This document shows, piece by piece, positions 1-64,000 of a stretch of 64,000 nt of DNA. The stretch's first letter is position 1. Every line of letters begins with the position of its first letter. Where the stretch lies: NCBI RefSeq assembly GCF_021278965.1, contig NZ_CP065589.1, positions 4,717,001 to 4,781,000 of the forward strand. The letters run 5' to 3'. A program made the position numbers and the translations under genes. The notes under the pieces were generated by a model, which had not been told where the DNA came from, ran no database searches, and was given only the letters and a program-made list of their open reading frames with translations. The stretch is from Chryseobacterium capnotolerans. Its GTDB lineage: Bacteria > Bacteroidota > Bacteroidia > Flavobacteriales > Weeksellaceae.

Positions 1-12
1 TAAATTTGGGAT

Positions 13-393
13 ATGAAAAAGCTTGAATCAAGAGAGGACATTGAGCACCTGGTAAATTCATTTTATGCTAAAGTAGTAAAGGATGAAATCATTAGTTTCT
101 TCTTCAATGATATTGCAAAAGTAGACTGGGATAAGCACCTTCCAAAAATGTATTCATTTTGGGAGTCTATTCTTTTTGGCCAGATGACCTATAAGGGAAA
201 TCCTATGGGTGTCCATTTTCCAATCAATGAAATACAGGCTATGGAGCAAAAACACTTCGACAGATGGCTGGAGCTGTGGAGAACTACCATTGAGGAGAAT
301 TTTGTAGGTGAAAACGCTGACATGGCCATCTACAAATCCGAGAATATTGCTAAACTGATGGCTTTTAAAATGGACTTAGCAAGAAGACTTTAA
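13..393 (+). CDS. Group III truncated haemoglobin
   Basis: A 126-residue all-helical haem protein of the group III (trHb3/P) family, expected to be a soluble cytoplasmic globin handling O2, NO or related ligands. The family pattern is visible: a WESILFG helix near residues 50-56, the YKGNPMGVHFPI segment around 60-71, and a probable proximal haem-ligand His81 in QKHFDRWLELW. The length matches the family (about 120-140 residues). It stands alone at the window edge and is convergent with the downstream antiporter gene. The physiological ligand cannot be told from sequence. Confidence 0.9.
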   Translation: MKKLESREDIEHLVNSFYAKVVKDEIISFFFNDIAKVDWDKHLPKMYSFWESILFGQMTYKGNPMGVHFPINEIQAMEQKHFDRWLELWRTTIEENFVGENADMAIYKSENIAKLMAFKMDLARRL

Positions 394-420
394 CGGGGTT
401 TGAGTTCACCTAGGCCTCTC

Positions 421-1491
421 TTAAGGCACAATCACTGTAAAGATATAGGCTGCCAGGTTTACCAATAAAACTGTACCATAAAGGATATTTGTTTTTCCCC
501 GACTTAGAGAAAGCATTACAATAAATACAGATAGGGAAAGCAGAATAATGTCCTTCTTATCTAATCCCAATACCAATGGGATATCATACATAATACACAC
601 CACCGAAACTGCAGGAATCGTCAATCCGATACTTGCCAGTGCTGAACCTAATGCCAGATTTAAACTGGATTGGATTTGATTGGCTCTTGCAGCACGTATT
701 GCAGCAACACCTTCGGGAAGAAGAACTACCGCAGCAATAATTACTCCTACTAAAGATTTAGGAGCCCCTACACTCTGCACCATCCCTTCAATGGTATCAG
801 AAAGTCCTTTTGCCATTAAAACAACGATGACCAAACAAACAACTAAAAAGCCAAAACTGATCAGTGTTTTAGTTAATGTAGGAATATAATGTTCTTCAGG
901 ATGTTCATCAGGAACTATAAAATAACTTCTGTGTCTTACCGTCTGTACCATCAGGAAAACACCATAGATGACCAGACAGGCAATAGATACAAAGATAAGC
1001 TGTGCCTGGTTGTAGAATGGTCCATTGACGCTTGATGTAAAATTAGGAAGAACCAGGGTAAGAATAAGAATTGAAACTGTACTCACCAAATAAGTGGTAG
1101 CAGAAGTTCTGGCAAAGAATTGTTCATGATATTTAACGCCGCCCACCAATATACAGATTCCCAAAATACCATTAAGAATAAGCATAACAGCGGCAAAAAC
1201 GGTATCTCTGGCCAGCGTGATCGCCTGATCTCCGCCGGCAACCATCAGTGAGATGATAAGCGCAACTTCAATAATGGTGATACAAAGGGCAAGGATAATT
1301 GTTCCGAAAGGCTCCCCTACTTTATGAGCTACCATTTCTGCATGGTGAACTGCAGATAAAACACTTCCAATAAGTAAAATACCTGCAATAATATCATAAA
1401 TAACGCCATTTCCCATCAGTCCGGAAAAGTAGTAACCTACCGCAAGAACAGGAAAAATATAGGTGTAATGTAAAAGTTCTTTAAGTCTCAT
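421..1491 (-). CDS. chaA: Calcium/proton antiporter, ChaA/CaCA family
   Basis: A 356-residue inner-membrane cation/proton antiporter with about eleven hydrophobic segments. Two inverted alpha-repeat regions typical of the CaCA superfamily are visible: VGEPFGTIILALCITIIEVAL near residues 57-77 and LPEGVAAIRAARANQIQSSLNLALGSALASIGLTIP in the second half, both carrying the conserved acidic residue and Asn/Ser-rich motifs. It probably exports Ca2+ (or Na+/K+) in exchange for H+. The length is near that of ChaA (about 366). The start is followed directly by a charged Arg/Lys N-terminus. Single-gene unit. Confidence 0.88.
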   Translation of the reverse strand: MRLKELLHYTYIFPVLAVGYYFSGLMGNGVIYDIIAGILLIGSVLSAVHHAEMVAHKVGEPFGTIILALCITIIEVALIISLMVAGGDQAITLARDTVFAAVMLILNGILGICILVGGVKYHEQFFARTSATTYLVSTVSILILTLVLPNFTSSVNGPFYNQAQLIFVSIACLVIYGVFLMVQTVRHRSYFIVPDEHPEEHYIPTLTKTLISFGFLVVCLVIVVLMAKGLSDTIEGMVQSVGAPKSLVGVIIAAVVLLPEGVAAIRAARANQIQSSLNLALGSALASIGLTIPAVSVVCIMYDIPLVLGLDKKDIILLSLSVFIVMLSLSRGKTNILYGTVLLVNLAAYIFTVIVP

Positions 1492-1557
1492 ATAGTGACT
1501 ACAAAATACAAAAAATCTATAATATTTTCAATATTAAAAGAAAATATTAATAATATT

Positions 1558-1896
1558 TTAATGTGGCCAGAAGTTAAAGTCCTGATAATCTGTCAACATG
1601 TGAAACAACAACCCAATGGCAACAATTCTGACGTTTCCTTTAAAAAATAACAGCAAAAAATACACCGCAATGGCATAATAAGAATGCAAAAAATGAAAAC
1701 CAATGCTTTCTCTTGATGGATCAAAAATAGGATTGGCAAAAAGATGATCCAGATCTACCAGCATTGTAGCCAATAAAATAAGATATACCTTCTTCCAGTT
1801 TTTGAGATAAAACACCAGTGCTATAAACACCGGAAACACAAAATGTAAAAAATAATGCGTGCATGTTTTGAGCAATGCAATTTCTGATGGAGCCAT
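1558..1896 (-). CDS. DUF6122 family integral membrane protein
   Basis: A 112-residue protein with three or four membrane segments and conserved His/Asp residues (HYFLHFVFP, LVDLDHLFANP, GFHFLHS, HMLTDYQDF). This is the pattern of the DUF6122 family of small Bacteroidota membrane proteins, distantly like membrane-bound metal-dependent hydrolases (YdjM-type). No function is established. It starts 21 bp after the DUF4836-like gene upstream and is probably co-transcribed with it. Confidence 0.75.
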   Translation of the reverse strand: MAPSEIALLKTCTHYFLHFVFPVFIALVFYLKNWKKVYLILLATMLVDLDHLFANPIFDPSRESIGFHFLHSYYAIAVYFLLLFFKGNVRIVAIGLLFHMLTDYQDFNFWPH

Positions 1897-1917
1897 TAAG
1901 CGATCTATATTTACCAG

Positions 1918-3155
1918 TTACCACCGTAAAATTAGGGGTAAATTTCCTTTTTTCGCTTTTATTTTCACCCAATAATCCTGTGATTTATTCCCATACAGCA
2001 CATAATCGATATCAGAAATGATTTTTTTCTCTTTGTTACTCAGTGTTTTTAAAGATGAATACAGCAGAGTACTGTTTCTGACCATGATATAGTTTTCTTG
2101 CAATAGAGGTGAAGATAATACAGGTTTTCGGGTTGATTTTATAACAACACCATCACTATTTTGGCTAATTTTATTGGGTTGAAAAGGAATTTGAGTAAAT
2201 TGGTTTTCTCCGTTGATCCACTTTTTAGACTGGAAATACCTCCATACTTTTCCAGGATCCTTACTTTGAATTTTAATACTATAATTTGGCTGTATAATCT
2301 TCTGAAAGGTCTTTTTTCAACTTCATTAAAGTTGTCATCATATTCATAGCTGATGATGGTGTCATTTACCTGTTCGAGGCTGGCAGTAGCTTTAAAAGAA
2401 GTAGCCCGTAAAGAATCGGCCATATCCTTATCTAAAAAATAAGTGAATTTTCTGAGGTTATCCTGGTCTAATTCCATTTCCAGAAAGTGGTTTCCTTTCT
2501 GAAGTTTTGAAGCAATTGAATTAAGAACTTCCTGATTTGAATTGTTTTTGATTTCAATTTCATCATCATGTAATTCAATAGAAAAGTTTTCAATTTTCTG
2601 TCCTGAGATAAAAGAAAGGCTTCCCAATGTATTTTGAATAAACTCGTCTGTATTCCGAACAGGATTTGAAGATGTGTGAAAAAGTTGTTTCTGAATAGTT
2701 TCAAAAGCAAGATCAGAAGTTCCAGCAATACAGTGATTTCCATCTATTATAATGAAATACTGATCCTTCTGAAATTTATTATTTCCATTATTCGTAAACT
2801 TTTGCTGTTTTAAAAAAGCAATGAACTTTTGAGGATCTTTAAGCTCTAAAATACTATACCATTCTGAGAACTTAGAATCTTTAATATGGAATATCTGCAA
2901 AAAATCCGGAATTCTGATTCCTGAATTTTTGAATGAAGGGGAACTTTTACTTTTCGTATCGCTTCCGGACCAGCTTGAAGGATGTGTGACCCAGCTGAAG
3001 AGGTATTGTCCCATTAGTTTCTTTGTATCGATTAAAACCACTGCATCAGCATTTCCAGGAATGTATTTGAGACGTTTGTCTTTATAAAAAGCCACAAAAT
3101 ACAACCCAACAGCGAGTAATAAAAGTAATGGGACAATAATCTTCTTCTTTTTCAT
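1918..3155 (-). CDS. DUF4836-like exported protein (frameshifted)
   Basis: Signal/anchor sequence (MKKKKIIVPLLLLLAVGLYF) followed by a domain opening with YIPGNADAVVLIDTKKLMG, similar to the DUF4836 protein next to it. The reading frame is broken at an A6 run (2312-2317 on the + strand). Adding one A joins the first 280 or so residues to a downstream frame (EKKTFQKIIQPNYSIKIQSKDPGKVW...) that aligns with its neighbour's YEYDADFNEKEVKKT...AVPNFTFAF region and gives 412 residues. The C-terminal frame as read (ending FNPIKLAKIVMVLL) is therefore probably spurious. It lies 1 bp downstream of its paralogue: a tandem duplication in one operon. Function unknown. Confidence 0.7.
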
Positions 3156-5167
3156 CTATAAGATTGGAGATTTTTTTTCTGTTTCTTTTGTTTTAAAAAC
3201 CTGGTCGAATACATCAAAGAAATACATTAGACTGTTCTCAGAAGTATCTTTGATATTATAATTCATTTCCGTTTGGATACTTTCGCCTTTTACTTCAGTT
3301 TTATAAAACAATTCTCCTACATTCTTTCTGATGGCATCCAATGTTTTTCTTTCTTTAGGGCTTTTGAATTCTTTATCTAAACCGGTTAAAAGTTTCTGAA
3401 GATCCAATCTTCCTGACAAAGGATATTTAGCGGAATCTTTTGCCCATTTTCTGGAAATATCAGATTGGTTTACTGGCAACATATTATCCGCAGAACTCAT
3501 CAGATACACAACACCATCTTTCACAGTAAAGAATAGCTGGTCTACATATCCGCCTTCTTTCTCTTCTTTAAAAGTGTATAAACTTCCTTTTTTAGAGAAT
3601 CTTTTAGACAATTTTTTATTGGCAGCCAGCATATCAAACATACGGTTCCAATAGCCTTCATTCTCTGTTGCAAAAGCAAATGTGAAGTTAGGAACAGCAA
3701 TCTCTTTGGTTTTCTTTACTTCTTTTTCATTAAAATCAGCATCATATTCGTAGTCTGTATACTCTACTTTTTTAGATTTCAACTCATTCAGAACAAAAAT
3801 TCCGTTTCCTGGGGCAATTTTGGCAATAGCTTCTTCATCCAGAATAATTTTCATGGTCTCCATGATGAGCTCCATTTCTTTTTTGTACTCATTTACTCCT
3901 GAATTTTGAAGAAGGCTGTACATCATATCAAAACATTTGGCTCCATCCACATTCATAGCATAGTAACCCACACTTTTTTCATTGATAAGTCCTAACAGTT
4001 TCTTATTTTTCTTCCCTTTATAAATAGCAGACATACTCTTCTGAATTTCAGAATTTTTATGCTGATAATTATTCACCAGTCTTACTTTATCTTTATCAAA
4101 ATAGAGATTGTATGAATGATTAGAATTATACATATTTTTGAAGAGCTGTCCATACGTATAATATTTTGTCATTTTACCATAGATTCCTTCATTTACAATT
4201 CTTCCGTAATCTGTATAAACAAAAACATCGGAATGAGCATCCCTGAATGACAACATCTCTTTAGGAACTTCAATTTCTAAATTGGAACTAAAATATTGAT
4301 CAAATCTGTCTTCCGCATTCTTTTGAACGATCTTGAAGTCTTCCCTACGGATAGAATCCTGCTCTTTCTGATAAGCTTTTTCCGCTTCTTCGTCATAAGC
4401 TTCATTAGGCGTTTCTCCCTCTTCATAAGGAACCTCTGTACTTTCTTTTTCCTTAGGATATTTGTGATGTTTTTGCAGGTATTTGATATCTTTCTGAATT
4501 CTTGCGATCTCGTTATTATTATCTTTAATACTTTCTTTCAGATACTTAATATCATCTTTCAGGTTTTTGATTTCCTCTTTATAATCAAAGGGTTTTTCCG
4601 GTTCATCAGCATAAACATCTACTGCAACAGCAGAATCAGCAACGGCAACTGCAGTACTATCTGTAACGGCCTCTTCAGCCCAAAGATCTCCTTTATAAGG
4701 TCTTGTATAGCTGATCATGCTGAGAACTGCACGGCTTCCATTCCATGCTACAAAAATATCATCATCAATGTCTACATAAGAATAGTTCTTTTTGTTGAAA
4801 ACTTCCTGTCCTTTTTTCTTCATAGAATTTACAAAATCCTGGAACTTTTCTTTATTGTCAATGATAAAATGAGTATTATATGTCTTTATAGAATCATTGA
4901 AACTTGCATAGTGATACTGAACAGCGTCATATTTAATTCCTGTTTTGGAATAGTCTGTCCATGAAGGTTTTTCTTTATCTTTTTGCTGAGTTCATGCAGC
5001 AACGGGTTCAGCTTATTCCAATTGATTTTATTATTAAGCTCTTTTCCATTGACTTCCATATAAAATACGGCATCTGATGGAAATTTCATACTATTTTGAG
5101 CAAAAGCCAGCGTAAAACCAAAGAGTACGAAAATAATTTTCTGTGTTTTTATTAGGATAGATTTCAT
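3156..5167 (-). CDS. DUF4836 family secreted protein (frameshifted)
   Basis: The protein has a signal peptide, then MKFPSDAVFYMEVNGKELNNKINWNKLNP, the typical opening of DUF4836 proteins of Bacteroidota. A T5 run at 4980-4984 (A5 in the coding strand) breaks the frame. One extra A joins LHELSKK to DKEKPSWTDYSKTGIKYDAVQYHY and on into the long downstream frame, for 670 residues. A strongly charged central stretch (residues about 190-290, rich in Lys/Glu/Asp) is a probable coiled coil. A role at the envelope is inferred only from the signal sequence. Upstream is a small lipoprotein gene and downstream its shorter paralogue; the three form an operon. Confidence 0.75.
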
Positions 5168-5184
5168 GACTATAGTTTAGAAAT

Positions 5185-5853
5185 TTATTGAAAAATAATT
5201 GTGTTTTGTATTTGCTTTTTCTGAAGGATAAGATCCAGGATATCAGCCTCCAGCTTAAGTGCTTTTTTATTAGGAGAGAGCACATAAGTACCATTGGTTT
5301 GTGATTTCACGGTACTTTCGAACTGCATGATGGAAGTATATTTTGCATCGTTAAAAACTTCCTTATCCGCCTTACTCATTTTATCATAATCTTCTTTGAA
5401 GGTATTTACTTTATTTCTTGTCAATGTCTTTTTCCCTAGATTATGGCTGTAAACCTGTGTTGGAACCATTTTCCCCATTATTTTCTGAGCTTTCAGTTTT
5501 TCCAGGCCTGCATTGATGTTTTCAATTTTTTTGAAATTACAGCTCAATTTGATAATATAGTTATCCAAATCTACGGATGTTTTCACATTGCTGATTCCGG
5601 GAGTTTCTTTGAAAATCTTTGCTGCTTCGCTGATTTTATTTTCAATTTCAGCTTTTTTGGGAACTTTTTTTCCGTTGATGGTTTCCATTTTAGAGATGGA
5701 TGCAAGTCTTGTTTTGCTCTTGCTGGCATTAAGAATAATTGTATATTCTCCTGTACCGTCTGCTTTTAAATTCACTTTATCCAGAATATCAAAACAGCTT
5801 GTCAGAAATAACAATGGGAAAAATAGAAGAAATAATTTAAGAAAATGTTTCAT
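5185..5853 (-). CDS. Hypothetical lipoprotein
   Basis: A 222-residue protein with a lipoprotein signal (LLFLTSC, lipid-anchor Cys about residue 20) followed by a domain beginning VNLKADGTGEYTIILNASKSKTRL. That opening resembles Bacteroidota lipoproteins found next to DUF4836 genes. The mature part is basic and probably alpha/beta. It is 17 bp upstream of the DUF4836 gene and likely the first gene of that three-gene envelope operon. Its function is not known. Confidence 0.6.
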   Translation of the reverse strand: MKHFLKLFLLFFPLLFLTSCFDILDKVNLKADGTGEYTIILNASKSKTRLASISKMETINGKKVPKKAEIENKISEAAKIFKETPGISNVKTSVDLDNYIIKLSCNFKKIENINAGLEKLKAQKIMGKMVPTQVYSHNLGKKTLTRNKVNTFKEDYDKMSKADKEVFNDAKYTSIMQFESTVKSQTNGTYVLSPNKKALKLEADILDLILQKKQIQNTIIFQ

Positions 5854-5983
5854 GATTGGTTTAAAGCCACAAAATTACTTAATTCTGGCCTTAAATCCTT
5901 ATGATCTTTAGTTTTTCAAATATAAATAGCTATTTTCCGGTATTTTTCAGACGGAAAATTCAACTATTTCTCGTTTTTATTTT

Positions 5984-6706
5984 TTAAATGCGTCCTTTTA
6001 AATAATCCTGTCTCAAATCCTCGTTCAGCTTTTCAATAGCATATCGCAGGCAGGTTCTTGGCATTTCTTTATAATATTCATTCAGGTAGCAGATGAGTTC
6101 CTGCTCGTTTTTATTACCCATTTCACGAAGTAACCAGCCATTGGCCTTGTGCATCAGATCATGGGTATGCTTAAGATTTCTGGTTACGAATTCCTTAGTA
6201 AGATTATAATCTCCTTTTTTAATGTAATACATAGTTCCTACCACAGCAATTCTCTTATGCCACATTTCTTCTGCTTTGGAGAGCTCTCTCAACAAGTTGT
6301 CTTTCCCAGTTTCATAGGTATATCTGCCTAGAATTTTATAACAACTGGAATCTACCAGATCCCAATTATTAACATACTGAAGATGGTTAAGATAAAACTC
6401 AATAATTTCATCTTTTACCGTTTTATCCTTTGTCTTTTCAAATTTTGAAATGAGAATAAAAAGAGCTGTTAACCGGTGTTCATGATATTTTGAAGAAAGA
6501 AGCCTACCGAGTTCTTTTAAATTGATTTTTGAGTAATATTCTTTGGCAACAGTTCTCTGATCCGGTACTTTTACTCCCAAAAACAAGTCTCCTTCTCCAT
6601 ATTCTCCTTTTCCTGTTTTGAAAAATCTTGGAAAGAATTCTGCTTTTTCAGGAATAGATAAAACTGCCAGAGCTTCCTGTATTTCTTTTACAATATCAGT
6701 ACTCAT
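5984..6706 (-). CDS. DNA alkylation repair enzyme, AlkD-like
   Basis: A 240-residue HEAT-like-repeat protein of the AlkC/AlkD DNA glycosylase family, which removes N3- and N7-alkylated purines. Family signatures include GVKVPDQRTVAKEYY (about 45-59), the NNWDLVDSSCYKILG helix with the Trp-Asp pair (about 112-126), MWHKRIAVVGTMYYIKKGDY (about 147-166) and HKANGWLLREMG (about 186-197), with catalytic-type Asp and Trp residues retained. The length is normal for AlkD (about 230). Monocistronic or co-transcribed with the downstream antiporter (20 bp apart). Confidence 0.88.
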   Translation of the reverse strand: MSTDIVKEIQEALAVLSIPEKAEFFPRFFKTGKGEYGEGDLFLGVKVPDQRTVAKEYYSKINLKELGRLLSSKYHEHRLTALFILISKFEKTKDKTVKDEIIEFYLNHLQYVNNWDLVDSSCYKILGRYTYETGKDNLLRELSKAEEMWHKRIAVVGTMYYIKKGDYNLTKEFVTRNLKHTHDLMHKANGWLLREMGNKNEQELICYLNEYYKEMPRTCLRYAIEKLNEDLRQDYLKGRI

Positions 6707-6726
6707 TAATCGTGTGATTTTTTTAA

Positions 6727-8013
6727 CTAAGCTTTATTCTCCAGAACATTATTTTCCTGCTCTTCTTCTTCCTTTACAATCTGTTTAGGGTTCGCTACTT
6801 TCGCAATAGTAAGCCCCTGAACGATAATAGAAAATACCACTACACAGTACGTAATACTTAGGATCGTCTCACTATACTCACTTTTAGGGACAGACATTGC
6901 CAATGCAATGGAAACGCCGCCACGAATTCCACCCCAAACCAATACTTTTACCGTTTGCGGGCTAAAGCTCCTTCTCAAGGAAGTAAACTTCGTAGGTCCC
7001 CAAATCGAAATAAATCTGGCAAAAAGCACTACAAAAATAGCCAGTAAACCGGGAATCATAAAGTGTTTAAGGTCTTTAATCATTAAAAGCTCAAATCCTA
7101 TGAACAAGAATAATACAGCATTCAGAATTTCGTCAATTAATTCCCAGAATTTGATAAGGTAGTCCTGGGTAACAGATTTCATTTTGAAGTTACGGTTAAA
7201 ATTCCCCATAAATAATCCTGCTGCTACCATCGTTAATGGCCCGGAAATATGCATTTGTCTTGCAATAAGATAACCACCCATCACCACAGAAAGTGTTACC
7301 AATACGGAAATAATATAATCATCTACTTCACGCATTAATCTTGAAGTAACCCATCCTAGCAGAACCCCCAATAAAAGACCTCCTCCAGCTTCATGAAGTA
7401 ATAACAACGCAATATTTTCTACTCCCAGATCTACTTCTTTTCCAACAGCTAGTTGCAGCACTACTGTAAAAACCACCACAGCCATACCATCATTAAAGAG
7501 AGATTCACCGGCTACTTTTGTTTCCAGTGATTTAGAAACTTTAGCCTGCTTCAGGACACTCAGAACAGCTACCGGATCGGTAGGAGAAATCAGCGCACCA
7601 AAAACAAGGCAGTAGATAAACGGAAGCTTAATTCCCACATATGGAAGGAGATAAAACATTCCAAAACCCACCACGAAAGTAGAAATTACAACTCCCACAG
7701 TAGAAAATATCAATACAGGCCGGAACTGTTCTTTGAGATCATTAATATTAATATGAATTCCTCCTGCAAAAAGAAGAAAATTAAGCATAGCACCCATTAG
7801 AACCTCTGTAAAATCAATACCGTTCATCAGATTATGAAGATGTCCAAATGTTCTTGGAAGTACAGTTTCTCCGAACATTACCAGAAAAATGGAAACCACA
7901 ATGGCAATCACCATGATTCCAATGGTGCTTGGAAGTTTTAAAAATCTGTAATTCAAATAGGCAAATATGGATGCTAATACGATTAATGCTGAAAATGAAT
8001 AATATAATTCCAC
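6727..8013 (-). CDS. Na+/H+ antiporter, NhaP/CPA1 family
   Basis: A 428-residue inner-membrane sodium/proton antiporter of the CPA1 family, with about twelve membrane segments. Motifs visible: LLFAGGIHININDL, GALISPTDPVAVLSVLKQAKV (the ion-binding PTDP region), GESLFNDGMAVVVF (ND motif of CPA1) and VWGGIRGGVSIALAMSVP near the C-terminus, followed by a Glu-rich cytoplasmic tail. It exports Na+ for pH and salt homeostasis. A second, separate CPA1 antiporter lies at 50.8 kb. Confidence 0.9.
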   Translation of the reverse strand: MELYYSFSALIVLASIFAYLNYRFLKLPSTIGIMVIAIVVSIFLVMFGETVLPRTFGHLHNLMNGIDFTEVLMGAMLNFLLFAGGIHININDLKEQFRPVLIFSTVGVVISTFVVGFGMFYLLPYVGIKLPFIYCLVFGALISPTDPVAVLSVLKQAKVSKSLETKVAGESLFNDGMAVVVFTVVLQLAVGKEVDLGVENIALLLLHEAGGGLLLGVLLGWVTSRLMREVDDYIISVLVTLSVVMGGYLIARQMHISGPLTMVAAGLFMGNFNRNFKMKSVTQDYLIKFWELIDEILNAVLFLFIGFELLMIKDLKHFMIPGLLAIFVVLFARFISIWGPTKFTSLRRSFSPQTVKVLVWGGIRGGVSIALAMSVPKSEYSETILSITYCVVVFSIIVQGLTIAKVANPKQIVKEEEEQENNVLENKA

Positions 8014-8036
8014 TAAGTGTTCTTTTATAAATTAAT

Positions 8037-8666
8037 TTATAAGTCTAAATAAAGGACCTTGATGTATATTTTTTGACCGTCTTTTTCCCAGATATCAAAC
8101 ATTCCGTCCTTTGAAGGCTTTGATCCTCTTGTATAATCATTTCCTATATTCAGAATATTCAGCAAAATGTATTCATCTCCTACCGAATTTACGAGATAAG
8201 CAGTTTTTTCAGACTTTCCGTCACCTGAACTTTTGATTCCATCTGCCAAAGCACGAAACTGGCTCAGATGATGCATAAAGTTATTTCCATCTTTTAAAGA
8301 ATCATAAGCTCTGAGCAAAATAAGCAGAATATCAAGGTTTGTAGGATCTTTATCATACATCGCTTTTCCCTGCTTGATACACTCTTCAAAATTGTTTTGC
8401 TTAAAAGCTTCCGCCAAACTTTTGAAGGCTTCGTCTGAGGTATTTATTTTGTCTTCTCTGAAACTCCTTCCATAGTAAAGATACTGGGCTTCTATACTAT
8501 CCAAAGACTTCGGATACCCTTTATATTTAAAAAGAAGTTTATCGTAATTGTACGGAGAATCAGACCCTTTGAGACTTTTCTCAATCGCTTTAAAATCTAT
8601 TTTTGATTTCTGGCTGAACCCAAAAACCGAAAATAGAATGAATAAAAGGAAAAAATGATATTTCAT
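8037..8666 (-). CDS. DUF4919 domain protein, secreted
   Basis: A 209-residue protein with a signal peptide (YHFFLLFILFSVFGFSQ) and a TPR-like mature region (IDFKAIEKSLKGSDSPYNYDKLLFKYKGYP...), matching the DUF4919 family of Bacteroidota periplasmic or secreted proteins. The stop of hflX overlaps its start codon by one base, so it is translationally coupled to the GTPase gene. Function unknown. Confidence 0.75.
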   Translation of the reverse strand: MKYHFFLLFILFSVFGFSQKSKIDFKAIEKSLKGSDSPYNYDKLLFKYKGYPKSLDSIEAQYLYYGRSFREDKINTSDEAFKSLAEAFKQNNFEECIKQGKAMYDKDPTNLDILLILLRAYDSLKDGNNFMHHLSQFRALADGIKSSGDGKSEKTAYLVNSVGDEYILLNILNIGNDYTRGSKPSKDGMFDIWEKDGQKIYIKVLYLDL

Positions 8667-9888
8667 TAATTGTTGTTTTCTTCCTCTTCGTCATCAAAGT
8701 ACTCGAAAAGGAAATCATTGTATGGGAACCTGGAAATATGGATCTTCATGACCTCATCATAGATCATCTTTTTCATTTCCGGGAAGTTTTCCTTCGTTAA
8801 AGCAGAAATGAAAACAGTGGGGTGCTTTGATTTAGCCATCCATGTTTTTTTCCATTCTTCGAGAGAAACGTTTTTCTTCGTACTAGGAGTCAGATCATCA
8901 TCATCCTTTTTCTCATAGCTGAAATCATCAATTTTGTTAAACACCATAATCATCGGTTTCTGATGAGCATTGATATCCATTAATATCTGATTAACAGAGT
9001 TGATATGATCTTCAAAACTTTCGTGAGAAATATCAACCACATGAATCAAAAGATCGGCTTCACGAACCTCATCCAACGTAGATTTAAATGATTCTACCAG
9101 CTGAGTAGGCAATTTTCTGATGAAACCTACCGTATCGGTAAGCAGAAACGGCAAATTCCCGATTACCACTTTTCTTACAGTGGTATCCAGTGTTGCAAAC
9201 AATTTATTTTCAGCAAAGACTTCAGATTTTGAAATAGAGTTCATCAAGGTAGACTTTCCAACGTTCGTATATCCTACCAAAGCGGCACGCACTACTTTTC
9301 CGCGGTTGTTACGCTGAGTAGCCATCTGCTTATCGATAATTTTCAGTTTATCCTTCAAGAGAGTAATTCTGTCACGAATGATACGACGGTCAGTCTCAAT
9401 CTCCGTTTCTCCGGGACCTCTCATCCCGATTCCCCCTTTCTGACGCTCCAAGTGAGTCCACATTCTGGTCAATCGAGGCAAAAGATACTGATATTGAGCC
9501 AACTCCACCTGAGTTCTCGCATAGGAAGTTTGTGCTCTTTGCGCAAAAATATCGAGAATAAGATTGGTGCGGTCTAAGATTTTAACCTCCATTTCTCTTT
9601 CTAAGTTTTTAAGCTGCGAAGGAGAAAGCTCATCGTCAAAAATTACGGTTCCGATCTCATTTTCTTTTACATATTCTTTTATCTCGAGTGCTTTTCCGCT
9701 CCCAATAAAGGTTTTGGAATCAGGCTGTGTTAATTTTTGGGTAAAGCGTTTTTGTACGGTTGCTCCTGCCGTGAAAGCTAAAAACTCAAGTTCATCCATG
9801 TACTCCACCAGTTTTTCTTCATCTTGATTTTGAGTAATAATTCCTACCAAGACCGCTTTCTCATAATTATGTTCTTTTTTTCTAGCAT
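8666..9888 (-). CDS. hflX: Ribosome-associated GTPase HflX (N-terminal frameshift)
   Basis: GTPase that binds the 50S ribosomal subunit and rescues or splits stalled ribosomes under stress. Visible: HflX N-terminal domain (FIGSGKALEIKEYV, VIFDDELSPSQLKNLE), the linker RQKGGIGMRGPGETEIETDRR, then the G domain with G1 GYTNVGKST, G3 DTVGFI and G4 NKID. The open frame as read begins at an internal TTG (9850). The natural start appears to be the ATG at 9888 (MLEKKEHNYEKAVLVG), which comes into frame if the A7 run at 9875-9881 had one more base; this gives 407 residues, the normal length. The indel is probably a sequencing error. Confidence 0.88.
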
Positions 9889-10082
9889 TAAGTTCTGTCT
9901 ATGTTTATGATTTTTACAAGATAATATTTTTCAGAAAAAAAACAAAATCAATTTTTATTTAATCACATTTTTTAATATAAATTTAAGTTTAGCTATTTAT
10001 TATTTTATAAAAAATCAATAACTTTATATAATAATTTTCTGATTTTTAAACTTTTAAATTAAAAATTAATTTCCAGAAGATC

Positions 10083-10791
10083 ATGATGACCCATATTAGA
10101 TGTATGATTATTGATGATGATGAACTGGACAGGCTGGTTCTTCAGCATTATCTTAAACAGTATGAGAATATAGAAATTGTCGCTTCTTTTGATTCGGCTG
10201 AAAAAGCAATTCCTTACCTGGAACTTCCGATTGATCTTCTGATCACCGAAACCAATTTAAAAGGCATGAGCGGACTGGAATTTCGAAAATTAGCCCATAA
10301 AATTCCTGCCTGCATATTTGTGAGTTCCCATCCTGAGCTTGCTGCTTATGTTTTCGAAATCGACACCCTGGATTTTATCACCAAGCCCCTCACTTCAGAA
10401 CGCTTCCACTACTCCATGCAGAGACTTTTCGAATTCTTCAAAGTAAAAGAAAAATGTGAATGCTATGATGCGATACTGGGACATGATTTTATTAAGATAA
10501 AAGAGAGCGGAAATATTTTTCAGGTCAGAAAAACAGATATTCTTTACCTGGAAGCTCTCAAAGACTATACACGGATCATCACTCTGGAAAAAAAAACACT
10601 GTATTCTGGATTCTTTAGGCAATCTTCTACACAAAAGCTTTTTTGACTCTTTTATCAGAATACACAGAAGCTATGCCGTTCCCAAACACCTCATCCGGGG
10701 AAAAAGCTGTCATGAAATAGAACTGATTCACGATATAAAGCTGCCCATCGGCAGAACTTACAAAAATAATCTGTCTTTCTTTGAGCCTTAA
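10083..10791 (+). CDS. LytTR-type response regulator (frameshifted), atypical receiver
   Basis: N-terminal receiver domain (acidic pocket IIDDDE at residues 9-14, conserved Lys101 in FITKPL) and C-terminal LytTR DNA-binding domain (FIKIKESGNIFQVRKTDILYLEALKDYTRI). The frame breaks at an A9 run (10588-10596). With eight A it continues KHCILDSLGNLLHKSFFDSF, then IRIHRSYAVPKHL, the expected LytTR C-terminus, and ends at 10791 for 235 residues. The usual phosphoacceptor Asp is Glu56 (DLLITETN against the usual DLIFLDIN), so it may be constitutively active or phosphorylation independent. No adjacent histidine kinase. The secreted-protein genes downstream are possible targets. Confidence 0.8.
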
Positions 10792-10951
10792 AAAGGCGGT
10801 TACCATTCAATAATAATTCACAAAATGCCATTGGTCGATTATTTCTGCCGTTGGTCTATTTTTCAGCGATCAGGTTAAGATACGCTGTAATTTAGTCTTC
10901 CCAAATTTCTTATGGAAAGACTTGAATTTATCACCTTAAAAACTGTTATCC

Positions 10952-11431
10952 ATGAAAAAAACATCTATTTATTCTCTCATCATGTTTGCCTTTTCCATCT
11001 CATTCCTCAAAGCTCAATCTGCAGTATTGGCAACGGGAATGGATGCTTCAGGCGGCAATGGCTCTGTATCCTACAGTATCGGGCAAGTGGCCTATCTTTA
11101 TAAGGGCAGCGGAGACCAGGTTCTGGAAGGCGTTCAACAACCTTATGAAATCACGGCACTTACCACTCGTGAAGCAGCAACATCAGACTTGAAAGATATT
11201 TTACTGTACCCCAATCCTTTCAAAGATTATCTATACCTGGACTTTACTACAAATAATTTTAAAGGAGCAGAATACCAGCTATTTGATGCTCAGGGTAAAT
11301 TAATCCGAAAAGATTTGATCTCACAACCAAAATCTGAGCTCAATTTCTCCGATATCCCTTCTGCGACCTATATCATTAGAATTAACCAACATGGAGAAAA
11401 CGTAAAAACATTTAAAATCATCAAAAAATAA
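10952..11431 (+). CDS. Small secreted protein with type IX sorting domain
   Basis: A 159-residue protein: signal peptide (MKKTSIYSLIMFAFSISFLKAQ), a short mature domain (SAVLATGMDASGGNGSVSYSIGQVAYLYKGSGDQVLEGVQQPYEI) common in Bacteroidota surface proteins, and a C-terminal type A T9SS sorting domain (LLYPNPFKDYLYLDF ... YQLFDAQGKLI ... YIIRINQHGENVKTFKIIKK). It is exported by the Sec system and then by T9SS to the cell surface. The ATG at 10952 is chosen because it begins the signal peptide. First gene of a three-gene secreted cluster, 5 bp before the next. Confidence 0.85.
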   Translation: MKKTSIYSLIMFAFSISFLKAQSAVLATGMDASGGNGSVSYSIGQVAYLYKGSGDQVLEGVQQPYEITALTTREAATSDLKDILLYPNPFKDYLYLDFTTNNFKGAEYQLFDAQGKLIRKDLISQPKSELNFSDIPSATYIIRINQHGENVKTFKIIKK

Positions 11432-11436
11432 TCACC

Positions 11437-13986
11437 ATGAAAAAAATATTATTATTGTTCTGGATTCTGTCTGGTCTCTGTATGGGACTTTCACAGGCTC
11501 CTGAAAAAATGAGCTACCAGGCTGTCATAAGAAACGGATCAGGACAGTTACTAGGCAATCAGGCGATTGCTGTCAAAGTAAGTCTATTACAAGGATCTCC
11601 TGCAGGCACACTAGTATATTCTGAGCGGCTTACCGGAAATACAAATGCCAACGGCCTTATCAATATGGAGATAGGAACCGGAACTATACTCTCAGGGACC
11701 TTCCCTTCTATCGATTGGACTCTGGGAAATTATTATTTGAAAACAGAAACTGACCCTTCAGGCGGCACAAACTATACCATAGCAGGAACCAGCCAGCTCT
11801 TAAGTGTTCCCTATGCCATGTATGCAAAATCTGCAGGAGGCAGTGGGGGAAGTTTTGCGATCCCTTATACCAATACTGTCAATAATCCTTCTACTCTATT
11901 CTCTTTAACGAACGATGGAGACGGAACTTCACTAGAAGGGAATAACAACACGACAACATCCAATATTGCAGCGGTAAGAGGAATTGTAACCAGTACATCA
12001 CCAGGAGGATTTTCTTCTGCAGTACGAGGAATCAATAACGGAACAGGGGGACTTGGTGTAGGGGTTTACGGAAGCCAGGCTGGAAGCGGATGGGGCGTCT
12101 ATGGAACGACTCCTAATGGACTCGGAGTATATGGCAATGCAACAGGTAATGGAACAGGTGTATATGCTAACAGTAATACAGGTACCGGACTCACAGCAAC
12201 CAGTAATAATGGAATCCCAGCAAGTATTTCTATTTTCAATAATGCCAATAATAATAATGCGCTCAGTGTTTCTACGGTAGGAAACGGAACTGTTGTCAAT
12301 GTCTCCTCTACCGGAAATGGCGCTGGGGTAAGAAGCTCTACAGGAGCAGGGTTTGCTATTCATGGGATCACTACTGCCCAAACCTCTGCTGGTGTGGTGG
12401 CCGATAACAACGGAGCTGGTGAAGCTGTAGTCGGAAGAACTACCAGTGATATAGCCGGAGCTGTAGTAGGTAGAAATGATGGCGGTGGATATGGGGTAAG
12501 AGGTTTTATTGCAACCAACACATCCGGAACAGGGATAGGAGTCTATGGACAAGTAGGGACCAATAACAGTACCGGACGAGCAGGTAGATTTGAAAATTTT
12601 AACAATACCAATACTGACGCGAATACTTTTGAAGTGGTATCTAACGGAAATGGAAACATTCCCGACAACACAAAGGGAAATGCAGCTTCTTTTTTACTTG
12701 ATAATAACAACAGTGTAGGTGCTGCTGTAAGAGGAGAAGTAAATACTATTTTTGGAAACTTTGGTGCTGCCGCTGTATTTGGTGTCTCTTCAGGAACCGG
12801 GGGCCGAGCAGGTCTATTCTATGCCTCAAATCCTGCCGGGAACGGAGCTTCACTTATTGCTTTAACTGATGGAAATGGAAATGCCATTACTGCTAATGCC
12901 GGCAAAGACGGAAACGGCGTGGAAACCAATATTGATGGAGCAGGAAACGCTCTCTACGCATGGGTTCCTAGTTTTTCTACCGGAAGAGCCGGAAGGTTTG
13001 AAATTTTCAATGAAGATAATACAAGTGATGTAGTAACTGTAAAAACTATAGGAAATGGTATTGCTGGAAACTTCAAGGTTGATAGAGTAACCGGAACCTC
13101 TGCTGCAGTAAAAGGAGAAGTCAATTCACAATTTGCTAATTTCGGAACAGCGGGTATATATGGTGTCTCTTCAGGAACGGGTGGTTATGCAGGTCTATTT
13201 TACGCTTCAAATGCTTCCGGAAATGGTCCCGCAGTATTAGCCCTGACTGATGGAAATGGAAATGGGATTACAGCTAATGCGGGGGGAAATGGTGATGGTA
13301 TTGAGGCATCTTGTGACGGGCCTGGTAACGCCATCTCTGGTTTCATCCCCAACTTTGGTACGGGTAAAGCAGGCAGATTTGCTAACTTCAACAACGCTAA
13401 TGGACAACCGGTAGTACATGTAACGACAACCGGTACAGGCTCTACTCTATTGATTAATCATCAGGGACCATCCGGTAATATCGCCATCTATCAAAGTGCA
13501 TCTGCAAATGTTGCCCGTATCAATAAAGCAGGAACAGGGTTCTTCAATGGCGGAACACAAAATAGCGGCGCAGACGTTGCCGAAGCATTTGATGTAGAAG
13601 GAGCTGCTTCTCAATATGAACCCGGTGATATACTGGTCATTTCTACAAATTCTGACCGAACAGTAGAGAAATCTTCAACCCCTTACTCTAATCTTGTAGC
13701 CGGAGTATACGCCACCAAACCTGGTGTACTTTTGACAGAAGAACATATAGATACGGATCTTTCCGGTAAAGTTCCAATGGGAGTCATCGGTGTTATCCCT
13801 ACCAAGGTATGTCTTGAAAACGGAAAAATAAAAAGGGGAGATCTTTTGGTCACATCCTCCCAAACAGGTGTTGCCATGAAGGCCAATCTTAAAAAGGTAA
13901 AAATAGGACAGGTCATCGGAAAAGCCCTTCAAGATTTCAGTCAAAAAGAGGTTGGTAAAATTCAAGTACTAGTCAATATAAAATAA
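11437..13986 (+). CDS. Large Gly/Asn-rich repeat protein, tail-fibre-like, secreted
   Basis: An 849-residue protein with a signal peptide (KKILLLFWILSGLCMGLSQ). The N-terminal domain opening APEKMSYQAVIRNGSGQLLGNQ (about 21-130) is the common Bacteroidota surface-protein module ending QLLSVPYAMYAKSAG. A long Gly/Asn/Thr-rich beta-helix-like region (about 140-700) contains at least two copies of a unit of about 127 residues (GVSSGTGG.AGLFYAS...ALTDGNGN.ITANAG). A C-terminal domain (about 710-849: AEAFDVEG, YEPGDILVIS, VAGVYATKPGVL, GRVP-like GKVPMGVIGVIPTKV, GDLLVTSS) resembles the C-terminal domain of phage-tail-fibre-like proteins. No T9SS domain is seen. Probably a surface fibre or adhesin; function inferred. 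Confidence 0.65.
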   Translation: MKKILLLFWILSGLCMGLSQAPEKMSYQAVIRNGSGQLLGNQAIAVKVSLLQGSPAGTLVYSERLTGNTNANGLINMEIGTGTILSGTFPSIDWTLGNYYLKTETDPSGGTNYTIAGTSQLLSVPYAMYAKSAGGSGGSFAIPYTNTVNNPSTLFSLTNDGDGTSLEGNNNTTTSNIAAVRGIVTSTSPGGFSSAVRGINNGTGGLGVGVYGSQAGSGWGVYGTTPNGLGVYGNATGNGTGVYANSNTGTGLTATSNNGIPASISIFNNANNNNALSVSTVGNGTVVNVSSTGNGAGVRSSTGAGFAIHGITTAQTSAGVVADNNGAGEAVVGRTTSDIAGAVVGRNDGGGYGVRGFIATNTSGTGIGVYGQVGTNNSTGRAGRFENFNNTNTDANTFEVVSNGNGNIPDNTKGNAASFLLDNNNSVGAAVRGEVNTIFGNFGAAAVFGVSSGTGGRAGLFYASNPAGNGASLIALTDGNGNAITANAGKDGNGVETNIDGAGNALYAWVPSFSTGRAGRFEIFNEDNTSDVVTVKTIGNGIAGNFKVDRVTGTSAAVKGEVNSQFANFGTAGIYGVSSGTGGYAGLFYASNASGNGPAVLALTDGNGNGITANAGGNGDGIEASCDGPGNAISGFIPNFGTGKAGRFANFNNANGQPVVHVTTTGTGSTLLINHQGPSGNIAIYQSASANVARINKAGTGFFNGGTQNSGADVAEAFDVEGAASQYEPGDILVISTNSDRTVEKSSTPYSNLVAGVYATKPGVLLTEEHIDTDLSGKVPMGVIGVIPTKVCLENGKIKRGDLLVTSSQTGVAMKANLKKVKIGQVIGKALQDFSQKEVGKIQVLVNIK

Positions 13987-13992
13987 GCCATT

Positions 13993-14403
13993 ATGAAAAC
14001 AGCATATATCATCCCGTTATTATTCCTGGGCACTTTTATTTATGCTCAAGAGAATAAACAGTCTGTTCCAATGGAAGACCAGACACAGGCACTGAAGCAA
14101 ATAAAAGAGCAGGAAGCAAAACTCATGCAGGAGGCCAAAGAAAATTTAGAAAAGCAAACTCCGCATACAGGATTAACTTCTGACCAGGGACTGGAAGTAA
14201 AAAAACAGGAACAAAAATCTAAAGCTTCCAGCGACTCCGGAAAACAGCTTCCCAATACGGCAACATTGGAAGAAATAAAAAAAACAATTCCCAACAGACA
14301 GGCATATCACAATACTATAAATTCTAGGAACACAAAAACAATTATTGGGCTCCCTAATACTGCAACTTTAGAAGAAATAAAAAAAACAATTCCTAAAAAC
14401 TAA
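13993..14403 (+). CDS. Small secreted Lys/Glu-rich protein with internal repeat
   Basis: A 136-residue protein with a signal peptide (MKTAYIIPLLFLGTFIYAQ) followed by a charged helical, probably coiled-coil region. The motif LPNTATLEEIKKTIP occurs twice, once near residue 86 and once at the very C-terminus. I do not recognise a family. It is 6 bp after the large repeat protein gene and is followed by a strong terminator, so it is the last gene of the secreted cluster. Confidence 0.55.
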   Translation: MKTAYIIPLLFLGTFIYAQENKQSVPMEDQTQALKQIKEQEAKLMQEAKENLEKQTPHTGLTSDQGLEVKKQEQKSKASSDSGKQLPNTATLEEIKKTIPNRQAYHNTINSRNTKTIIGLPNTATLEEIKKTIPKN

Positions 14404-14466
14404 TAGCCCTAAAAAAACTAATAATCCCAAAAACTGATAACCAAACTAGATTTTTCAAACAAAAAG

Positions 14467-14491
14467 AAGTCCGCTGACCAGCGGACTTTTG
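14467..14491. terminator. Rho-independent terminator, probably bidirectional
   Basis: Perfect 9-bp stem AAGTCCGCT/AGCGGACTT with a four-base loop, followed by T residues on the + strand and preceded by an A run that gives a U tract on the - strand. It lies between the convergent secreted-protein cluster and the META lipoprotein gene. Confidence 0.85.
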
Positions 14492-14511
14492 TATTATTAA
14501 AGTTCGAATCA

Positions 14512-14946
14512 TTAATCCCAATCAGCAGCTACAAATTTCATAATATTTCCCTGATTGTCAGACAACGTAAGAAAATGCCCTTCCACAGAGTATTTCGTCA
14601 TGGTTTCAAATTTTTTCTGAAAAGAAGTTTCCAGAGTCATATCCTGACAGCCTTTTAAAGTACTTACTCCCTGAGAAATCTTCACTTTTCCTTCTTTTTT
14701 AAATTCAGAAGTAAAAGACATCTGGTTACAACCCATGTATGCACTTCCATAAATTTTCCCCTTTTCCATCTTTCCAGTCAGATTAATTTCAGCTTTATGA
14801 TCGATTAGCTGATCTTTAGAAAACCCATCGAAAGAAACCAGCATCCATTGTCTTTGTAAATAAGGATCTTTATCTGGTACAGCAGAACAATTTACCACAA
14901 GCCCTAAGAATAATATTGTCAAAAGTGGAAATAATATTTTTTTCAT
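14512..14946 (-). CDS. META domain lipoprotein (HslJ-like)
   Basis: A lipoprotein signal (MKKILFPLLTILFLGLVVNC) then one META/HslJ domain: RQWMLVSFDGF, KGKIYGSAYMGCNQMSFTSEF, GVSTLKGCQDMTLETSFQKKF, TLSDNQGNIMKFV. The pair of Cys in GCNQ and KGCQD is characteristic. META proteins are periplasmic or envelope-associated, with roles proposed in stress or heat tolerance. The start at 14946 (MKK) is preferred over an ATG four codons upstream because it gives a compact signal peptide. About 145 residues, normal for a single META domain. Confidence 0.8.
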   Translation of the reverse strand: MKKILFPLLTILFLGLVVNCSAVPDKDPYLQRQWMLVSFDGFSKDQLIDHKAEINLTGKMEKGKIYGSAYMGCNQMSFTSEFKKEGKVKISQGVSTLKGCQDMTLETSFQKKFETMTKYSVEGHFLTLSDNQGNIMKFVAADWD

Positions 14947-15032
14947 GCTGATTATCATCCCATTTTCATACCAATCCTGGGCTGAATCTCATAAAAATTA
15001 GTAAATTAGCGACACAAAAATTATTTTATAAA

Positions 15033-17240
15033 ATGAAAAGACTATTTCTACTATTCACTTTCTTACTGAGCTTTGCTCAGATGAGGGCGGATGAGGGGAT
15101 GTGGCTGCTTATGCTTGTCAAAAGACTTAACGGTGTTGATATGCAAAAAGAGGGTCTACATCTAACGCCTGAAGAAATTTATTCAGTAAACAATTCCAGC
15201 TTAAAAGACGCCATTGTAAGTTTTGGTGGTTTCTGTACAGGAGAGATTGTTTCTGATAAAGGACTTTTATTCACGAACCACCACTGTGGGTACGGAGCTG
15301 TAGCTGCGGCTTCTACTCCGGAAAAAGACTATTTGAAGAACGGATTCTGGGCAATGAAACAGAAAGACGAATTCAATGCAAAGGATCTTTATGTAAGATT
15401 TTTAGTAAGAATGGATGATGCTACTCAAAGAATCACATCCAAGCTAAACAACAATATGACCGGAGCAGAGAGAAAAGCTGTAATTGATGCTGAGACTAAA
15501 GCAATCCAGACAGAAAACTCTGAAAACGGGAAATATACCGTAGTGGTAAAAGATTTCTTCAACGGAAACGAATTCTACTATTTCGTATACCAAGATTATA
15601 AAGATGTAAGATTAGTAGGGGCACCACCTTCATCATTAGGAAAATTCGGGGGTGATACTGACAACTGGGAATGGCCAAGACATACTGCAGACTTCACTGT
15701 TTTCAGAGTGTATGCTGATGCAGCAGGAAATCCTGCAGAATATTCTCCAAGTAACGTTCCTATGAAGCCTAAGCATTTCTTACCGGTTTCTCTTAAAGGA
15801 ATTAAGCCTGGTGATTTCTCCATGATCCTTGGATACCCTGGCAGAACAAACCGTTACCTTACTTCTTATGGAATTCAGCAGATGGTAAACAAAGACTATC
15901 CGGCTTGGGTTGAAGCTTCTAAAACAGCAATGGATGTAATGAAGAAGTATATGGATAAAGATAAAGCGACTCAGCTTAACTATGCGTCTCAATATGCTTC
16001 TGTAGCTAACTATTGGAAAAACAGACAAGGCACGATTGACGCTGTTAACAAAAACGGAACTATCACTGATAAGAAAGGGATTGAGGATAAGTTCAAAACA
16101 TGGGCAGTTCAACCGGGAAATACTATGTATGATGGTATTTTAGATGATATCAGCGCTTATTACAAACAAACTTCTGACAGAAATGTTGAAAGAAACTATG
16201 CTACTCAGTTTTCTAGAAACGCCAAATATATTTCTCTTGCTTTACAATTAGGTTCTGTTCTAAAGACTTATGCAGCTCAGGATATGCAAGGAAGATTAGC
16301 AATGAAGGCTAAAACAGAAGCGGCGATTAAAGCGGCTTATGAAAACTTCAGTACTCCATTGGAAGGGGAAATGCTTTCAGCAATGACCAGCCTTTACCAA
16401 GCTAGAGTAAAAAATCCAGAAGTGGCTTCTGCTACTATCTTAGGGCTAGATGCTAAAACAGTTTCTAACTTAGCTTACTCTTCTATTTTTGCAAACAAAA
16501 CTTCTGCAACAAACTTCTTATTGAATCCTGATGCATTAAAACTTGATGCTGATCCACTTTGGAAAGCAGCAAACGGCATCACCGCAGATCAGAAAATGAG
16601 TACTGAAAGATATGTAAAGATAGATGATAATTTTGCAAAAAACAGCCGCCTATTCTTAGCTGGTTTAGTGAAAGCTATGCCTGAGAAGAAATTCTATCCG
16701 GATGCCAACTCTACAATGAGATTAACTTACGGAACAGTAGACAAACTTCCTATCAGAGAAGACAGAAACTACTTCGGAGTTACTGATAACTACTATACAG
16801 ACATGTCTGGTCTTGTTGGAAAATACAAGAAAGGTGATGAAGAATTCGATCTTCCTCAAAGAGTAATTGACCTTTACAACCTTAAAGATTTCGGACAGTA
16901 TGCTGATGCAAAAGGATACATGCCTGTAAACTTCCTTTCTAACAATGACATTACAGGAGGAAACTCTGGTTCTCCGGTAATTGATGGAGATGGAAACCTT
17001 ATCGGTATTGCCTTTGACGGAAACAGCGAAGCATTAAGCGGAGATATCGTATTCGAGCCTGAATGGCAGAAAACAATCAACGTAGATGTTCGTTTTGTTC
17101 TTTGGACCATTGATAAATTTGCTGGTGCAAGAAGATTAGTTGATGAATTAAAGCTTGTAAGAGATGCAAATACTCCGGCTGATACAAAAACTAAAAACTC
17201 AGGTACTACAACATTACCTAAGAAAACAAAGAAAAAATAA
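15033..17240 (+). CDS. S46 family dipeptidyl peptidase, DPP7-like
   Basis: A 735-residue periplasmic serine peptidase of family S46, which removes dipeptides from the N-termini of imported oligopeptides. It has a signal peptide (RLFLLFTFLLSFAQ), the catalytic His in TNHHCGYG (His84), and the nucleophile Ser645 in TGGNSGSPV. Known specificity rule for the family: the residue 18 positions after the nucleophile is Arg in DPP11 (acidic P1) and Gly in DPP7 (hydrophobic P1). Here it is Gly663 (IAFDGN), so DPP7-type specificity is inferred. It is a single-gene unit ended by a hairpin and typical of asaccharolytic Bacteroidota. Confidence 0.9.
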   Translation: MKRLFLLFTFLLSFAQMRADEGMWLLMLVKRLNGVDMQKEGLHLTPEEIYSVNNSSLKDAIVSFGGFCTGEIVSDKGLLFTNHHCGYGAVAAASTPEKDYLKNGFWAMKQKDEFNAKDLYVRFLVRMDDATQRITSKLNNNMTGAERKAVIDAETKAIQTENSENGKYTVVVKDFFNGNEFYYFVYQDYKDVRLVGAPPSSLGKFGGDTDNWEWPRHTADFTVFRVYADAAGNPAEYSPSNVPMKPKHFLPVSLKGIKPGDFSMILGYPGRTNRYLTSYGIQQMVNKDYPAWVEASKTAMDVMKKYMDKDKATQLNYASQYASVANYWKNRQGTIDAVNKNGTITDKKGIEDKFKTWAVQPGNTMYDGILDDISAYYKQTSDRNVERNYATQFSRNAKYISLALQLGSVLKTYAAQDMQGRLAMKAKTEAAIKAAYENFSTPLEGEMLSAMTSLYQARVKNPEVASATILGLDAKTVSNLAYSSIFANKTSATNFLLNPDALKLDADPLWKAANGITADQKMSTERYVKIDDNFAKNSRLFLAGLVKAMPEKKFYPDANSTMRLTYGTVDKLPIREDRNYFGVTDNYYTDMSGLVGKYKKGDEEFDLPQRVIDLYNLKDFGQYADAKGYMPVNFLSNNDITGGNSGSPVIDGDGNLIGIAFDGNSEALSGDIVFEPEWQKTINVDVRFVLWTIDKFAGARRLVDELKLVRDANTPADTKTKNSGTTTLPKKTKKK

Positions 17241-17260
17241 TATTATCTGATATATTTTTG

Positions 17261-17291
17261 AAACCGTGAAAGTAATTTTCACGGTTTTTTT
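17261..17291 (+). terminator. Rho-independent terminator after the S46 peptidase gene
   Basis: Stem AAACCGTGAAA/TTTCACGGTTT with a 5-nt loop followed by a T run. It lies 20 bp after the peptidase stop codon and covers the upstream ATG of the next open frame (17266), showing that the next gene really starts at 17317. Confidence 0.88.
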
Positions 17292-17316
17292 ATTTTTGAA
17301 TATTAAAATATTAATA

Positions 17317-17793
17317 ATGAGTTCTCAGCCTATATTATTCACAGCCATCATAAAACAGAATGGAGACATGAATGCTGCTTTTGTAGAGTTTCCATTTTCC
17401 ACAGAAAAGCTGTTCAACAAAAAAGGACAGGTAAAAATTAAAGCTCTATTTGATGACAAGGCTGAATACCAGGGAAGTCTGGTTACAATGAAATCAGACT
17501 GTCATATTTTGGGACTGACCAAAGAAATCAGACAGCAACTTGGAAAAACTTTTGGCGATGAGGTTTCTGTCTCTCTTATTGAAGATAAAGAAGAAAGAAT
17601 TGTTGAGATTGCAGATGACATTGTCTTGATCTTTAATGAAAACCCTGATGCAAAAGTATTATTCGACACAATGAGCTATACCCACAAAAAGGAATATATC
17701 CGATGGATTGAAGAAGCTAAAAAGCCTGAAACAAGAGAAAGCAGAAAAGCTAAAATGATTCAGATGATTCTGGAAGGAAAAAAAGGAGTATAA
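17317..17793 (+). CDS. YdeI/OmdA family protein with DUF1905 domain
   Basis: About 158 residues. N-terminal DUF1905 beta domain (ILFTAIIKQNGDMNAAFVEFPFSTEKLFNKKGQVKIKALFDD) and C-terminal bacteriocin-protection/YdeI-OmpD-associated helix bundle (MSYTHKKEYIRWIEEAKKPETRESRKAKMIQMILEGKKG). The biochemical role is not established. The start at 17317 (MSSQP) is chosen because the longer open frame would begin within the preceding terminator hairpin. Confidence 0.8.
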   Translation: MSSQPILFTAIIKQNGDMNAAFVEFPFSTEKLFNKKGQVKIKALFDDKAEYQGSLVTMKSDCHILGLTKEIRQQLGKTFGDEVSVSLIEDKEERIVEIADDIVLIFNENPDAKVLFDTMSYTHKKEYIRWIEEAKKPETRESRKAKMIQMILEGKKGV

Positions 17794-17810
17794 TCACCTT
17801 TCTTTATCTA

Positions 17811-18092
17811 TTACACTTTTACTTCTGCTTGCAAATATTGCTTTCCTCCTCCATTGGTAACAGTCAGGAATCCGTCATAATGAGCTACCCTTACTCCAAG
17901 GTCATTCATGACTTCTTTAAAATACCCACTCTTTTTTACATGATCTGGCTGCCATAGAAATTGTGCAGACTGCCCTTGTTGATTCTGAAAAATCAATGAA
18001 TCCAGCCTATTTTCAAATCCTGATGAGGTAAGATCTATCACCACACTTTCATTAGCTACAAAGTCCTTAGTTAATATCATATATTTATTCAT
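17811..18092 (-). CDS. Hypothetical small protein
   Basis: A 93-residue protein with no signal peptide or membrane segment, predicted mainly beta (VVIDLTSSGFENRLDSLIFQNQQGQSAQFLWQP ... GFLTVTNGGGKQYLQAEVKV). I do not recognise a family. Codon use is like its neighbours and it ends 17 bp from the convergent YdeI-type gene, which supports it as a real gene. Confidence 0.5.
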   Translation of the reverse strand: MNKYMILTKDFVANESVVIDLTSSGFENRLDSLIFQNQQGQSAQFLWQPDHVKKSGYFKEVMNDLGVRVAHYDGFLTVTNGGGKQYLQAEVKV

Positions 18093-18277
18093 TTTCTATT
18101 TTTTTATTCTGAGACAAAAGTCTTTATCTCTAGCGACAGAACTCGACGTATTATTTACAAAACAGCTCTTTATAAAACTAGCTGATTTCAATATTTTTAA
18201 AATATTTGATATTTTTTTGTCAGGATCTTTAAAAGTGATCGACTATAGTTTTGACTACAACTTAAAAAAATCACTTT

Positions 18278-19501
18278 ATGAAAAAGACATTCTTTAAAAC
18301 CACAGTATTTGCGGCAGCTATAACAGCTGCATTAACGCTTTTTTCATGCGACGATTCGGATAACAACATGATGGACAACTCTTATCAGAGAACCATCACA
18401 TTCGAAAATATCGTTGCTCCTAAAGACTTTGTACAAAGTGGAAGCTTTCAGGGATCAGGAACTCCTCCGGTGATCATGCCAGGGCAGTCTGTATCATTCA
18501 AGTTCAGCGCAGGAAAAACGCAGGCCCTTATGTTTGCCACGATGTATGGTGCTTCAAAAGATTGGTTTTTTGCATCTCAACAGCCAGGCATCAAACTCTT
18601 TGACTCTAATGGAGTTCCTATCACAGGTGATGTCTCTTCAAGCGTATTATTATGGGACAACGGAACTAAAGACAATATGACCGGTCAGCCCGAGAGCAAG
18701 CCCATCATGCAGGTTCCTAATGTAACAGCTTCGCAATTGATGAAACTTAATCTGACTTATGATGATGTAAAATCTGAATTCACTCTTACCATTAACAATA
18801 CTTCCGGCGGAACAGCTAATCAGACGCCATTTTCTCCGGGAGTATGGGCCGTATCTAACTATAACGGTATGCAGCTCCTGAACAGTGCTCCATTTTTCAC
18901 TCCTAATGCATTATCCAATCCTGAGATCACAGATATTGCCCAGATGGGAAATATTGACAAAATGAAGGCAAAACTTATGGCTAATACAGGAATTATGACG
19001 GGACTTTCTCCTGCACTGATCGTTGTGTATCGTGGGGATAAAAATCCTATTTATGAACTTGGGAAAACAGATGCCGGAATGGGATTGAAAGATATTGCCC
19101 AGTTTGGGAATGTGGCCAAACTTCAGAATAGTTTGAAATCGTTACCCAATATAAAAGGGGTCTATGTTGCAGGTAATGCACCTGTGGCTCCAGGAAATAA
19201 GGTAATGGCCAGCTTCAAAGCTGATCCGGGAGATAAGATTGCCTATGCAACCATGTTTGGTTTTTCTAATGATTGGTTCTATGCCAATGATCAAAATATC
19301 GAAGCTAATTTTAAAGGAGATCTTAGTTCAAAAACCTCTTTATTTGATTCAGGAACTGGAGTAGATCAATATCCTGGTGCAGGAAATCGTCAGGCTTTGT
19401 TTGGCGGAATCCCACAAAGTGAAAGTATGCCTATTTCTAAAGTTGGAACACAATATCCGGTTCCTGCTGTGCAAAATGTAATAAAAGTAACTGTGAATTA
19501 A
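18278..19501 (+). CDS. Spondin-domain lipoprotein
   Basis: A 407-residue protein with a lipobox (ALTLFSC, Cys about residue 24) and two tandem spondin-like domains. Each contains the pattern PGQSVSFKF or PGNKVMASF, followed by A..FATMYGxSxDWFFA (copy 1: ALMFATMYGASKDWFFAS; copy 2: IAYATMFGFSNDWFYAN) and an L(W)D(N/S)GT motif. Bacterial spondin-domain proteins are cell-surface or periplasmic, possibly adhesive; the function here is inferred. Monocistronic, ended by a bidirectional hairpin. Confidence 0.8.
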   Translation: MKKTFFKTTVFAAAITAALTLFSCDDSDNNMMDNSYQRTITFENIVAPKDFVQSGSFQGSGTPPVIMPGQSVSFKFSAGKTQALMFATMYGASKDWFFASQQPGIKLFDSNGVPITGDVSSSVLLWDNGTKDNMTGQPESKPIMQVPNVTASQLMKLNLTYDDVKSEFTLTINNTSGGTANQTPFSPGVWAVSNYNGMQLLNSAPFFTPNALSNPEITDIAQMGNIDKMKAKLMANTGIMTGLSPALIVVYRGDKNPIYELGKTDAGMGLKDIAQFGNVAKLQNSLKSLPNIKGVYVAGNAPVAPGNKVMASFKADPGDKIAYATMFGFSNDWFYANDQNIEANFKGDLSSKTSLFDSGTGVDQYPGAGNRQALFGGIPQSESMPISKVGTQYPVPAVQNVIKVTVN

Positions 19502-19554
19502 AGTTTGTTGGATTCAACCTGGATCTATTTGTAAGGAATAGTTCGGTTTTCCAA

Positions 19555-19585
19555 AAATCCCACGCAGCTTTGCTGCCTGGGATTT
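19555..19585. terminator. Bidirectional terminator hairpin
   Basis: Long near-perfect stem AAATCCCACGCAGC/GCTGCCTGGGATTT with a 3-nt loop and T-rich flank, between the convergent spondin lipoprotein and NRPS genes. Confidence 0.8.
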
Positions 19586-19588
19586 AAT

Positions 19589-22500
19589 TTACATTGATTC
19601 CATAAGCGGAATACCAAGGTACTTCAAATAGGAATCCAGCATATTTTTATCAAATACCGGTTCTTTTATATCTGAACCTTTCAGAAACTGCTGCACATTG
19701 GTGCAATCCCAGACATAGGTATTCTGATATAGCTCAACAGTGGATAACCCTTCATGCATATTATCTCTAAAGAGACTCGTCAATGGATACAATCGGTTTT
19801 TACTATCATCTTCCCATTGTTTTCGCCATTCTTTATAAGGAAGGCTTTTTAATGTAAACGGATAATACTTTTTCATGAGTCCGAAGAAATCCTCTAAGGT
19901 AAGGTTCGTTTCAGGACTGGCAATTAAGTTGAACTTCTTCCCTACCGCCTCTTTATTTTTAGTAATATGAGCCATGGATTTGGTCATATAATCTACTGTG
20001 ATTAATCCTTCTCTCAATTCCGTCAGGGCCGGATAAGACTGGAATTCCACACAATTTTTCACTAAGCCTGACCACCATTGATATGGAGCGCTTGCACCTG
20101 TTTCACTGTGGCACATAGCATACCCTAATCTGTAAGTGATCAATGGCAATCCTTCTTTTGCAGCCAAATCTGCTACAGCTTCCATCACCCATTTACTCCT
20201 TACATAGCCAATATCTTTGCTTACCGACATCAGATTTTGAGCAATATCATCCGATTCAAGCATAACGGTCTTTCCTGTAAATATATGGCCCCAGCTATAT
20301 ACTGATATCGTGGACAGCAGTGCCAGACATTTTGTTCTTTCTGCCCCTGCCAGTTTTATAATTTCTCTCAGCCCCTCTACATTTGGAGCCTTCATATAGG
20401 AATAGGGTTCTATAAAATTTACTGAGCTTCCGGAATGGTAAATTAAATCTGTTTTTCCAGCCAACATTTTAAACATTTCTTCTGAAAGCCCCAGCGATGG
20501 TAGTGCCAGGTCGCCAATTACAGGAATAATTCTTGATTTTTGTTCTTCTTTTTGAGGAACAGCAAATTGTTTATAGCAACGGTCAATTTTTTCTTTAGCA
20601 TGAAAATCATCCTGAGCTCTTACCAGACAGTAAATATCAGCATTTGTTGTATCTAAAAGTTCCTGTAAAAGATGAATTCCTACAAATCCTGTAACTCCGG
20701 TTAAAAATATAGCCGATGGATTTTCCAATTGCTTAGGATCAAAACCTCCAGCAAATACAGTTCCCGGAGCAAGATATACATCCTGCTGCAACTCTACATA
20801 AGGTTCCATATCTTCTATTGGAGCGGCTTCTCTTGTTTCTTTGGACCTGGTAATCAACATTTCTGAGAGCTGTTGCAATACTGGATACTGATAGATATCT
20901 CTCAGGTATACTTTTACTTCCAGTCTTCTTTCCAATGCTACTGCTACAACAGCAACTAACAGAGAATTTCCTCCGATATCAAAGAAGTTATCTGTAATAT
21001 TAATTACTGGACGTTCCAATTCTGATGACCAGATATCTGCAATAATCCGTTCTGTTTCATTAGTGGGCGGCTCGAAAGAAACCAGATCTTTTGCTTCTTT
21101 ATCTGCCAGTTTTTTTAAAAAATCAGAATCTGTTTTTCCATTGGCTGTAAGGGGAATTTATCAATAAAAATAATCTGGGCAGGAATCATATATCCCGGCA
21201 ATTCTTCTTTCAATAGATTCCTGACAGAGGTACTATCTTTTTCAGAACCTGGTTTAGATACAATAAAAGCAATGAGATATTTATTGTTCCCAGCTGTATC
21301 TTTTGTAATTACGGTAGCCTCCTGCACAACTTCCTGTTGACTCAGAGTACGTTCTATTTCACTCAATTCTACCCGGAATCCACGGATTTTTATCTGATTA
21401 TCTATTCTTCCTAAAAATTCAATCTCTCCATCAGGAAGCCATTTGGCAAGATCTCCGGTACAATATAGTTTTTCTTCCTTTTTAAAAGGGTTAGCTATAA
21501 ACTTTTCATGGGTAAGTTCTTCATTATTAAGATACCCTTTAGCTAAAAGGTCACCTCCTATATATAATTCACCAACAGCGCCTATGGGTAACAATTCCAT
21601 ATTCTTTCCTAAAATATAGGCTTTGGCATTTGCTATAGGCCTGCCTATTGAAGAGATATATTTACCTTCTACATCTTTAACCCTCCTAAATGTAGCATAT
21701 ACTGTACATTCGGTAGGTCCGTAATAATCTATGAGTTCATAGCTCAATTCTGTAGTTAATACTGGTTTTAGTTTTTCACCCGCTGTGAAAAGATATTTAA
21801 GTGATAAATCATTATAATTTTTAGTCTTCTCTATAAAAGATGGAACAAGAACTGTTGGTACGAAGCCATGGGTAATATGATTTTTGTGGAAATATTCTAC
21901 TAAAGCAGAGGTATCTGTTCTTTCTTCATTTTCAGCAATAAAAAGCTTTGCTCCGGAGGTAAGTCCGGACCATGTTTCCCACACAGAAATATCAAATGCC
22001 AAACCTGCAACAATAGTGAGATGTGAGGTATGATCCACATGAAAGTGATGGTTATGCCATGTTACCAAATGTTGAATTGCCTGATGGATAATCATTACTC
22101 CCTTGGGTTTTCCGGTAGATCCAGAAGTATAAATGGTATATGCCAATGCTTCCTGATGAATTTCAATTTCCGGCTGTTGTAAAGAAAAGGAATCCAGATC
22201 TTTCATCGTATTCAGCTGAAAAATTTCAGTTTTTATATTCTCCGAAAGCTGTGAACCAAAATATTGGCTGGCAATCATTATTTGAGCAGAAGTATCTGAA
22301 AGAATGTATTCTACCCTTTTTACCGGATATGCCGGATCTATAGGAACATATGCTGCTCCTGTTTTTACAATTCCAAGAACAGCGACAACCCACTCCAAAG
22401 AACGGTCAAGCCACACAGGAACAAACATATTTTCTTTAATGCCTTTGTTTATTAATTGATTGGCAAGCTGGTTACTTTTCTGTTCCAGTTCTTTGTAGGT

Positions 22501-22704
22501 GATCTCCTGATCCTTGTATACAACCGCAACATGATCAGGATGAAGTTCAACCTGTTTTCTAAAAAGGGATACCAGAGTTTCTTCCTTTTTATAATCCCAT
22601 CCGGTTTTATTGAAATCATTTAAAAGTCTCTCTCTGTCTGCGGAAGACAGCAATACAGCGGTTCCCAATGACTGGGTTTCTAATGTTGATGTTGAATTTG
22701 ACAT
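19589..22704 (-). CDS. Stand-alone NRPS: adenylation - carrier - thioester reductase (frameshifted)
   Basis: One-module nonribosomal peptide synthetase-like enzyme of 1038 residues once a single-base gap is repaired. Adenylation domain (about 35-525): YTSGSTGKPKG (A3), AFDISVWE (A4), YGPTECTV (A5), GELYIGGDLLAKGY (A6), YCTGDLAKW (A7), RIDNQIKIRGFRVE (A8). Carrier domain with phosphopantetheine Ser in DNFFDIGGNSLL. C-terminal NAD(P)H thioester reductase (FLTGVTGFVGIHLLQEL, catalytic YVRSK). There is no condensation domain. The frame breaks at the GGGG run 21151-21154: with one more C in the coding strand, FPLTANGKTDSDFLKK is restored across the joint. The expected product is an amino aldehyde or alcohol, possibly dimerising to a pyrazine (inference). 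No tailoring gene adjoins. Confidence 0.82.
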
Positions 22705-23285
22705 TGTAATGATGTGATTTGGTTAAAAGCTTACTTTTCCTTAGAACTTTTTCTATCAACACCATTCAAAGCTAATTGATTGAAAACATGGACACTGACC
22801 TATTATTCAATCATAAAATTAAGGGAATAACAAGGTGCAAAGGTTAGGCACAATGATGAATTCAATGTGTAATGATAATAGCTTTGTAAACGGTTGTTGC
22901 AGATAAAGATCAGATGATCTGCCCGGTTGAACAGAACTGTAAATAAAACAATGCTTTATTTATAACTCTCAAAAAGAATGTTTTAATTCTTCCATGTAGG
23001 CCTTAAAAGAAAATCATCTTATTGATTAACAATTTAAACTACATAATGAATTATGGTTAATAATTCATTAGTCAAATTTAACATAATAAAAATATAAAAT
23101 GTTACATAATTATAAGATTCTCCCACACGAAAAATTTAATTATTATAAAAAAACAAATTGATTTACAATAAAATACATTTACAAAATCAATAATCGAAAT
23201 ACTATAAGATTATAAGAAAACCGTACTATAAGAAAAGAAACAAGGAAACCAAATTTTACATAATTAATAACTTAAATCATTCTCA
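22705..23285. other. Intergenic region upstream of the NRPS gene
   Basis: A 581-bp AT-rich stretch between the NRPS start and the comM stop. No open frame of convincing composition, RNA gene or hairpin was recognised. It presumably carries the NRPS promoter, but no clear -33/-7 pair could be assigned. Confidence 0.5.
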
Positions 23286-23962
23286 CTAAGCATTCCAGAA
23301 TTCACGGTCCAGACTTCTGTACTGTATGGCCTCAGAAATATGATGGGAAAGGATTCTCTCAGACTCTTCAAGATCAGCAATCGTACGGGCAACTTTCAGA
23401 ATTCTGTCATAAGCCCTTGCAGATAGATTTAGTTTCTCCATAGCCAGTTTGATGAGGTTGAATGAGGTTTCATCGAGATCACAGAATGCCTCAATTTCTT
23501 TTGGACCAATCTGAGCATTGCTGCTGATATTGAGATTTTTATACCGTTCATTCTGAATATCTCTTGCTTTCAAAACCCGCTCCCGGATATCTTTACTTTT
23601 TTCTCCTTTCCTTTTTTCTGAAAGCTGTTCAAATTCTACTTTCTGAACTTCTATATGAATATCAATTCTATCTAAAAGCGGCCCGGAGAGCTTATTCATA
23701 TACCTTTGCATTTCGTAAACCGAAGATGTATTATTAGGATCATCAGGAAAAAATCCACTCGGACTTGGATTCATTGACGCCACCAGCATAAAACTAGCGG
23801 GATAATTAACGGTGAACCGGGCTCTTGAAATCGTTACTTCCCTATCTTCCAGAGGCTGTCTCATGACCTCAAGCACAGTTCTTTTGAATTCCGGCATTTC
23901 ATCCAGAAATAAAACGCCATTATGAGCCAGCGAAATTTCTCCCGGCTGAGGATAACTTCCCC
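23286..23962 (-). pseudogene. comM: comM 3' fragment (C-terminal half), disrupted by transposon
   Basis: C-terminal half of the YifB/ComM Mg-chelatase-like AAA+ ATPase: YPQPGEISLAHNGVLFLDEMPEFKR (Walker B region), SRARFTVNYPASFMLVASMNPSP, LDRIDIHIEV, and the C-terminal lid SARAYDRILKVARTIADLE. In other bacteria ComM is a hexameric branch-migration helicase for natural transformation. The true coding sequence resumes after 23962; bases 5' of this in the open frame (up to 24017) belong to the transposon end. Joined to 38003-38861 it restores a 511-residue ComM exactly in frame (VALVGGG-SYPQPGE). Confidence 0.93.
23958..23962. repeat. Target-site duplication, left copy (TCCCC)
   Basis: TCCCC directly abuts the TGT end of the transposon and is repeated at 37998-38002. 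Removing the element and one copy restores the comM frame. Five-base duplication is the Tn7 family length. Confidence 0.92.
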
Positions 23963-24033
23963 TGTAAATTTGTAAAGTAGATGATAAAATTTGAACAAAA
24001 ATCGTCTTTCTTTCCAAAAGAACGTGATAAATC
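23963..24033 (+). repeat. Transposon left end with TnsB-site-like repeats
   Basis: Starts TGTAAATTTGTAAAG. It contains ATGATAAAAT at 23981-23990 and a related GTGATAAATC at 24024-24033. The same core occurs, inverted, at the right end, as expected for TnsB-binding repeats. Confidence 0.65.
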
Positions 24034-24074
24034 TGATCTTAATTAATCAATCTACACCGCTAAAATTACAAAAC

Positions 24075-24717
24075 ATGGTGATAATAAGTTCAAAAAAGAC
24101 TTATGAGATTGATTTAACAGAATATCTCATAAATACAGATTCGATCATTATTCAGAAAAACTCTGAAAAGAAAATAACTCAACAGCTAACAAAAGATTAC
24201 ATGCACGTTTTAGAAAAAAATGATGATGTAGTAAAATATTGTGAACAGCCTTTCAAGATTAACTATTTTTTTTAAGAATTTGGTTAAAGAATTCATTCCT
24301 GACTTTTATGTAAAATATAAAAATGAAGAAGAAGAATTAATCATATTAAATATTGGAAATAAAGATGCTTCAGAAATATCAGAAATTAAAAAAATACTTA
24401 AAGAAAATAACATCAATTTTTCAATCCTACAGCATCAAGACATAGATTCTAATCTTCTTTTTAATTATAAATTTTTAAGTAATTACTATAACAAAGGCAG
24501 GTTTATTAATGATATGGATATCCACACTGTATTTACAATAGTTGACAAATTTAAAAAGCTGACTATTAATCAATTATTAGAAGAGGTAGGAAAAACTTTT
24601 GAAAGAAAAGCAGAAATTCTTTACGTTACATGGTACCTAATTAATAGTAATTTACTTAATTTTAATAAAGAGGAAAAAATATCGCTTAATACTATAATTT
24701 GGGATAAACATGAATAG
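24075..24717 (+). CDS. tnsA: TnsA-like transposase subunit, catalytic residues degenerate (frameshifted)
   Basis: TnsA nicks the 5' ends of Tn7 elements and so makes transposition cut-and-paste. The family fold is clear: DYMHVLEKNDDVVKYCEQPFKI (about 42-63), EFIPDFYVKY (with the catalytic-type Asp), then NINFSILQHQDIDSNLLFNYKFLSNY and a C-terminal winged-helix TnsC-binding domain. A T8 run at 24266-24273 breaks the frame; with seven T the joint reads INYFFKNLVKEFIPDF and gives 213 residues. The catalytic Glu position (ESxLE in the family) reads TQQLT, and the (E/Q)VKP strand reads ILNIGN, so two of three active-site positions appear lost. It may be structural only. It overlaps tnsB by 8 bp. 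Confidence 0.78.
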
Positions 24718-26539
24718 AACATATATTTCTAAAGGGGAAAAGGTCATTTATGATAACAAAGAATGTATTATTGTAAAGATAATAAGTACATCTAAAGTAT
24801 CTGTTACTGAGGTTAATTCTAATATAATTCATACCGTATCCATAAAAGATATAACCCCATTCACAGATTTAAGTAGTACTCCGATGGAGATACTAACTGA
24901 TAAAGATTGGGAAAAAGCTAAAACCAGGTTTAATATTATAAAGCCCATCCTTTCAAATCGAGGAGATCTTTCCTTGATAAATCGCATTTCTTTTGAAAAT
25001 AATATTAGTATACCTACAATATATAGATGGTTGAAGTTTTATGATAATGGTCAAACCGTATCATCTTTGGCCGGAAAGAGAAAAACTGGAGGAAGAGGCA
25101 AAAGTAGACTTACAAATAAACAAGAGGAAATCATTTCTGACAAAATAAATTCAGTTTATTTGAATCAAAATAGGAAATCAATAACAAGAGTTATTACGGA
25201 AGTTAAAATAGCATGTTATGATTTAGACATTCCCTCTCCTCACGACAATACTATTAGAAGTAGGATTAAAGGGATATCTGATGAAGAAAAAATAAAAAAA
25301 AGATTAGGAATAAAAGAAGCTCGTTATAAATATGAACCTATAAAATCAAGCTATGATGAAGCAAGCTTTCCTTTATCAATAGTACAAATAGACCATACTT
25401 TACTAGATATAATATTGGTTGATGAATTAGAGAGGAAAGCCTATAAAAGACCTTGGATTACTGTTGCTATAGATATATATAGCAGAATGGTTATTGGACT
25501 TTATTTATCTTACGATCCACCAGGAGCAATAGGGACTGGACTGTGTATTTCAAATTCAATTCTTCCCAAAGAACTTTGGCTAGAAAGAATCGGAGTTTCA
25601 GCACATTGGCCGTGTTGGGGTGTTATGGATTGTTTACACCTAGATAATGCTAAAGAATTTCATGGCAAAATGTTAAGAGATGCATGTGATAATTATGGAA
25701 TATCTTTAAAATACAGACCAGTAGCAACACCTCATTATGGAGGACACATAGAACGATTGCTCGGCACATTTGCAACAGAAATACATAATCTTCCGGGAAC
25801 TACTTTTTCAAATGAACAAGAAAGAAAAAACTATAAAAGTGAAGAGAATTCATCATTAACCTTAACAGAGCTTGAACGCTGGTTAATAACTTATATTACT
25901 AAGATCTATCACACAAGAACTCATTCCTCACTTGGGGTATCGCCACTAAAAAAATATGAGGATGGAATAATGGGCAATGAAAACATCCCAGGTCGAGGTA
26001 TCCTTCCCAGAATAAATGATATCCGAAGAACAAGATTAGACTTTATGCCTTATGTTGTACGCTCTATTCAAGAATATGGGGTGGTTATCGATCATTTATA
26101 TTATTACGCAGATATTTTGAGACCTTATATTCATAAAAAAGATAACAATAAAGGCTATATTTTTAAGAGAGATCCAAGAGATATCAGCTTAATTTATTTT
26201 CTCGATCCAGCAACAGAAGAATACTATGACATTCCATTCAGAAATGCCACCTATCCCCCAATTTCTTTATGGGAGTACAGAGATTCTCTTAAGAGAGTTA
26301 AGGAAAGAAATAAAGAAATCAACGAAGAAAATATTTTTGAAGCATTCAAAGAGTTAACAACTATCGAAAAGAAGTCTATTTTAACAACAAAAAGAAAAAG
26401 AAAAGAGTACCAATCCCTTGACTATAGAAAGGAAATGAATACTTCAAATATAGACGTGAATGACTTTATACCTGAAAACAATGAGATAATTAAACCTTTT
26501 GAAGATTTAGACGATGAAGCATTTAACAAAAAATACTAG
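24710..26539 (+). CDS. tnsB: TnsB-like DDE transposase
   Basis: A 609-residue retroviral-integrase-fold transposase that binds the element ends and performs strand transfer. N-terminal winged-helix/HTH DNA-binding domains (IPTIYRWLKFYDNGQTVSSLAGKRKTGGRGKSRL, about 101-134), then the rve core with the DDE triad Asp228 (QIDHT), Asp312 (HLDNAKEF) and Glu348 (GGHIERLLGT), followed by the SSLGVSPLKKYEDG segment and a beta-barrel mu-type C-terminal domain with a charged tail that would contact TnsC. The length is normal for TnsB/TniA (about 600-700). Confidence 0.93.
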   Translation: MNRTYISKGEKVIYDNKECIIVKIISTSKVSVTEVNSNIIHTVSIKDITPFTDLSSTPMEILTDKDWEKAKTRFNIIKPILSNRGDLSLINRISFENNISIPTIYRWLKFYDNGQTVSSLAGKRKTGGRGKSRLTNKQEEIISDKINSVYLNQNRKSITRVITEVKIACYDLDIPSPHDNTIRSRIKGISDEEKIKKRLGIKEARYKYEPIKSSYDEASFPLSIVQIDHTLLDIILVDELERKAYKRPWITVAIDIYSRMVIGLYLSYDPPGAIGTGLCISNSILPKELWLERIGVSAHWPCWGVMDCLHLDNAKEFHGKMLRDACDNYGISLKYRPVATPHYGGHIERLLGTFATEIHNLPGTTFSNEQERKNYKSEENSSLTLTELERWLITYITKIYHTRTHSSLGVSPLKKYEDGIMGNENIPGRGILPRINDIRRTRLDFMPYVVRSIQEYGVVIDHLYYYADILRPYIHKKDNNKGYIFKRDPRDISLIYFLDPATEEYYDIPFRNATYPPISLWEYRDSLKRVKERNKEINEENIFEAFKELTTIEKKSILTTKRKRKEYQSLDYRKEMNTSNIDVNDFIPENNEIIKPFEDLDDEAFNKKY

Positions 26540-27398
26540 AGATTTTGTTGAGAGATCAACTGAACATGAAAGAATTACATCTTGTAGATTTCCGAAATGG
26601 ATTGGATATAGCCAAGCAACTAAAATTATTAATAGAATGGATGAGTTACTGATCTATCCAAAAAGTACTAGAATGACCAATATTTTACTTGTAGGAGAAT
26701 CTAATAATGGAAAAACAGCTATTCTCAATAAATTCAATCAAAAATATGGAGCATCTTATGACGAAAAGACAGGAAATGTAATAAACCCTGTAATTATGGT
26801 ACAAGCCCCACCTGAGCCTGACGAAAGAAGGTTTTATAATGCTATTTTAGAACATATATTTGCTCCATATAAGACCTCTGAAAAACTGGATTTAAGGTAC
26901 TTACGCGTCAAAAAAATGCTAACAGAACTACAAACTAAGGCATTAATAATAGATGAAATCCATCACGTATTGGCTGGTACTCCAACAAAGCAAAGAAAGT
27001 TTTTAAATGTTATCAAACATTTGTCAAATGACTTACAGATACCTATCATATGTGCAGGAACAATGCTTGCTTTCAATGTTATACAAAGTGATCATCAGTT
27101 AGCAAATCGCTTTGAGCCAAGGGTTGTCCCTAAATGGTCAAATGATATGGAATTTAAACGCCTTTTAGCAAGCTTTGAGGCATTAATCCCTCTAAAAAAA
27201 GAATCTATGCTCACAGAAAATTCCATAACAATGAAACTTTTGGTAATGAGTGATGGCCTTATTGGAGAAGTGGCTAGAATACTTGAACTTTGCAGTATTG
27301 AAGCAATCAAAAGCGGAGAAGAAAAAATAACCAAAGAGATTATATTGAATATTGATTATATTTCACCTCAAGACAGAAAAAAAAGATATTTTGCTTGA
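26514..27398 (+). CDS. tnsC: TnsC-like AAA+ ATPase transposition regulator
   Basis: A 294-residue AAA+ ATPase that links the target selector to the TnsAB transposase. Walker A GESNNGKT (61-68), Walker B ALIIDEIHH (143-151), sensor region PIICAGTMLAF, Arg-finger-like NRFEPRVVPKW. The short TniB-type form lacks the long Tn7 TnsC extensions. Its ATG lies inside tnsB (26-bp overlap) and its TGA overlaps the next start, so it is translationally coupled on both sides. Confidence 0.93.
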   Translation: MKHLTKNTRDFVERSTEHERITSCRFPKWIGYSQATKIINRMDELLIYPKSTRMTNILLVGESNNGKTAILNKFNQKYGASYDEKTGNVINPVIMVQAPPEPDERRFYNAILEHIFAPYKTSEKLDLRYLRVKKMLTELQTKALIIDEIHHVLAGTPTKQRKFLNVIKHLSNDLQIPIICAGTMLAFNVIQSDHQLANRFEPRVVPKWSNDMEFKRLLASFEALIPLKKESMLTENSITMKLLVMSDGLIGEVARILELCSIEAIKSGEEKITKEIILNIDYISPQDRKKRYFA

Positions 27399-28382
27399 TG
27401 GTTTATATTAAAGAATTCAAGAAAAATATATTTCCGGCATATATTAATCCGGAAATTAATGAACTTTTTAGTTCATGGTATTGTAGACTGGCAATTAGTC
27501 ATTATGTAAAACCACTAACATTTATAAAAAATAATTTTGGACACAATGCGCCAATTTTTGGAAGAGATATTGACTACCTTAAGCCTGATTATGTAGTAAA
27601 TTTCTTATTGAATCACACCCCATTATCTAAAAAAAGAATCGATAAATTATTCCTCACTTCCTATAATGACATTTATTTTAATAATTATTCTAATAGAAAA
27701 GGACATATCTTAAGTTTAGGACTAAACAATAGGAATAGAAAAAGATTTGGTACTATGTGTTGTCCCAAATGCCTATCATCAAACCCCCTACTATAAAAAA
27801 GAATGGAGATTATTTTCTACAATCATATGTATGAAATGTAAATCCTCTTTAATTGACAGATGTCCTAATTGTCAAAAGCCAATTTCATATCATCTTATTT
27901 ATAATAGCGGTAACCAGTCCATTCCCGATCTTTCTTTTAGATTTTCATTATGCTGGTATTGCAAAATGGATTTGTCTACTTTTGAATTAATACAACCTAC
28001 ATCCTTAGAAATTGAATATCAGAATTTTATAAATCGCACTTTAGATAATGGATTTAACCATTATACAAATTATTCATTTTCATTTATCAATGGACTTATT
28101 TTATTATGCAGAACCGCTAGGGGAACTAGAAAAAATAAGTTTAATCAGAAATTTACTACTATTTTAGCGAATGAATACAATCTACATCTTTCGCCCATAA
28201 AAGAGGAAACTGGCTTCTGGTCTTTACAAGAAAGAAAAGAAACTTTACCCTTCATTTATAGATTTATTAAAGACTTTGCCGTAGATAAAAGTATTCCCCA
28301 GCACCTTAACTTGACAAGATCATATCTTACTATTTACAAACAGGATCTAGATTACTGGATTATTTCCCTGTTAGATCTTTGA
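27398..28382 (+). CDS. tniQ: TniQ/TnsD family target selector (frameshifted)
   Basis: TniQ domain (PEINELFSSWYCRLAISHYVKPLTFI) followed by zinc-binding motifs CCPKC and CMKC...CPNC and an HTH-like C-terminal region. It is the expected factor that recognises the comM attachment site and recruits TnsC. The frame breaks at a C5 run (27784-27788); with four C the joint reads SSNPYYKKEWRLFSTIICMKCK, giving 327 residues. The ATG at 27398 overlaps the tnsC stop. The 3' end overlaps the convergent tnsE-like gene by 23 bp. Confidence 0.82.
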
Positions 28383-30084
28383 TTGCTGTAGCTATTCGAT
28401 TATAAAGACTTTCCACACTATCTTCGAAAGTATCTCTTTTAATTTTATTAAGTGCATCTACAACTACAAAATTATAAATCTTTAATTTTGATATCTTTAA
28501 TAATGACCAATTAGATTTATGGTCTCTTCTTACTTTTATTATACCGTTTTTTAAACCCTCGTCATGTTCTGAATCAAAACCTCCCTCTCCGATGTGCTTT
28601 ATAATTCCTATTCTCTTTGATTCATTATTACTCGCAATAATACAATATTCTTGATCTTTATATTTAATTCTAAACAATATAATAGATCCATTCTCTGTAA
28701 AATTTAGAGGATCATAAGAAAAGACACTTGTACCCTGTCTTTTTAAATAAATATAATCACAAGCAAACTCATTATATTCTTTTAAAAGGTCAAAGGCAGA
28801 TAAAATTATGCGCATATAATCAGTATTCTCAGAAATACCAGAGATAAAATTTACGAGACCTGTTTCACTATCATTACTATGGTTTGATATTGATTCATCA
28901 TAATCTTTAATATGTTTAACAAAATTATTTTCAAAATTTGTATTATTTTTAATAACTGTTGGTATAGCATCTGCAACGTTTGGGGATTCCAAAAATTTAG
29001 GTCCTTCATCACTAATAATAACATCCTGAATAGCTTCATTATTAGTGTAAAGTGTATCTGATACAATATCTCCATCATTATTATGATTATATCCCACACT
29101 TGTTCCCTGAACTATTTCATTCGTATTTTCATCTTCAACAATCAATGCAGCATCTTGATCATCCAAAATAAAATTCTCAAGTTCAAACAATGCTTTATCC
29201 GAGGGTAATGATACATTATCAATAGCATAAACCATATTAATTAACCCAGCTTTATCAATAGGATGATAATGAAGATCCATTTTTATTATTGCTTCTTTTT
29301 GAAAGGGCAATGAATAAAGTATATAAGACATTAAATCTTCATTATTCTTTTGTTTATCAAATAATTCCTTTAGAAAACTTCGTCTTATATTATACAATCT
29401 TTTAATATCTCCTTTCTTCAAGAAATGAAATTTGCTTAATATTCTTGCTTCCGCTTTATTTATAAGAGAAGACCGATAAGCAACAACTGCATAATCATCA
29501 AATTTATATGGTTTTACAATACCAGGAATAAAAACTCCATATATCAAGTAATAAAGTGTTAGAGATGATAATGAATAGAAATAAGACTGTATTACATTAA
29601 AGGGTATTATAAATTTTGCATTATCAATATCAACATGATAACATGGTACATCTCCATAGGTATGGGATTCAAGTAACGGATAAAATGTTTTTCCATTTCC
29701 TAAATTATTTTCAATATTTAAAATGGTTCCATTATTTATTCGACTAATAAGAACATCATGTAAAATATTAATTTTTTCATGATTATGAGCAGATTGTAGA
29801 AAGTTCCCTAAATAGTCATAGTAATTACCCTGTCTATATCTAATTGTATATTCTTCTCGAAATGGAATACAGAATGTTTTTAAATTTCGTTGGAACTTAA
29901 AAAAAGTATTATTACAAAGAGTAATATAAACCTCTCTATGAATTACATCATTGATATAATAGCTTCTACCAAGCCATGAAATAAACCAAAATTTATTTTT
30001 GAAATCTATTTTGTCTGCTTCTTCGTAAACCCACGCACGAAGCCGGAGTTTTATGGGTAGATTTTGTGCAATTTTTGGTAACAT
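28360..30084 (-). CDS. Probable remote TnsE-like protein
   Basis: About 574 residues, with no strong family assignment. By eye the layout parallels Tn7 TnsE (538 residues): an N-terminal domain with aromatic strands (KNKFWFISWLG), a middle KFIIPFNVIQSYFYSLSSL segment resembling TnsE YHIPQLELARSLFLINSYF, an acidic low-complexity linker (about 310-410), and a C-terminal domain (FACDYIYLKRQG ... YCIIASNNESK ... GIIKVRRDHKSNWSLL) resembling the TnsE DNA-binding domain (FVLLEVDASDG ... KIRRGVVKSSLNWP). TnsE steers Tn7 to conjugal plasmids and replicating DNA. Unlike Tn7, the gene is convergent with the tns operon. The start at 30084 (MLPKIAQ) is preferred to one 18 codons upstream. Confidence 0.45.
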   Translation of the reverse strand: MLPKIAQNLPIKLRLRAWVYEEADKIDFKNKFWFISWLGRSYYINDVIHREVYITLCNNTFFKFQRNLKTFCIPFREEYTIRYRQGNYYDYLGNFLQSAHNHEKINILHDVLISRINNGTILNIENNLGNGKTFYPLLESHTYGDVPCYHVDIDNAKFIIPFNVIQSYFYSLSSLTLYYLIYGVFIPGIVKPYKFDDYAVVAYRSSLINKAEARILSKFHFLKKGDIKRLYNIRRSFLKELFDKQKNNEDLMSYILYSLPFQKEAIIKMDLHYHPIDKAGLINMVYAIDNVSLPSDKALFELENFILDDQDAALIVEDENTNEIVQGTSVGYNHNNDGDIVSDTLYTNNEAIQDVIISDEGPKFLESPNVADAIPTVIKNNTNFENNFVKHIKDYDESISNHSNDSETGLVNFISGISENTDYMRIILSAFDLLKEYNEFACDYIYLKRQGTSVFSYDPLNFTENGSIILFRIKYKDQEYCIIASNNESKRIGIIKHIGEGGFDSEHDEGLKNGIIKVRRDHKSNWSLLKISKLKIYNFVVVDALNKIKRDTFEDSVESLYNRIATAIKDLTGK

Positions 30085-30174
30085 CTTGTGAATTACAATA
30101 GGTAATGATAAAAATATTAAAAATATTGAGTCATTCAAAAAAATTGTGTTTGATAAAATATTATCATAACACTA

Positions 30175-30237
30175 TTGACTTTGTCAAAAAAAAACTTTAA
30201 CTTTGCATCATACTAATTGCATATATGCAATTAGTAT
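30175..30237 (+). promoter_or_regulatory. Promoter-palindrome module 1
   Basis: TTGACTTTGTC at 30175 followed 23 bp later (start to start) by TAACTTTGC (30198-30206), a Bacteroidota -7 element. A perfect 28-bp palindrome at 30210-30237 follows, with core ATTGCATATATGCAAT and arms ACTA/TAGT. The predicted transcription start falls inside the palindrome. Confidence 0.7.
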
Positions 30238-30300
30238 AATAAAGAAATTAATTTTTGAGGGTTAAATAATGTCTTTTTTTTTATTCTTCATTCATAATCA

Positions 30301-30364
30301 TTGACTTTGTCGAAAAAAAAAACGTAACTTCGCTTCATAAGAATTGCATATATGAAATTCTTAT
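30301..30364 (+). promoter_or_regulatory. Promoter-palindrome module 2
   Basis: TTGACTTTGTC at 30301, TAACTTCGC at 30325-30333, palindrome 30337-30364. The outer arms differ from module 1 (ATAAGAATT/AATTCTTAT) yet remain complementary: covariation that keeps the dyad. Confidence 0.65.
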
Positions 30365-30415
30365 ATTAAAAAAAAATAATTCTCTCTCTTTTCCTAATTA
30401 CTATCACTGTTATCA

Positions 30416-30484
30416 TTGACTTTCTAAATAAAAATGCGTAACTTCACACTAAGTAATTAATTGCATATATGCAATTAATTACTT
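30416..30484 (+). promoter_or_regulatory. Promoter-palindrome module 3
   Basis: TTGACTTTC at 30416, TAACTTCAC at 30439-30447, then a longer 34-bp palindrome at 30451-30484 with arms AAGTAATTA/TAATTACTT around the shared ATTGCATATATGCAAT core. Its promoter is the most degenerate of the four. Confidence 0.6.
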
Positions 30485-30499
30485 AAACGGACATAAAAT

Positions 30500-30563
30500 T
30501 TGACTTTGTCAAAAAAAAAAATATAACTTTGCAACATACTAATTGCATATATGCAATTAGTAT
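30500..30563 (+). promoter_or_regulatory. Promoter-palindrome module 4, upstream of AbiEi
   Basis: TTGACTTTGTC at 30500-30510, TAACTTTGC at 30524-30532, palindrome 30536-30563 with the same arms as module 1. It ends 12 bp before the AbiEi ATG, so it is the natural promoter-operator for that gene. Confidence 0.72.
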
Positions 30564-30574
30564 ATAATAAATAT

Positions 30575-31430
30575 ATGGCTAAATTCGAAAAATATACTTT
30601 TGAAATTGAAGATGCTTTAGAAGATAATGCTTATAAAGTGTTTACCACAGAAGAATTTGAAAGATTAGTCTCATCAATTAAACAAATTAAAGGAATAAAA
30701 AGTGCTTCAAGAAAAAAAAATTAAAGAATTTCTTCTTGAACAATATATAGTTCAAAGTAGACTTCAAGGTCAATCAAGTTCTGAATTCTATTATCTAAAA
30801 GATAGTAAAATTGATCAATATGATATTGCATCAACTCGATCTAGATCTGCTTTTTTTAGTCACTACTCTGCATTATCGATACATAACTTAACAATACAAC
30901 TTCCTAAGCAGATATATTTAACTTGGGAGAGAAAAGGATTACGTCATCAAAATGACACGTTTTTAATTCAAGAAAATGTTGACACTGCCTTTAATAAGAC
31001 ACCCAGAATAACTCAGGATAAAAGAAAATATAAAGGGTTTACAATTAACTTCATTAATGGTCAAAACCACAATCTCTTAGGAGTAGAAACTTTTAGAAAT
31101 AATTATTTAGTCTCAAATATCGAAAGAACATTAATAGATGTTTCTGTAAGACCTTTTTATGCTGGTGGGATTACTCAAGTTCTCCAATCTTTTGAAGAAG
31201 CTAAAGATAAATTAGATACAAAGAAAATATATGACTATTATGTAGAAATGGATTTTACTTATCCATATCATAAAGTCATTGGTTTTTATTTAGAAAAAGC
31301 AGGATATAATGAAAAAGACTATGAACCATTTCTTGATATGGATTCAGACATTGATTTCTATTTAACATATAATATCCTGCACAAAGATTATAATAGCAAG
31401 TGGAAGCTATTTATTCCGAAAGGTTTTTAA
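30575..31430 (+). CDS. AbiEi-like antitoxin/regulator (frameshifted)
   Basis: Type IV abortive-infection antitoxin family. The main frame (SRSAFFSHYSALSIHNLTIQLPKQIYLTWERKGLRHQ ... NYLVSNIERTLIDVSVRPFYAGG) carries the AbiEi/COG5340 core including the conserved SNIERTLID motif. A 49-codon frame from the ATG at 30575 (MAKFEKYTFEIEDALEDNAY) ends at an A9 run (30712-30720). With eight A it fuses directly (SASRKKIKEFLLEQ) to give a 284-residue protein; as read, the main frame would start only at the GTG at 30702. AbiEi proteins repress their own promoter by binding inverted repeats, matching the palindromes upstream. It is convergent with its partner and overlaps it by 20 bp. Confidence 0.78.
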
Positions 31431-32259
31431 ATTGACTGGCTATTTTTAATAGTTCGTCAAAATAATAATCATAATCTTTTAATTCTTCATCCGCAGAAAC
31501 AGTCTGTATAACTCTATTCCAATCATCTCTGTTATGTTCTCTTAAACTTTCCAATTTATTAATTAATGATAAAGGTACTTTCTTCGCTTTGAAAATTTCC
31601 CTCAGAATATCTTCTTCTAACTTTAATTCTGCTTGATTATAGATGGTGTATATATCATATACATCTCTAGCTCTTTGTTTTTCTTTGGCACTAGGTATAA
31701 TTTCTTTATATTCAGGCATAGTTTGACACAATGCTCTAATCTTTTCCAGAAGAATCATTTCCAAAGTATAGACTCTTAAAAGAATACCTTCAACCTCTTT
31801 TGTTGTTGCTGTTTCTACATATTCATAAGCACTAATATCCACCGAATATTGTGTGGAACTATTATCATGAACAGAAATAGCGTTTCTCCTAATGCTATCC
31901 ATATCATCCCCAAATTCAATAAATTTATCTAGCTTAATAAGCTTAAATAATATGATATAACCTTTCCATTCCGGAATAACATTGTTCTTTGGTTTTAAAT
32001 CAAATTTAATATCGAACGCTTTTAAATTTTCCTCACGAAATACTCTATTAAGTATCATATCTAATACCATAGGCATTTTCTTTATTTCTTCTTCTGTAAA
32101 TTCTCTTTCTACCGAAAAATCAATATCTATAGATCCTCTGTTTGTTATTTCATATGCAAGTTGTAAAGCATTCCCTCCTTTTAGAACTAAAGAATGCATA
32201 AGAAACTCTTCTGACATTAAGGCTCTTAATGTCAACATTTTAATTTTGTTTATGTCCAT
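31411..32259 (-). CDS. AbiEii-like nucleotidyltransferase toxin
   Basis: A 282-residue nucleotidyltransferase of the AbiEii/MenT family: LVLKGGNALQLAYEI (about 24-38) and RGSIDIDFSVER (about 41-52, the DxD metal-binding motif), a Lys-rich central region, and the KLIKLDKFIEFG and EKQRARDVYDIYTIY motifs typical of the family. The toxin modifies tRNA or other NTP acceptors to arrest growth during phage infection. The partner gene is convergent rather than upstream in one operon, which is unusual. It has its own start region near 32260-32450. Confidence 0.85.
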   Translation of the reverse strand: MDINKIKMLTLRALMSEEFLMHSLVLKGGNALQLAYEITNRGSIDIDFSVEREFTEEEIKKMPMVLDMILNRVFREENLKAFDIKFDLKPKNNVIPEWKGYIILFKLIKLDKFIEFGDDMDSIRRNAISVHDNSSTQYSVDISAYEYVETATTKEVEGILLRVYTLEMILLEKIRALCQTMPEYKEIIPSAKEKQRARDVYDIYTIYNQAELKLEEDILREIFKAKKVPLSLINKLESLREHNRDDWNRVIQTVSADEELKDYDYYFDELLKIASQFKNLSE

Positions 32260-32453
32260 GATTATTTAATAATATTTCATTGATAAATAATGATAAAAAA
32301 CTAAAGATATTAATTAAAATTAATATTGACCACTGTAACGAAAAACGTTCGTTTTATGAAACATTTAAACAATTATATTTTTTTGTTTAATAACAGTCTC
32401 ATTTTCCGTTTTATTTAATAGTTTTGCAAATAAACCTTTTTTAAACTAAAATT

Positions 32454-33017
32454 ATGATTGTTGGATATGCTAGAGTTTCTACCTCTGATCAAAATATCTC
32501 TACGCAAGTTGAAATTTTGAGAGAAAAAGGATGTGAGAAAATTTTCACAGATATTGCCAGTGGGGTGCGTGAAGATAGAACCGGGCTGAATGAGATGCTT
32601 TCTTATCTACGAAAAGATGATATAATATTAGTGTACAAGACAGACCGTATTTTTAGGTCTCTTAAGAATATGATTGACTTAATAGAAAAGTTCAATGAAA
32701 AAGGAATTCTTTTTAAAAGTATCACTGAACCTGCATTTGACACAACATCAGCAAATGGAAAATTTATTATACAGATTTTTGGTGCAGTTGCAGAATTTGA
32801 AAGAAATCTAATTAGTGAAAGGACTAAATCTGGATTGGAAGGAGCAAGAAAAAGAAAAAAACTTTTAGGTAGGCCAAAAGGCTCTAGCAAATCAAGTATC
32901 GAAAAATATCAATATGCAAAACATCTGTACGATAATAAAAAAATTTCAATTGATAAGGCTTGTAGACAGGCAGGAATAAGCAAAGCAACATTTTATCGTG
33001 TTGAGAAACAAAATTAA
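32454..33017 (+). CDS. Serine resolvase/invertase family recombinase
   Basis: A 187-residue small serine recombinase: catalytic Ser9 in GYARVSTSDQN, the resolvase core (KIFTDIASGVREDRTGLNEML, YKTDRIFRS, NLISERTKSGLEGARKRK) and a C-terminal helix-turn-helix (ISIDKACRQAGISKATFYRVEKQ). In Tn3 and Tn5053-type elements such enzymes resolve cointegrates. Here it sits inside a Tn7-like element whose TnsA looks inactive, so resolution of replicative products is a plausible role. A TAGTTTTGC -7-like element lies about 30 bp upstream, and a dyad AACGAA-N5-TTCGTT at about 32338-32354 could be part of a res site. Confidence 0.9.
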   Translation: MIVGYARVSTSDQNISTQVEILREKGCEKIFTDIASGVREDRTGLNEMLSYLRKDDIILVYKTDRIFRSLKNMIDLIEKFNEKGILFKSITEPAFDTTSANGKFIIQIFGAVAEFERNLISERTKSGLEGARKRKKLLGRPKGSSKSSIEKYQYAKHLYDNKKISIDKACRQAGISKATFYRVEKQN

Positions 33018-33076
33018 ATATAATCCTATTGTAAATAATAAATTTAAAACAAAATAAAAGGATACCTTCTACATAC

Positions 33077-33913
33077 ATGACTAAAGAAAAAAAAATACAG
33101 ATATCAAATTTTCTAAGATGGACAGGATCAAAACGATGGTTTGTCAAAGATCACATTCAGAAATTTTTACCTCATAAATTTAATAATTATCACGAACCCT
33201 TCCTAGGAGGTGGATCTGTATTTTTCTTCATAAAACAATTTTTAGTTACAGACCAAAAAGAATTTTATCTATCCGACACTAATAAGGAATTAATAAACGT
33301 TTACGAACAACTTAGGGACGGTCCTGAAGATGTAATTAATTGTTTAAAGAAATTTAAAAATAGTAAAGATGATTATTATAAAATAAGGAATTATAACCCT
33401 AGAATAAATTCAAAAAAAGCGGCCAAATTTATATATTTGAATCGTACTTCTTTTAACGGAATTTACCGAGTTAATGCTAATGGAATCTATAACGTTCCTT
33501 ATGGACACAGACCTAATGTAGATTTTGTTACTGAAGATTTACTTAGGAATGTTAGCAAACTATTACAAGGAATTAAATTTTCTACACAATCATTTGAAGA
33601 AGCTTTGCTATCTGTTAAAAAAGGCGATTTAGTTTTTCTTGATCCCCCTTATACTGTAGCACATGAAAATAACGGGTTTATTGAATATAACCAAAAACTT
33701 TTCTCCTGGGATGATCAAGAGAGATTGAAACAAATAATTGAACAAATAATCAGTAGAGAAGCGTTTTTTATACTTACAAATGCTAGCCATCATTCAATTG
33801 AGGATCTTTATAATGGCATAGCAAATATTACAGTTCTTTCACGGCCGAGTATAGTGGGAGGAAGATCAAAAACAAGAGGTATATATAACGAACTTATCAT
33901 TTACAATTTTTGA
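33077..33913 (+). CDS. Dam-family DNA adenine-N6 methyltransferase
   Basis: A 278-residue alpha-class adenine methylase: N-terminal NFLRWTGSKRWF, S-adenosylmethionine motif EPFLGGGS (40-47), LNRTSFNGIYRVNANGIYNVPYG (121-143) and catalytic DPPY (189-192). GATC-type specificity is typical of close Dam relatives but is not proven here. It lacks a partner restriction gene. It is 3 bp before the phosphoesterase gene and appears to be the first gene of the cargo operon, so it may be the self-marking component of a defence system or an orphan methylase. Confidence 0.88.
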   Translation: MTKEKKIQISNFLRWTGSKRWFVKDHIQKFLPHKFNNYHEPFLGGGSVFFFIKQFLVTDQKEFYLSDTNKELINVYEQLRDGPEDVINCLKKFKNSKDDYYKIRNYNPRINSKKAAKFIYLNRTSFNGIYRVNANGIYNVPYGHRPNVDFVTEDLLRNVSKLLQGIKFSTQSFEEALLSVKKGDLVFLDPPYTVAHENNGFIEYNQKLFSWDDQERLKQIIEQIISREAFFILTNASHHSIEDLYNGIANITVLSRPSIVGGRSKTRGIYNELIIYNF

Positions 33914-33916
33914 AGT

Positions 33917-35107
33917 ATGGAGAAACGTGTACTTAAATTAGCAATTATCAGTGATCTACATTGCCATCCAAAAAGAAAAACAGGTGAAGGTAATGATGAA
34001 TCTTATTTATTAACAGACAAGCTTAGAGTACCCTCTAATGATCATCCTGTAGATGATCTATTGGAAAAAATAAATAATAATAAAATAGATAAAGTTGATT
34101 TAACATTGTGCCCTGGTGATTTTACCGACAAGGCAAATCAACAAGGTTTTATTTCCGGGTGGGGTTTCTCATTAGAAATTCACAGAGCATTAAACTCTAA
34201 AGAAATAATTGCTACTGTTGGGAATCATGATGTAGACGTATATGCCCAAAATTCAAATTATACATTAGATGTAGCAAAAGGAATAAAAAGAGGATTTCCT
34301 ATTGAAGATGAAACAGCACAAGACATTTTTTGGTCCAAAGGTTGTGTCATTATAGAGCGTGATATTTATAGAATACTTTTAATTAATAGTACTCATTTTC
34401 ATTATAATAAAGAATCCTCTAAAAGTGGAAAAGTTGGTGATGCTATGATTGAATACATTGAAAAACACCTTTCTTCAAATGATGATGACAAAATAAAGAT
34501 TGCTATGAGTCACCATCACCCAATTGATCATTCCATATTAAATCTTGGTGAAGAAGACAAAATTAAAAACGCTGATTCACTATTAAATGTATTAGGTAAA
34601 TATAAATTTGATTTGTTCATTCATGGTCATAAACATCACCCATTAATTAGATATCATAATACCACTTTACACGGTCATAGATTGCCAATATTTGCTTCAG
34701 GTAGTTTTTCTTCTCATAGTAATCTAATGTTTACAAGTGTTAGAAATTCATTTCATTTAATTACACTACAAAAAGATAAAATTTGTAAAGGAGAAATTGA
34801 TTCTTGGACCTTCTTTCCAAATTCAGGCTGGGGACAGCCAGACGATGAAAGTGGATTTCCATCATACGCAGGATTTGGATGTGAAAAAAATATTGAAGAC
34901 CTTGCAGAAAGTATAGATAATATAATGAAAAGCGAAGGAAAAATGACATGGAATGATCTAGTAAAGCAGGTTCCTGACTTAATACATTTATTACCAGACG
35001 AAGGAAAAAATCTTGAAAAATTATTGTCTGACAAACAAATTCATATGGATAAAAGTTTAAGAGCTAAGCCAACCCAAGTATATAATCTAGCAAAGTTATA
35101 CTCATGA
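33917..35107 (+). CDS. Calcineurin-like metallophosphoesterase
   Basis: A 396-residue protein with a full set of binuclear-metal motifs: DLHCH (Asp13, His15), CPGDFTD (Asp68), GNHDVD (Asn103, His104), MSHHHP, and IHGHKHHP. This is the Mre11/SbcD/3',5'-cyclic-nucleotide phosphodiesterase superfamily. The C-terminal region (about 290-396) has a Trp/Gly-rich segment and a helical tail of unknown role. Its stop overlaps the ATPase start (ATGA), indicating a coupled pair; a nuclease or phosphodiesterase driven by the ATPase is inferred. Confidence 0.85.
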   Translation: MEKRVLKLAIISDLHCHPKRKTGEGNDESYLLTDKLRVPSNDHPVDDLLEKINNNKIDKVDLTLCPGDFTDKANQQGFISGWGFSLEIHRALNSKEIIATVGNHDVDVYAQNSNYTLDVAKGIKRGFPIEDETAQDIFWSKGCVIIERDIYRILLINSTHFHYNKESSKSGKVGDAMIEYIEKHLSSNDDDKIKIAMSHHHPIDHSILNLGEEDKIKNADSLLNVLGKYKFDLFIHGHKHHPLIRYHNTTLHGHRLPIFASGSFSSHSNLMFTSVRNSFHLITLQKDKICKGEIDSWTFFPNSGWGQPDDESGFPSYAGFGCEKNIEDLAESIDNIMKSEGKMTWNDLVKQVPDLIHLLPDEGKNLEKLLSDKQIHMDKSLRAKPTQVYNLAKLYS

Positions 35108-36885
35108 GAATAGATGACATATATCCTGCTTATAATGCAAGGCATTTAAATCCAAATGAAGTAGGTGCTTCTTTCATATGGTCTGCAAATTTTGAAAAAT
35201 TAATACAAAACGGACACTCTGTGATATTAGGAGCGAGAGGTTGCGGTAAAACAACCTTAATGAAAATGCTTACAATTCCTGCCTTAAATTCATGGAGAGA
35301 TAAACGAGCTAGTAAGATTAGAAAAAGCATTCCATTTTATGCTATATATATTTCAACAGATATATATTGGGATGTTAAAAATCACACCTACAGTTCTCAG
35401 TTAGAAAAATTCGAAAATTTTGATCAGATTATTTCATATTTTTCAGTGAATAGTAATGTATTTACCTCTCTCTGTGATACATTTTCCTATATCATTGATG
35501 AGTATGAACTTAATGATGAATCAAAAGAAATTGAACTTTGCAAAGCTTTAATAGAGGCTTGGAAGTTAACTCAGGTTATACCAAAGCTTGTTTATATAAA
35601 AGAAGCTTTAAATAAAAGGGTAGATGAAGTTAATCAGCTAGTCCAGCAAGTAATTTTTAATTATAAAAAGGGGGATATTATTCCACATCCATCATATTTC
35701 AATTTAAATTTTGAGACTTCTGTCGAAGCAATTATTCCAATTTTTGAAAGAATTTATAATCTAAACGATGGAAAAAAATGGGCACTATGCTTTGATGAGT
35801 TAGAATTTGCCCCACTATGGTTACAGCAGAAGCTGTTTCGATCTCTGCGAAGTAGAAAACAATTTTTATTATACAAATTAAGTGCAAGTCCAATACTATC
35901 CCTAGAATTAGAAAAGTTATTGCAATCTGAGTATCCGGCTACATCTGGAAATGATATGCAAATTATTAAAATGTGGAATTCAGGTGATAATGAGACTTTT
36001 TCAAGCCAGATAATTACTTCTCTTTTGAGAAAAAAATTTCCCGGTAAGAAAGGCATAGACTTCTTTGGATCAAACGAAGTTTATAATAGTTCAAACTTAT
36101 ATACTAAAGGGTCCTCATTTTTCAAAAAGATTATTGAATTAGCTAAAAAAGATCCTTCCTTCAATGATTTTTTAAAGGACAGAAATATCGATCCCAACAA
36201 TCCTGTAATAAACGATAAAAAACTTAAAGACACTATATTCCGAAAAATTAAACCCATCGTATATTTTAGAGATTTTTACATCGATGAGATCAGCAAAAAT
36301 AACAATAAAGTAACCTATCGAAGTAGAAAAAAGGGAAACGAATTATTTTTTGGACTTGAGGTTTTATCAAAAATTTGTGATGGAAATCCAAGATGGTTAA
36401 TAGGTATTATAACTTCAATACTATTAAAATCGTCAGAAAGTGGCGCTGAAAAAAATTTGCAATTTGATGAACTTCATAGTGCTGCTCTAAGATTTAAAAA
36501 TGTTATTGCTAATATACCTATTGGTAATAACACCTCATATTCCTTAATTGATATTATGGAAAAAGTAGGTTTATATTTTAAAGACCAAGTATTAGGTGAA
36601 AAATTTTCAATGGATCCTAAAGGTACATTTGAAGTTGATAGCAAAGAAATACTTTTAACAGATGATATTATTTTTCTTTTAGAAAAAGCTATCTCCCAAG
36701 GTGCAATAATTTTGGTAGATTCAAAAGATGATAATTTTGATTTTAGAATTCGTGGAAAGAAATTTAAGCTTGCTTATTTACTGAGTCTTTTATACAACCT
36801 TCCACTTAGAAGCTACCCTAGTGTTAAACTTTCAGAATGCTTGAGGGGTATTAAACAAGTTAACCAAAAAACTCTATTTGATTAA
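35104..36885 (+). CDS. P-loop ATPase of unknown family
   Basis: A 593-residue ATPase: Walker A GARGCGKTT (43-51), Walker B WALCFDELE (226-234) followed by a sensor-like KLSASP. It belongs to the STAND/ORC-like group of single large ATPases often found in mobile defence loci, but I do not recognise the exact family. The C-terminal half is helical with no known domain. It overlaps the phosphoesterase gene by 4 bp and the next gene by 8 bp, so all three are translationally coupled. Confidence 0.75.
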   Translation: MRIDDIYPAYNARHLNPNEVGASFIWSANFEKLIQNGHSVILGARGCGKTTLMKMLTIPALNSWRDKRASKIRKSIPFYAIYISTDIYWDVKNHTYSSQLEKFENFDQIISYFSVNSNVFTSLCDTFSYIIDEYELNDESKEIELCKALIEAWKLTQVIPKLVYIKEALNKRVDEVNQLVQQVIFNYKKGDIIPHPSYFNLNFETSVEAIIPIFERIYNLNDGKKWALCFDELEFAPLWLQQKLFRSLRSRKQFLLYKLSASPILSLELEKLLQSEYPATSGNDMQIIKMWNSGDNETFSSQIITSLLRKKFPGKKGIDFFGSNEVYNSSNLYTKGSSFFKKIIELAKKDPSFNDFLKDRNIDPNNPVINDKKLKDTIFRKIKPIVYFRDFYIDEISKNNNKVTYRSRKKGNELFFGLEVLSKICDGNPRWLIGIITSILLKSSESGAEKNLQFDELHSAALRFKNVIANIPIGNNTSYSLIDIMEKVGLYFKDQVLGEKFSMDPKGTFEVDSKEILLTDDIIFLLEKAISQGAIILVDSKDDNFDFRIRGKKFKLAYLLSLLYNLPLRSYPSVKLSECLRGIKQVNQKTLFD

Positions 36886-37798
36886 TATGGAAATAAAATA
36901 TGGAAAACAAGTTGATATAGATAACATTAATGGAATATCAATAGATCTTTTAATCTTAGCTGGAAACCACGAAAAGAGGATGTTAACTTTATTTGATAAG
37001 GTAAAAGATAAAAATGAAATAAAAAAAACAATAATGTTTCGTTTCAAAGACGATTTTAAACCAATATCAAATAATTTTGAATTACAAACTATCAAAGATT
37101 GTAATCAAATTTATTATCTTCTCGATAATATTTTCACTAACCATAATAAGGAAAATTTTACTTTACTTGTAGATTATTCTTGTATGACTAAATCATGGTA
37201 TTATTCTATTATACTGTACTTGTCAAAGAAAAATCTTAAACAAAAAAATATCCGTGTGCTATTTTCCTATACACCTTCTAAATATTCAGAGCCTCTTACA
37301 CCTAAACCCAATTCTGATATAGCACCATTACCTGGAAAATATGTAATTCCAACTGATAAGCCTAAAGCATTAATTGTCTGCTTAGGATATGAGCAAAATA
37401 AGGCAGAGGGTATAATAGAACATTTAGATCCTAAATTCTGTCATATATTTTATACTAAACCCTCATTGGATTCAATGTTTTCAAAAAAAATAGAAGAAAA
37501 CAACAAAACTATAATCAGTGAAAGAAAAAACCAAATAACCACATATGCTTTTGGAGATTTGCTTAATTTAGAAAGATCTTTGAACGGTTTATATCAGACA
37601 TTAAAAAAAGATTATAGCATAATTATAGCACCTTTAGGCCCTAAGCCATTTGCTTTAGTGTCAATGATAATGGCCGCAAAATATCCTGAAATAGATATAT
37701 GGCGAGTTGGTTCTGGATATGATATAAATGAATATGATAGAGAACCATTAGATAATAATTTTTATATTATTAATGACTTATACTTCTCTAATAATTAA
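36878..37798 (+). CDS. Unknown protein with Rossmann-like halves, cargo operon
   Basis: About 306 residues (the second Met, codon 4, is an alternative start). Two alpha/beta halves are apparent: GISIDLLILAGNHEKRMLTLFDKV with LLVDYSCMTKSWYYSIILYL, and KALIVCLGYEQNKAEGIIEHLDP with IIIAPLGPKPFALVSMIMAAKYPEIDIWRVG. This layout suggests a nucleotide- or ligand-sensing fold (CARF/SAVED-like is one possibility) but no family can be named. It is the last gene of the operon, ending 200 bp from the transposon right end. Confidence 0.6.
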   Translation: MINMEIKYGKQVDIDNINGISIDLLILAGNHEKRMLTLFDKVKDKNEIKKTIMFRFKDDFKPISNNFELQTIKDCNQIYYLLDNIFTNHNKENFTLLVDYSCMTKSWYYSIILYLSKKNLKQKNIRVLFSYTPSKYSEPLTPKPNSDIAPLPGKYVIPTDKPKALIVCLGYEQNKAEGIIEHLDPKFCHIFYTKPSLDSMFSKKIEENNKTIISERKNQITTYAFGDLLNLERSLNGLYQTLKKDYSIIIAPLGPKPFALVSMIMAAKYPEIDIWRVGSGYDINEYDREPLDNNFYIINDLYFSNN

Positions 37799-37833
37799 AT
37801 TTAAATACCAAACATAAAATGTGGGCTTTCCAT

Positions 37834-37997
37834 TTTTTATCATCAAATAGAGCTTTCCATTCTCTTTTACTATTGACAAATTCCACAGATTAAAAAATGC
37901 AGTAAGTAATAACTTTTGAAAATTACTAAAGTAATTTTCATCTATTGTTATTTTATCATCTTGAATTGTAAATTATCATTTTCTTTTGTAATTGACA
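37834..37997 (+). repeat. Transposon right end with TnsB-site-like repeats
   Basis: Ends ...TTGTAATTGACA at 37997. On the - strand the core ATGATAAAAT or a close relative occurs at 37834-37843, 37950-37959 and 37970-37979, in inverted orientation to the left-end copies. This is the expected arrangement of TnsB sites at Tn7-type ends. Confidence 0.65.
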
Positions 37998-38002
37998 TCC
38001 CC
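37998..38002. repeat. Target-site duplication, right copy (TCCCC)
   Basis: Second copy of the 5-bp duplication, directly after the ACA end of the transposon and followed by comM sequence. Confidence 0.92.
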
Positions 38003-38861
38003 CACCGACAAGTGCGACGTCTGAAATTGTGTGATGCGGAGCTCTAAAGGGACGAACGGTCATTAATGAAGCTTCTGTTCCTACTTTACCTGCTACAGAA
38101 TGTATTTTTGTAGTCTCCAGCGCTTCTTTCAAGGTTAATGGAGGTAAAATACTCGGAACCCTTTTGGCCAACATTGTTTTTCCGCTTCCGGGAGGGCCAA
38201 TCAGAATGATATTATGACCTCCTGCGGCGGCAACTTCCATTGCTCTTTTTGCGGTTTCCTGTCCCTTCACTTCTGAGAAATCAAAGGGAAAGTCATTAAT
38301 TCTTTCCTGGAATTCTTTTTTGGTGTCTAATATTACTTTTTCAATAGGCTTTCCTTCATTAAAAAAATCAATAACCTGCTTTATATTTTCTACACCATAT
38401 ACGTCAAGATCACTTACAATAGCTGCTTCTCTTGCATTTTGAATGGGAAGAATAATTCCTTTAAAACCTTCTTCCCTAGCTTGAATGGCTATTGGCAAGA
38501 CGCCTTTAATAGGCTGCAGGCTTCCATCCAATGAAAGCTCCCCCATAATGATATAATTCTGAATTTCTTCGGCCAGAATCTGATCTGATGCGGCCAGAAT
38601 ACCAACAGCTATACTCAGGTCATATGCAGAACCTTCTTTTCTCAGGTCTGCGGGAGCCATATTGATGGTGATCTTCTTTCCGGGAATCTTGTAACCTACA
38701 TTTTTTAAGGCAGCAGAAATCCTGTAACTGCTTTCTTTTATTGCATTATCCGGAAGTCCTACTAAATGATATCCTACTCCGCCGGTATCTACATTTACTT
38801 CAATGGTTATCATCTGGGCCGCAACGCCATGAATGGCACTGCCATAAATTTTGATCAGCAT
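38003..38861 (-). pseudogene. comM: comM 5' fragment (N-terminal half), disrupted by transposon
   Basis: N-terminal half of ComM/YifB: MLIKIYGSAIHGVAAQMITIEV, the Lon-protease-like fold (VGLPDNAIKESSYRISAALKN, KITINMAPADLRKEGSAYDL), then AAA+ Walker A GPPGSGKT with IILIGPPGSGKTMLAKRVPSILPPL, and VRPFRAPHHTISDVALVGGG at the insertion point. Read through the transposon end it acquires 17 foreign residues and stops. Lacking Walker B and the lid domains, it should be non-functional. Confidence 0.93.
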
Positions 38862-39001
38862 GGTGTGTTTTTAAAGTAAATATAATTAATATACTATTTT
38901 AAAAATCTGGCAGTTATGCTGATAATTTTCTATAGAAAAAGGATCTCAATAAAAATAAATAGTGATATTCAATAAAGTCAGGATATAGATTGGTAAAACA
39001 A

Positions 39002-39032
39002 AATAGCGAAGAATACATATATCTTCGCTATT
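39002..39032 (-). terminator. Terminator of the beta-helix protein gene
   Basis: Stem AATAGCGAAGA/TCTTCGCTATT with a 9-nt loop. On the - strand it is followed by TTGTTTT, 24 bp after the stop of the gene at 39056. Confidence 0.75.
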
Positions 39033-39055
39033 ATATTTCTTAAATTAAAAATAAT

Positions 39056-40858
39056 TTAATTTTCTAATTTTTTCCAACTTGTCCATGTATTATCATTAAG
39101 TGCCTGCCTTGTCCACTTTACACCTAATGGGTCATACGGTAAAAAAGTCTGATAAACAACAGGTTTATTATTGTAATCTTCTAATCTTTCATTTCTGACT
39201 AATCCTTTTGTATTCCCAAGATAAGCTTCTGGAAAAACGCCTTCACTTTCAAATTCACTTTTGTGATACAAAATATTTGACGGTATCATAACAGCAGTAT
39301 CGTAATTATATGAATACCCTTGATTCATAATTGAATAGAAATCAATTTCAGGGATATTCCCAAGATATTCATTTCCTTCAATTATTGCATTTCTGAGATT
39401 ATCAACACTTGGATTAGTTAAAAGACACATACCAGGATTCGTTGAATTATAGAACTGATTATACTTTATGGTACCAATTGGTTTTGACACATTAAAAGTT
39501 ATTACATTGGTCGTAAAATTTTTAAAGATGCATTTTATAAAATCTATATATTTTCCGCCACCTACAAAAGAAAGACCCGCAGGGTTATTAACAGTATCAA
39601 ATTCACATTGTTCAAATAAAACTTTATATGCTCCACCATCACAAACTGACAGAGAATCATTATGAATATTTTTAAAAATAACGTTGGAGACCTTTACTCT
39701 GCAAGCAGCATTAAAATATATCGCTCTTTTGGCCTTTAAAACATTTGAGTTTTGAAATACTATACTATACACTCCATTATCATCCTTATCATCATTTGTT
39801 AATGGCTCATAATTACCATACACTGTTAATGGGGTATGAACGTCTTCAAATTTACAATTATCAATTTTAAAGCTTTGATAATTTAATCTTTCATTCTGTT
39901 GAAAATCAATAATAGATCTGTTTTTTGAAAAAATACAAATTGCTCCCATACCTCCTATATCATTAAAATAACAGTTAGTTATTAATCCATTAGTGGTAAT
40001 CGTTAAATTGGGATCGTCGGATTCTATATCTATTGCACCAGGCATTCCAACTTCAGTCGTTCTATAAAAATCACAGTTATCGATTATAAATCTATCACAA
40101 TGGTAAATTGAAATAGCTTGTCGATTAAATTTGTTATCCCCATCGAATTTACAGTTTTTTATAGTAACATTTTTATTATAGGCATTTCTATATCCATCCT
40201 GAAACAAGCCTCTACATATAGCAATTCCATCTCCAAAAAACCCTGTAAATGTACAGTTTTCAACAGTAAAATCACTTACTCCGTGTGCCGCAATGTGATG
40301 AGAAAGCTCATCAACTTTTGGCTCTTGTCCTGGCTCTGGTTCTGGGGGTTTAATATTCAATGTGAAAAAATTGAGCCCGCTAATTTTAATATTTTTTATT
40401 GAGTTTGAGTCGTCTGACTGATTAGATACACAAGCTTCAAAAGCAAAAATTCCATCTGCTGCATCTACAGAGGCTCTATGTTTTGTTAATCCTATTAGTG
40501 TCGAATTATTTCCTATAATCTCAATATTTGAGTAGGTTTTAGTCCTAAAATCAATATGATCAACGGCATAGCTGCCACTTGGTATTAATAATTTACCTCC
40601 ACCTATTGTACTTAAAAAATCTACCGATTTCTGAAATGATAGTGTGTCATTGGTTACAGAATCACCTACAGCACCAAACCATTTTACATTTACTGTATCT
40701 TTAATTAAAACCCTTCTATAAAATACATTGTTTATACTCTTGTATATAATATCATCACACATCGCAAGAGTAATGGGTACTCCATTATAAGTAACAGAAG
40801 ATTCTAAAAAGACTGTCCATTCACCCGTAAATGGATCGTTTTGTTCTATTGTATTCAT
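39056..40858 (-). CDS. Pectate-lyase-3/right-handed beta-helix protein
   Basis: A 600-residue protein. N-terminal short domain, then the Pectate_lyase_3 entry motif VKWFGAVGDSVTNDTLSFQKSVDFLSTIGGGKLLIPSGSYAVD (about 68-110), a long series of right-handed beta-helix coils (NIEIIGNNSTL, IKISGLNFF, FTVENCTFTGFFGDG, VTIKNCKFDG, FIIDNCDFY and others) and a C-terminal GVKWTRQALNDNTWTSWKKLEN, similar to phage tail-spike receptor-binding ends. No signal peptide or T9SS domain is seen, unlike secreted polysaccharide lyases of this group. A polysaccharide-binding spike or depolymerase is plausible; the substrate is unknown. Confidence 0.7.
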   Translation of the reverse strand: MNTIEQNDPFTGEWTVFLESSVTYNGVPITLAMCDDIIYKSINNVFYRRVLIKDTVNVKWFGAVGDSVTNDTLSFQKSVDFLSTIGGGKLLIPSGSYAVDHIDFRTKTYSNIEIIGNNSTLIGLTKHRASVDAADGIFAFEACVSNQSDDSNSIKNIKISGLNFFTLNIKPPEPEPGQEPKVDELSHHIAAHGVSDFTVENCTFTGFFGDGIAICRGLFQDGYRNAYNKNVTIKNCKFDGDNKFNRQAISIYHCDRFIIDNCDFYRTTEVGMPGAIDIESDDPNLTITTNGLITNCYFNDIGGMGAICIFSKNRSIIDFQQNERLNYQSFKIDNCKFEDVHTPLTVYGNYEPLTNDDKDDNGVYSIVFQNSNVLKAKRAIYFNAACRVKVSNVIFKNIHNDSLSVCDGGAYKVLFEQCEFDTVNNPAGLSFVGGGKYIDFIKCIFKNFTTNVITFNVSKPIGTIKYNQFYNSTNPGMCLLTNPSVDNLRNAIIEGNEYLGNIPEIDFYSIMNQGYSYNYDTAVMIPSNILYHKSEFESEGVFPEAYLGNTKGLVRNERLEDYNNKPVVYQTFLPYDPLGVKWTRQALNDNTWTSWKKLEN

Positions 40859-40962
40859 ATTTTGTTATTTTGTTATTACAAATATCAATACAGGCTACGA
40901 CAAAACTTGACGTATAAAAAGAGAACTTTAAGAAAAGCAGGTATTCAAAATCTTTTTAATTA

Positions 40963-41931
40963 TTAGTTATTACAATTGGCAACAAACAGAGATTTTCCAG
41001 ACTTCTTTACAGAGATCAACGGCTGCGAAGTACCTGTAATTCTGTCAAATTTCATCAATACATCATTATCATGGTAGTCTTCACTTTTATAGTTTAATTG
41101 CTTAGCGGGTACAGCAGGGTTTACATATACATTCCTTGTTTTGTCATATTTATAGTACTTCAGATCAATTTTCTCATTCATATCATCATTGGTATTATAA
41201 GCATTATTTACCAGCTTGTACTCTGTATCAAAAGCCATATTGAAAGATTGGTTCATAAATTCCAGTTCTTTTTCATTGGAAAATACTTCTTTTACAGTAG
41301 ATTTCTTAATAACTTCTTCTGAGCTTCCATTCATATCTGACAATCCTTTTTTTGAAATTTTAAAAACAAAATCATGGTGATACAGACTATCCTGCATATG
41401 CTGAACAATAAAATCATTATAATCACCCGTTGGAAAATTATACATCAATTTTGGGATATCCACTTCTAACCCATTTTCATAATTCTTCTCTTCCAACAAT
41501 GTAATGGCAGACAATTTTTCCTTGAAGATATAGACATTAGGATAGTTGAGACAATTGGCATCATCATTAAAAAGAAGCTGCATTGTATTGGGAAACTCCC
41601 CTACTACAATATTACTATTTCCGATACCATCTCCTGTAAAATTAACGCGCATTCCTGATTTTATATCAGGATTTTTGCGGGCATATACATAAAATTTGGC
41701 TTCAGGGTTTTTAGGCTTCACATAAAGAAGATCTTTTTCAATAGTCCATGTCCCTTTTATCAAAGTACCATAAGCTATGATCAGAAACGTTTTATTTTTA
41801 TTGATTACTAAAGCAGCGCCCTTTGTTTGATACACCCCATCAATATTTTCAGCATTTTTTTGAGCATACACGCATAGCGTACAGAATACCATCAAGGGTA
41901 AAAACAATTTATTAAAATTCAATTTCATCAT
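40963..41931 (-). CDS. Hypothetical secreted protein
   Basis: About 322 residues from the ATG at 41931, which is chosen because it gives a clean signal peptide (MMKLNFNKLFLPLMVFCTLCVYAQ); the open frame extends 28 codons further upstream with an unlikely N-terminus. The mature part opens with ENIDGVYQTKGAALVINKNKTFLIIAYGTLIKGTWTIEKDLLYVKPKN, a small beta-barrel lipocalin-like repeat seen in Bacteroidota hypothetical proteins. Function unknown. Monocistronic. Confidence 0.6.
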   Translation of the reverse strand: MMKLNFNKLFLPLMVFCTLCVYAQKNAENIDGVYQTKGAALVINKNKTFLIIAYGTLIKGTWTIEKDLLYVKPKNPEAKFYVYARKNPDIKSGMRVNFTGDGIGNSNIVVGEFPNTMQLLFNDDANCLNYPNVYIFKEKLSAITLLEEKNYENGLEVDIPKLMYNFPTGDYNDFIVQHMQDSLYHHDFVFKISKKGLSDMNGSSEEVIKKSTVKEVFSNEKELEFMNQSFNMAFDTEYKLVNNAYNTNDDMNEKIDLKYYKYDKTRNVYVNPAVPAKQLNYKSEDYHDNDVLMKFDRITGTSQPLISVKKSGKSLFVANCNN

Positions 41932-42402
41932 TAAATATTTTGATAAATATCGCAAAAAACAGGAAAGAAACCTAGTCAATATTAATACTTTAGAATAAAT
42001 ATGGAGCCTTTTCATTATTGAATAATCAATAAAAAAGGAATATTGAATATTTTACAGGTCAGATCTAAAACACTTTTTATTATCTGACAGCCTGCACCTC
42101 ATTAAAAAATCCAGACAAAATCAAGTGGAAATAGCCAGAACATAGAGTCAGTAAATATAACGCCGGAATATTCCCATCATAAATTTACTACGCTTTACGA
42201 TTCATTGACTTTACAAACCGCTCTTTAACTTCCTCTATCACTTAATTCTTTTAAATAATAAACCCTTTATCCCTCTATTTAATCGATGAACGCCTTTAAC
42301 GGTTTTTTTTTAATTTTCATCTGATAAAACATCCATCTCGTCGAAAATAATTCTTTTCTCTTTCTGTGCTTTATAATTTTGAGGCATAGAAATCAGAAAA
42401 TA
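41932..42402. other. Intergenic region between divergent genes
   Basis: About 470 bp of non-coding sequence upstream of the receptor gene of the peptide cluster. The only feature recognised is the -7-like element listed at 42374. No hairpin or RNA gene could be supported. Confidence 0.45.
42374..42381 (+). promoter_or_regulatory. Candidate -7 element of the peptide cluster
   Basis: TAATTTTG matches the Bacteroidota -7 consensus TAnnTTTG and lies 21 bp before the receptor ATG. No convincing -33 partner was seen. Confidence 0.4.
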
Positions 42403-44766
42403 ATGAAAAAATCAAGTTTCCTGTGTATCGCACTTCTTAGTGCAACAGCAATAAATGCACAGAATATGCTTAATGGTAAAGTGACCGATACAAGAGGGCA
42501 ATCCGTTCCTTTTGCGTTAGTAAAAATATATTCTTCTGATAGTAAGACCAATGTTATTGCAGAAAAGATTACTGATGAGAATGGAGCTTTCAGCACACAA
42601 GGACTTAATCACGGAACTTATAATGTGATTACCTCTGCAAGTGGATATACTAATTCTTCTAAGGAATTTTTATTGAATAATGCTTCACAAAACATTTCTA
42701 TAGCCATAGAAAAAGAAAAAGTATCCGGAATTAAGGAAGTAGTTTTGGTTGTTAATAAGAAGAAAACTTTTGAAAGAAAAATAGACCGTTTTGTATTCAA
42801 TACAGAGAATTCTATTGCATCAAAAGGGGTAGACGGATTAGATGTATTAGCAGCAACTCCAATGGTAAAAGCGGATGACGAAGGAAATATAGAAATTATA
42901 GGTAAAAGTGCAGTTTCTATTATGATTAATGACAGACCTGTAAATCTTTCCGGAAAAGAACTTGTTTCTTACCTGAAGACCATCCGATCTGAAAATATTG
43001 AGAGAATTGAAGTCATTACTACTCCACCTGCAAAATATGAAGCTCAGGGAAACAGTGGAATCATCAATATTGTTTTGAAACAGAATTCAAGCATGGGCTT
43101 CAGTGGAAATATCTCCACCAGCTATCTGAGAAGATCCAGAAATGGTTATTCCAATAATGGTTCATTGAATTATCAGTCTAAAAAGGTCAATACCTCTTTA
43201 AGAGTGTCCCAATTCGACAATGAAAAGACAACCACTGAGGACCTATCTATTTATGCAGGGAATATTTTGAAAACGCAAAACAACCGACTGGATAAAACTA
43301 AAGGATACAATATCAATTATAGTATTGACTATAAAATCAATGATAAAACATCTATTGGAGCTATCTACAATTTCTCAGACACGGACACTGATGGTGATTC
43401 CAAAAATTTATCAAAATATTATCAAGGAAATACTCTTGATTCTACCGTAATTTCAAACTCTTATAATATAAGTAAGACAAAAAACAATCAGTTGAATATT
43501 TATTTTGAGAGAAAATTAGACAGCTTAGGCAAAAAATTATATTTGGGCGGAAATCTTTTTGATAGTCGAAACGATAATCCTTTTTCCTTAGCATCTGAAT
43601 CTAATGCCAACAGTATAAATTATCAGATCAATTCAAACTATAGATACAAAATCTATTCTGGTCAAGTGGATTTATACCTCCCTTTCAAATCATTTGTTGG
43701 AGAAATTGGTGGAAAGTATACCCATTTTAACACCAATACCGGGCTAGATTTCTTTATTAATAATAATGATATACCAATGTATGACAACAATAGAAGTAAT
43801 TTTTTTGATTATAACGAAGATAATTGGGCATCTTATATAACATTTTCTAAGTCATTCACAGAAAAACTGGAGGGTAAAGCCGGCCTTAGATATGAATATA
43901 CTGTTCTGAATGGAGTGGCCCGCAACAGCACTGAGGTAGACAACACCTATGGAAAGTGGTTCCCAAGTGTTTATCTTACTTATAAAGCAAATAAAAAGAA
44001 TATACTTACCCTAAGCTATTCTAAAAGAATTACACGTCCTAGTGCAAGAGCGCTAAACCCGACCACTATTTATTTGGATCCGTATGCTTATGTAATTGGA
44101 AACCCTTACCTAAAGCCATCTTTCAGTAATAACTTTGAACTTGGATACATCTTTAACAATAAGTTATCTGTAACGGCATATTATCAAATGAGTACTGATA
44201 ATTTCGGGCAGGTAGTTGACCTTGAAGGAACCAACCGGGTTGTAAAATATCTCAATAATTATGATGAAAATAGTTTAGGAATCAATGCAACCTATTCCAA
44301 CACATTTTTCAAAAGATGGGATATGTATGCTTCTGTAAATTATGCCTATATAGAATCCAAGGGAATTATTGACCAGGTAAAAGGATTGAGTTCAAACTCT
44401 TTATATTATTCTGTGAACAATACCGTTCACCTGAATTCAAGTAAGACGTTTTCTTTTCTTTTAAACTTCCTGAATTTTTTACCTCACACCAAAGGAAACT
44501 TTGATTTTGAAAACATATACAATCTTTCATCAGGGCTTAGAGTTTCTCTTTTTGAAAAGAAATTACAAGTAAACATGACCATCCAGGACATCTTAAAAGG
44601 AATGAAATTCAGAGGAAAGGCTCATTACACCAATTACTATACGTATTCTGATAATTATTATGATGCAAGAACCTTTAACATCAGTGTTACTTATCAATTT
44701 GGAAACAGTAAAGTAAAAGGAAACAACAAGCAAATAAAACTGGAAGAAGTAGACCGAACAAATTAA
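42403..44766 (+). CDS. TonB-receptor-like outer-membrane beta-barrel protein
   Basis: About 787 residues from the ATG at 42403, which begins the signal peptide (MKKSSFLCIALLSATAINAQ). Domains in order: carboxypeptidase-regulatory-like beta-sandwich (NMLNGKVTDTRGQSVPFALVKIY), a plug-like domain (ASKGVDGLDVLAATPMVKADDEGNIEIIGKSAVSIMINDRPVN ... ENIERIEVITTPPAKYEAQGNSGIINIVLK), and a C-terminal barrel of the OMP_b-brl_3 type. No TonB box was identified. It is the first gene on the strand of the peptide array, ending 24 bp before the first mini-gene. It probably imports or exports the peptide product, or recognises it; a role in immunity or uptake is inference from position. Confidence 0.82.
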   Translation: MKKSSFLCIALLSATAINAQNMLNGKVTDTRGQSVPFALVKIYSSDSKTNVIAEKITDENGAFSTQGLNHGTYNVITSASGYTNSSKEFLLNNASQNISIAIEKEKVSGIKEVVLVVNKKKTFERKIDRFVFNTENSIASKGVDGLDVLAATPMVKADDEGNIEIIGKSAVSIMINDRPVNLSGKELVSYLKTIRSENIERIEVITTPPAKYEAQGNSGIINIVLKQNSSMGFSGNISTSYLRRSRNGYSNNGSLNYQSKKVNTSLRVSQFDNEKTTTEDLSIYAGNILKTQNNRLDKTKGYNINYSIDYKINDKTSIGAIYNFSDTDTDGDSKNLSKYYQGNTLDSTVISNSYNISKTKNNQLNIYFERKLDSLGKKLYLGGNLFDSRNDNPFSLASESNANSINYQINSNYRYKIYSGQVDLYLPFKSFVGEIGGKYTHFNTNTGLDFFINNNDIPMYDNNRSNFFDYNEDNWASYITFSKSFTEKLEGKAGLRYEYTVLNGVARNSTEVDNTYGKWFPSVYLTYKANKKNILTLSYSKRITRPSARALNPTTIYLDPYAYVIGNPYLKPSFSNNFELGYIFNNKLSVTAYYQMSTDNFGQVVDLEGTNRVVKYLNNYDENSLGINATYSNTFFKRWDMYASVNYAYIESKGIIDQVKGLSSNSLYYSVNNTVHLNSSKTFSFLLNFLNFLPHTKGNFDFENIYNLSSGLRVSLFEKKLQVNMTIQDILKGMKFRGKAHYTNYYTYSDNYYDARTFNISVTYQFGNSKVKGNNKQIKLEEVDRTN

Positions 44767-44790
44767 TATTAACCATAAATACTTTAAGAA

Positions 44791-44853
44791 ATGACTCAAG
44801 TAGATAAACCTATCGACAACGATTTCTTCGATTTCAACCTTATCTGTGGATAA
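44791..44853 (+). CDS. Precursor peptide unit 1 (Gly form)
   Basis: Encodes MTQVDKPIDNDFFDFNLICG (20 residues). It is the reference Gly form, directly downstream of the receptor gene, with a single Cys at position 19 and an acidic Phe-rich centre (DNDFFDFN). Probable substrate of the SagB-like enzyme; no known family. Confidence 0.88.
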   Translation: MTQVDKPIDNDFFDFNLICG

Positions 44854-44909
44854 TCAACACGAAGCAAAGGAACTTTTAAAACAATTATTAACCTCTAATA
44901 CTTTAAGAA

Positions 44910-44972
44910 ATGACTCAAGTAGATAAACCTATCGACAACGATTTCTTCGATTTCAACCTTATCTGTAAATAA
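44910..44972 (+). CDS. Precursor peptide unit 2 (Lys form)
   Basis: Same first 19 residues as unit 1, ending Cys-Lys (TGT AAA TAA). Reference Lys form with the Lys-type spacer. Confidence 0.88.
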   Translation: MTQVDKPIDNDFFDFNLICK

Positions 44973-45028
44973 TTACAACAGAACAAAGGAATTTTTAAAA
45001 CAATTATTAACCTCTAATACTTTAAGAA

Positions 45029-45091
45029 ATGACTCAAGTAGATAAACCTATCGACAACGATTTCTTCGATTTCAACCTTATCTGTGGATAA
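45029..45091 (+). CDS. Precursor peptide unit 3 (Gly form)
   Basis: Identical in coding sequence to unit 1, including the Gly-type spacer that follows. Confidence 0.87.
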   Translation: MTQVDKPIDNDFFDFNLICG

Positions 45092-45147
45092 TCAACACGA
45101 AGCAAAGGAACTTTTAAAACAATTATTAACCTCTAATACTTTAAGAA

Positions 45148-45210
45148 ATGACTCAAGTAGATAAACCTATCGACAACGATTTCTTCGATTTCAACCTTAT
45201 CTGTAAATAA
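45148..45210 (+). CDS. Precursor peptide unit 4 (Lys form)
   Basis: Identical in coding sequence to unit 2; units 3-4 repeat the 1-2 dimer. Confidence 0.87.
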   Translation: MTQVDKPIDNDFFDFNLICK

Positions 45211-45266
45211 TTACAACAGAACAAAGGAATTTTTAAAACAATTATTAACCTCTAATACTTTAAGAA

Positions 45267-45329
45267 ATGACTCAAGTAGATAAACCTATCGACAACGATT
45301 TCTTCGACTTCAACCTTATCTGTGGATAA
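45267..45329 (+). CDS. Precursor peptide unit 5 (Gly form)
   Basis: Gly form with one silent change, GAT to GAC at Asp14; units 11 and 13 share it. Confidence 0.87.
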   Translation: MTQVDKPIDNDFFDFNLICG

Positions 45330-45385
45330 TCAACACGAAGCAAAGGAACTTTTAAAAAAATTATTAACCTCTAATACTTTAAGAA

Positions 45386-45448
45386 ATGACTCAAGTAGAT
45401 AAACCTATCGACAACGATTTCTTCGATTTCAACCTTATCTGTAAATAA
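45386..45448 (+). CDS. Precursor peptide unit 6 (Lys form)
   Basis: Lys form; its following spacer reads GGAACTTTT (usually Gly-type) after a Lys-type opening, a sign of recombination between unit types. Confidence 0.87.
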   Translation: MTQVDKPIDNDFFDFNLICK

Positions 45449-45504
45449 TTACAACAGAACAAAGGAACTTTTAAAACAATTATTAACCTCTAATACTTTA
45501 AGAA

Positions 45505-45567
45505 ATGACTCAAGTAGACAAACCTATCGACAACGATTTCTTCGATTTCAACCTTATCTGTAAATAA
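45505..45567 (+). CDS. Precursor peptide unit 7 (Lys form)
   Basis: Lys form with a silent GAT to GAC change at Asp5; breaks the strict G-K alternation. Confidence 0.87.
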   Translation: MTQVDKPIDNDFFDFNLICK

Positions 45568-45623
45568 TTACAACAGAACAAAGGAATTTTTAAAATAATT
45601 ATTAACCTCTAATACTTTAAGAA

Positions 45624-45686
45624 ATGACTCAAGTAGATAAACCTATCGACAACGATTTCTTCGATTTCAACCTTATCTGTGGATAA
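45624..45686 (+). CDS. Precursor peptide unit 8 (Gly form)
   Basis: Gly form, coding sequence as unit 1. The spacer before it carries AAAATAATT in place of AAAACAATT. Confidence 0.87.
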   Translation: MTQVDKPIDNDFFDFNLICG

Positions 45687-45742
45687 TCAACACGAAGCAA
45701 AGGAACTTTTAAAACAATTATTAACCTCTAATACTTTAAGAA

Positions 45743-45805
45743 ATGACTCAAGTAGATAAACCTATCGACAACGATTTCTTCGATTTCAACCTTATCTGTA
45801 AATAA
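45743..45805 (+). CDS. Precursor peptide unit 9 (Lys form)
   Basis: Lys form, coding sequence as unit 2. Confidence 0.87.
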   Translation: MTQVDKPIDNDFFDFNLICK

Positions 45806-45861
45806 TTACAACAGAACAAAGGAATTTTTAAAACAATTATTAACCTCTAATACTTTAAGAA

Positions 45862-45924
45862 ATGACTCAAGTAGATAAACCTATCGACAACGATTTCTTC
45901 GATTTCAACCTTATCTGTGGATAA
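45862..45924 (+). CDS. Precursor peptide unit 10 (Gly form)
   Basis: Gly form, coding sequence as unit 1; first of two adjacent Gly units. Confidence 0.87.
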   Translation: MTQVDKPIDNDFFDFNLICG

Positions 45925-45980
45925 TCAACACGAAGCAAAGGAACTTTTAAAACAATTATTAACCTCTAATACTTTAAGAA

Positions 45981-46043
45981 ATGACTCAAGTAGATAAACC
46001 TATCGACAACGATTTCTTCGACTTCAACCTTATCTGTGGATAA
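45981..46043 (+). CDS. Precursor peptide unit 11 (Gly form)
   Basis: Gly form with the silent GAC at Asp14. Confidence 0.87.
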   Translation: MTQVDKPIDNDFFDFNLICG

Positions 46044-46099
46044 TCAACACGAAGCAAAGGAACTTTTAAAACAATTATTAACCTCTAATACTTTAAGAA

Positions 46100-46162
46100 A
46101 TGACTCAAGTAGATAAACCTATCGACAACGATTTCTTCGATTTCAACCTTATCTGTAAATAA
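46100..46162 (+). CDS. Precursor peptide unit 12 (Lys form)
   Basis: Lys form, coding sequence as unit 2. Confidence 0.87.
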   Translation: MTQVDKPIDNDFFDFNLICK

Positions 46163-46218
46163 TTACAACAGAACAAAGGAATTTTTAAAACAATTATTAA
46201 CCTCTAATACTTTAAGAA

Positions 46219-46281
46219 ATGACTCAAGTAGATAAACCTATCGACAACGATTTCTTCGACTTCAACCTTATCTGTGGATAA
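46219..46281 (+). CDS. Precursor peptide unit 13 (Gly form)
   Basis: Gly form with the silent GAC at Asp14. Confidence 0.87.
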   Translation: MTQVDKPIDNDFFDFNLICG

Positions 46282-46337
46282 TCAACACGAAGCAAAGGAA
46301 CTTTTAAAACAATTATTAACCTCTAATACTTTAAGAA

Positions 46338-46400
46338 ATGACTCAAGTAGATAAACCTATCGACAACGATTTCTTCGATTTCAACCTTATCTGTGGATAA
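46338..46400 (+). CDS. Precursor peptide unit 14 (Gly form)
   Basis: Gly form followed by a mosaic spacer (Gly-type opening, Lys-type GGAATTTTT). Confidence 0.87.
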   Translation: MTQVDKPIDNDFFDFNLICG

Positions 46401-46456
46401 TCAACACGAAGCAAAGGAATTTTTAAAACAATTATTAACCTCTAATACTTTAAGAA

Positions 46457-46519
46457 ATGACTCAAGTAGATAAACCTATCGACAACGATTTCTTCGATTT
46501 CAACCTTATCTGTAAATAA
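46457..46519 (+). CDS. Precursor peptide unit 15 (Lys form)
   Basis: Lys form; its downstream spacer diverges (TTATTAAACTCAAAAACTTAAAAC), marking the end of the homogenised part of the array. Confidence 0.87.
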   Translation: MTQVDKPIDNDFFDFNLICK

Positions 46520-46574
46520 TTACAACAGAACAAAGGAACTTTTAAAACAATTATTAAACTCAAAAACTTAAAAC

Positions 46575-46637
46575 ATGACTCAAGTAGACAAACCTATCGA
46601 CAACGATTTTTTTGATTTCAATCTTATCTGTGGATAA
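46575..46637 (+). CDS. Precursor peptide unit 16 (Gly form, diverged DNA)
   Basis: Same 20-residue Gly peptide but with several silent changes (GAC at Asp5, TTT TTT at Phe12-13, AAT at Asn16). The protein is conserved while the DNA has drifted, which indicates selection on the peptide. Probably the older founder end of the array. Confidence 0.87.
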   Translation: MTQVDKPIDNDFFDFNLICG

Positions 46638-46693
46638 TTACAGTGAAAAATTAACTGAACTAAATTAAATACTAAAATCAAAAAAATTTAACA

Positions 46694-46780
46694 ATGACTA
46701 AAATAGAAAATCCTATTAATCACGATTTTTTCGATATTAACGTGATGTGTACTTACTTACCAGATTATCCTCAACAATAA
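46694..46780 (+). CDS. Variant precursor peptide with C-terminal extension (28 residues)
   Basis: Encodes MTKIENPINHDFFDINVMCT followed by YLPDYPQQ. It aligns with the array peptide at MT, PI, DFFD, N and the Cys at position 19, then has nine residues after the Cys. The alignment defines the conserved features of the family: MTxxxxPIxxDFFDxNxxC. It could be a second product or the ancestral precursor with a natural follower. Confidence 0.8.
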   Translation: MTKIENPINHDFFDINVMCTYLPDYPQQ

Positions 46781-46787
46781 CACCAAC

Positions 46788-46827
46788 AGAAGGAGTGATT
46801 TTTCACTCATGATTAATCACTCCTTCT
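46788..46827 (+). terminator. Stem-loop between precursor array and sagB-like gene
   Basis: Perfect 13-bp stem AGAAGGAGTGATT/AATCACTCCTTCT with a 14-nt loop, followed by TTAATAAAAAC. Likely an attenuator, partial terminator or RNA-stabilising hairpin that lets precursor mRNA exceed enzyme mRNA. It also rules out the upstream ATG at 46809 as the start of the oxidoreductase. Confidence 0.7.
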
Positions 46828-46847
46828 TTAATAAAAACTTTAATACT

Positions 46848-47900
46848 ATGAATATCTCACATAATTTCTTTGTATACTTTAAAAACAACGAGCCCATTTT
46901 ATTTAATTATAAAGACAAAAAAGAGTACAGTGTAAGAAAAGAATACCTTAAAACACTTATTGATTACTCGCAAACTGAAGAGCACCCTACTGCAGAGAAC
47001 GCAATTATCAATGATCTTATTACAGCTGATGTTCTAACCGAAAACAACAATCTGGAGGAACCTTACTTGCATTATTATGCTCATATGTTCAACTACATTA
47101 CTAAAGATACCTCTTTATCAATGTCAGATTCTACAGAAGAAGAATGGGCCAGCCAGTATCTTGATATCTGCAAAAGAGTAAAGAAACAGGAATTTCCAAG
47201 AAGAGGCCAGGTAGAAGACTATGAAACGGTATACAAATTACCAGAACCTACTCCAATACAAACAGACTTTTATGATACTTTAAAAAGGAGAAAAACAATC
47301 AGAGAATTTCAAGATACAGAAGCAAGTCTTGAACAGCTGAGCAACATGCTTTTTTACACCTTCGGTTATATTCACGGTGAAGAAGAAGAATACAAACCTT
47401 TTAGAAGAAGAAGCAGCCCTTCAGGAGGAAGTTTACAAATTATTGAGCCTTATATTACGGTATTCAATGTTGAAGGAGTTGAAAAAGGAGTTTATTGGTA
47501 TGAGCCTGAAACCCATTCTTTATGTAAGGTAACCGATGAGTTTTCTTATCAGGATTTAAGAGAATGTTTAGCGGGTCAGTTTTTCGGTGGTAAATGTTCA
47601 TTTGGAATCTTTTTCGCTGCTAATCTTGAAGTTTTAGCATGGAAATATAAAACTCCGAGAAACTTTAAAGTTGTATTATTAGAAGCAGGTCACTTCTCTC
47701 AAACGTCTCAATTGATTGCTGTATCTCAGTCCTTACAAACCTGGATTACGGGTGCATTCAAAGATTCTGCTATAGAAAAGTTCTGTAAAATGGACGGAAT
47801 CAAAAAAATACCTGTTTTTTTCACAGCTTACGGAAAAGGGGATTATTTATCTATGCACTCAATCATGAGAAAAAAAGTAGATGAGTATAGTTCTAACTAA
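46848..47900 (+). CDS. SagB-type flavin oxidoreductase
   Basis: About 350 residues: an N-terminal helical/wHTH-like region (NFFVYFKNNEPILFNYKDKKEYSV, about 6-100), then a nitroreductase-fold FMN domain with the SagB/ThcOx signatures KRRKTIREFQDTEASLEQLSNMLFYTFGY, RRRSSPSGGSLQIIEPYI, GVYWYEPETHSL and VLLEAGHFSQTSQLIAVSQSL. SagB enzymes oxidise azolines to azoles in thiazole/oxazole peptides. Here no YcaO cyclodehydratase is adjacent, so it may act on the single C-terminal Cys by another oxidation. The start at 46848 (MNISHNFF) is chosen because the longer frame begins inside a hairpin. Confidence 0.85.
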   Translation: MNISHNFFVYFKNNEPILFNYKDKKEYSVRKEYLKTLIDYSQTEEHPTAENAIINDLITADVLTENNNLEEPYLHYYAHMFNYITKDTSLSMSDSTEEEWASQYLDICKRVKKQEFPRRGQVEDYETVYKLPEPTPIQTDFYDTLKRRKTIREFQDTEASLEQLSNMLFYTFGYIHGEEEEYKPFRRRSSPSGGSLQIIEPYITVFNVEGVEKGVYWYEPETHSLCKVTDEFSYQDLRECLAGQFFGGKCSFGIFFAANLEVLAWKYKTPRNFKVVLLEAGHFSQTSQLIAVSQSLQTWITGAFKDSAIEKFCKMDGIKKIPVFFTAYGKGDYLSMHSIMRKKVDEYSSN

Positions 47901-47948
47901 AAATTCCGATAGCATCTGTGAAAATTATTAATCAAAATATAAATTAAT

Positions 47949-49619
47949 ATGAATTCACAAAAAGAACTGCTAAAAAGGTTTTTAAAATATATCAACCCTT
48001 ACGTTAAAGAAGAAATTATTCTTTTTGTTTTGATGATTATTTCAAGTGCTGGGACATTGGTAACACCCTATATGCTGAAAGTCATCATTGATGATGTATT
48101 TCCTAAGGGAAGTTATCAGGACCTTGTGATATTGATAGGAGTATTGGTAGGAATATATGTTCTTCAGGTCATTTTCTCTTTGATTTCTGATGTAATGTCT
48201 ACTACTGTAAGCAAGAAGATCTCTTCAGACATCCGGGAAGAAGCTTTTGCCAATATTTTAAATAAAGATGTATCTTTCTTTAAGAACTCAAAAGTTGGAG
48301 AATTGGTATTTACCCTGATGAATGATGTGGATAATATCCAGCTGACAATTTCTTCATTACTGATCAGATCAATAAAAAACATCATTATTCTGATCGGAGT
48401 AGTCATAATGCTTTTTATACTGGATTACAAACTTACATTATTAAGTCTCATCCTTCTTCCTGCCGTTGTTCTGGTGATTAAGGCTTTTGCCCCTCATATA
48501 AAAAAGAATTTTAAAGGAATACAACATTTGGAAGGACATCTCAATAATTATCTTGTAGAAAGAATAAAGAATATCAGAGTGATTAAAAGCTATGGAACCA
48601 ACCATTTTGAAATGCTTAATATCAAAAAACAGCATAGTGATCTCGTTGGAAAACATTCAAGAGGTACATTTGTAAGCGGTCTCAACACCGGTGCATCTTC
48701 CCTGCTCATGTCCTTAGCCCCTGTCTTAGTGTTATCTTATGGTGGATATCAGGTTTTTCAAAATACGATGAGTGTAGGAGCTCTTATTGCCTTCATACAA
48801 TACCTTAACAGACTGTTTACTCCTACTGTTGAGATTGTATCTACTCATAATCAATTCTCGAAATCACTTATTTCAATGAAAAGGGTCTCAGAGTATTTTG
48901 ATGAAACAAAAAAAACAGTAAATGAATCATTAGAGCCTGAGAGACAAAGTATTCATGAAATTATCTTTCAAAACATATCTATTAATCATGCCGGAACAGA
49001 TATTTTAAAAGAAATAAACTTATCTTTCGACTATGGAAAAACCTATATCCTGAGTGGAAAGAGCGGAAGTGGAAAATCATCTATCATTAATTTGTTATGT
49101 GGTTTTGCAGAGCCAACGGAAGGTCAGATATTAATCAACAATGAAAATATCAAAGAAAATACGTATTGGCAGAATGAATATTGCCTGATAGAAAAAGAAA
49201 ACCAATTATTTCATGATACCATACGCAATAATATCCAGTATGGAACTGATAATAGCAGATTTGAGCTTGATGAAATCATAAAATATGTTCAGCTGGAAGA
49301 TGCTATAAAAAAATTGGAAAAAGGACCAGACAGCCTCATTTCTTTCAGTGGTGGAACATTTTCAGACGGACAGAAACAGCGCCTATCTATTGCAAGAGCA
49401 ATTAACAGATCTCCATCTGTATTTATATTTGATGAATCTACAGCATCATTGGATGCAAAACTGGAGAATGAAATTATTAAAACCATTCGTCTCCTTTTCC
49501 CCGGATCTATCATTATTATTGTTTCTCACAGATTAGAAACTCTTGAATTGGCAGATCACATTTTTAAATTAGATAAAGGAAATATTGAGCAGCAAGATGT
49601 GCTCTCAGAAGCAATATAA
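47949..49619 (+). CDS. ABC exporter (fused permease-ATPase)
   Basis: A 556-residue half-transporter: six-helix type I exporter domain (about 1-310), then the nucleotide-binding domain with Walker A GKSGSGKSS, signature SFSGGTFSDGQKQR (a variant of LSGGQ), Walker B VFIFDESTASLD and H-loop VSHR. It lacks an N-terminal C39 peptidase, so any leader cleavage must be done elsewhere. It is probably the inner-membrane exporter of the array peptide. It lies 48 bp after the oxidoreductase and 22 bp before the protease gene, in one operon. Confidence 0.88.
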   Translation: MNSQKELLKRFLKYINPYVKEEIILFVLMIISSAGTLVTPYMLKVIIDDVFPKGSYQDLVILIGVLVGIYVLQVIFSLISDVMSTTVSKKISSDIREEAFANILNKDVSFFKNSKVGELVFTLMNDVDNIQLTISSLLIRSIKNIIILIGVVIMLFILDYKLTLLSLILLPAVVLVIKAFAPHIKKNFKGIQHLEGHLNNYLVERIKNIRVIKSYGTNHFEMLNIKKQHSDLVGKHSRGTFVSGLNTGASSLLMSLAPVLVLSYGGYQVFQNTMSVGALIAFIQYLNRLFTPTVEIVSTHNQFSKSLISMKRVSEYFDETKKTVNESLEPERQSIHEIIFQNISINHAGTDILKEINLSFDYGKTYILSGKSGSGKSSIINLLCGFAEPTEGQILINNENIKENTYWQNEYCLIEKENQLFHDTIRNNIQYGTDNSRFELDEIIKYVQLEDAIKKLEKGPDSLISFSGGTFSDGQKQRLSIARAINRSPSVFIFDESTASLDAKLENEIIKTIRLLFPGSIIIIVSHRLETLELADHIFKLDKGNIEQQDVLSEAI

Positions 49620-49641
49620 ACCCAAATTAAATTATAAGATT

Positions 49642-50481
49642 ATGAAAAAGATACTTTTTGCATTTTTATTATCAATGACTACTCAGGCATTTTCTCAAAA
49701 TGTACCATTCAAAACCTTACCTTCGGGCCACATTATTGTTCCCGCAAAAATAGAAGGGATAGAAGGAAATTTCATACTGGATACCGGAGCTGGAATCAAT
49801 CTTTTTTTTAATGATTTTGCAGCTAAATTCTCTCAAAAACCATCTTCTTATAATTTCTTCACAGGCTTCAGAGCAACCGGAGAGCGTATTGATATTCCTC
49901 TTTTTACAAGCAAGGAAACCATCTTAGGAAAAAATAGCTTTAAAAATATCCCTTTCTCAACTGTAGATATGAAAATACCCGGAATTGACGGATTGATTTC
50001 ATTAAAAACATTTGAAAAACAAGATCTTGTGATTGACTTCAAAGCTCAGGAAATAAGTTTTTCTGACAAGGCTCCCCAATCTTATTCAAAATCAATTGAT
50101 ATTTTCCTTTCTACACAACAGGATGATACATTAGATATCTTTACCTATGTCACCTTAAATAATAAATACAAAATAAAAGTATTACTAGACTCCGGAGCAG
50201 GCAATAACTCCTTCTGGTTCAGTGATAAATTAATCTCCACCCTTAACCTCGACACCAAAAATATGCAGATTATTGAAAAAGAAAGTGAATTCAATAAATC
50301 TGTGAAAACAAAAATCTACAAAGGCAGCATTTCCCAAATTTCAAATGAATACGCTACTTTAAAAGACCAGAATGTGATGTTTGTAGAAAATTTAATCTAT
50401 GAGGGTAAAACAAGCATCAATTGGTTAGGTAATAAAATTGTTATCAGTATAAAAAATAAGAAAATATATATTCTCGAATAA
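49642..50481 (+). CDS. Secreted retropepsin-like aspartyl protease
   Basis: About 279 residues from the ATG at 49642, which begins a signal peptide (MKKILFAFLLSMTTQAFSQ). Two aspartyl-protease motifs are present: FILDTGAGINLFF (first lobe) and VLLDSGAGNNSFWF (second lobe), with the PSGHIIVPAKIEG opening of bacterial retropepsin-like proteins. Periplasmic or exported. In this context it may cut the peptide during or after export, or serve as immunity. The upstream frame beginning at 49585 is not used. Confidence 0.8.
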   Translation: MKKILFAFLLSMTTQAFSQNVPFKTLPSGHIIVPAKIEGIEGNFILDTGAGINLFFNDFAAKFSQKPSSYNFFTGFRATGERIDIPLFTSKETILGKNSFKNIPFSTVDMKIPGIDGLISLKTFEKQDLVIDFKAQEISFSDKAPQSYSKSIDIFLSTQQDDTLDIFTYVTLNNKYKIKVLLDSGAGNNSFWFSDKLISTLNLDTKNMQIIEKESEFNKSVKTKIYKGSISQISNEYATLKDQNVMFVENLIYEGKTSINWLGNKIVISIKNKKIYILE

Positions 50482-50507
50482 TTACACCCATTCAACATCA
50501 TTATATA

Positions 50508-50541
50508 ATGTCATAAGGAAGTTTCTATTTTCTTATGACAT
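50508..50541 (+). terminator. Hairpin at the end of the peptide cluster
   Basis: Stem ATGTCATAAG/CTTATGACAT with a 14-nt loop, 26 bp after the protease stop. The U tract is weak (ATTGTTT), so it is a candidate terminator only. Confidence 0.55.
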
Positions 50542-50697
50542 ATTGTTTAATAAAAGAGATGTTGAAATGATGAGGATGAAAATTAAATTACAACAACCCT
50601 AAGCCATGTACAACATCACCAATAAACAAATGATTATTAAACTTTTATACTTTCCCTAAAATCATATTTTCTCAGATTCTTCGTTTTTTGATCCAGA

Positions 50698-50732
50698 TCA
50701 AAGTTTTGCTTTTGTCAGCACAATAATTTTGC
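50698..50732 (+). promoter_or_regulatory. Shared-motif promoter of the NhaP-type gene
   Basis: TCAAAGTTTT (50698-50707), 17 bp, AATTTTGC (50725-50732). The same motif with exactly the same spacing occurs at 52375 and 53685. The -7 part (TAATTTTGC) lies 18 bp before the ATG. Confidence 0.7.
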
Positions 50733-50750
50733 CGTACAATAAAGAAACTT

Positions 50751-52292
50751 ATGGCAGAACTTGAAAACATTATATGGATCTCTATCATTCTCATCGTCAT
50801 TATTTCAGTAAAAGAAAGGCTCAAATTAGCACTTCCGCTTTTACTTTTATCAGCAGGGCTTATATTAAGCCTTACAAGGCTGGTTCCATCTATAGACATG
50901 AGCCCGGAGATGATCTTTTATGTTGTTTTACCACCCATTTTATTTGATGCAGCCTGGAATACATCTATTCCGGAATTCAAAAAAGAATTTTCCAAAATAT
51001 CACTATTGGCTGTAGGATTGGTTTTTCTGACAACAACTATCATTGCCATCATTGCCCACAGTATCATTCCCGGTTTTTCATGGCCGTTAGCTTTTATTTT
51101 AGGGGCAATCATTTCACCTCCTGATGCTGTAGCAGCTACCAGTATAACCAAAGGACTTCCATTACCCAAAAAACTGGTTACCATTCTTGAGGGAGAAAGC
51201 CTTTTGAATGATGCATCAGCCTTAATTGCTTATAAATGTGCATTAATAGCCATTGTAAGCGGCGTTTTTTCTTTCTGGAAACCAGGATTTCAGTTTGTAA
51301 CCATCAGTTTAGGAGGAATTATCGTTGGGCTGGTTATAGGATATCTATTCCTGAAACTTCATAGGTTTCTGAACGGAAACAGCAATGCAGAAACCTTTGT
51401 CATTATTTTATTACCATTTGCCACATACAGTATGGCTGAACATTTGGAATGCTCCGGAGTTCTTGCTGTTGTCGTTTTAGGAATGTTTCTGTCATGGAAT
51501 TCCTTTTCACTTTTCAGTGCTAACAGCAGAATACAGATGAGCCACTTCTGGGATGTTATTGTCTTTGTTCTGAATGGTTTGGTTTTTCTGATCCTGGGAA
51601 TGCAGCTTCCACAGATCATTGCAGACATTCCTCATTCTGAACTGCCAGTTTTAATCCTGTATGGTCTTCTTATTTTTGGAATACTTATCGTTATAAGACT
51701 GTTTATCATTTTTACATTTCCTTTATTTTCAGGAAATAAAGTCAAAAAAGAGACTAGATTCTTTTCACAGGCCAAAAAAGAATATATCATTTTATCGTGG
51801 TCCGGAATGAGAGGTGTTGTTTCCTTAGCTGCTGCATTAGCCCTGCCTTTGCAGGATAATGATGGTACTGTAATTCCTCAAAGAAGCACCATTCTCTTTA
51901 TAACATTTGTGGTCATCATTTTCACTTTACTCATTCAAGGTTTTACGCTGCCTCACCTGATAAAGCTTATAAAGCCGGCTGAAGAAGAAGAAAAGAATGA
52001 AAAAGAACTGAATATTCTCTTAATCGATCAATCACTTTCCTTTCTGGAGAATAAAAAAAGAGAGCCTTCCATCACTGAAGGCATCGTGTCAGGAATGATC
52101 GAAAAATTAAAGAAAGAAGAAACCGAACTCTACCAAACCGGCACAACTGAGCCTATAGACTGTATAGAATGGAGAAAAGCCTATTTCAATATTGAACTTC
52201 AGCTTATAGAATTTCAACGGAAGGAACTTATTAAAAATTATTACAAAGGTGAATATTCACTTGAAGTGATCCGCAAAAAGAGTGGGAATTAG
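50751..52292 (+). CDS. Na+/H+ antiporter, CPA1 family
   Basis: A 513-residue inner-membrane antiporter with about twelve membrane segments: FYVVLPPILFDAAWNTS, GAIISPPDAVAATSITKG, LEGESLLNDASALIAYK (CPA1 ND motif), SWSGMRGVVSLAAALALP, and a cytoplasmic C-terminal tail of about 120 residues rich in Glu and Lys. It is distinct from the 428-residue antiporter at 6.7 kb (PPDA in place of PTDP, longer tail). The promoter motif shared with the ribB and stress-protein units suggests co-regulation by a Crp/Fnr-type factor. Confidence 0.9.
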   Translation: MAELENIIWISIILIVIISVKERLKLALPLLLLSAGLILSLTRLVPSIDMSPEMIFYVVLPPILFDAAWNTSIPEFKKEFSKISLLAVGLVFLTTTIIAIIAHSIIPGFSWPLAFILGAIISPPDAVAATSITKGLPLPKKLVTILEGESLLNDASALIAYKCALIAIVSGVFSFWKPGFQFVTISLGGIIVGLVIGYLFLKLHRFLNGNSNAETFVIILLPFATYSMAEHLECSGVLAVVVLGMFLSWNSFSLFSANSRIQMSHFWDVIVFVLNGLVFLILGMQLPQIIADIPHSELPVLILYGLLIFGILIVIRLFIIFTFPLFSGNKVKKETRFFSQAKKEYIILSWSGMRGVVSLAAALALPLQDNDGTVIPQRSTILFITFVVIIFTLLIQGFTLPHLIKLIKPAEEEEKNEKELNILLIDQSLSFLENKKREPSITEGIVSGMIEKLKKEETELYQTGTTEPIDCIEWRKAYFNIELQLIEFQRKELIKNYYKGEYSLEVIRKKSGN

Positions 52293-52374
52293 ATTTTTGG
52301 GCAACCACCGTTTATCATGAAATGGAAACATTAGGATATAAAAATCAGGTTTGATCTTCCTTTTTTAACCTAAG

Positions 52375-52409
52375 TCAAAGTTTTTCATTTCCGGCATGTC
52401 CAACTTTGC
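52375..52409 (+). promoter_or_regulatory. Shared-motif promoter of the ribB-SIP unit
   Basis: TCAAAGTTTT (52375-52384), 17 bp, AACTTTGC (52402-52409); preceded by TTTTTTAACC as in the copy at 53685. It lies 106 bp upstream of the ribB ATG. Confidence 0.7.
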
Positions 52410-52515
52410 ATTACCAATTTTAAATACAGGATAAGAAATACGAATACCTGGCTATTACAGCACTAACAACAGACAGATAGTCATTGGTTCTTATATACAA
52501 TTTAAATATTTACTT

Positions 52516-52891
52516 ATGGAAAATATGTTAAAAATATTTGGCGCAGATTCCAAAACAAGAGTTGAAAATGCAATAGAAGACCTACAAGTTGGCAAAGGTG
52601 TTTTGCTAATTGACAATGAAGACAGAGAGAATGAAGGTGATCTTATTTTCTCCGCAGAACACATGAATGAAGAAGATATGATCCAGATGATCCGGTATTG
52701 CAGCGGTGTAGTCTGCCTTTGTCTTACCCATGAAAAAGCTGATGAATGATGACGGAACCATGTCCAGGTTTCCACAGATTGTAGTATTTGCATTAAAGCA
52801 TGATTTAATGGTTTTATCCATACAAGATATCATCGAATACAGACAAATGCACACTTCGGATAACTTATTAGCAGAAAATGTTTTACAATAA
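52516..52891 (+). pseudogene. ribB: ribB pseudogene with internal deletion
   Basis: 3,4-dihydroxy-2-butanone-4-phosphate synthase, the riboflavin precursor enzyme. The N-terminal part is clear: VENAIEDLQVGKGVLLIDNEDRENEGDLIFSAEHM, with the metal-binding Glu/Asp cluster, to [16 protein letters not shown] near residue 77. The C-terminal part [20 protein letters not shown] ... [10 protein letters not shown] resumes out of frame at about 52743 and runs to 52891. The middle of about 90-110 codons, including the catalytic His region, is missing, and the join sits in a short GATGA repeat (GATGAATGATGA). It is non-functional as read; another ribB or ribBA copy is probable elsewhere. Confidence 0.85.
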
Positions 52892-52903
52892 AATTTAACC
52901 ACA

Positions 52904-53665
52904 ATGAATTCAACCGAAACAAAAAAAATACGCTCAGTGTTTCATGTGAAACATAAAGAGTATATTACCCCCCATTTTATCAGGGTTACTTTCAATATTA
53001 ATGACAATCAGGCAGAAATGCTCACTAATGTAAAATCTGGTTCAAATAACAAGATATTTATCCCTGCAGATGAAACAGATACACAGGGAATTGTAAGAAC
53101 CTATACCAACCGAAAAATTCATCTTGAAAACAGAGAACTGAGCATTGATTTTGTAGCACACGGGGACAACGGACCTGCATCAGCATGGGCGTTAAACGTA
53201 CAGGAAGGAGATTTTTTAGGCATAGGAATGAAAGAAAGTACAAGACCTTTAGTTCCTGAAGCAGATGCTTATCTGTTGGTAGGTGATGCCACTGCCCTAC
53301 CTGTTATCTGCGCAATTGTAGAACAGCTGCCTGAAGGAGTAAATGTTAAAGTATTGATGGAAACATTCGGAAAAGACGATGAAATACTTTCCTGCTCTGC
53401 AGCCAATGTAGATATTGAATGGCTTTACAATCCGACACCGGAAAAAGGAAGCCAACTTGCAGAAGCGGCCAAACAGTTTAAATTTCCTGAAGATGAGCAA
53501 AGAAAATATGTGTATGTCGCTGCGGAATATTCTACGGTAAAAGAACTTCGTGATTATTTCAAAGCTGATGCAACTCTTGATTCCCGCGCTCTGCATGCTG
53601 TATCTTACTGGAAGGCTGGTGAATCGGAAGACCAAGCTGGATTACATAAAAAACAATCATCATAG
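52904..53665 (+). CDS. Siderophore-interacting protein (FAD-binding ferric reductase)
   Basis: A 253-residue flavoprotein of the SIP/ViuB family, which reduces Fe(III)-siderophores with NAD(P)H. FAD-binding domain: GIVRTYTNRKI (the R-x-Y-T motif, about 65-75), VAHGDNGPASAWA (about 87-99). NAD(P)H-binding domain: YLLVGDATALPVICAIVEQLP (about 125-145), and a C-terminal YVYVAAEYSTVKELRDYF. The length is normal. It is 12 bp after the broken ribB, so riboflavin supply and a flavin enzyme are linked in one unit. Confidence 0.85.
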   Translation: MNSTETKKIRSVFHVKHKEYITPHFIRVTFNINDNQAEMLTNVKSGSNNKIFIPADETDTQGIVRTYTNRKIHLENRELSIDFVAHGDNGPASAWALNVQEGDFLGIGMKESTRPLVPEADAYLLVGDATALPVICAIVEQLPEGVNVKVLMETFGKDDEILSCSAANVDIEWLYNPTPEKGSQLAEAAKQFKFPEDEQRKYVYVAAEYSTVKELRDYFKADATLDSRALHAVSYWKAGESEDQAGLHKKQSS

Positions 53666-53684
53666 GATCGTTTTTTAACCCACG

Positions 53685-53719
53685 TCAAAGTTTTTATTCA
53701 TTCGATAATGGAATTTTGC
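53685..53719 (+). promoter_or_regulatory. Shared-motif promoter of the stress-protein unit
   Basis: TCAAAGTTTT (53685-53694), 17 bp, AATTTTGC (53712-53719), 21 bp upstream of the ATG. Upstream bases TTTTTTAACCCACG resemble those at 52361-52374. Confidence 0.7.
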
Positions 53720-53740
53720 AACACGATTTAAATATAAACT

Positions 53741-54177
53741 ATGAACATTCAATCTATTGTCATCGCCCTGGATGAAAGTATTTTTCTCCACGAATTGCTT
53801 CCTGGGGCTTTGAACTGGCCGTTTTTTTAAATGCTACAGTGAAGCTGCTACTCGTAAGGAATAATACAGCTATTCTGAATGCCTCACTAGCCAATACTTC
53901 GATAGAAGATGATGACTCGATGGAAAAGCAAATGGCTAAAATTAAACAGGTTACCGAAAAATTTAGTTTGGTAGAACATTCAACGACAATTCTTAATGGT
54001 GATCCGCAGGAACAAATCATTCAGTTTATGGCTGACAACAGTGCAGACCTATTAATTGTAGGCACCCATGGAAGAACCGGATTAGATCATCTCATCAGTG
54101 GCAGTACCGCAGAATACATCATCCGCCACTCTACTACTCCGGTATTGGTCCTTCCCTACAACCACGAAAAACACTAA
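53741..54177 (+). CDS. Universal stress protein, UspA family (frameshifted)
   Basis: One-domain UspA protein of 145 residues once one base is added at the T5 run 53781-53785, joining IVIALDESIFSPRIASWGFELAVFLNATVKLLLVRNN. The C-terminal ATP-binding motif GTHGRTGLDHLISGSTAEYII is intact, and the end STTPVLVLPY is typical. Stress-induced nucleotide-binding protein of the cytoplasm. It precedes the truncated Crp-type gene. Confidence 0.8.
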
Positions 54178-54505
54178 ATCTTATATTACCGGTGAAGGCT
54201 CTGAAGAGTATATTCAGGCGTTGGAAAGTTCTGAGCTTCTTTATATTTATTTCAGAGATTTTCAAAGCCTTTTAAGCAGGGTTCCGGGTTGGGAAAAGTT
54301 TTACATCTACTATCTGGAAAACGCTTATGTGAATAATACCCGGCATCTGATGAGCTTTTTAACCATGGATGCCACGGAAAGATATAAACAGCTTCTGGAA
54401 CAGAATCCAGCCGTAGTACAAAGGCTTTCTAACAGAATGGTGGCCAATTATCTGGGCATTTCGCAGGAATCTTTAAGCAGACTGAAAGGAAGACTCTACA
54501 AATAA
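54173..54505 (+). pseudogene. Crp/Fnr-family regulator, N-terminally truncated
   Basis: C-terminal 110 or so residues of a Bacteroidota Crp-like regulator: SYITGEGSEEYIQALESSELLYIYFRDFQSLL (end of the cyclic-nucleotide-like domain), the long dimerisation helix, and the HTH RLSNRMVANYLGISQESLSRLKGRL. The first 70-80 residues and any start codon are missing; coding begins right at the stop of the stress-protein gene. In the full form it would be a good candidate for the factor behind the three-copy promoter motif. A deletion or assembly collapse is likely. Confidence 0.75.
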
Positions 54506-54534
54506 AAATAACCAACTAACATCTTTATTTTTTT

Positions 54535-54561
54535 ACCAGACTCATCATTGGGTCTGGTTTT
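54535..54561 (+). terminator. Rho-independent terminator after the Crp-like fragment
   Basis: Stem ACCAGAC/GTCTGGT with a 10-nt loop followed by TTTG. Confidence 0.8.
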
Positions 54562-54590
54562 GTATATCAATATAAAATGTTACAAAATAA

Positions 54591-54618
54591 AATCGGCACA
54601 AAACAGATTGTGCCGATT
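54591..54618 (-). terminator. Terminator of the T9SS cargo gene
   Basis: Perfect stem AATCGGCACAA/TTGTGCCGATT with a 6-nt loop. On the - strand it is followed by TTATTTTG. Confidence 0.82.
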
Positions 54619-54658
54619 TAACCACTATTAAAAACTAACGAAAAGATTATTTAATCCT

Positions 54659-55621
54659 TTATTTCTTTATAAATTTATTTCTATAGACCTCTCCTTTGGT
54701 GCTTTTGGAAACGATGATATAATTTCCGGGAACTAAATGGCTTACATCAATACCTTGTTTGTATTGATGGTCCTTTTTCTGAAGAACCAGTTTTCCGGAC
54801 ATATCCATAATAGTAACTTCTTTATACTCCTCAGATTCTTTTCCGATATAAAGGAATTGTGCCGTAGGATTCGGGTAGATATTTAATGTATTTTCTTTAT
54901 GCTTCACTTCTCCTGTTCCTAAGTTTCCACAAAACTTCCAATTACTATACTCTAGTTTTACGAAAGCAAAGGGGTCTAACATTTGGCACTGAGTAGGACA
55001 ATATTCCGTACAGGCATAGAAACCATATTCTCCTGGTTCAGAAGCAGTATAGGTATCTCCCGTCACATTAGGAATCACGCAAGGATCCCCGGTAAAAGGA
55101 GCCGTAGTTGTCGGAACACATTTGAACCATGTATGAGGACCATATACTACGGGAAATACATTATCAAACTTCACTGGAGCCTCATTGCATACATGCACTA
55201 TTCCACCATCTACAATCTCATAAGTTCCCGGAACAAAAGTGGACATCATCGCAGGTAAGCCATACACATATCCATCTGCCATCACTGCACCACTTTCCGC
55301 GGCACAATCACCTTGTGTAACGGCTACCTTAAAATAATACAACTGGTCATTTCCATTAATGGTCAATTGTTGTGAGGTAGCCCCTGGAATTGCTTCCCAA
55401 GGATTATTATTAGGGCTTTGCCAGGTCCATTCCTGTTTATACCACTGATAAGTAGAATAAGTTTCTGTAGTGGACAGTATTTCATCTTCATTTTCACAGA
55501 ACAGGATCTTATCTGCGAACATTGCCCCTAATCTTGGGCTGGTAATGACAGGATTACACTGCGCTTTTATATTCAGAAGGCTAAACAATAAAAATGTTAA
55601 AAAAATCAGTTTTGTTTTCAT
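54659..55621 (-). CDS. Secreted protein with Ig-like region and type IX sorting domain
   Basis: About 320 residues. Signal peptide (MKTKLIFLTFLLFSLLNIKAQ), an Ig-like/PKD-type region (STTETYSTYQWYKQEW ... AIPGATSQQLTINGNDQLYYFKVAVTQGDC) and a second Cys-rich segment (CVPTTTAPFTGDPC, YGFYACTEYCPTQC). A type A T9SS C-terminal domain (LNIYPNPTAQFLYIG ... VTIMDMSGKLVLQK ... LVPGNYIIVSKSTKGEVYRNKFIKK) follows. Exported to the cell surface or medium. The start at 55621 gives the better signal peptide than the ATG four codons upstream. Confidence 0.82.
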   Translation of the reverse strand: MKTKLIFLTFLLFSLLNIKAQCNPVITSPRLGAMFADKILFCENEDEILSTTETYSTYQWYKQEWTWQSPNNNPWEAIPGATSQQLTINGNDQLYYFKVAVTQGDCAAESGAVMADGYVYGLPAMMSTFVPGTYEIVDGGIVHVCNEAPVKFDNVFPVVYGPHTWFKCVPTTTAPFTGDPCVIPNVTGDTYTASEPGEYGFYACTEYCPTQCQMLDPFAFVKLEYSNWKFCGNLGTGEVKHKENTLNIYPNPTAQFLYIGKESEEYKEVTIMDMSGKLVLQKKDHQYKQGIDVSHLVPGNYIIVSKSTKGEVYRNKFIKK

Positions 55622-55665
55622 ATATATTGACATTTAAGTTGATTTCTATTGTAAAGTCATCAGCA

Positions 55666-57068
55666 TTAATCAATCAACAATCTGATCCCGAATTTTACAT
55701 TAAAATGCAGGGGGTTTTCCTTATAAATCGTGTTAGGAGAGTTTTCATCCTTAAAATGATATCCAATTCCCGGTTCCGCATAAACCCCTAACCTATTGAC
55801 CAACTTCATCTGAAGTCCTACTGCCGTATTTACTGAAAACGACAGTGGTTTATGATCCAATTTTTCCTCTGAAATTTCTTTTACTTCATCATTTACTACA
55901 TAACTCGTTGTAATACTTCCTGATATGGGCTTTTCTACCAAAGCTCCTCCTGTAATATATCCTGTAAATCTTCCTTTCTGTATAACATTATAGTTAACCT
56001 GAACAGGAATTCCGACATAGTGAACCTTCTGCTCTCCTTTAATATAATTATCATCACTTCCTGAATGAAGCTCAGAAGCAAGTTTTGTATAATTTATTCC
56101 TGTTCCTACGCCCCATCTTTTGCCTAGATTATAGTATACCGACAGTCCAAATGTTACCGGTACTTTATGCCTGATCCTTGCTTCTACCGGCTTACTTTGA
56201 TTAGCTAATAATATTTGCGTCAGAGGATCATTTATATATTCGGAAGCGCTCCATACCTGTTCAAAATTCAACGGCTTGCCACTCACAGACGCGTAACCAT
56301 GGAATTGTTGTTCTGCAGAATTGGAAGAGGCATTCCCCGTAAGCATACTTAGCATCCATTTCTTTTCCGATTTAGACTTTATATGCTTCGTCTTAGTATT
56401 ATCCGCATATTTTTCCGGCAGCTCTTGTTCCACTTCATTTACTTTCTTCTCCCCTTCTTCATTCTTTACTTTATCATTCACCAAAGGCTTTTCTTTGGTT
56501 TTACTTTCATCTGGAATCAAGATCGGCTGCTCTAATTGATCTGCTTGCATAACATCCTGAACTTTTTCATCATTTCCGGATTCTTTTCCCCCTGTCTTTT
56601 CAGACTTTGCCTGTTTTATATTTTTAGCAAAATGACCTATTGTATTAAAATCATTCTGTTCTAAAGAAATATCTGCCTTTGAGTTTTTCCAAATCTTTCC
56701 ACTCTTTTCTTGTTCTATATTGTTCAAAGGCAGATTTGTATCTGTATTTTTGTTAAAATCTAACGGATTCTGTGAATGCTTATTCTGATTCTCTTCCGGC
56801 ACTATTTTCATCATCATAAAGATCAAAACAGCCGCCGCAGCAATACCACCAATACGGTACAACCAGGATTTGCTTCCCGCATTTATATCTTTTACCTTTT
56901 CTTCTCTATTTTCAGTATCAATTGAAGGAATAAAGCCCGTAATAGGTTTATTTTCCCTGCCTCCTGAGAATAATTCATCCCTGATGTCATCCCACAATCC
57001 TTCCCGGAACCTCATCTTCATGGTTCTCCATTCTGCTTCTGCAGGTTATCGAGCCATTCGTTATTCAT
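55666..57068 (-). CDS. Membrane-anchored outer-membrane beta-barrel (PorT-like) protein, partner of sigma factor
   Basis: N-terminal cytoplasmic segment with the Bacteroidota motif EGLWDDIRDELF, a single membrane helix (YRIGGIAAAAVLIFMMMKI), a long charged linker (about 85-225) and a C-terminal eight-stranded barrel-like domain (VTFGLSVYYNLGKRWGVGTGINYTKL ... VHYVGIPVQVNYN ... GVYAEPGIGYHF). As read, the frame opens only at 57021. An ATG at 57068, overlapping the sigma-factor stop, gives MNNEWLDNLQKQ and then, allowing two one-base indels near 57010-57035, MENHEDEVPEGLWDD. The gene pair resembles sigma/anti-sigma layouts. Confidence 0.65.
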
Positions 57069-57627
57069 ACTGTGCTTTTTTTGACATTTTAAATTCCTTT
57101 ATTTTCTGAACCAGCAGCCCTTTTGCACGATGAAACTGTGATGCTGAAGAATTTTCTCCAATACCCAGCAGTGATGCAATTTCCTTATGACTTTTCTTTT
57201 CGAAGACATATAAGTTAAAAACAGTTCTATACCCATCTGGAAGAGACTGAATTAATCTCATAATATCTTCTTTCGGGATCTCCTCAAAATCAGGTTCTTC
57301 TTCATTCGGAAGATCGGGCAGATCTTCTACTTCAACGGAAGACTTAAAGTCTCCCTTCTGCCTGATATACTTCAGAGACTCATTTACTGTAATACGGGTA
57401 ATCCATGCTCTAAGAGAGCCTTCTCCCCTGTATTCAAATGCTTCTATAGAACGAAACATCTTAACAAAACTATTCTGAAGTACATCATGCACATCTTCTT
57501 TTTCTGCAATATATCGTGAACACACATAGGTCAGATTCCCTGAATAAGCTCCAAAAAGCTCTTTCCAGGCGGCTTCCTCCTTCTCCAGAAGGCGGTTTAC
57601 CAAAATCTGTTCTTTACTTTCTCCCAT
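57061..57627 (-). CDS. ECF sigma factor (RpoE/SigW type)
   Basis: A 188-residue extracytoplasmic-function sigma factor: region 2 (LFGAYSGNLTYVCSRYIAEKEDVHDVLQNSFVKMFRSIEAFEYRGEGSLRAWITRITVNESL) and region 4 (IQSLPDGYRTVFNLYVFEKKSHKEIASLLGIGENSSASQFHRAKGLL). It directs RNA polymerase to envelope- or stress-related promoters. It overlaps the downstream barrel-protein gene by 8 bp. Confidence 0.92.
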   Translation of the reverse strand: MGESKEQILVNRLLEKEEAAWKELFGAYSGNLTYVCSRYIAEKEDVHDVLQNSFVKMFRSIEAFEYRGEGSLRAWITRITVNESLKYIRQKGDFKSSVEVEDLPDLPNEEEPDFEEIPKEDIMRLIQSLPDGYRTVFNLYVFEKKSHKEIASLLGIGENSSASQFHRAKGLLVQKIKEFKMSKKAQYE

Positions 57628-57721
57628 GTACTGCTCCAGTATACGATATATTGATTAAAATTTTAAAGCAAAAATAGATTGCATCGTATAAATACAATCT
57701 ATTTATAGTAATAACCATTAA

Positions 57722-58297
57722 TTAATATTTTACACAGAACGGAAAATTATAATTAATCGCTTCATAAGGGGCAAGTACTGTACCGTCTACGGTAATTTTC
57801 TCAGCAGTCAAAGCAAATCGCAATGAACCATCCATCCCTACATAAAACCCTTTCTGCTTAGCATTCAATGTCACTTCTGTCTTTTTAGTCTTCCCATCTA
57901 CAGGAATCAGCAGCTCCATAGGTTTGGGAGCTAGAGATAGCTCGATTACATTGTTCACTGTATTGATAGAAGCGGTATATTTAATTTCATACTTTACCTT
58001 TCCTAATGCTTTAATAGCCTCTTCTGCTTTTACCGGGTCTTTTACTACTGTTTTCACAATCTCTTCCACTGGAAATTCTGAAAACATAATCGTATCTTTT
58101 TTTGCTTTAAAATTCTTTATTTTTTCCGTTTTGCTTTCTCCCTGTATAGTAATGAGTCTTCCTTTATAATTTCCATTTATATCTTCCAGTTTTACCGGGA
58201 TAATTTCCGGACTGTCCACACTACACGAATACAAAGTAACCCCTGTTAATACAATTAGAATAGCTGTTAAAAATTGAGATACTGTAAATTTTTTCAT
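57722..58297 (-). CDS. DUF4840 family lipoprotein
   Basis: A 191-residue lipoprotein (lipobox LTGVTLYSC, Cys about residue 25) with a DUF4840-type beta-rich domain (EDINGNYKGRLITIQGES ... IKYTASINTVNNVIELSLAPKPMELLIPVDGKTKKTEV ... LAPYEAINYNFPFCVKY). Outer-membrane or periplasmic; function unknown. Possibly part of the sigma-factor regulon because of its position 94 bp upstream. Confidence 0.7.
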   Translation of the reverse strand: MKKFTVSQFLTAILIVLTGVTLYSCSVDSPEIIPVKLEDINGNYKGRLITIQGESKTEKIKNFKAKKDTIMFSEFPVEEIVKTVVKDPVKAEEAIKALGKVKYEIKYTASINTVNNVIELSLAPKPMELLIPVDGKTKKTEVTLNAKQKGFYVGMDGSLRFALTAEKITVDGTVLAPYEAINYNFPFCVKY

Positions 58298-58533
58298 TGC
58301 ATTATTTTTTCATTAAACATTAATTATTTTGAGTACTCATTGATATAAATCTCATTTTCCGAAAATCTTGCATGCATTATTCAAAAAAAAATAAAAAATT
58401 CTCATAACTCATTGATTTAATGAACTAAAATTTTAATCCAAATAATTTTTCTTCAATAAAAATGATTATTGTTCTGAAATTTATAAGGCCATCATATAGA
58501 TATTTAATCAAGCATTTACGTATATAACAAAAA

Positions 58534-58560
58534 AAGGAAGCTACATTATATAACTTCCTT
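58534..58560 (-). terminator. Terminator of the RND efflux operon
   Basis: Stem AAGGAAG/CTTCCTT with a 13-nt loop, 20 bp after the stop of the outer-membrane factor gene, followed on the - strand by TTTTTG. Confidence 0.75.
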
Positions 58561-58580
58561 TCTTCTCTTTTCATCTGCAT

Positions 58581-59996
58581 CTACTCTATACCTCCACCTA
58601 GTGCACGATATAGATCTACCTCAGCATTTAATCTTTCCAACGTTACGTTGATTGCTTCCAGATCATTCTGAAGCTTATTATTCTGGGCTGTAATCACCTC
58701 AAGATAAGTTGCCATTCCACTTTTATACAGTTTCAAAGCATCCCCAATTCCTTTATCAAGAATGGCGGTTCTCTGCTCTAAAAGCTGCAGCCTCTCAGAA
58801 GTCCCTTGAGTTTTAGCCATGGCATCAGAAACTTCACCAACCGCTGTCATCACCGACTGTTTAAAATTGATTGCTGCTTTTTCCTGCTCAATTAATGCCG
58901 TTTCATAAGCTGTTTTCAATTGTTTCTTCTGAAAAATAGGTGCCGCCAGGTTTGCTGCCACTGCTTTAGTAATAGAACCCGGAACATCAAACCATGAACT
59001 GAATTTATTTGAATTTACTCCAATCTGCGGACTCAGGCTGATACTTGGATACATCGCCGCTTTTGCCAATCCTGTTTTTGAATTCAGACTGATAACATTG
59101 AACTCCGCCATCTTAAGATCCGGTCTTCGGCTTAACAACTGTGCCGGAAGTCCTTCTGAAAGTTTATTTCCTGGAATCATCATTTTCAGGTCTCCAGATC
59201 TTTCAATCTTCGCCGGATATTCACCACAAAGGATACTCAAAGCATTTTCCTGAATGGATATATTCTGCTTGGCCAGAGGAATCAGGAGTTCAGCCGTTTT
59301 CTTCTGTGCTTCCGACTGCTGTACCGCCAATGAATTGATCTGCCCTGCCTTAAACTGAAGATCCATCATTTTAAGAGTATTATTGCTTAGCTCAATATTC
59401 TGTTCTGCAATTTTCATCTGCTCATCTAAACTTATCAAATTATAATAAGCCTGGGCTACCTGAACAATGATTCTGCTTTTTACAGCATTTAAATTTTCTT
59501 TCTGGGCAAAGTATTCTGCTGCTGCCGATTCTTTCTGCATCTTCGCTTTCCCCCAGATATCAACTTCCCATGAAAGTCTCAGATTGGCACTGAAGTCATC
59601 CATATGGGTGGTTCCTACAAACTGCTCATTCAATGATCCGTTAAGCGTATTTTTGGAAGCCCAGCTTCTGTTTGCTCCGGCACTAAGATCGAGTGTTGGA
59701 AGAAGGGATAACTTAGCTTGCTTGTACATCAAATCAAGCTGTTCTATATTTTTCAGTGCAACATTTACTTCATTATTCCTAGCCAGTGCTTTGTCTATTA
59801 AGCCGATCAGCTTAGGATCCTTAAAGAACGTCTTCCATGGAAGCACTACGGTATCTCCTGTTACCTGCACAGATTCTTTGTAAATTTCCGGCATCTGAAG
59901 ATCTGTTCTTGCATAAGGTTTCCCCACGGCGCAGGACACCAGTATTGATGCCATTGCGCCTGAAATAAGGAAATTCTTTATATTAAATATTCTCAT
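58581..59996 (-). CDS. Outer-membrane efflux lipoprotein, TolC/OprM family
   Basis: A 471-residue outer-membrane channel of RND pumps. Lipobox SILVSCAVGKPYAR, then two homologous OEP repeats of long helices (LIGLIDKALARNNEVNVALKNIEQLDLMYKQAKLSLLPTLDLSAG in the first, LLSRRPDLKMAEFNVISLNSKTGLAKAAMYPSISLSPQIG in the second). Third gene of the operon; its ATG overlaps the end of the pump gene by 14 bp. Confidence 0.92.
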   Translation of the reverse strand: MRIFNIKNFLISGAMASILVSCAVGKPYARTDLQMPEIYKESVQVTGDTVVLPWKTFFKDPKLIGLIDKALARNNEVNVALKNIEQLDLMYKQAKLSLLPTLDLSAGANRSWASKNTLNGSLNEQFVGTTHMDDFSANLRLSWEVDIWGKAKMQKESAAAEYFAQKENLNAVKSRIIVQVAQAYYNLISLDEQMKIAEQNIELSNNTLKMMDLQFKAGQINSLAVQQSEAQKKTAELLIPLAKQNISIQENALSILCGEYPAKIERSGDLKMMIPGNKLSEGLPAQLLSRRPDLKMAEFNVISLNSKTGLAKAAMYPSISLSPQIGVNSNKFSSWFDVPGSITKAVAANLAAPIFQKKQLKTAYETALIEQEKAAINFKQSVMTAVGEVSDAMAKTQGTSERLQLLEQRTAILDKGIGDALKLYKSGMATYLEVITAQNNKLQNDLEAINVTLERLNAEVDLYRALGGGIE

Positions 59997-62900
59997 TTGT
60001 CAATTGATTTTGGATTACAGGATACTTCTTTTTGGATGAAAATTTCTCATCCAGATATTGGAAGAACATATACAGAACAGGAATTACGAATACTCCTAAT
60101 ACAACTCCACTCAACATTCCTATGGCAGCACTTACACTGATGGATTTATTTCCTGAAGCCATTCCTCCTGTAGAAATCATCAGCGGAATCATCCCTACAA
60201 TAAAGGCTAATGAGGTCATAATGATCGGACGCAATCTCGCCTTTGCTCCTTCCAGTGCCGAATCCAGAATAGAAAGTCCTGATTTTCGCCTCTGGACCGC
60301 GAATTCTACAATAAGGATCGCGTTTTTCGCCAAAAGACCGATAAGCATAATCAATCCTACCTGTACATAGATATTGTTATCCAGCCCAATTGCTTTGATT
60401 CCTAAGAATGCTCCTACAATTCCCGTTGGAATGGAAAGCATGACCGCCAATGGAAGAATATAACTTTCATATTGTGCTGCAAGAAGCAGATACACGAACA
60501 GTAAACATAATCCAAGGATCACAACGGTTTGGCTTCCTGCTGATTTTTCTTCCAGGCTTAATCCTGTCCATTCATAACTATAGTCAGAAGGAAGCTTATT
60601 TAAGGTTGGCTCAATTTTATCCATTAAGGCTCCGTTACTGATTCCCGGTTTTGGTACCACATTAATGTTCAATGAATTATAAAGATTATATCGCTGAACA
60701 GATTCCGGACCATATACTTTTTTTAAAGTGATTAGGGTATTGGCGGGAACCATTTCTCCTTTATTATTTTTCACAAAAATATCATTGAACGCCTGCTCAT
60801 CCATTCTGAAAACACCGTCTGCTTTAATATTCACTCTGTAGAATTTTCCGAATCTCGAGAAATTCTGAGACTGATCTCCTGAGAAATAGGTCTGTATAGA
60901 GTTTAATAAATTGGAAATACTAACCCCTAACTGCTTGGCTTTATCTTCATTCACTTCAAGCTCCAGCTGTGGATAATCTGCTCTGAACATGGTATAGGCA
61001 TACGCCACTTCCGGAACCTGCATCAACTGCCCAATCACATCATCTGCTTTTGCTTTAAGAACCTGTGGATCTCTGGCCATACGGTCCTGAAGGACAATCT
61101 CAGCGTCATTTGTTACTCCATATCCTTCTACCGGAGGCATTCTGAAACTCATTACACTTCCTTCTTTGATCACAGACAGCTTTCCGTTAACCATATTCAT
61201 GATCTCGTCAATATCCTGAACCGCTCCTCTTTCTTTCTTAGGTTTTAGTTTCACAAATCCCATTGCATAGGCCGGTCCGGCACTGTTGCTTAACAGGTTA
61301 AATCCTGTAATGGATGTATTTTCCTGAACAGCATCTACTGTTTTTAAGATCGCATTGATCTTATTGGAAACTTCTGTGGTTTTAGTTAATCCGGTTCCTG
61401 GAGGCATACTTAATGAATAGATGAAGAATCCGTCATCTTCCATCGGAACAAAGCTCTTGGTTGTACTGGTCATCAGCCATGCTGAAAGCCCTACAATTCC
61501 GGCTACCAATCCCGCTGCAATCCATTTACGTCCAATTAAAAATCTTACTCCTTTCGCATACCGTTCCGTCATATTATTGAACCCTGCATTAAAGGCAACG
61601 GCAAATCTCTGTCCGAATCCTTTTTTCTTTCCGCCTTCTTCTGCATGGTGATTTTTCAAAAATACCGCACATAAAGCTGGTGTTAAAGTAAGAGCATTTA
61701 CTGCAGAAATGATAATCGCAATGGCTAATGTATAGGCAAACTGCTTATAGAATAATCCTGCAGAACCTGACATAAACCCAATCGGAATAAACACCGCAGA
61801 CATCACCAATGTAATGGAAATAACAGCTCCTGTAATTTCACCCATCGCTTTGTGCGTTGCATCTCTCCCTGAAAGATTTGTACCCTCCATATTACTGTGA
61901 ACTGCTTCCACTACTACAATGGCATCATCCACGACAATACCGATTGCCAATACAAGGGCAAATAGCGTCAGTACATTAATGGTAAATCCTAATACTAAAA
62001 GGAAGAAGAAAGTACCAATAATCGCTACCGGAACTGCAATGGCCGGAATAATGGTAGATCTGAAATCCTGTAAGAAGATAAACACTACAATAAATACAAG
62101 GATAAATGCTTCTATCAGAGTAGATTTCACCTGTCCTGTCGCTTCATCCAATCTTTCCTTGGTACTCATCACTTTAGTGTATTTGATCCCTGGAGGGAAA
62201 GATTTTGAAAGCTGATCAATCGCTTTATTGACTCCTATTTCAATTTCATTGGCATTGGATCCTGTAGTCTGCATAATGGCCACAGTAACCGCATTTTTAC
62301 CATTAGAAAGGTTATCGCCGCTGTTATTGATGGATCCAAATTCTATTCTGGCAACATCTTTAAGCCTGATCACATTGGCTCCGTCATTTTTAACGACTAT
62401 ATTTTCGTATTGTTCAGGCTTGTTCTTTTTCCCTTTATATCGGATTACATATTCTAATGCAGCATTAGATTCTTCTCCTAATTTACCGGGAGCAGATTCT
62501 AAACTGTGGTCAGCAATCGCGTTGGAAACATCAGAAGGTTCCAATCCATAAGAGGCCATTTTCTGAGGATTCAGCCAGATTCTCATGGAATAATCTTTAA
62601 TTCCGAAGATCTGTGCCTGTCCAACCCCTTTTACCCTTTTTACCTGTGGAATAAGGTTGATATTAGCATAGTTCTGAAGAAAGGTTTCATCATATTGCTT
62701 ATTATCTTCAGTATAGATATTGAAAATCAAAACCATACTGTTCTGCTGTTTTGAAGTGGTAAGACCCATTCTTATCACTTCCTGAGGCAATATTGGTGTG
62801 GCCTGCTGTACTCTGTTCTGTACATTCACCGCAGCCTGATCGGCATTTACTCCCTGTTTAAATATCACTGAGATGGTAAATGTCCCGTCATTACTTGCCG

Positions 62901-63141
62901 TGGATTTCATGTAACTCATGTCTTCCACCCCGTTGATTTGCTCTTCCAGCGGCGTTACTACGGAACGAATCACCGTTTCGCTATTTCCTCCCGGGTAGGA
63001 TCCGGAAACCGTAATAGTAGGCGGAGAAATATCCGGGAACCGGGTCACTGCCAGCTGGTTTAATCCTATGATCCCTAAAATGACAATGATAAGGGATATT
63101 ACCGTCGCCAGTACCGGACGGTCTATTATCTTTTTTAACAT
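59983..63141 (-). CDS. RND efflux pump permease, HAE1/AcrB family
   Basis: A 1052-residue inner-membrane RND transporter exporting drugs or other hydrophobic compounds with proton antiport. Twelve membrane helices and two large periplasmic loops; the proton-relay pair in VLAIGIVVDDAIVVVEAVHSNMEG (TM4 Asp-Asp) and the Lys-bearing TM10 region GLLAKNAILIVEFAVQ are present. The length is standard. Second gene of the operon, 29 bp after the adaptor. Confidence 0.94.
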   Translation of the reverse strand: MLKKIIDRPVLATVISLIIVILGIIGLNQLAVTRFPDISPPTITVSGSYPGGNSETVIRSVVTPLEEQINGVEDMSYMKSTASNDGTFTISVIFKQGVNADQAAVNVQNRVQQATPILPQEVIRMGLTTSKQQNSMVLIFNIYTEDNKQYDETFLQNYANINLIPQVKRVKGVGQAQIFGIKDYSMRIWLNPQKMASYGLEPSDVSNAIADHSLESAPGKLGEESNAALEYVIRYKGKKNKPEQYENIVVKNDGANVIRLKDVARIEFGSINNSGDNLSNGKNAVTVAIMQTTGSNANEIEIGVNKAIDQLSKSFPPGIKYTKVMSTKERLDEATGQVKSTLIEAFILVFIVVFIFLQDFRSTIIPAIAVPVAIIGTFFFLLVLGFTINVLTLFALVLAIGIVVDDAIVVVEAVHSNMEGTNLSGRDATHKAMGEITGAVISITLVMSAVFIPIGFMSGSAGLFYKQFAYTLAIAIIISAVNALTLTPALCAVFLKNHHAEEGGKKKGFGQRFAVAFNAGFNNMTERYAKGVRFLIGRKWIAAGLVAGIVGLSAWLMTSTTKSFVPMEDDGFFIYSLSMPPGTGLTKTTEVSNKINAILKTVDAVQENTSITGFNLLSNSAGPAYAMGFVKLKPKKERGAVQDIDEIMNMVNGKLSVIKEGSVMSFRMPPVEGYGVTNDAEIVLQDRMARDPQVLKAKADDVIGQLMQVPEVAYAYTMFRADYPQLELEVNEDKAKQLGVSISNLLNSIQTYFSGDQSQNFSRFGKFYRVNIKADGVFRMDEQAFNDIFVKNNKGEMVPANTLITLKKVYGPESVQRYNLYNSLNINVVPKPGISNGALMDKIEPTLNKLPSDYSYEWTGLSLEEKSAGSQTVVILGLCLLFVYLLLAAQYESYILPLAVMLSIPTGIVGAFLGIKAIGLDNNIYVQVGLIMLIGLLAKNAILIVEFAVQRRKSGLSILDSALEGAKARLRPIIMTSLAFIVGMIPLMISTGGMASGNKSISVSAAIGMLSGVVLGVFVIPVLYMFFQYLDEKFSSKKKYPVIQNQLTNENI

Positions 63142-63170
63142 TTTCGAATTTTCTAAGAATGATTATAAAA

Positions 63171-64000
63171 TTATTTCGAAGGAGCTACTTTAGCCACAAC
63201 CAGCGCTCCATCTGTAAGGGCATCTATCCTGTTGATAGCGATCTTGTCTCCTGCATTCACTCCATTCTTCACAAAGTAATCCTGAGAAGTACTTCCTGAT
63301 ACTTCAATCTGCGTCATTTTCACTTTATCTTTTCCTTCAAGTTTATAGACAAAGAATCTATCCTGAATATCTTTTACAGAAGTTTTCGGAAGCTTTACTA
63401 CACCATCTAATGCATTGTGGATCAACACCCTTCCTGTTCCTCCTGATCTTAATAATTTATCCGGATTCTGGAAAACTGCTTTCATCTGAATACTTCCGGT
63501 ATTTCTATCAAAGTTTCCACTGGCGTTTTCCAATCTACCTTTGAAGCCATACTTAGAGCCATCTGCTAAAATAAGTTCTACGTTTTCAGTATTTTCCCCT
63601 GAAGCTGCGGCCCTGCTATGGGCAATAAAGTCAGCTTCATTCATAGAGAAGTAAACATTTACACTGCTTATATTAGAAAGTGTTGTTAATGGTGAAGAAT
63701 CAGACGGACTGATGAGGTTTCCTACCCTGTTCGGGATTCTTCCTATATAGCCACTCACAGGAGCTTTAATGTAGGTAAAATTAGCATTGATCTTTGAAGA
63801 ACCTAAGGAAGATTGTGCCTGAGCCACCTGTGCTGATGCTGCTTTAAGACTTGCTTGTGCGGTTTTCAACTGCATATCAGAAACTACTTTTCCTTCTACA
63901 AGAGGTTTTAGTTTTTCAACTTCCAGTCTTGCGGTTTCCTGGGCTGCCAAGGCAGACTTTAATGCTGCTTCATTGGTATTCACCTGCTCATTATATACTG
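63171..64000 (-). CDS. RND periplasmic adaptor (AcrA/MexA family), 5' end beyond window
   Basis: C-terminal 276 or so residues of a membrane-fusion protein: coiled-coil hairpin (NEAALKSALAAQETARLEVEKLKPLVEGKVVSDMQLKTAQASLKAASAQVAQAQSSL), lipoyl half (FTYIKAPVSGYIGRIPNRVGNLISP), beta-barrel and membrane-proximal domains (MKAVFQNPDKLLRSGGTGRVLIH). The open frame continues through the window edge, so the start and lipoprotein or signal region are not seen. First gene of the adaptor-pump-channel operon. Confidence 0.92.
   Translation of the reverse strand, partial: VYNEQVNTNEAALKSALAAQETARLEVEKLKPLVEGKVVSDMQLKTAQASLKAASAQVAQAQSSLGSSKINANFTYIKAPVSGYIGRIPNRVGNLISPSDSSPLTTLSNISSVNVYFSMNEADFIAHSRAAASGENTENVELILADGSKYGFKGRLENASGNFDRNTGSIQMKAVFQNPDKLLRSGGTGRVLIHNALDGVVKLPKTSVKDIQDRFFVYKLEGKDKVKMTQIEVSGSTSQDYFVKNGVNAGDKIAINRIDALTDGALVVAKVAPSK

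Follow-up and report, generated by a model that had tools for sequence, protein, structure and literature searches.

The window that we analyzed is a 64,000-nucleotide stretch of the Chryseobacterium capnotolerans genome. Its forward strand carries a locus with the gene order of the Chryseobacterium loci described below, that is, an outer membrane barrel, an array of mini-genes, a hairpin, a SagB-type dehydrogenase, an ABC exporter, and an aspartyl protease. Tandem Repeats Finder places the array at 44767–46638 (period 119, 15.7 copies, 94% matches, score 3247), and ORF parsing from 44791 onward yields 17 ORFs at a spacing of 119 bp, except for the step to unit 16 (118 bp); the tandem array of mini-genes described in the initial annotation is thus confirmed. 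Sixteen of the 17 ORFs (44791–44853 through 46575–46637) encode 20 residues, MTQVDKPIDNDFFDFNLIC followed by Gly or Lys; nine of these units are MTQVDKPIDNDFFDFNLICG and seven are MTQVDKPIDNDFFDFNLICK, each has its own upstream region, and all 16 end in TAA. The 17th unit (46694–46780, forward strand, from ORF parsing) is longer; it encodes the 28 residues MTKIENPINHDFFDINVMCTYLPDYPQQ, with MTIIEHPIDHDFFDINVMCTHLPDYPQQ as its counterpart in C. aurantiacum. Among the 16 short units, the amino acid sequence varies at codon 20 only (Gly/Lys), and the five variable columns in codons 1–19 are all silent third positions; Thr2 is the sole Ser/Thr in each. When compared with the 5.36 Mb genome (E ≤ 10), the 20-mer gives 17 matches in the array and no further match elsewhere. 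The possibility that the array is a known RNA was rejected, because an Rfam scan of 42000–48000 returned nothing at the gathering threshold. Here, a 63-bp gene offers a case of extreme amplification and homogenization.

The gene preceding the array (42403–44766, forward strand) encodes a TonB-dependent-receptor-like outer membrane barrel with CarboxypepD_reg and OMP_b-brl_3 domains (PF14905, 5.5e-83; PF00593, 1.5e-18) and a weak plug match (21 bits, below the cut-off of 23.9); its stop lies 24 bp before the first unit. In the gap between the array and the SagB gene, a stem is predicted at 46788–46827 (forward strand, −22.3 kcal/mol); such a stem is present in all six loci that were folded, and the corresponding gap in a Bergeyella-like genome (see below) contains an inverted repeat, read by eye. 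The hairpin may be a partial terminator, through which the peptides would be made in larger numbers than the enzyme. Downstream of SagB are an MsbA-like ABC exporter (47949–49619, forward strand; Pfam/NCBIfam matches), whose Pfam matches do not include a C39 peptidase family, and a retropepsin-like aspartyl protease (49642–50481, forward strand; PF13650, 1.6e-12), which is probably secreted, its N-terminus resembling a signal peptide by eye. Domain scans and the sequence therefore bear out the neighbors named at the outset: a TonB-type barrel, a SagB-like enzyme, an ABC exporter, and an aspartyl protease with a signal-peptide-like start.

The SagB-type dehydrogenase (46848–47900, forward strand, 350 residues; TIGR03605 and family alignment) most likely starts at 46848 (MNISHNFF) and not at the first in-frame ATG (46809), because the former start is common to the family and the latter falls inside the hairpin. 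When scanned from 46809, the protein scores 98.8 bits with TIGR03605, above the cut-off of 78.4; its best NCBIfam match is TIGR04511 (SagB_rel_DH_2), yet the 119.5 bits obtained are below the cut-off of 240. Its PDB relatives include the oxidases BmdC, CyaGox, and McbC as well as nitroreductases. A Lys-Tyr pair of the kind that McbC uses is kept, with K266 invariant in the family alignment. The Nitroreductase family is matched in 25/25 SagB members, and the MNIO family is absent among the 10 Pfam families listed for these members. The N-terminal ~95 residues may constitute an RRE: in hhalign comparisons with PqqD rows they score 25.4 (15 rows, some misread) and 18.7 (30 rows), with controls in the 30-row run of ≤14.3 for 13 other SagB windows and ≤16.2 for 22 LanB windows; two LanB windows at 160–298, which we take to be the site of the LanB RRE, score 26.8 and 26.1. 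The SagB N-terminus has no PqqD match in Pfam and no RRE among its PDB sequence matches. BmdC, a SagB-type oxidase, is described as carrying an N-terminal remnant RRE (PMC8795117).

We searched for the peptide with a profile (HMM) in 173 genomes of the genus and 320 genomes of the family. The peptide family is patchy, with strong matches in 5/173 genus genomes, that is, in the window genome, C. aurantiacum F30, C. soli DSM 19298, C. arachidis DSM 27619, and Chryseobacterium sp. Leaf405; four further genus genomes have weak single matches (E 0.05–0.07). In the family, 6/320 genomes are matched; the sixth carrier is a Cruoricaptor ignavus metagenome-assembled genome (80% complete). A seventh, a Bergeyella-like genome, has one divergent unit, MKKVQKTLPPSLDFFDVNIRCQSI, preceding a SagB gene whose reading frame is broken in the assembly. 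In total, there are 52 units in seven genomes and three genera: 48 from the genus profile search (which also returned two fragments in the five carriers, a unit cut by a contig end and a truncated Leaf405 unit), two in Cruoricaptor, and two that were detected only via reading and pattern (the Bergeyella-like unit and a C. soli unit with Ser at position 19). In the four other Chryseobacterium genomes, Cruoricaptor, and the Bergeyella-like genome, the DFFDxNxxC motif precedes a related SagB-type flavoenzyme.

Phe13 is found in 52/52 units, Phe or Tyr at position 12 in 52/52, Asn16 in 51/52, and Cys19 in 51/52, with the C. soli Ser as the one replacement; these counts are conditioned on the search pattern, in which F13 is fixed, C or S is permitted at position 19, and few alternatives are permitted at the other sites. 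The residue following Cys19 is G, K, R, W, F, P, T, or Q. Ser/Thr are absent near the C-terminus of the short units, and those of C. aurantiacum have none at all. Neighboring units are 111–125 bp apart (218 bp across the truncated Leaf405 unit), a range that also holds in C. soli despite an ORF that is 30 bp longer. All pairwise comparisons of 15 chosen units give summed values of 0.738 for pS and 0.206 for pN; because pN is well below pS, the units are coding, and it is the peptide that is kept and not the DNA alone. Loss of the open frames and the Cys from related strains had been named as an outcome that would speak against the family; the 52 units in seven genomes, with pN < pS, show that the frames are kept.

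In 7/7 genomes, the gene that follows the peptides is SagB; the C. aurantiacum protein is 90% identical to that in the window. At 1e-20, SagB is matched in 3/395 genomes of an order sample (that of the window, the Bergeyella-like one, and one distant relative) and in 9/320 family genomes (two distant); at 1e-10, it is matched in 7/148 genus genomes, a count that includes the window genome and two distant matches. Barrel orthologs (79–88% identical) lie directly upstream of the units in all four of the related Chryseobacterium genomes, in two cases on a second contig; in C. aurantiacum and C. soli, contig ends interrupt the array, and the barrel and SagB are on separate contigs. PF14905 barrels are also present in the other two genera, where the gene orders are barrel, two units, hairpin, SagB, small gene, and second barrel (Cruoricaptor) and unit, SagB, and barrel (Bergeyella-like). 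The orders in the three genera thus share a common core, that is, peptide, SagB, and PF14905 barrel. Neither SagB neighborhood outside Chryseobacterium, covering 10 ORFs in Cruoricaptor (the entire 11.6-kb contig) and 16 ORFs (18 kb) in the Bergeyella-like genome, contains an exporter or protease similar to those in the window. The proposal of a ribosomal peptide precursor family beside a maturation enzyme and an exporter is supported, with conservation in relatives.

The usual view of SagB-type enzymes is that they complete azoles behind YcaO. We found no YcaO (PF02624) in any of the six carriers with an intact SagB gene, among which Cruoricaptor is only 80% complete; in the seventh, whose SagB gene is frame-broken, a YcaO is present elsewhere in the genome. 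PF02624 has matches in 5/14 control genomes, so the search works. In the three genera here, SagB is a stand-alone enzyme whose likely substrate is very small and simple.

Downstream of the protease, the four other Chryseobacterium loci continue with a LanB gene of full length and with genes for a histidine kinase and a LytTR regulator (domains scanned in two). In the window, the scar of a deleted LanB gene (50508–50553, forward strand; 46 bp, codons about 10–25) begins 26 bp past the protease stop. By nucleotide match, it is 91% identical over 46 bp to the LanB genes of C. aurantiacum and Leaf405 and 89% identical over 44 bp to those of C. arachidis and C. soli, compared with only 83% over 29 bp for the window genome's other LanB copy. 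Because the scar matches LanB codons and is followed by other genes, the LanB-kinase-regulator block was deleted in the window strain; the array, SagB, exporter, and protease remain open despite this loss. Neither this deletion nor the missing YcaO figures in the initial annotation. Searches of the Cruoricaptor assembly (80% complete) and the Bergeyella-like genome returned no LanB. Nine other Chryseobacterium genomes have the block and no SagB match; in two of these, the opposite strand upstream carries tandem copies of a Ser-containing peptide that belongs to another family. Because LanB is lost or absent in some carriers and the block occurs elsewhere without SagB, we regard LanB as accessory. 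The window genome's own copy of the block is 360 kb away. We rejected its LanB (genome positions 4398095–4401059) as a working partner and read it as another system, because it is split over three frames, is closer to the Leaf405 and C. arachidis LanBs than to that of C. aurantiacum, and lies downstream of a peptide related to another family. Wherever LanB is present, the locus includes one or more long units with Ser/Thr after the Cys, and all units in Cruoricaptor, in which no LanB was found, are short; in the Bergeyella-like genome, also without LanB, the unit nevertheless has Ser after the Cys, so in these seven genomes an association of LanB with Ser/Thr-bearing long units is a hint at most.

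We propose, with a probability of roughly 0.6, that the locus encodes a RiPP pathway in which mini-precursors would undergo a two-electron oxidation by a stand-alone SagB, followed by ABC export and periplasmic proteolysis. As judged from sequence conservation and gene context, the peptides are very likely RiPP precursors, SagB is likely to be their maturase, and the oxidation would probably be YcaO-free. The N-terminal part of the peptide, up to DFFDxN, would be a recognition sequence, perhaps read by the SagB N-terminal domain; SagB would then oxidize Cys19 or Phe13 (expected −2 Da) with no YcaO cyclodehydratase. The ABC protein would deliver the peptide to the periplasm, where a short C-terminal product bearing the Cys would be released by the aspartyl protease, and the barrel would pass that product across the outer membrane, either inward or outward. 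The many gene copies, together with the hairpin, would provide substrate in excess over enzyme; that the peptides are exported in large amounts, as first suggested, is an inference. In the relatives, LanB may additionally dehydrate Ser/Thr of the long units, a step that would have been lost in the window strain. The peptides had been called almost leaderless, a description that we now doubt: because the conserved block is DFFDxN, the leader may comprise residues 1–16, with a core of only about four residues.

Cys19 and Phe13 are both candidate sites of oxidation. The initial annotation placed the modification at or near the C-terminal Cys, and Cys19 is indeed kept in 51/52 units; however, this conservation does not single out the site, because F12/Y12, F13, and N16 are equally conserved with the same search pattern; the initial annotation does not mention the Phe alternative. 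Cys19 has somewhat less than even odds, Phe12/13 is slightly less likely, and another position or another outcome is about as likely as Phe12/13. The nitroreductase domain of PflD is reported to form, without YcaO, Z-dehydrophenylalanine at Phe7 beside Asp8, and nitroreductases without YcaO association are called rare and uncharacterized in that report, with the suggestion that they make dehydroamino acids (PMC12636437). Phe13 is a candidate because of this precedent for a YcaO-free RiPP nitroreductase; by analogy, the conserved F-F-D block would suit a dehydrophenylalanine-type site, and Cys19 would also fit.

The alternative that survives best concerns function and is compatible with this pathway: the product could be a methanobactin-like metal chelator that is re-imported via the barrel. 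A TonB-receptor-like barrel adjoins the peptides in 6/7 genomes and lies beyond SagB in the seventh, the product would bear a Cys, and an exporter is present in Chryseobacterium; however, a similar barrel (27–29% identity) is found beside LanB gene clusters in two other genomes, and we consider chelation possible though unlikely. An azole pathway, in which Cys19 becomes a thiazole as SagB oxidizes a thiazoline (whether this arises without an enzyme, through SagB, or through an unrecognized cyclodehydratase), would accommodate the C. soli unit with Ser for Cys, a replacement that azole chemistry tolerates; furthermore, BmdC, which is among the PDB relatives of SagB, dehydrogenates a thiazoline (PMC8795117). 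We judge it improbable in view of the missing PF02624 in 6/6 carriers with intact SagB, when 5/14 control genomes were positive, and of the distant SagB relatives, which adjoin a Cys-free peptide.

Slightly less probable again is that the relatives' peptides are substrates of LanB, for dehydration or for a PEARL-like addition of amino acids, with SagB as the accessory. The position of LanB, kinase, and regulator after the protease in 4/4 other Chryseobacterium loci, each with at least one long unit bearing Ser/Thr after the Cys, suggests such a role; however, Ser/Thr are absent near the C-terminus of the short units (and altogether from those of C. aurantiacum), LanB is absent in the window strain, Cruoricaptor, and the Bergeyella-like genome, whose unit does have Ser after the Cys, and the block occurs in nine other Chryseobacterium genomes without a SagB match, two of them with another peptide family upstream. 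The PEARL variant was rejected, because LanB of two relatives has the elimination domain (Lant_dehydr_C) that PEARLs typically lack (PMC11962472). There is also little to recommend the view that the window locus is a decaying relic after LanB loss: the LanB scar and the genome's other LanB of the same family, in three frames, speak for it, but the 16 units are open and near-identical and SagB, exporter, and protease are open. That the peptides are unmodified secreted thiols, for example a signal, and SagB acts on something else is the most improbable reading; short peptides with an exporter, a protease, and (in four relatives) a downstream LytTR kinase-regulator pair are consistent with it, but SagB follows the peptides in 7/7 genomes even where exporter, protease, and LanB block are not nearby.

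A RiPP pathway with a stand-alone SagB remains our preferred reading; short conserved precursor genes adjoin a peptide-modifying enzyme, a general criterion for RiPPs. Linear azol(in)e peptides, of the kind represented by streptolysin S and microcin B17, are made with SagB and YcaO. They resemble the window locus in having a SagB-type dehydrogenase beside a short precursor and differ from it in that the window locus has no YcaO, a single Cys, and tandem mini-precursors. Class I lanthipeptides of Bacteroidota are similar in that LanB adjoins the operon in four relatives; however, the short-unit cores have no Ser/Thr, the window locus has only the 46-bp LanB scar, and no LanC is found among 10 window genes or among the three genes of the LanB block scanned in two relatives. 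The solved SagB relatives BmdC and ThcOx (CyaGox) are described as having an RRE-like domain and an oxidase domain, and the thiazoline substrate of BmdC is supplied by another enzyme (PMC8795117). A SagB-like enzyme is also named in the graspetide branch 6 loci, which have ATP-grasp enzymes (PMC8939145); none are present among the genes scanned here. The accounts in PMC11962472, PMC12710340, PMC8939145, PMC8795117, PMC12636437, PMC13060819, PMC9993889, and PMC10676384 were consulted, and, judged by titles and the starts of abstracts, we found no publication on this family in the openly licensed literature; the family is real and conserved, and it is probably a new kind of RiPP that relies on SagB as a stand-alone enzyme. 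By their description, the pfl/pos RiPPs of Pseudomonas are alike in combining a YcaO-free nitroreductase-fold enzyme with a Phe-Asp substrate, with PflD being an MNIO-nitroreductase fusion accompanied by an HEXXH enzyme (PMC12636437); in contrast, the window SagB is stand-alone with another N-terminal domain, and its precursors have about 20–34 residues. We raise, as a tentative suggestion, a new RiPP class in which a stand-alone, leader-reading SagB would dehydrogenate Phe13, or Cys19 to a dehydrocysteine-type group, in tandem-amplified mini-precursors of ~20–34 residues, giving a Cys product of a few residues, possibly a metal chelator, that would travel via a dedicated TonB-type barrel. The question of what role YcaO-free nitroreductases have in RiPP loci is here reducible to two genes.

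The 43-residue peptide MSNKFDNQSLTEALKTVKLEERQEMINPAASEAADAISVSFDS lies beside blocks of LanB, kinase and regulator genes and is present in multiple copies at two of the retrieved loci, four at L102 (11212-11893) and two at L103 (3-250), one of the latter cut by the contig end. In both loci the copies are divergent from the LanB-kinase-regulator block; they may represent another array-type RiPP. A relative of this peptide also adjoins a LanB gene elsewhere in the genome of the window strain (L063:6072-9060, that is, G000:C1:4398071-4401059). The coding sequence of this LanB is spread over three frames, which could reflect either decay or an assembly error; unlike the LanB, the kinase and the regulator of the same block are open. 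A second LanB gene in this genome is also split (G000:C1:4121420-4124446; locus L064).

Among the mini-peptides, the first unit of C. soli (L065:6699-6803) has Ser in place of the Cys, MNPILKGAHNQFFNVNTVSWTPTKPELPEQNIEY.

In the window, a YifB-like gene (37956-38861) covers no more of its 499-position model than positions 1-284, and its C. aurantiacum counterpart is a 223-residue version. An open piece at 52525-52749, which by eye resembles the 5' part of a riboflavin gene of the RibB type, terminates in stops.

A relative of SagB at 70% (P0023) comes from a record that bears the name Candidatus Ornithobacterium hominis. Distant relatives (~30% identity) occur in two genera (L020:7452-8994 and L119:7667-9181). 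Upstream of both is a 112-residue peptide that ends in SLPILPVVF(V/I)FIPIFAY and contains no Cys at either locus; 3' of both are a ~305-residue protein and then, as judged from the sequence, an apparent ABC ATPase. A Pfam scan of six neighbor genes at L020 detected no YcaO. The distant SagBs at L020 and L119 are a second candidate for a SagB that operates without YcaO, its usual partner.
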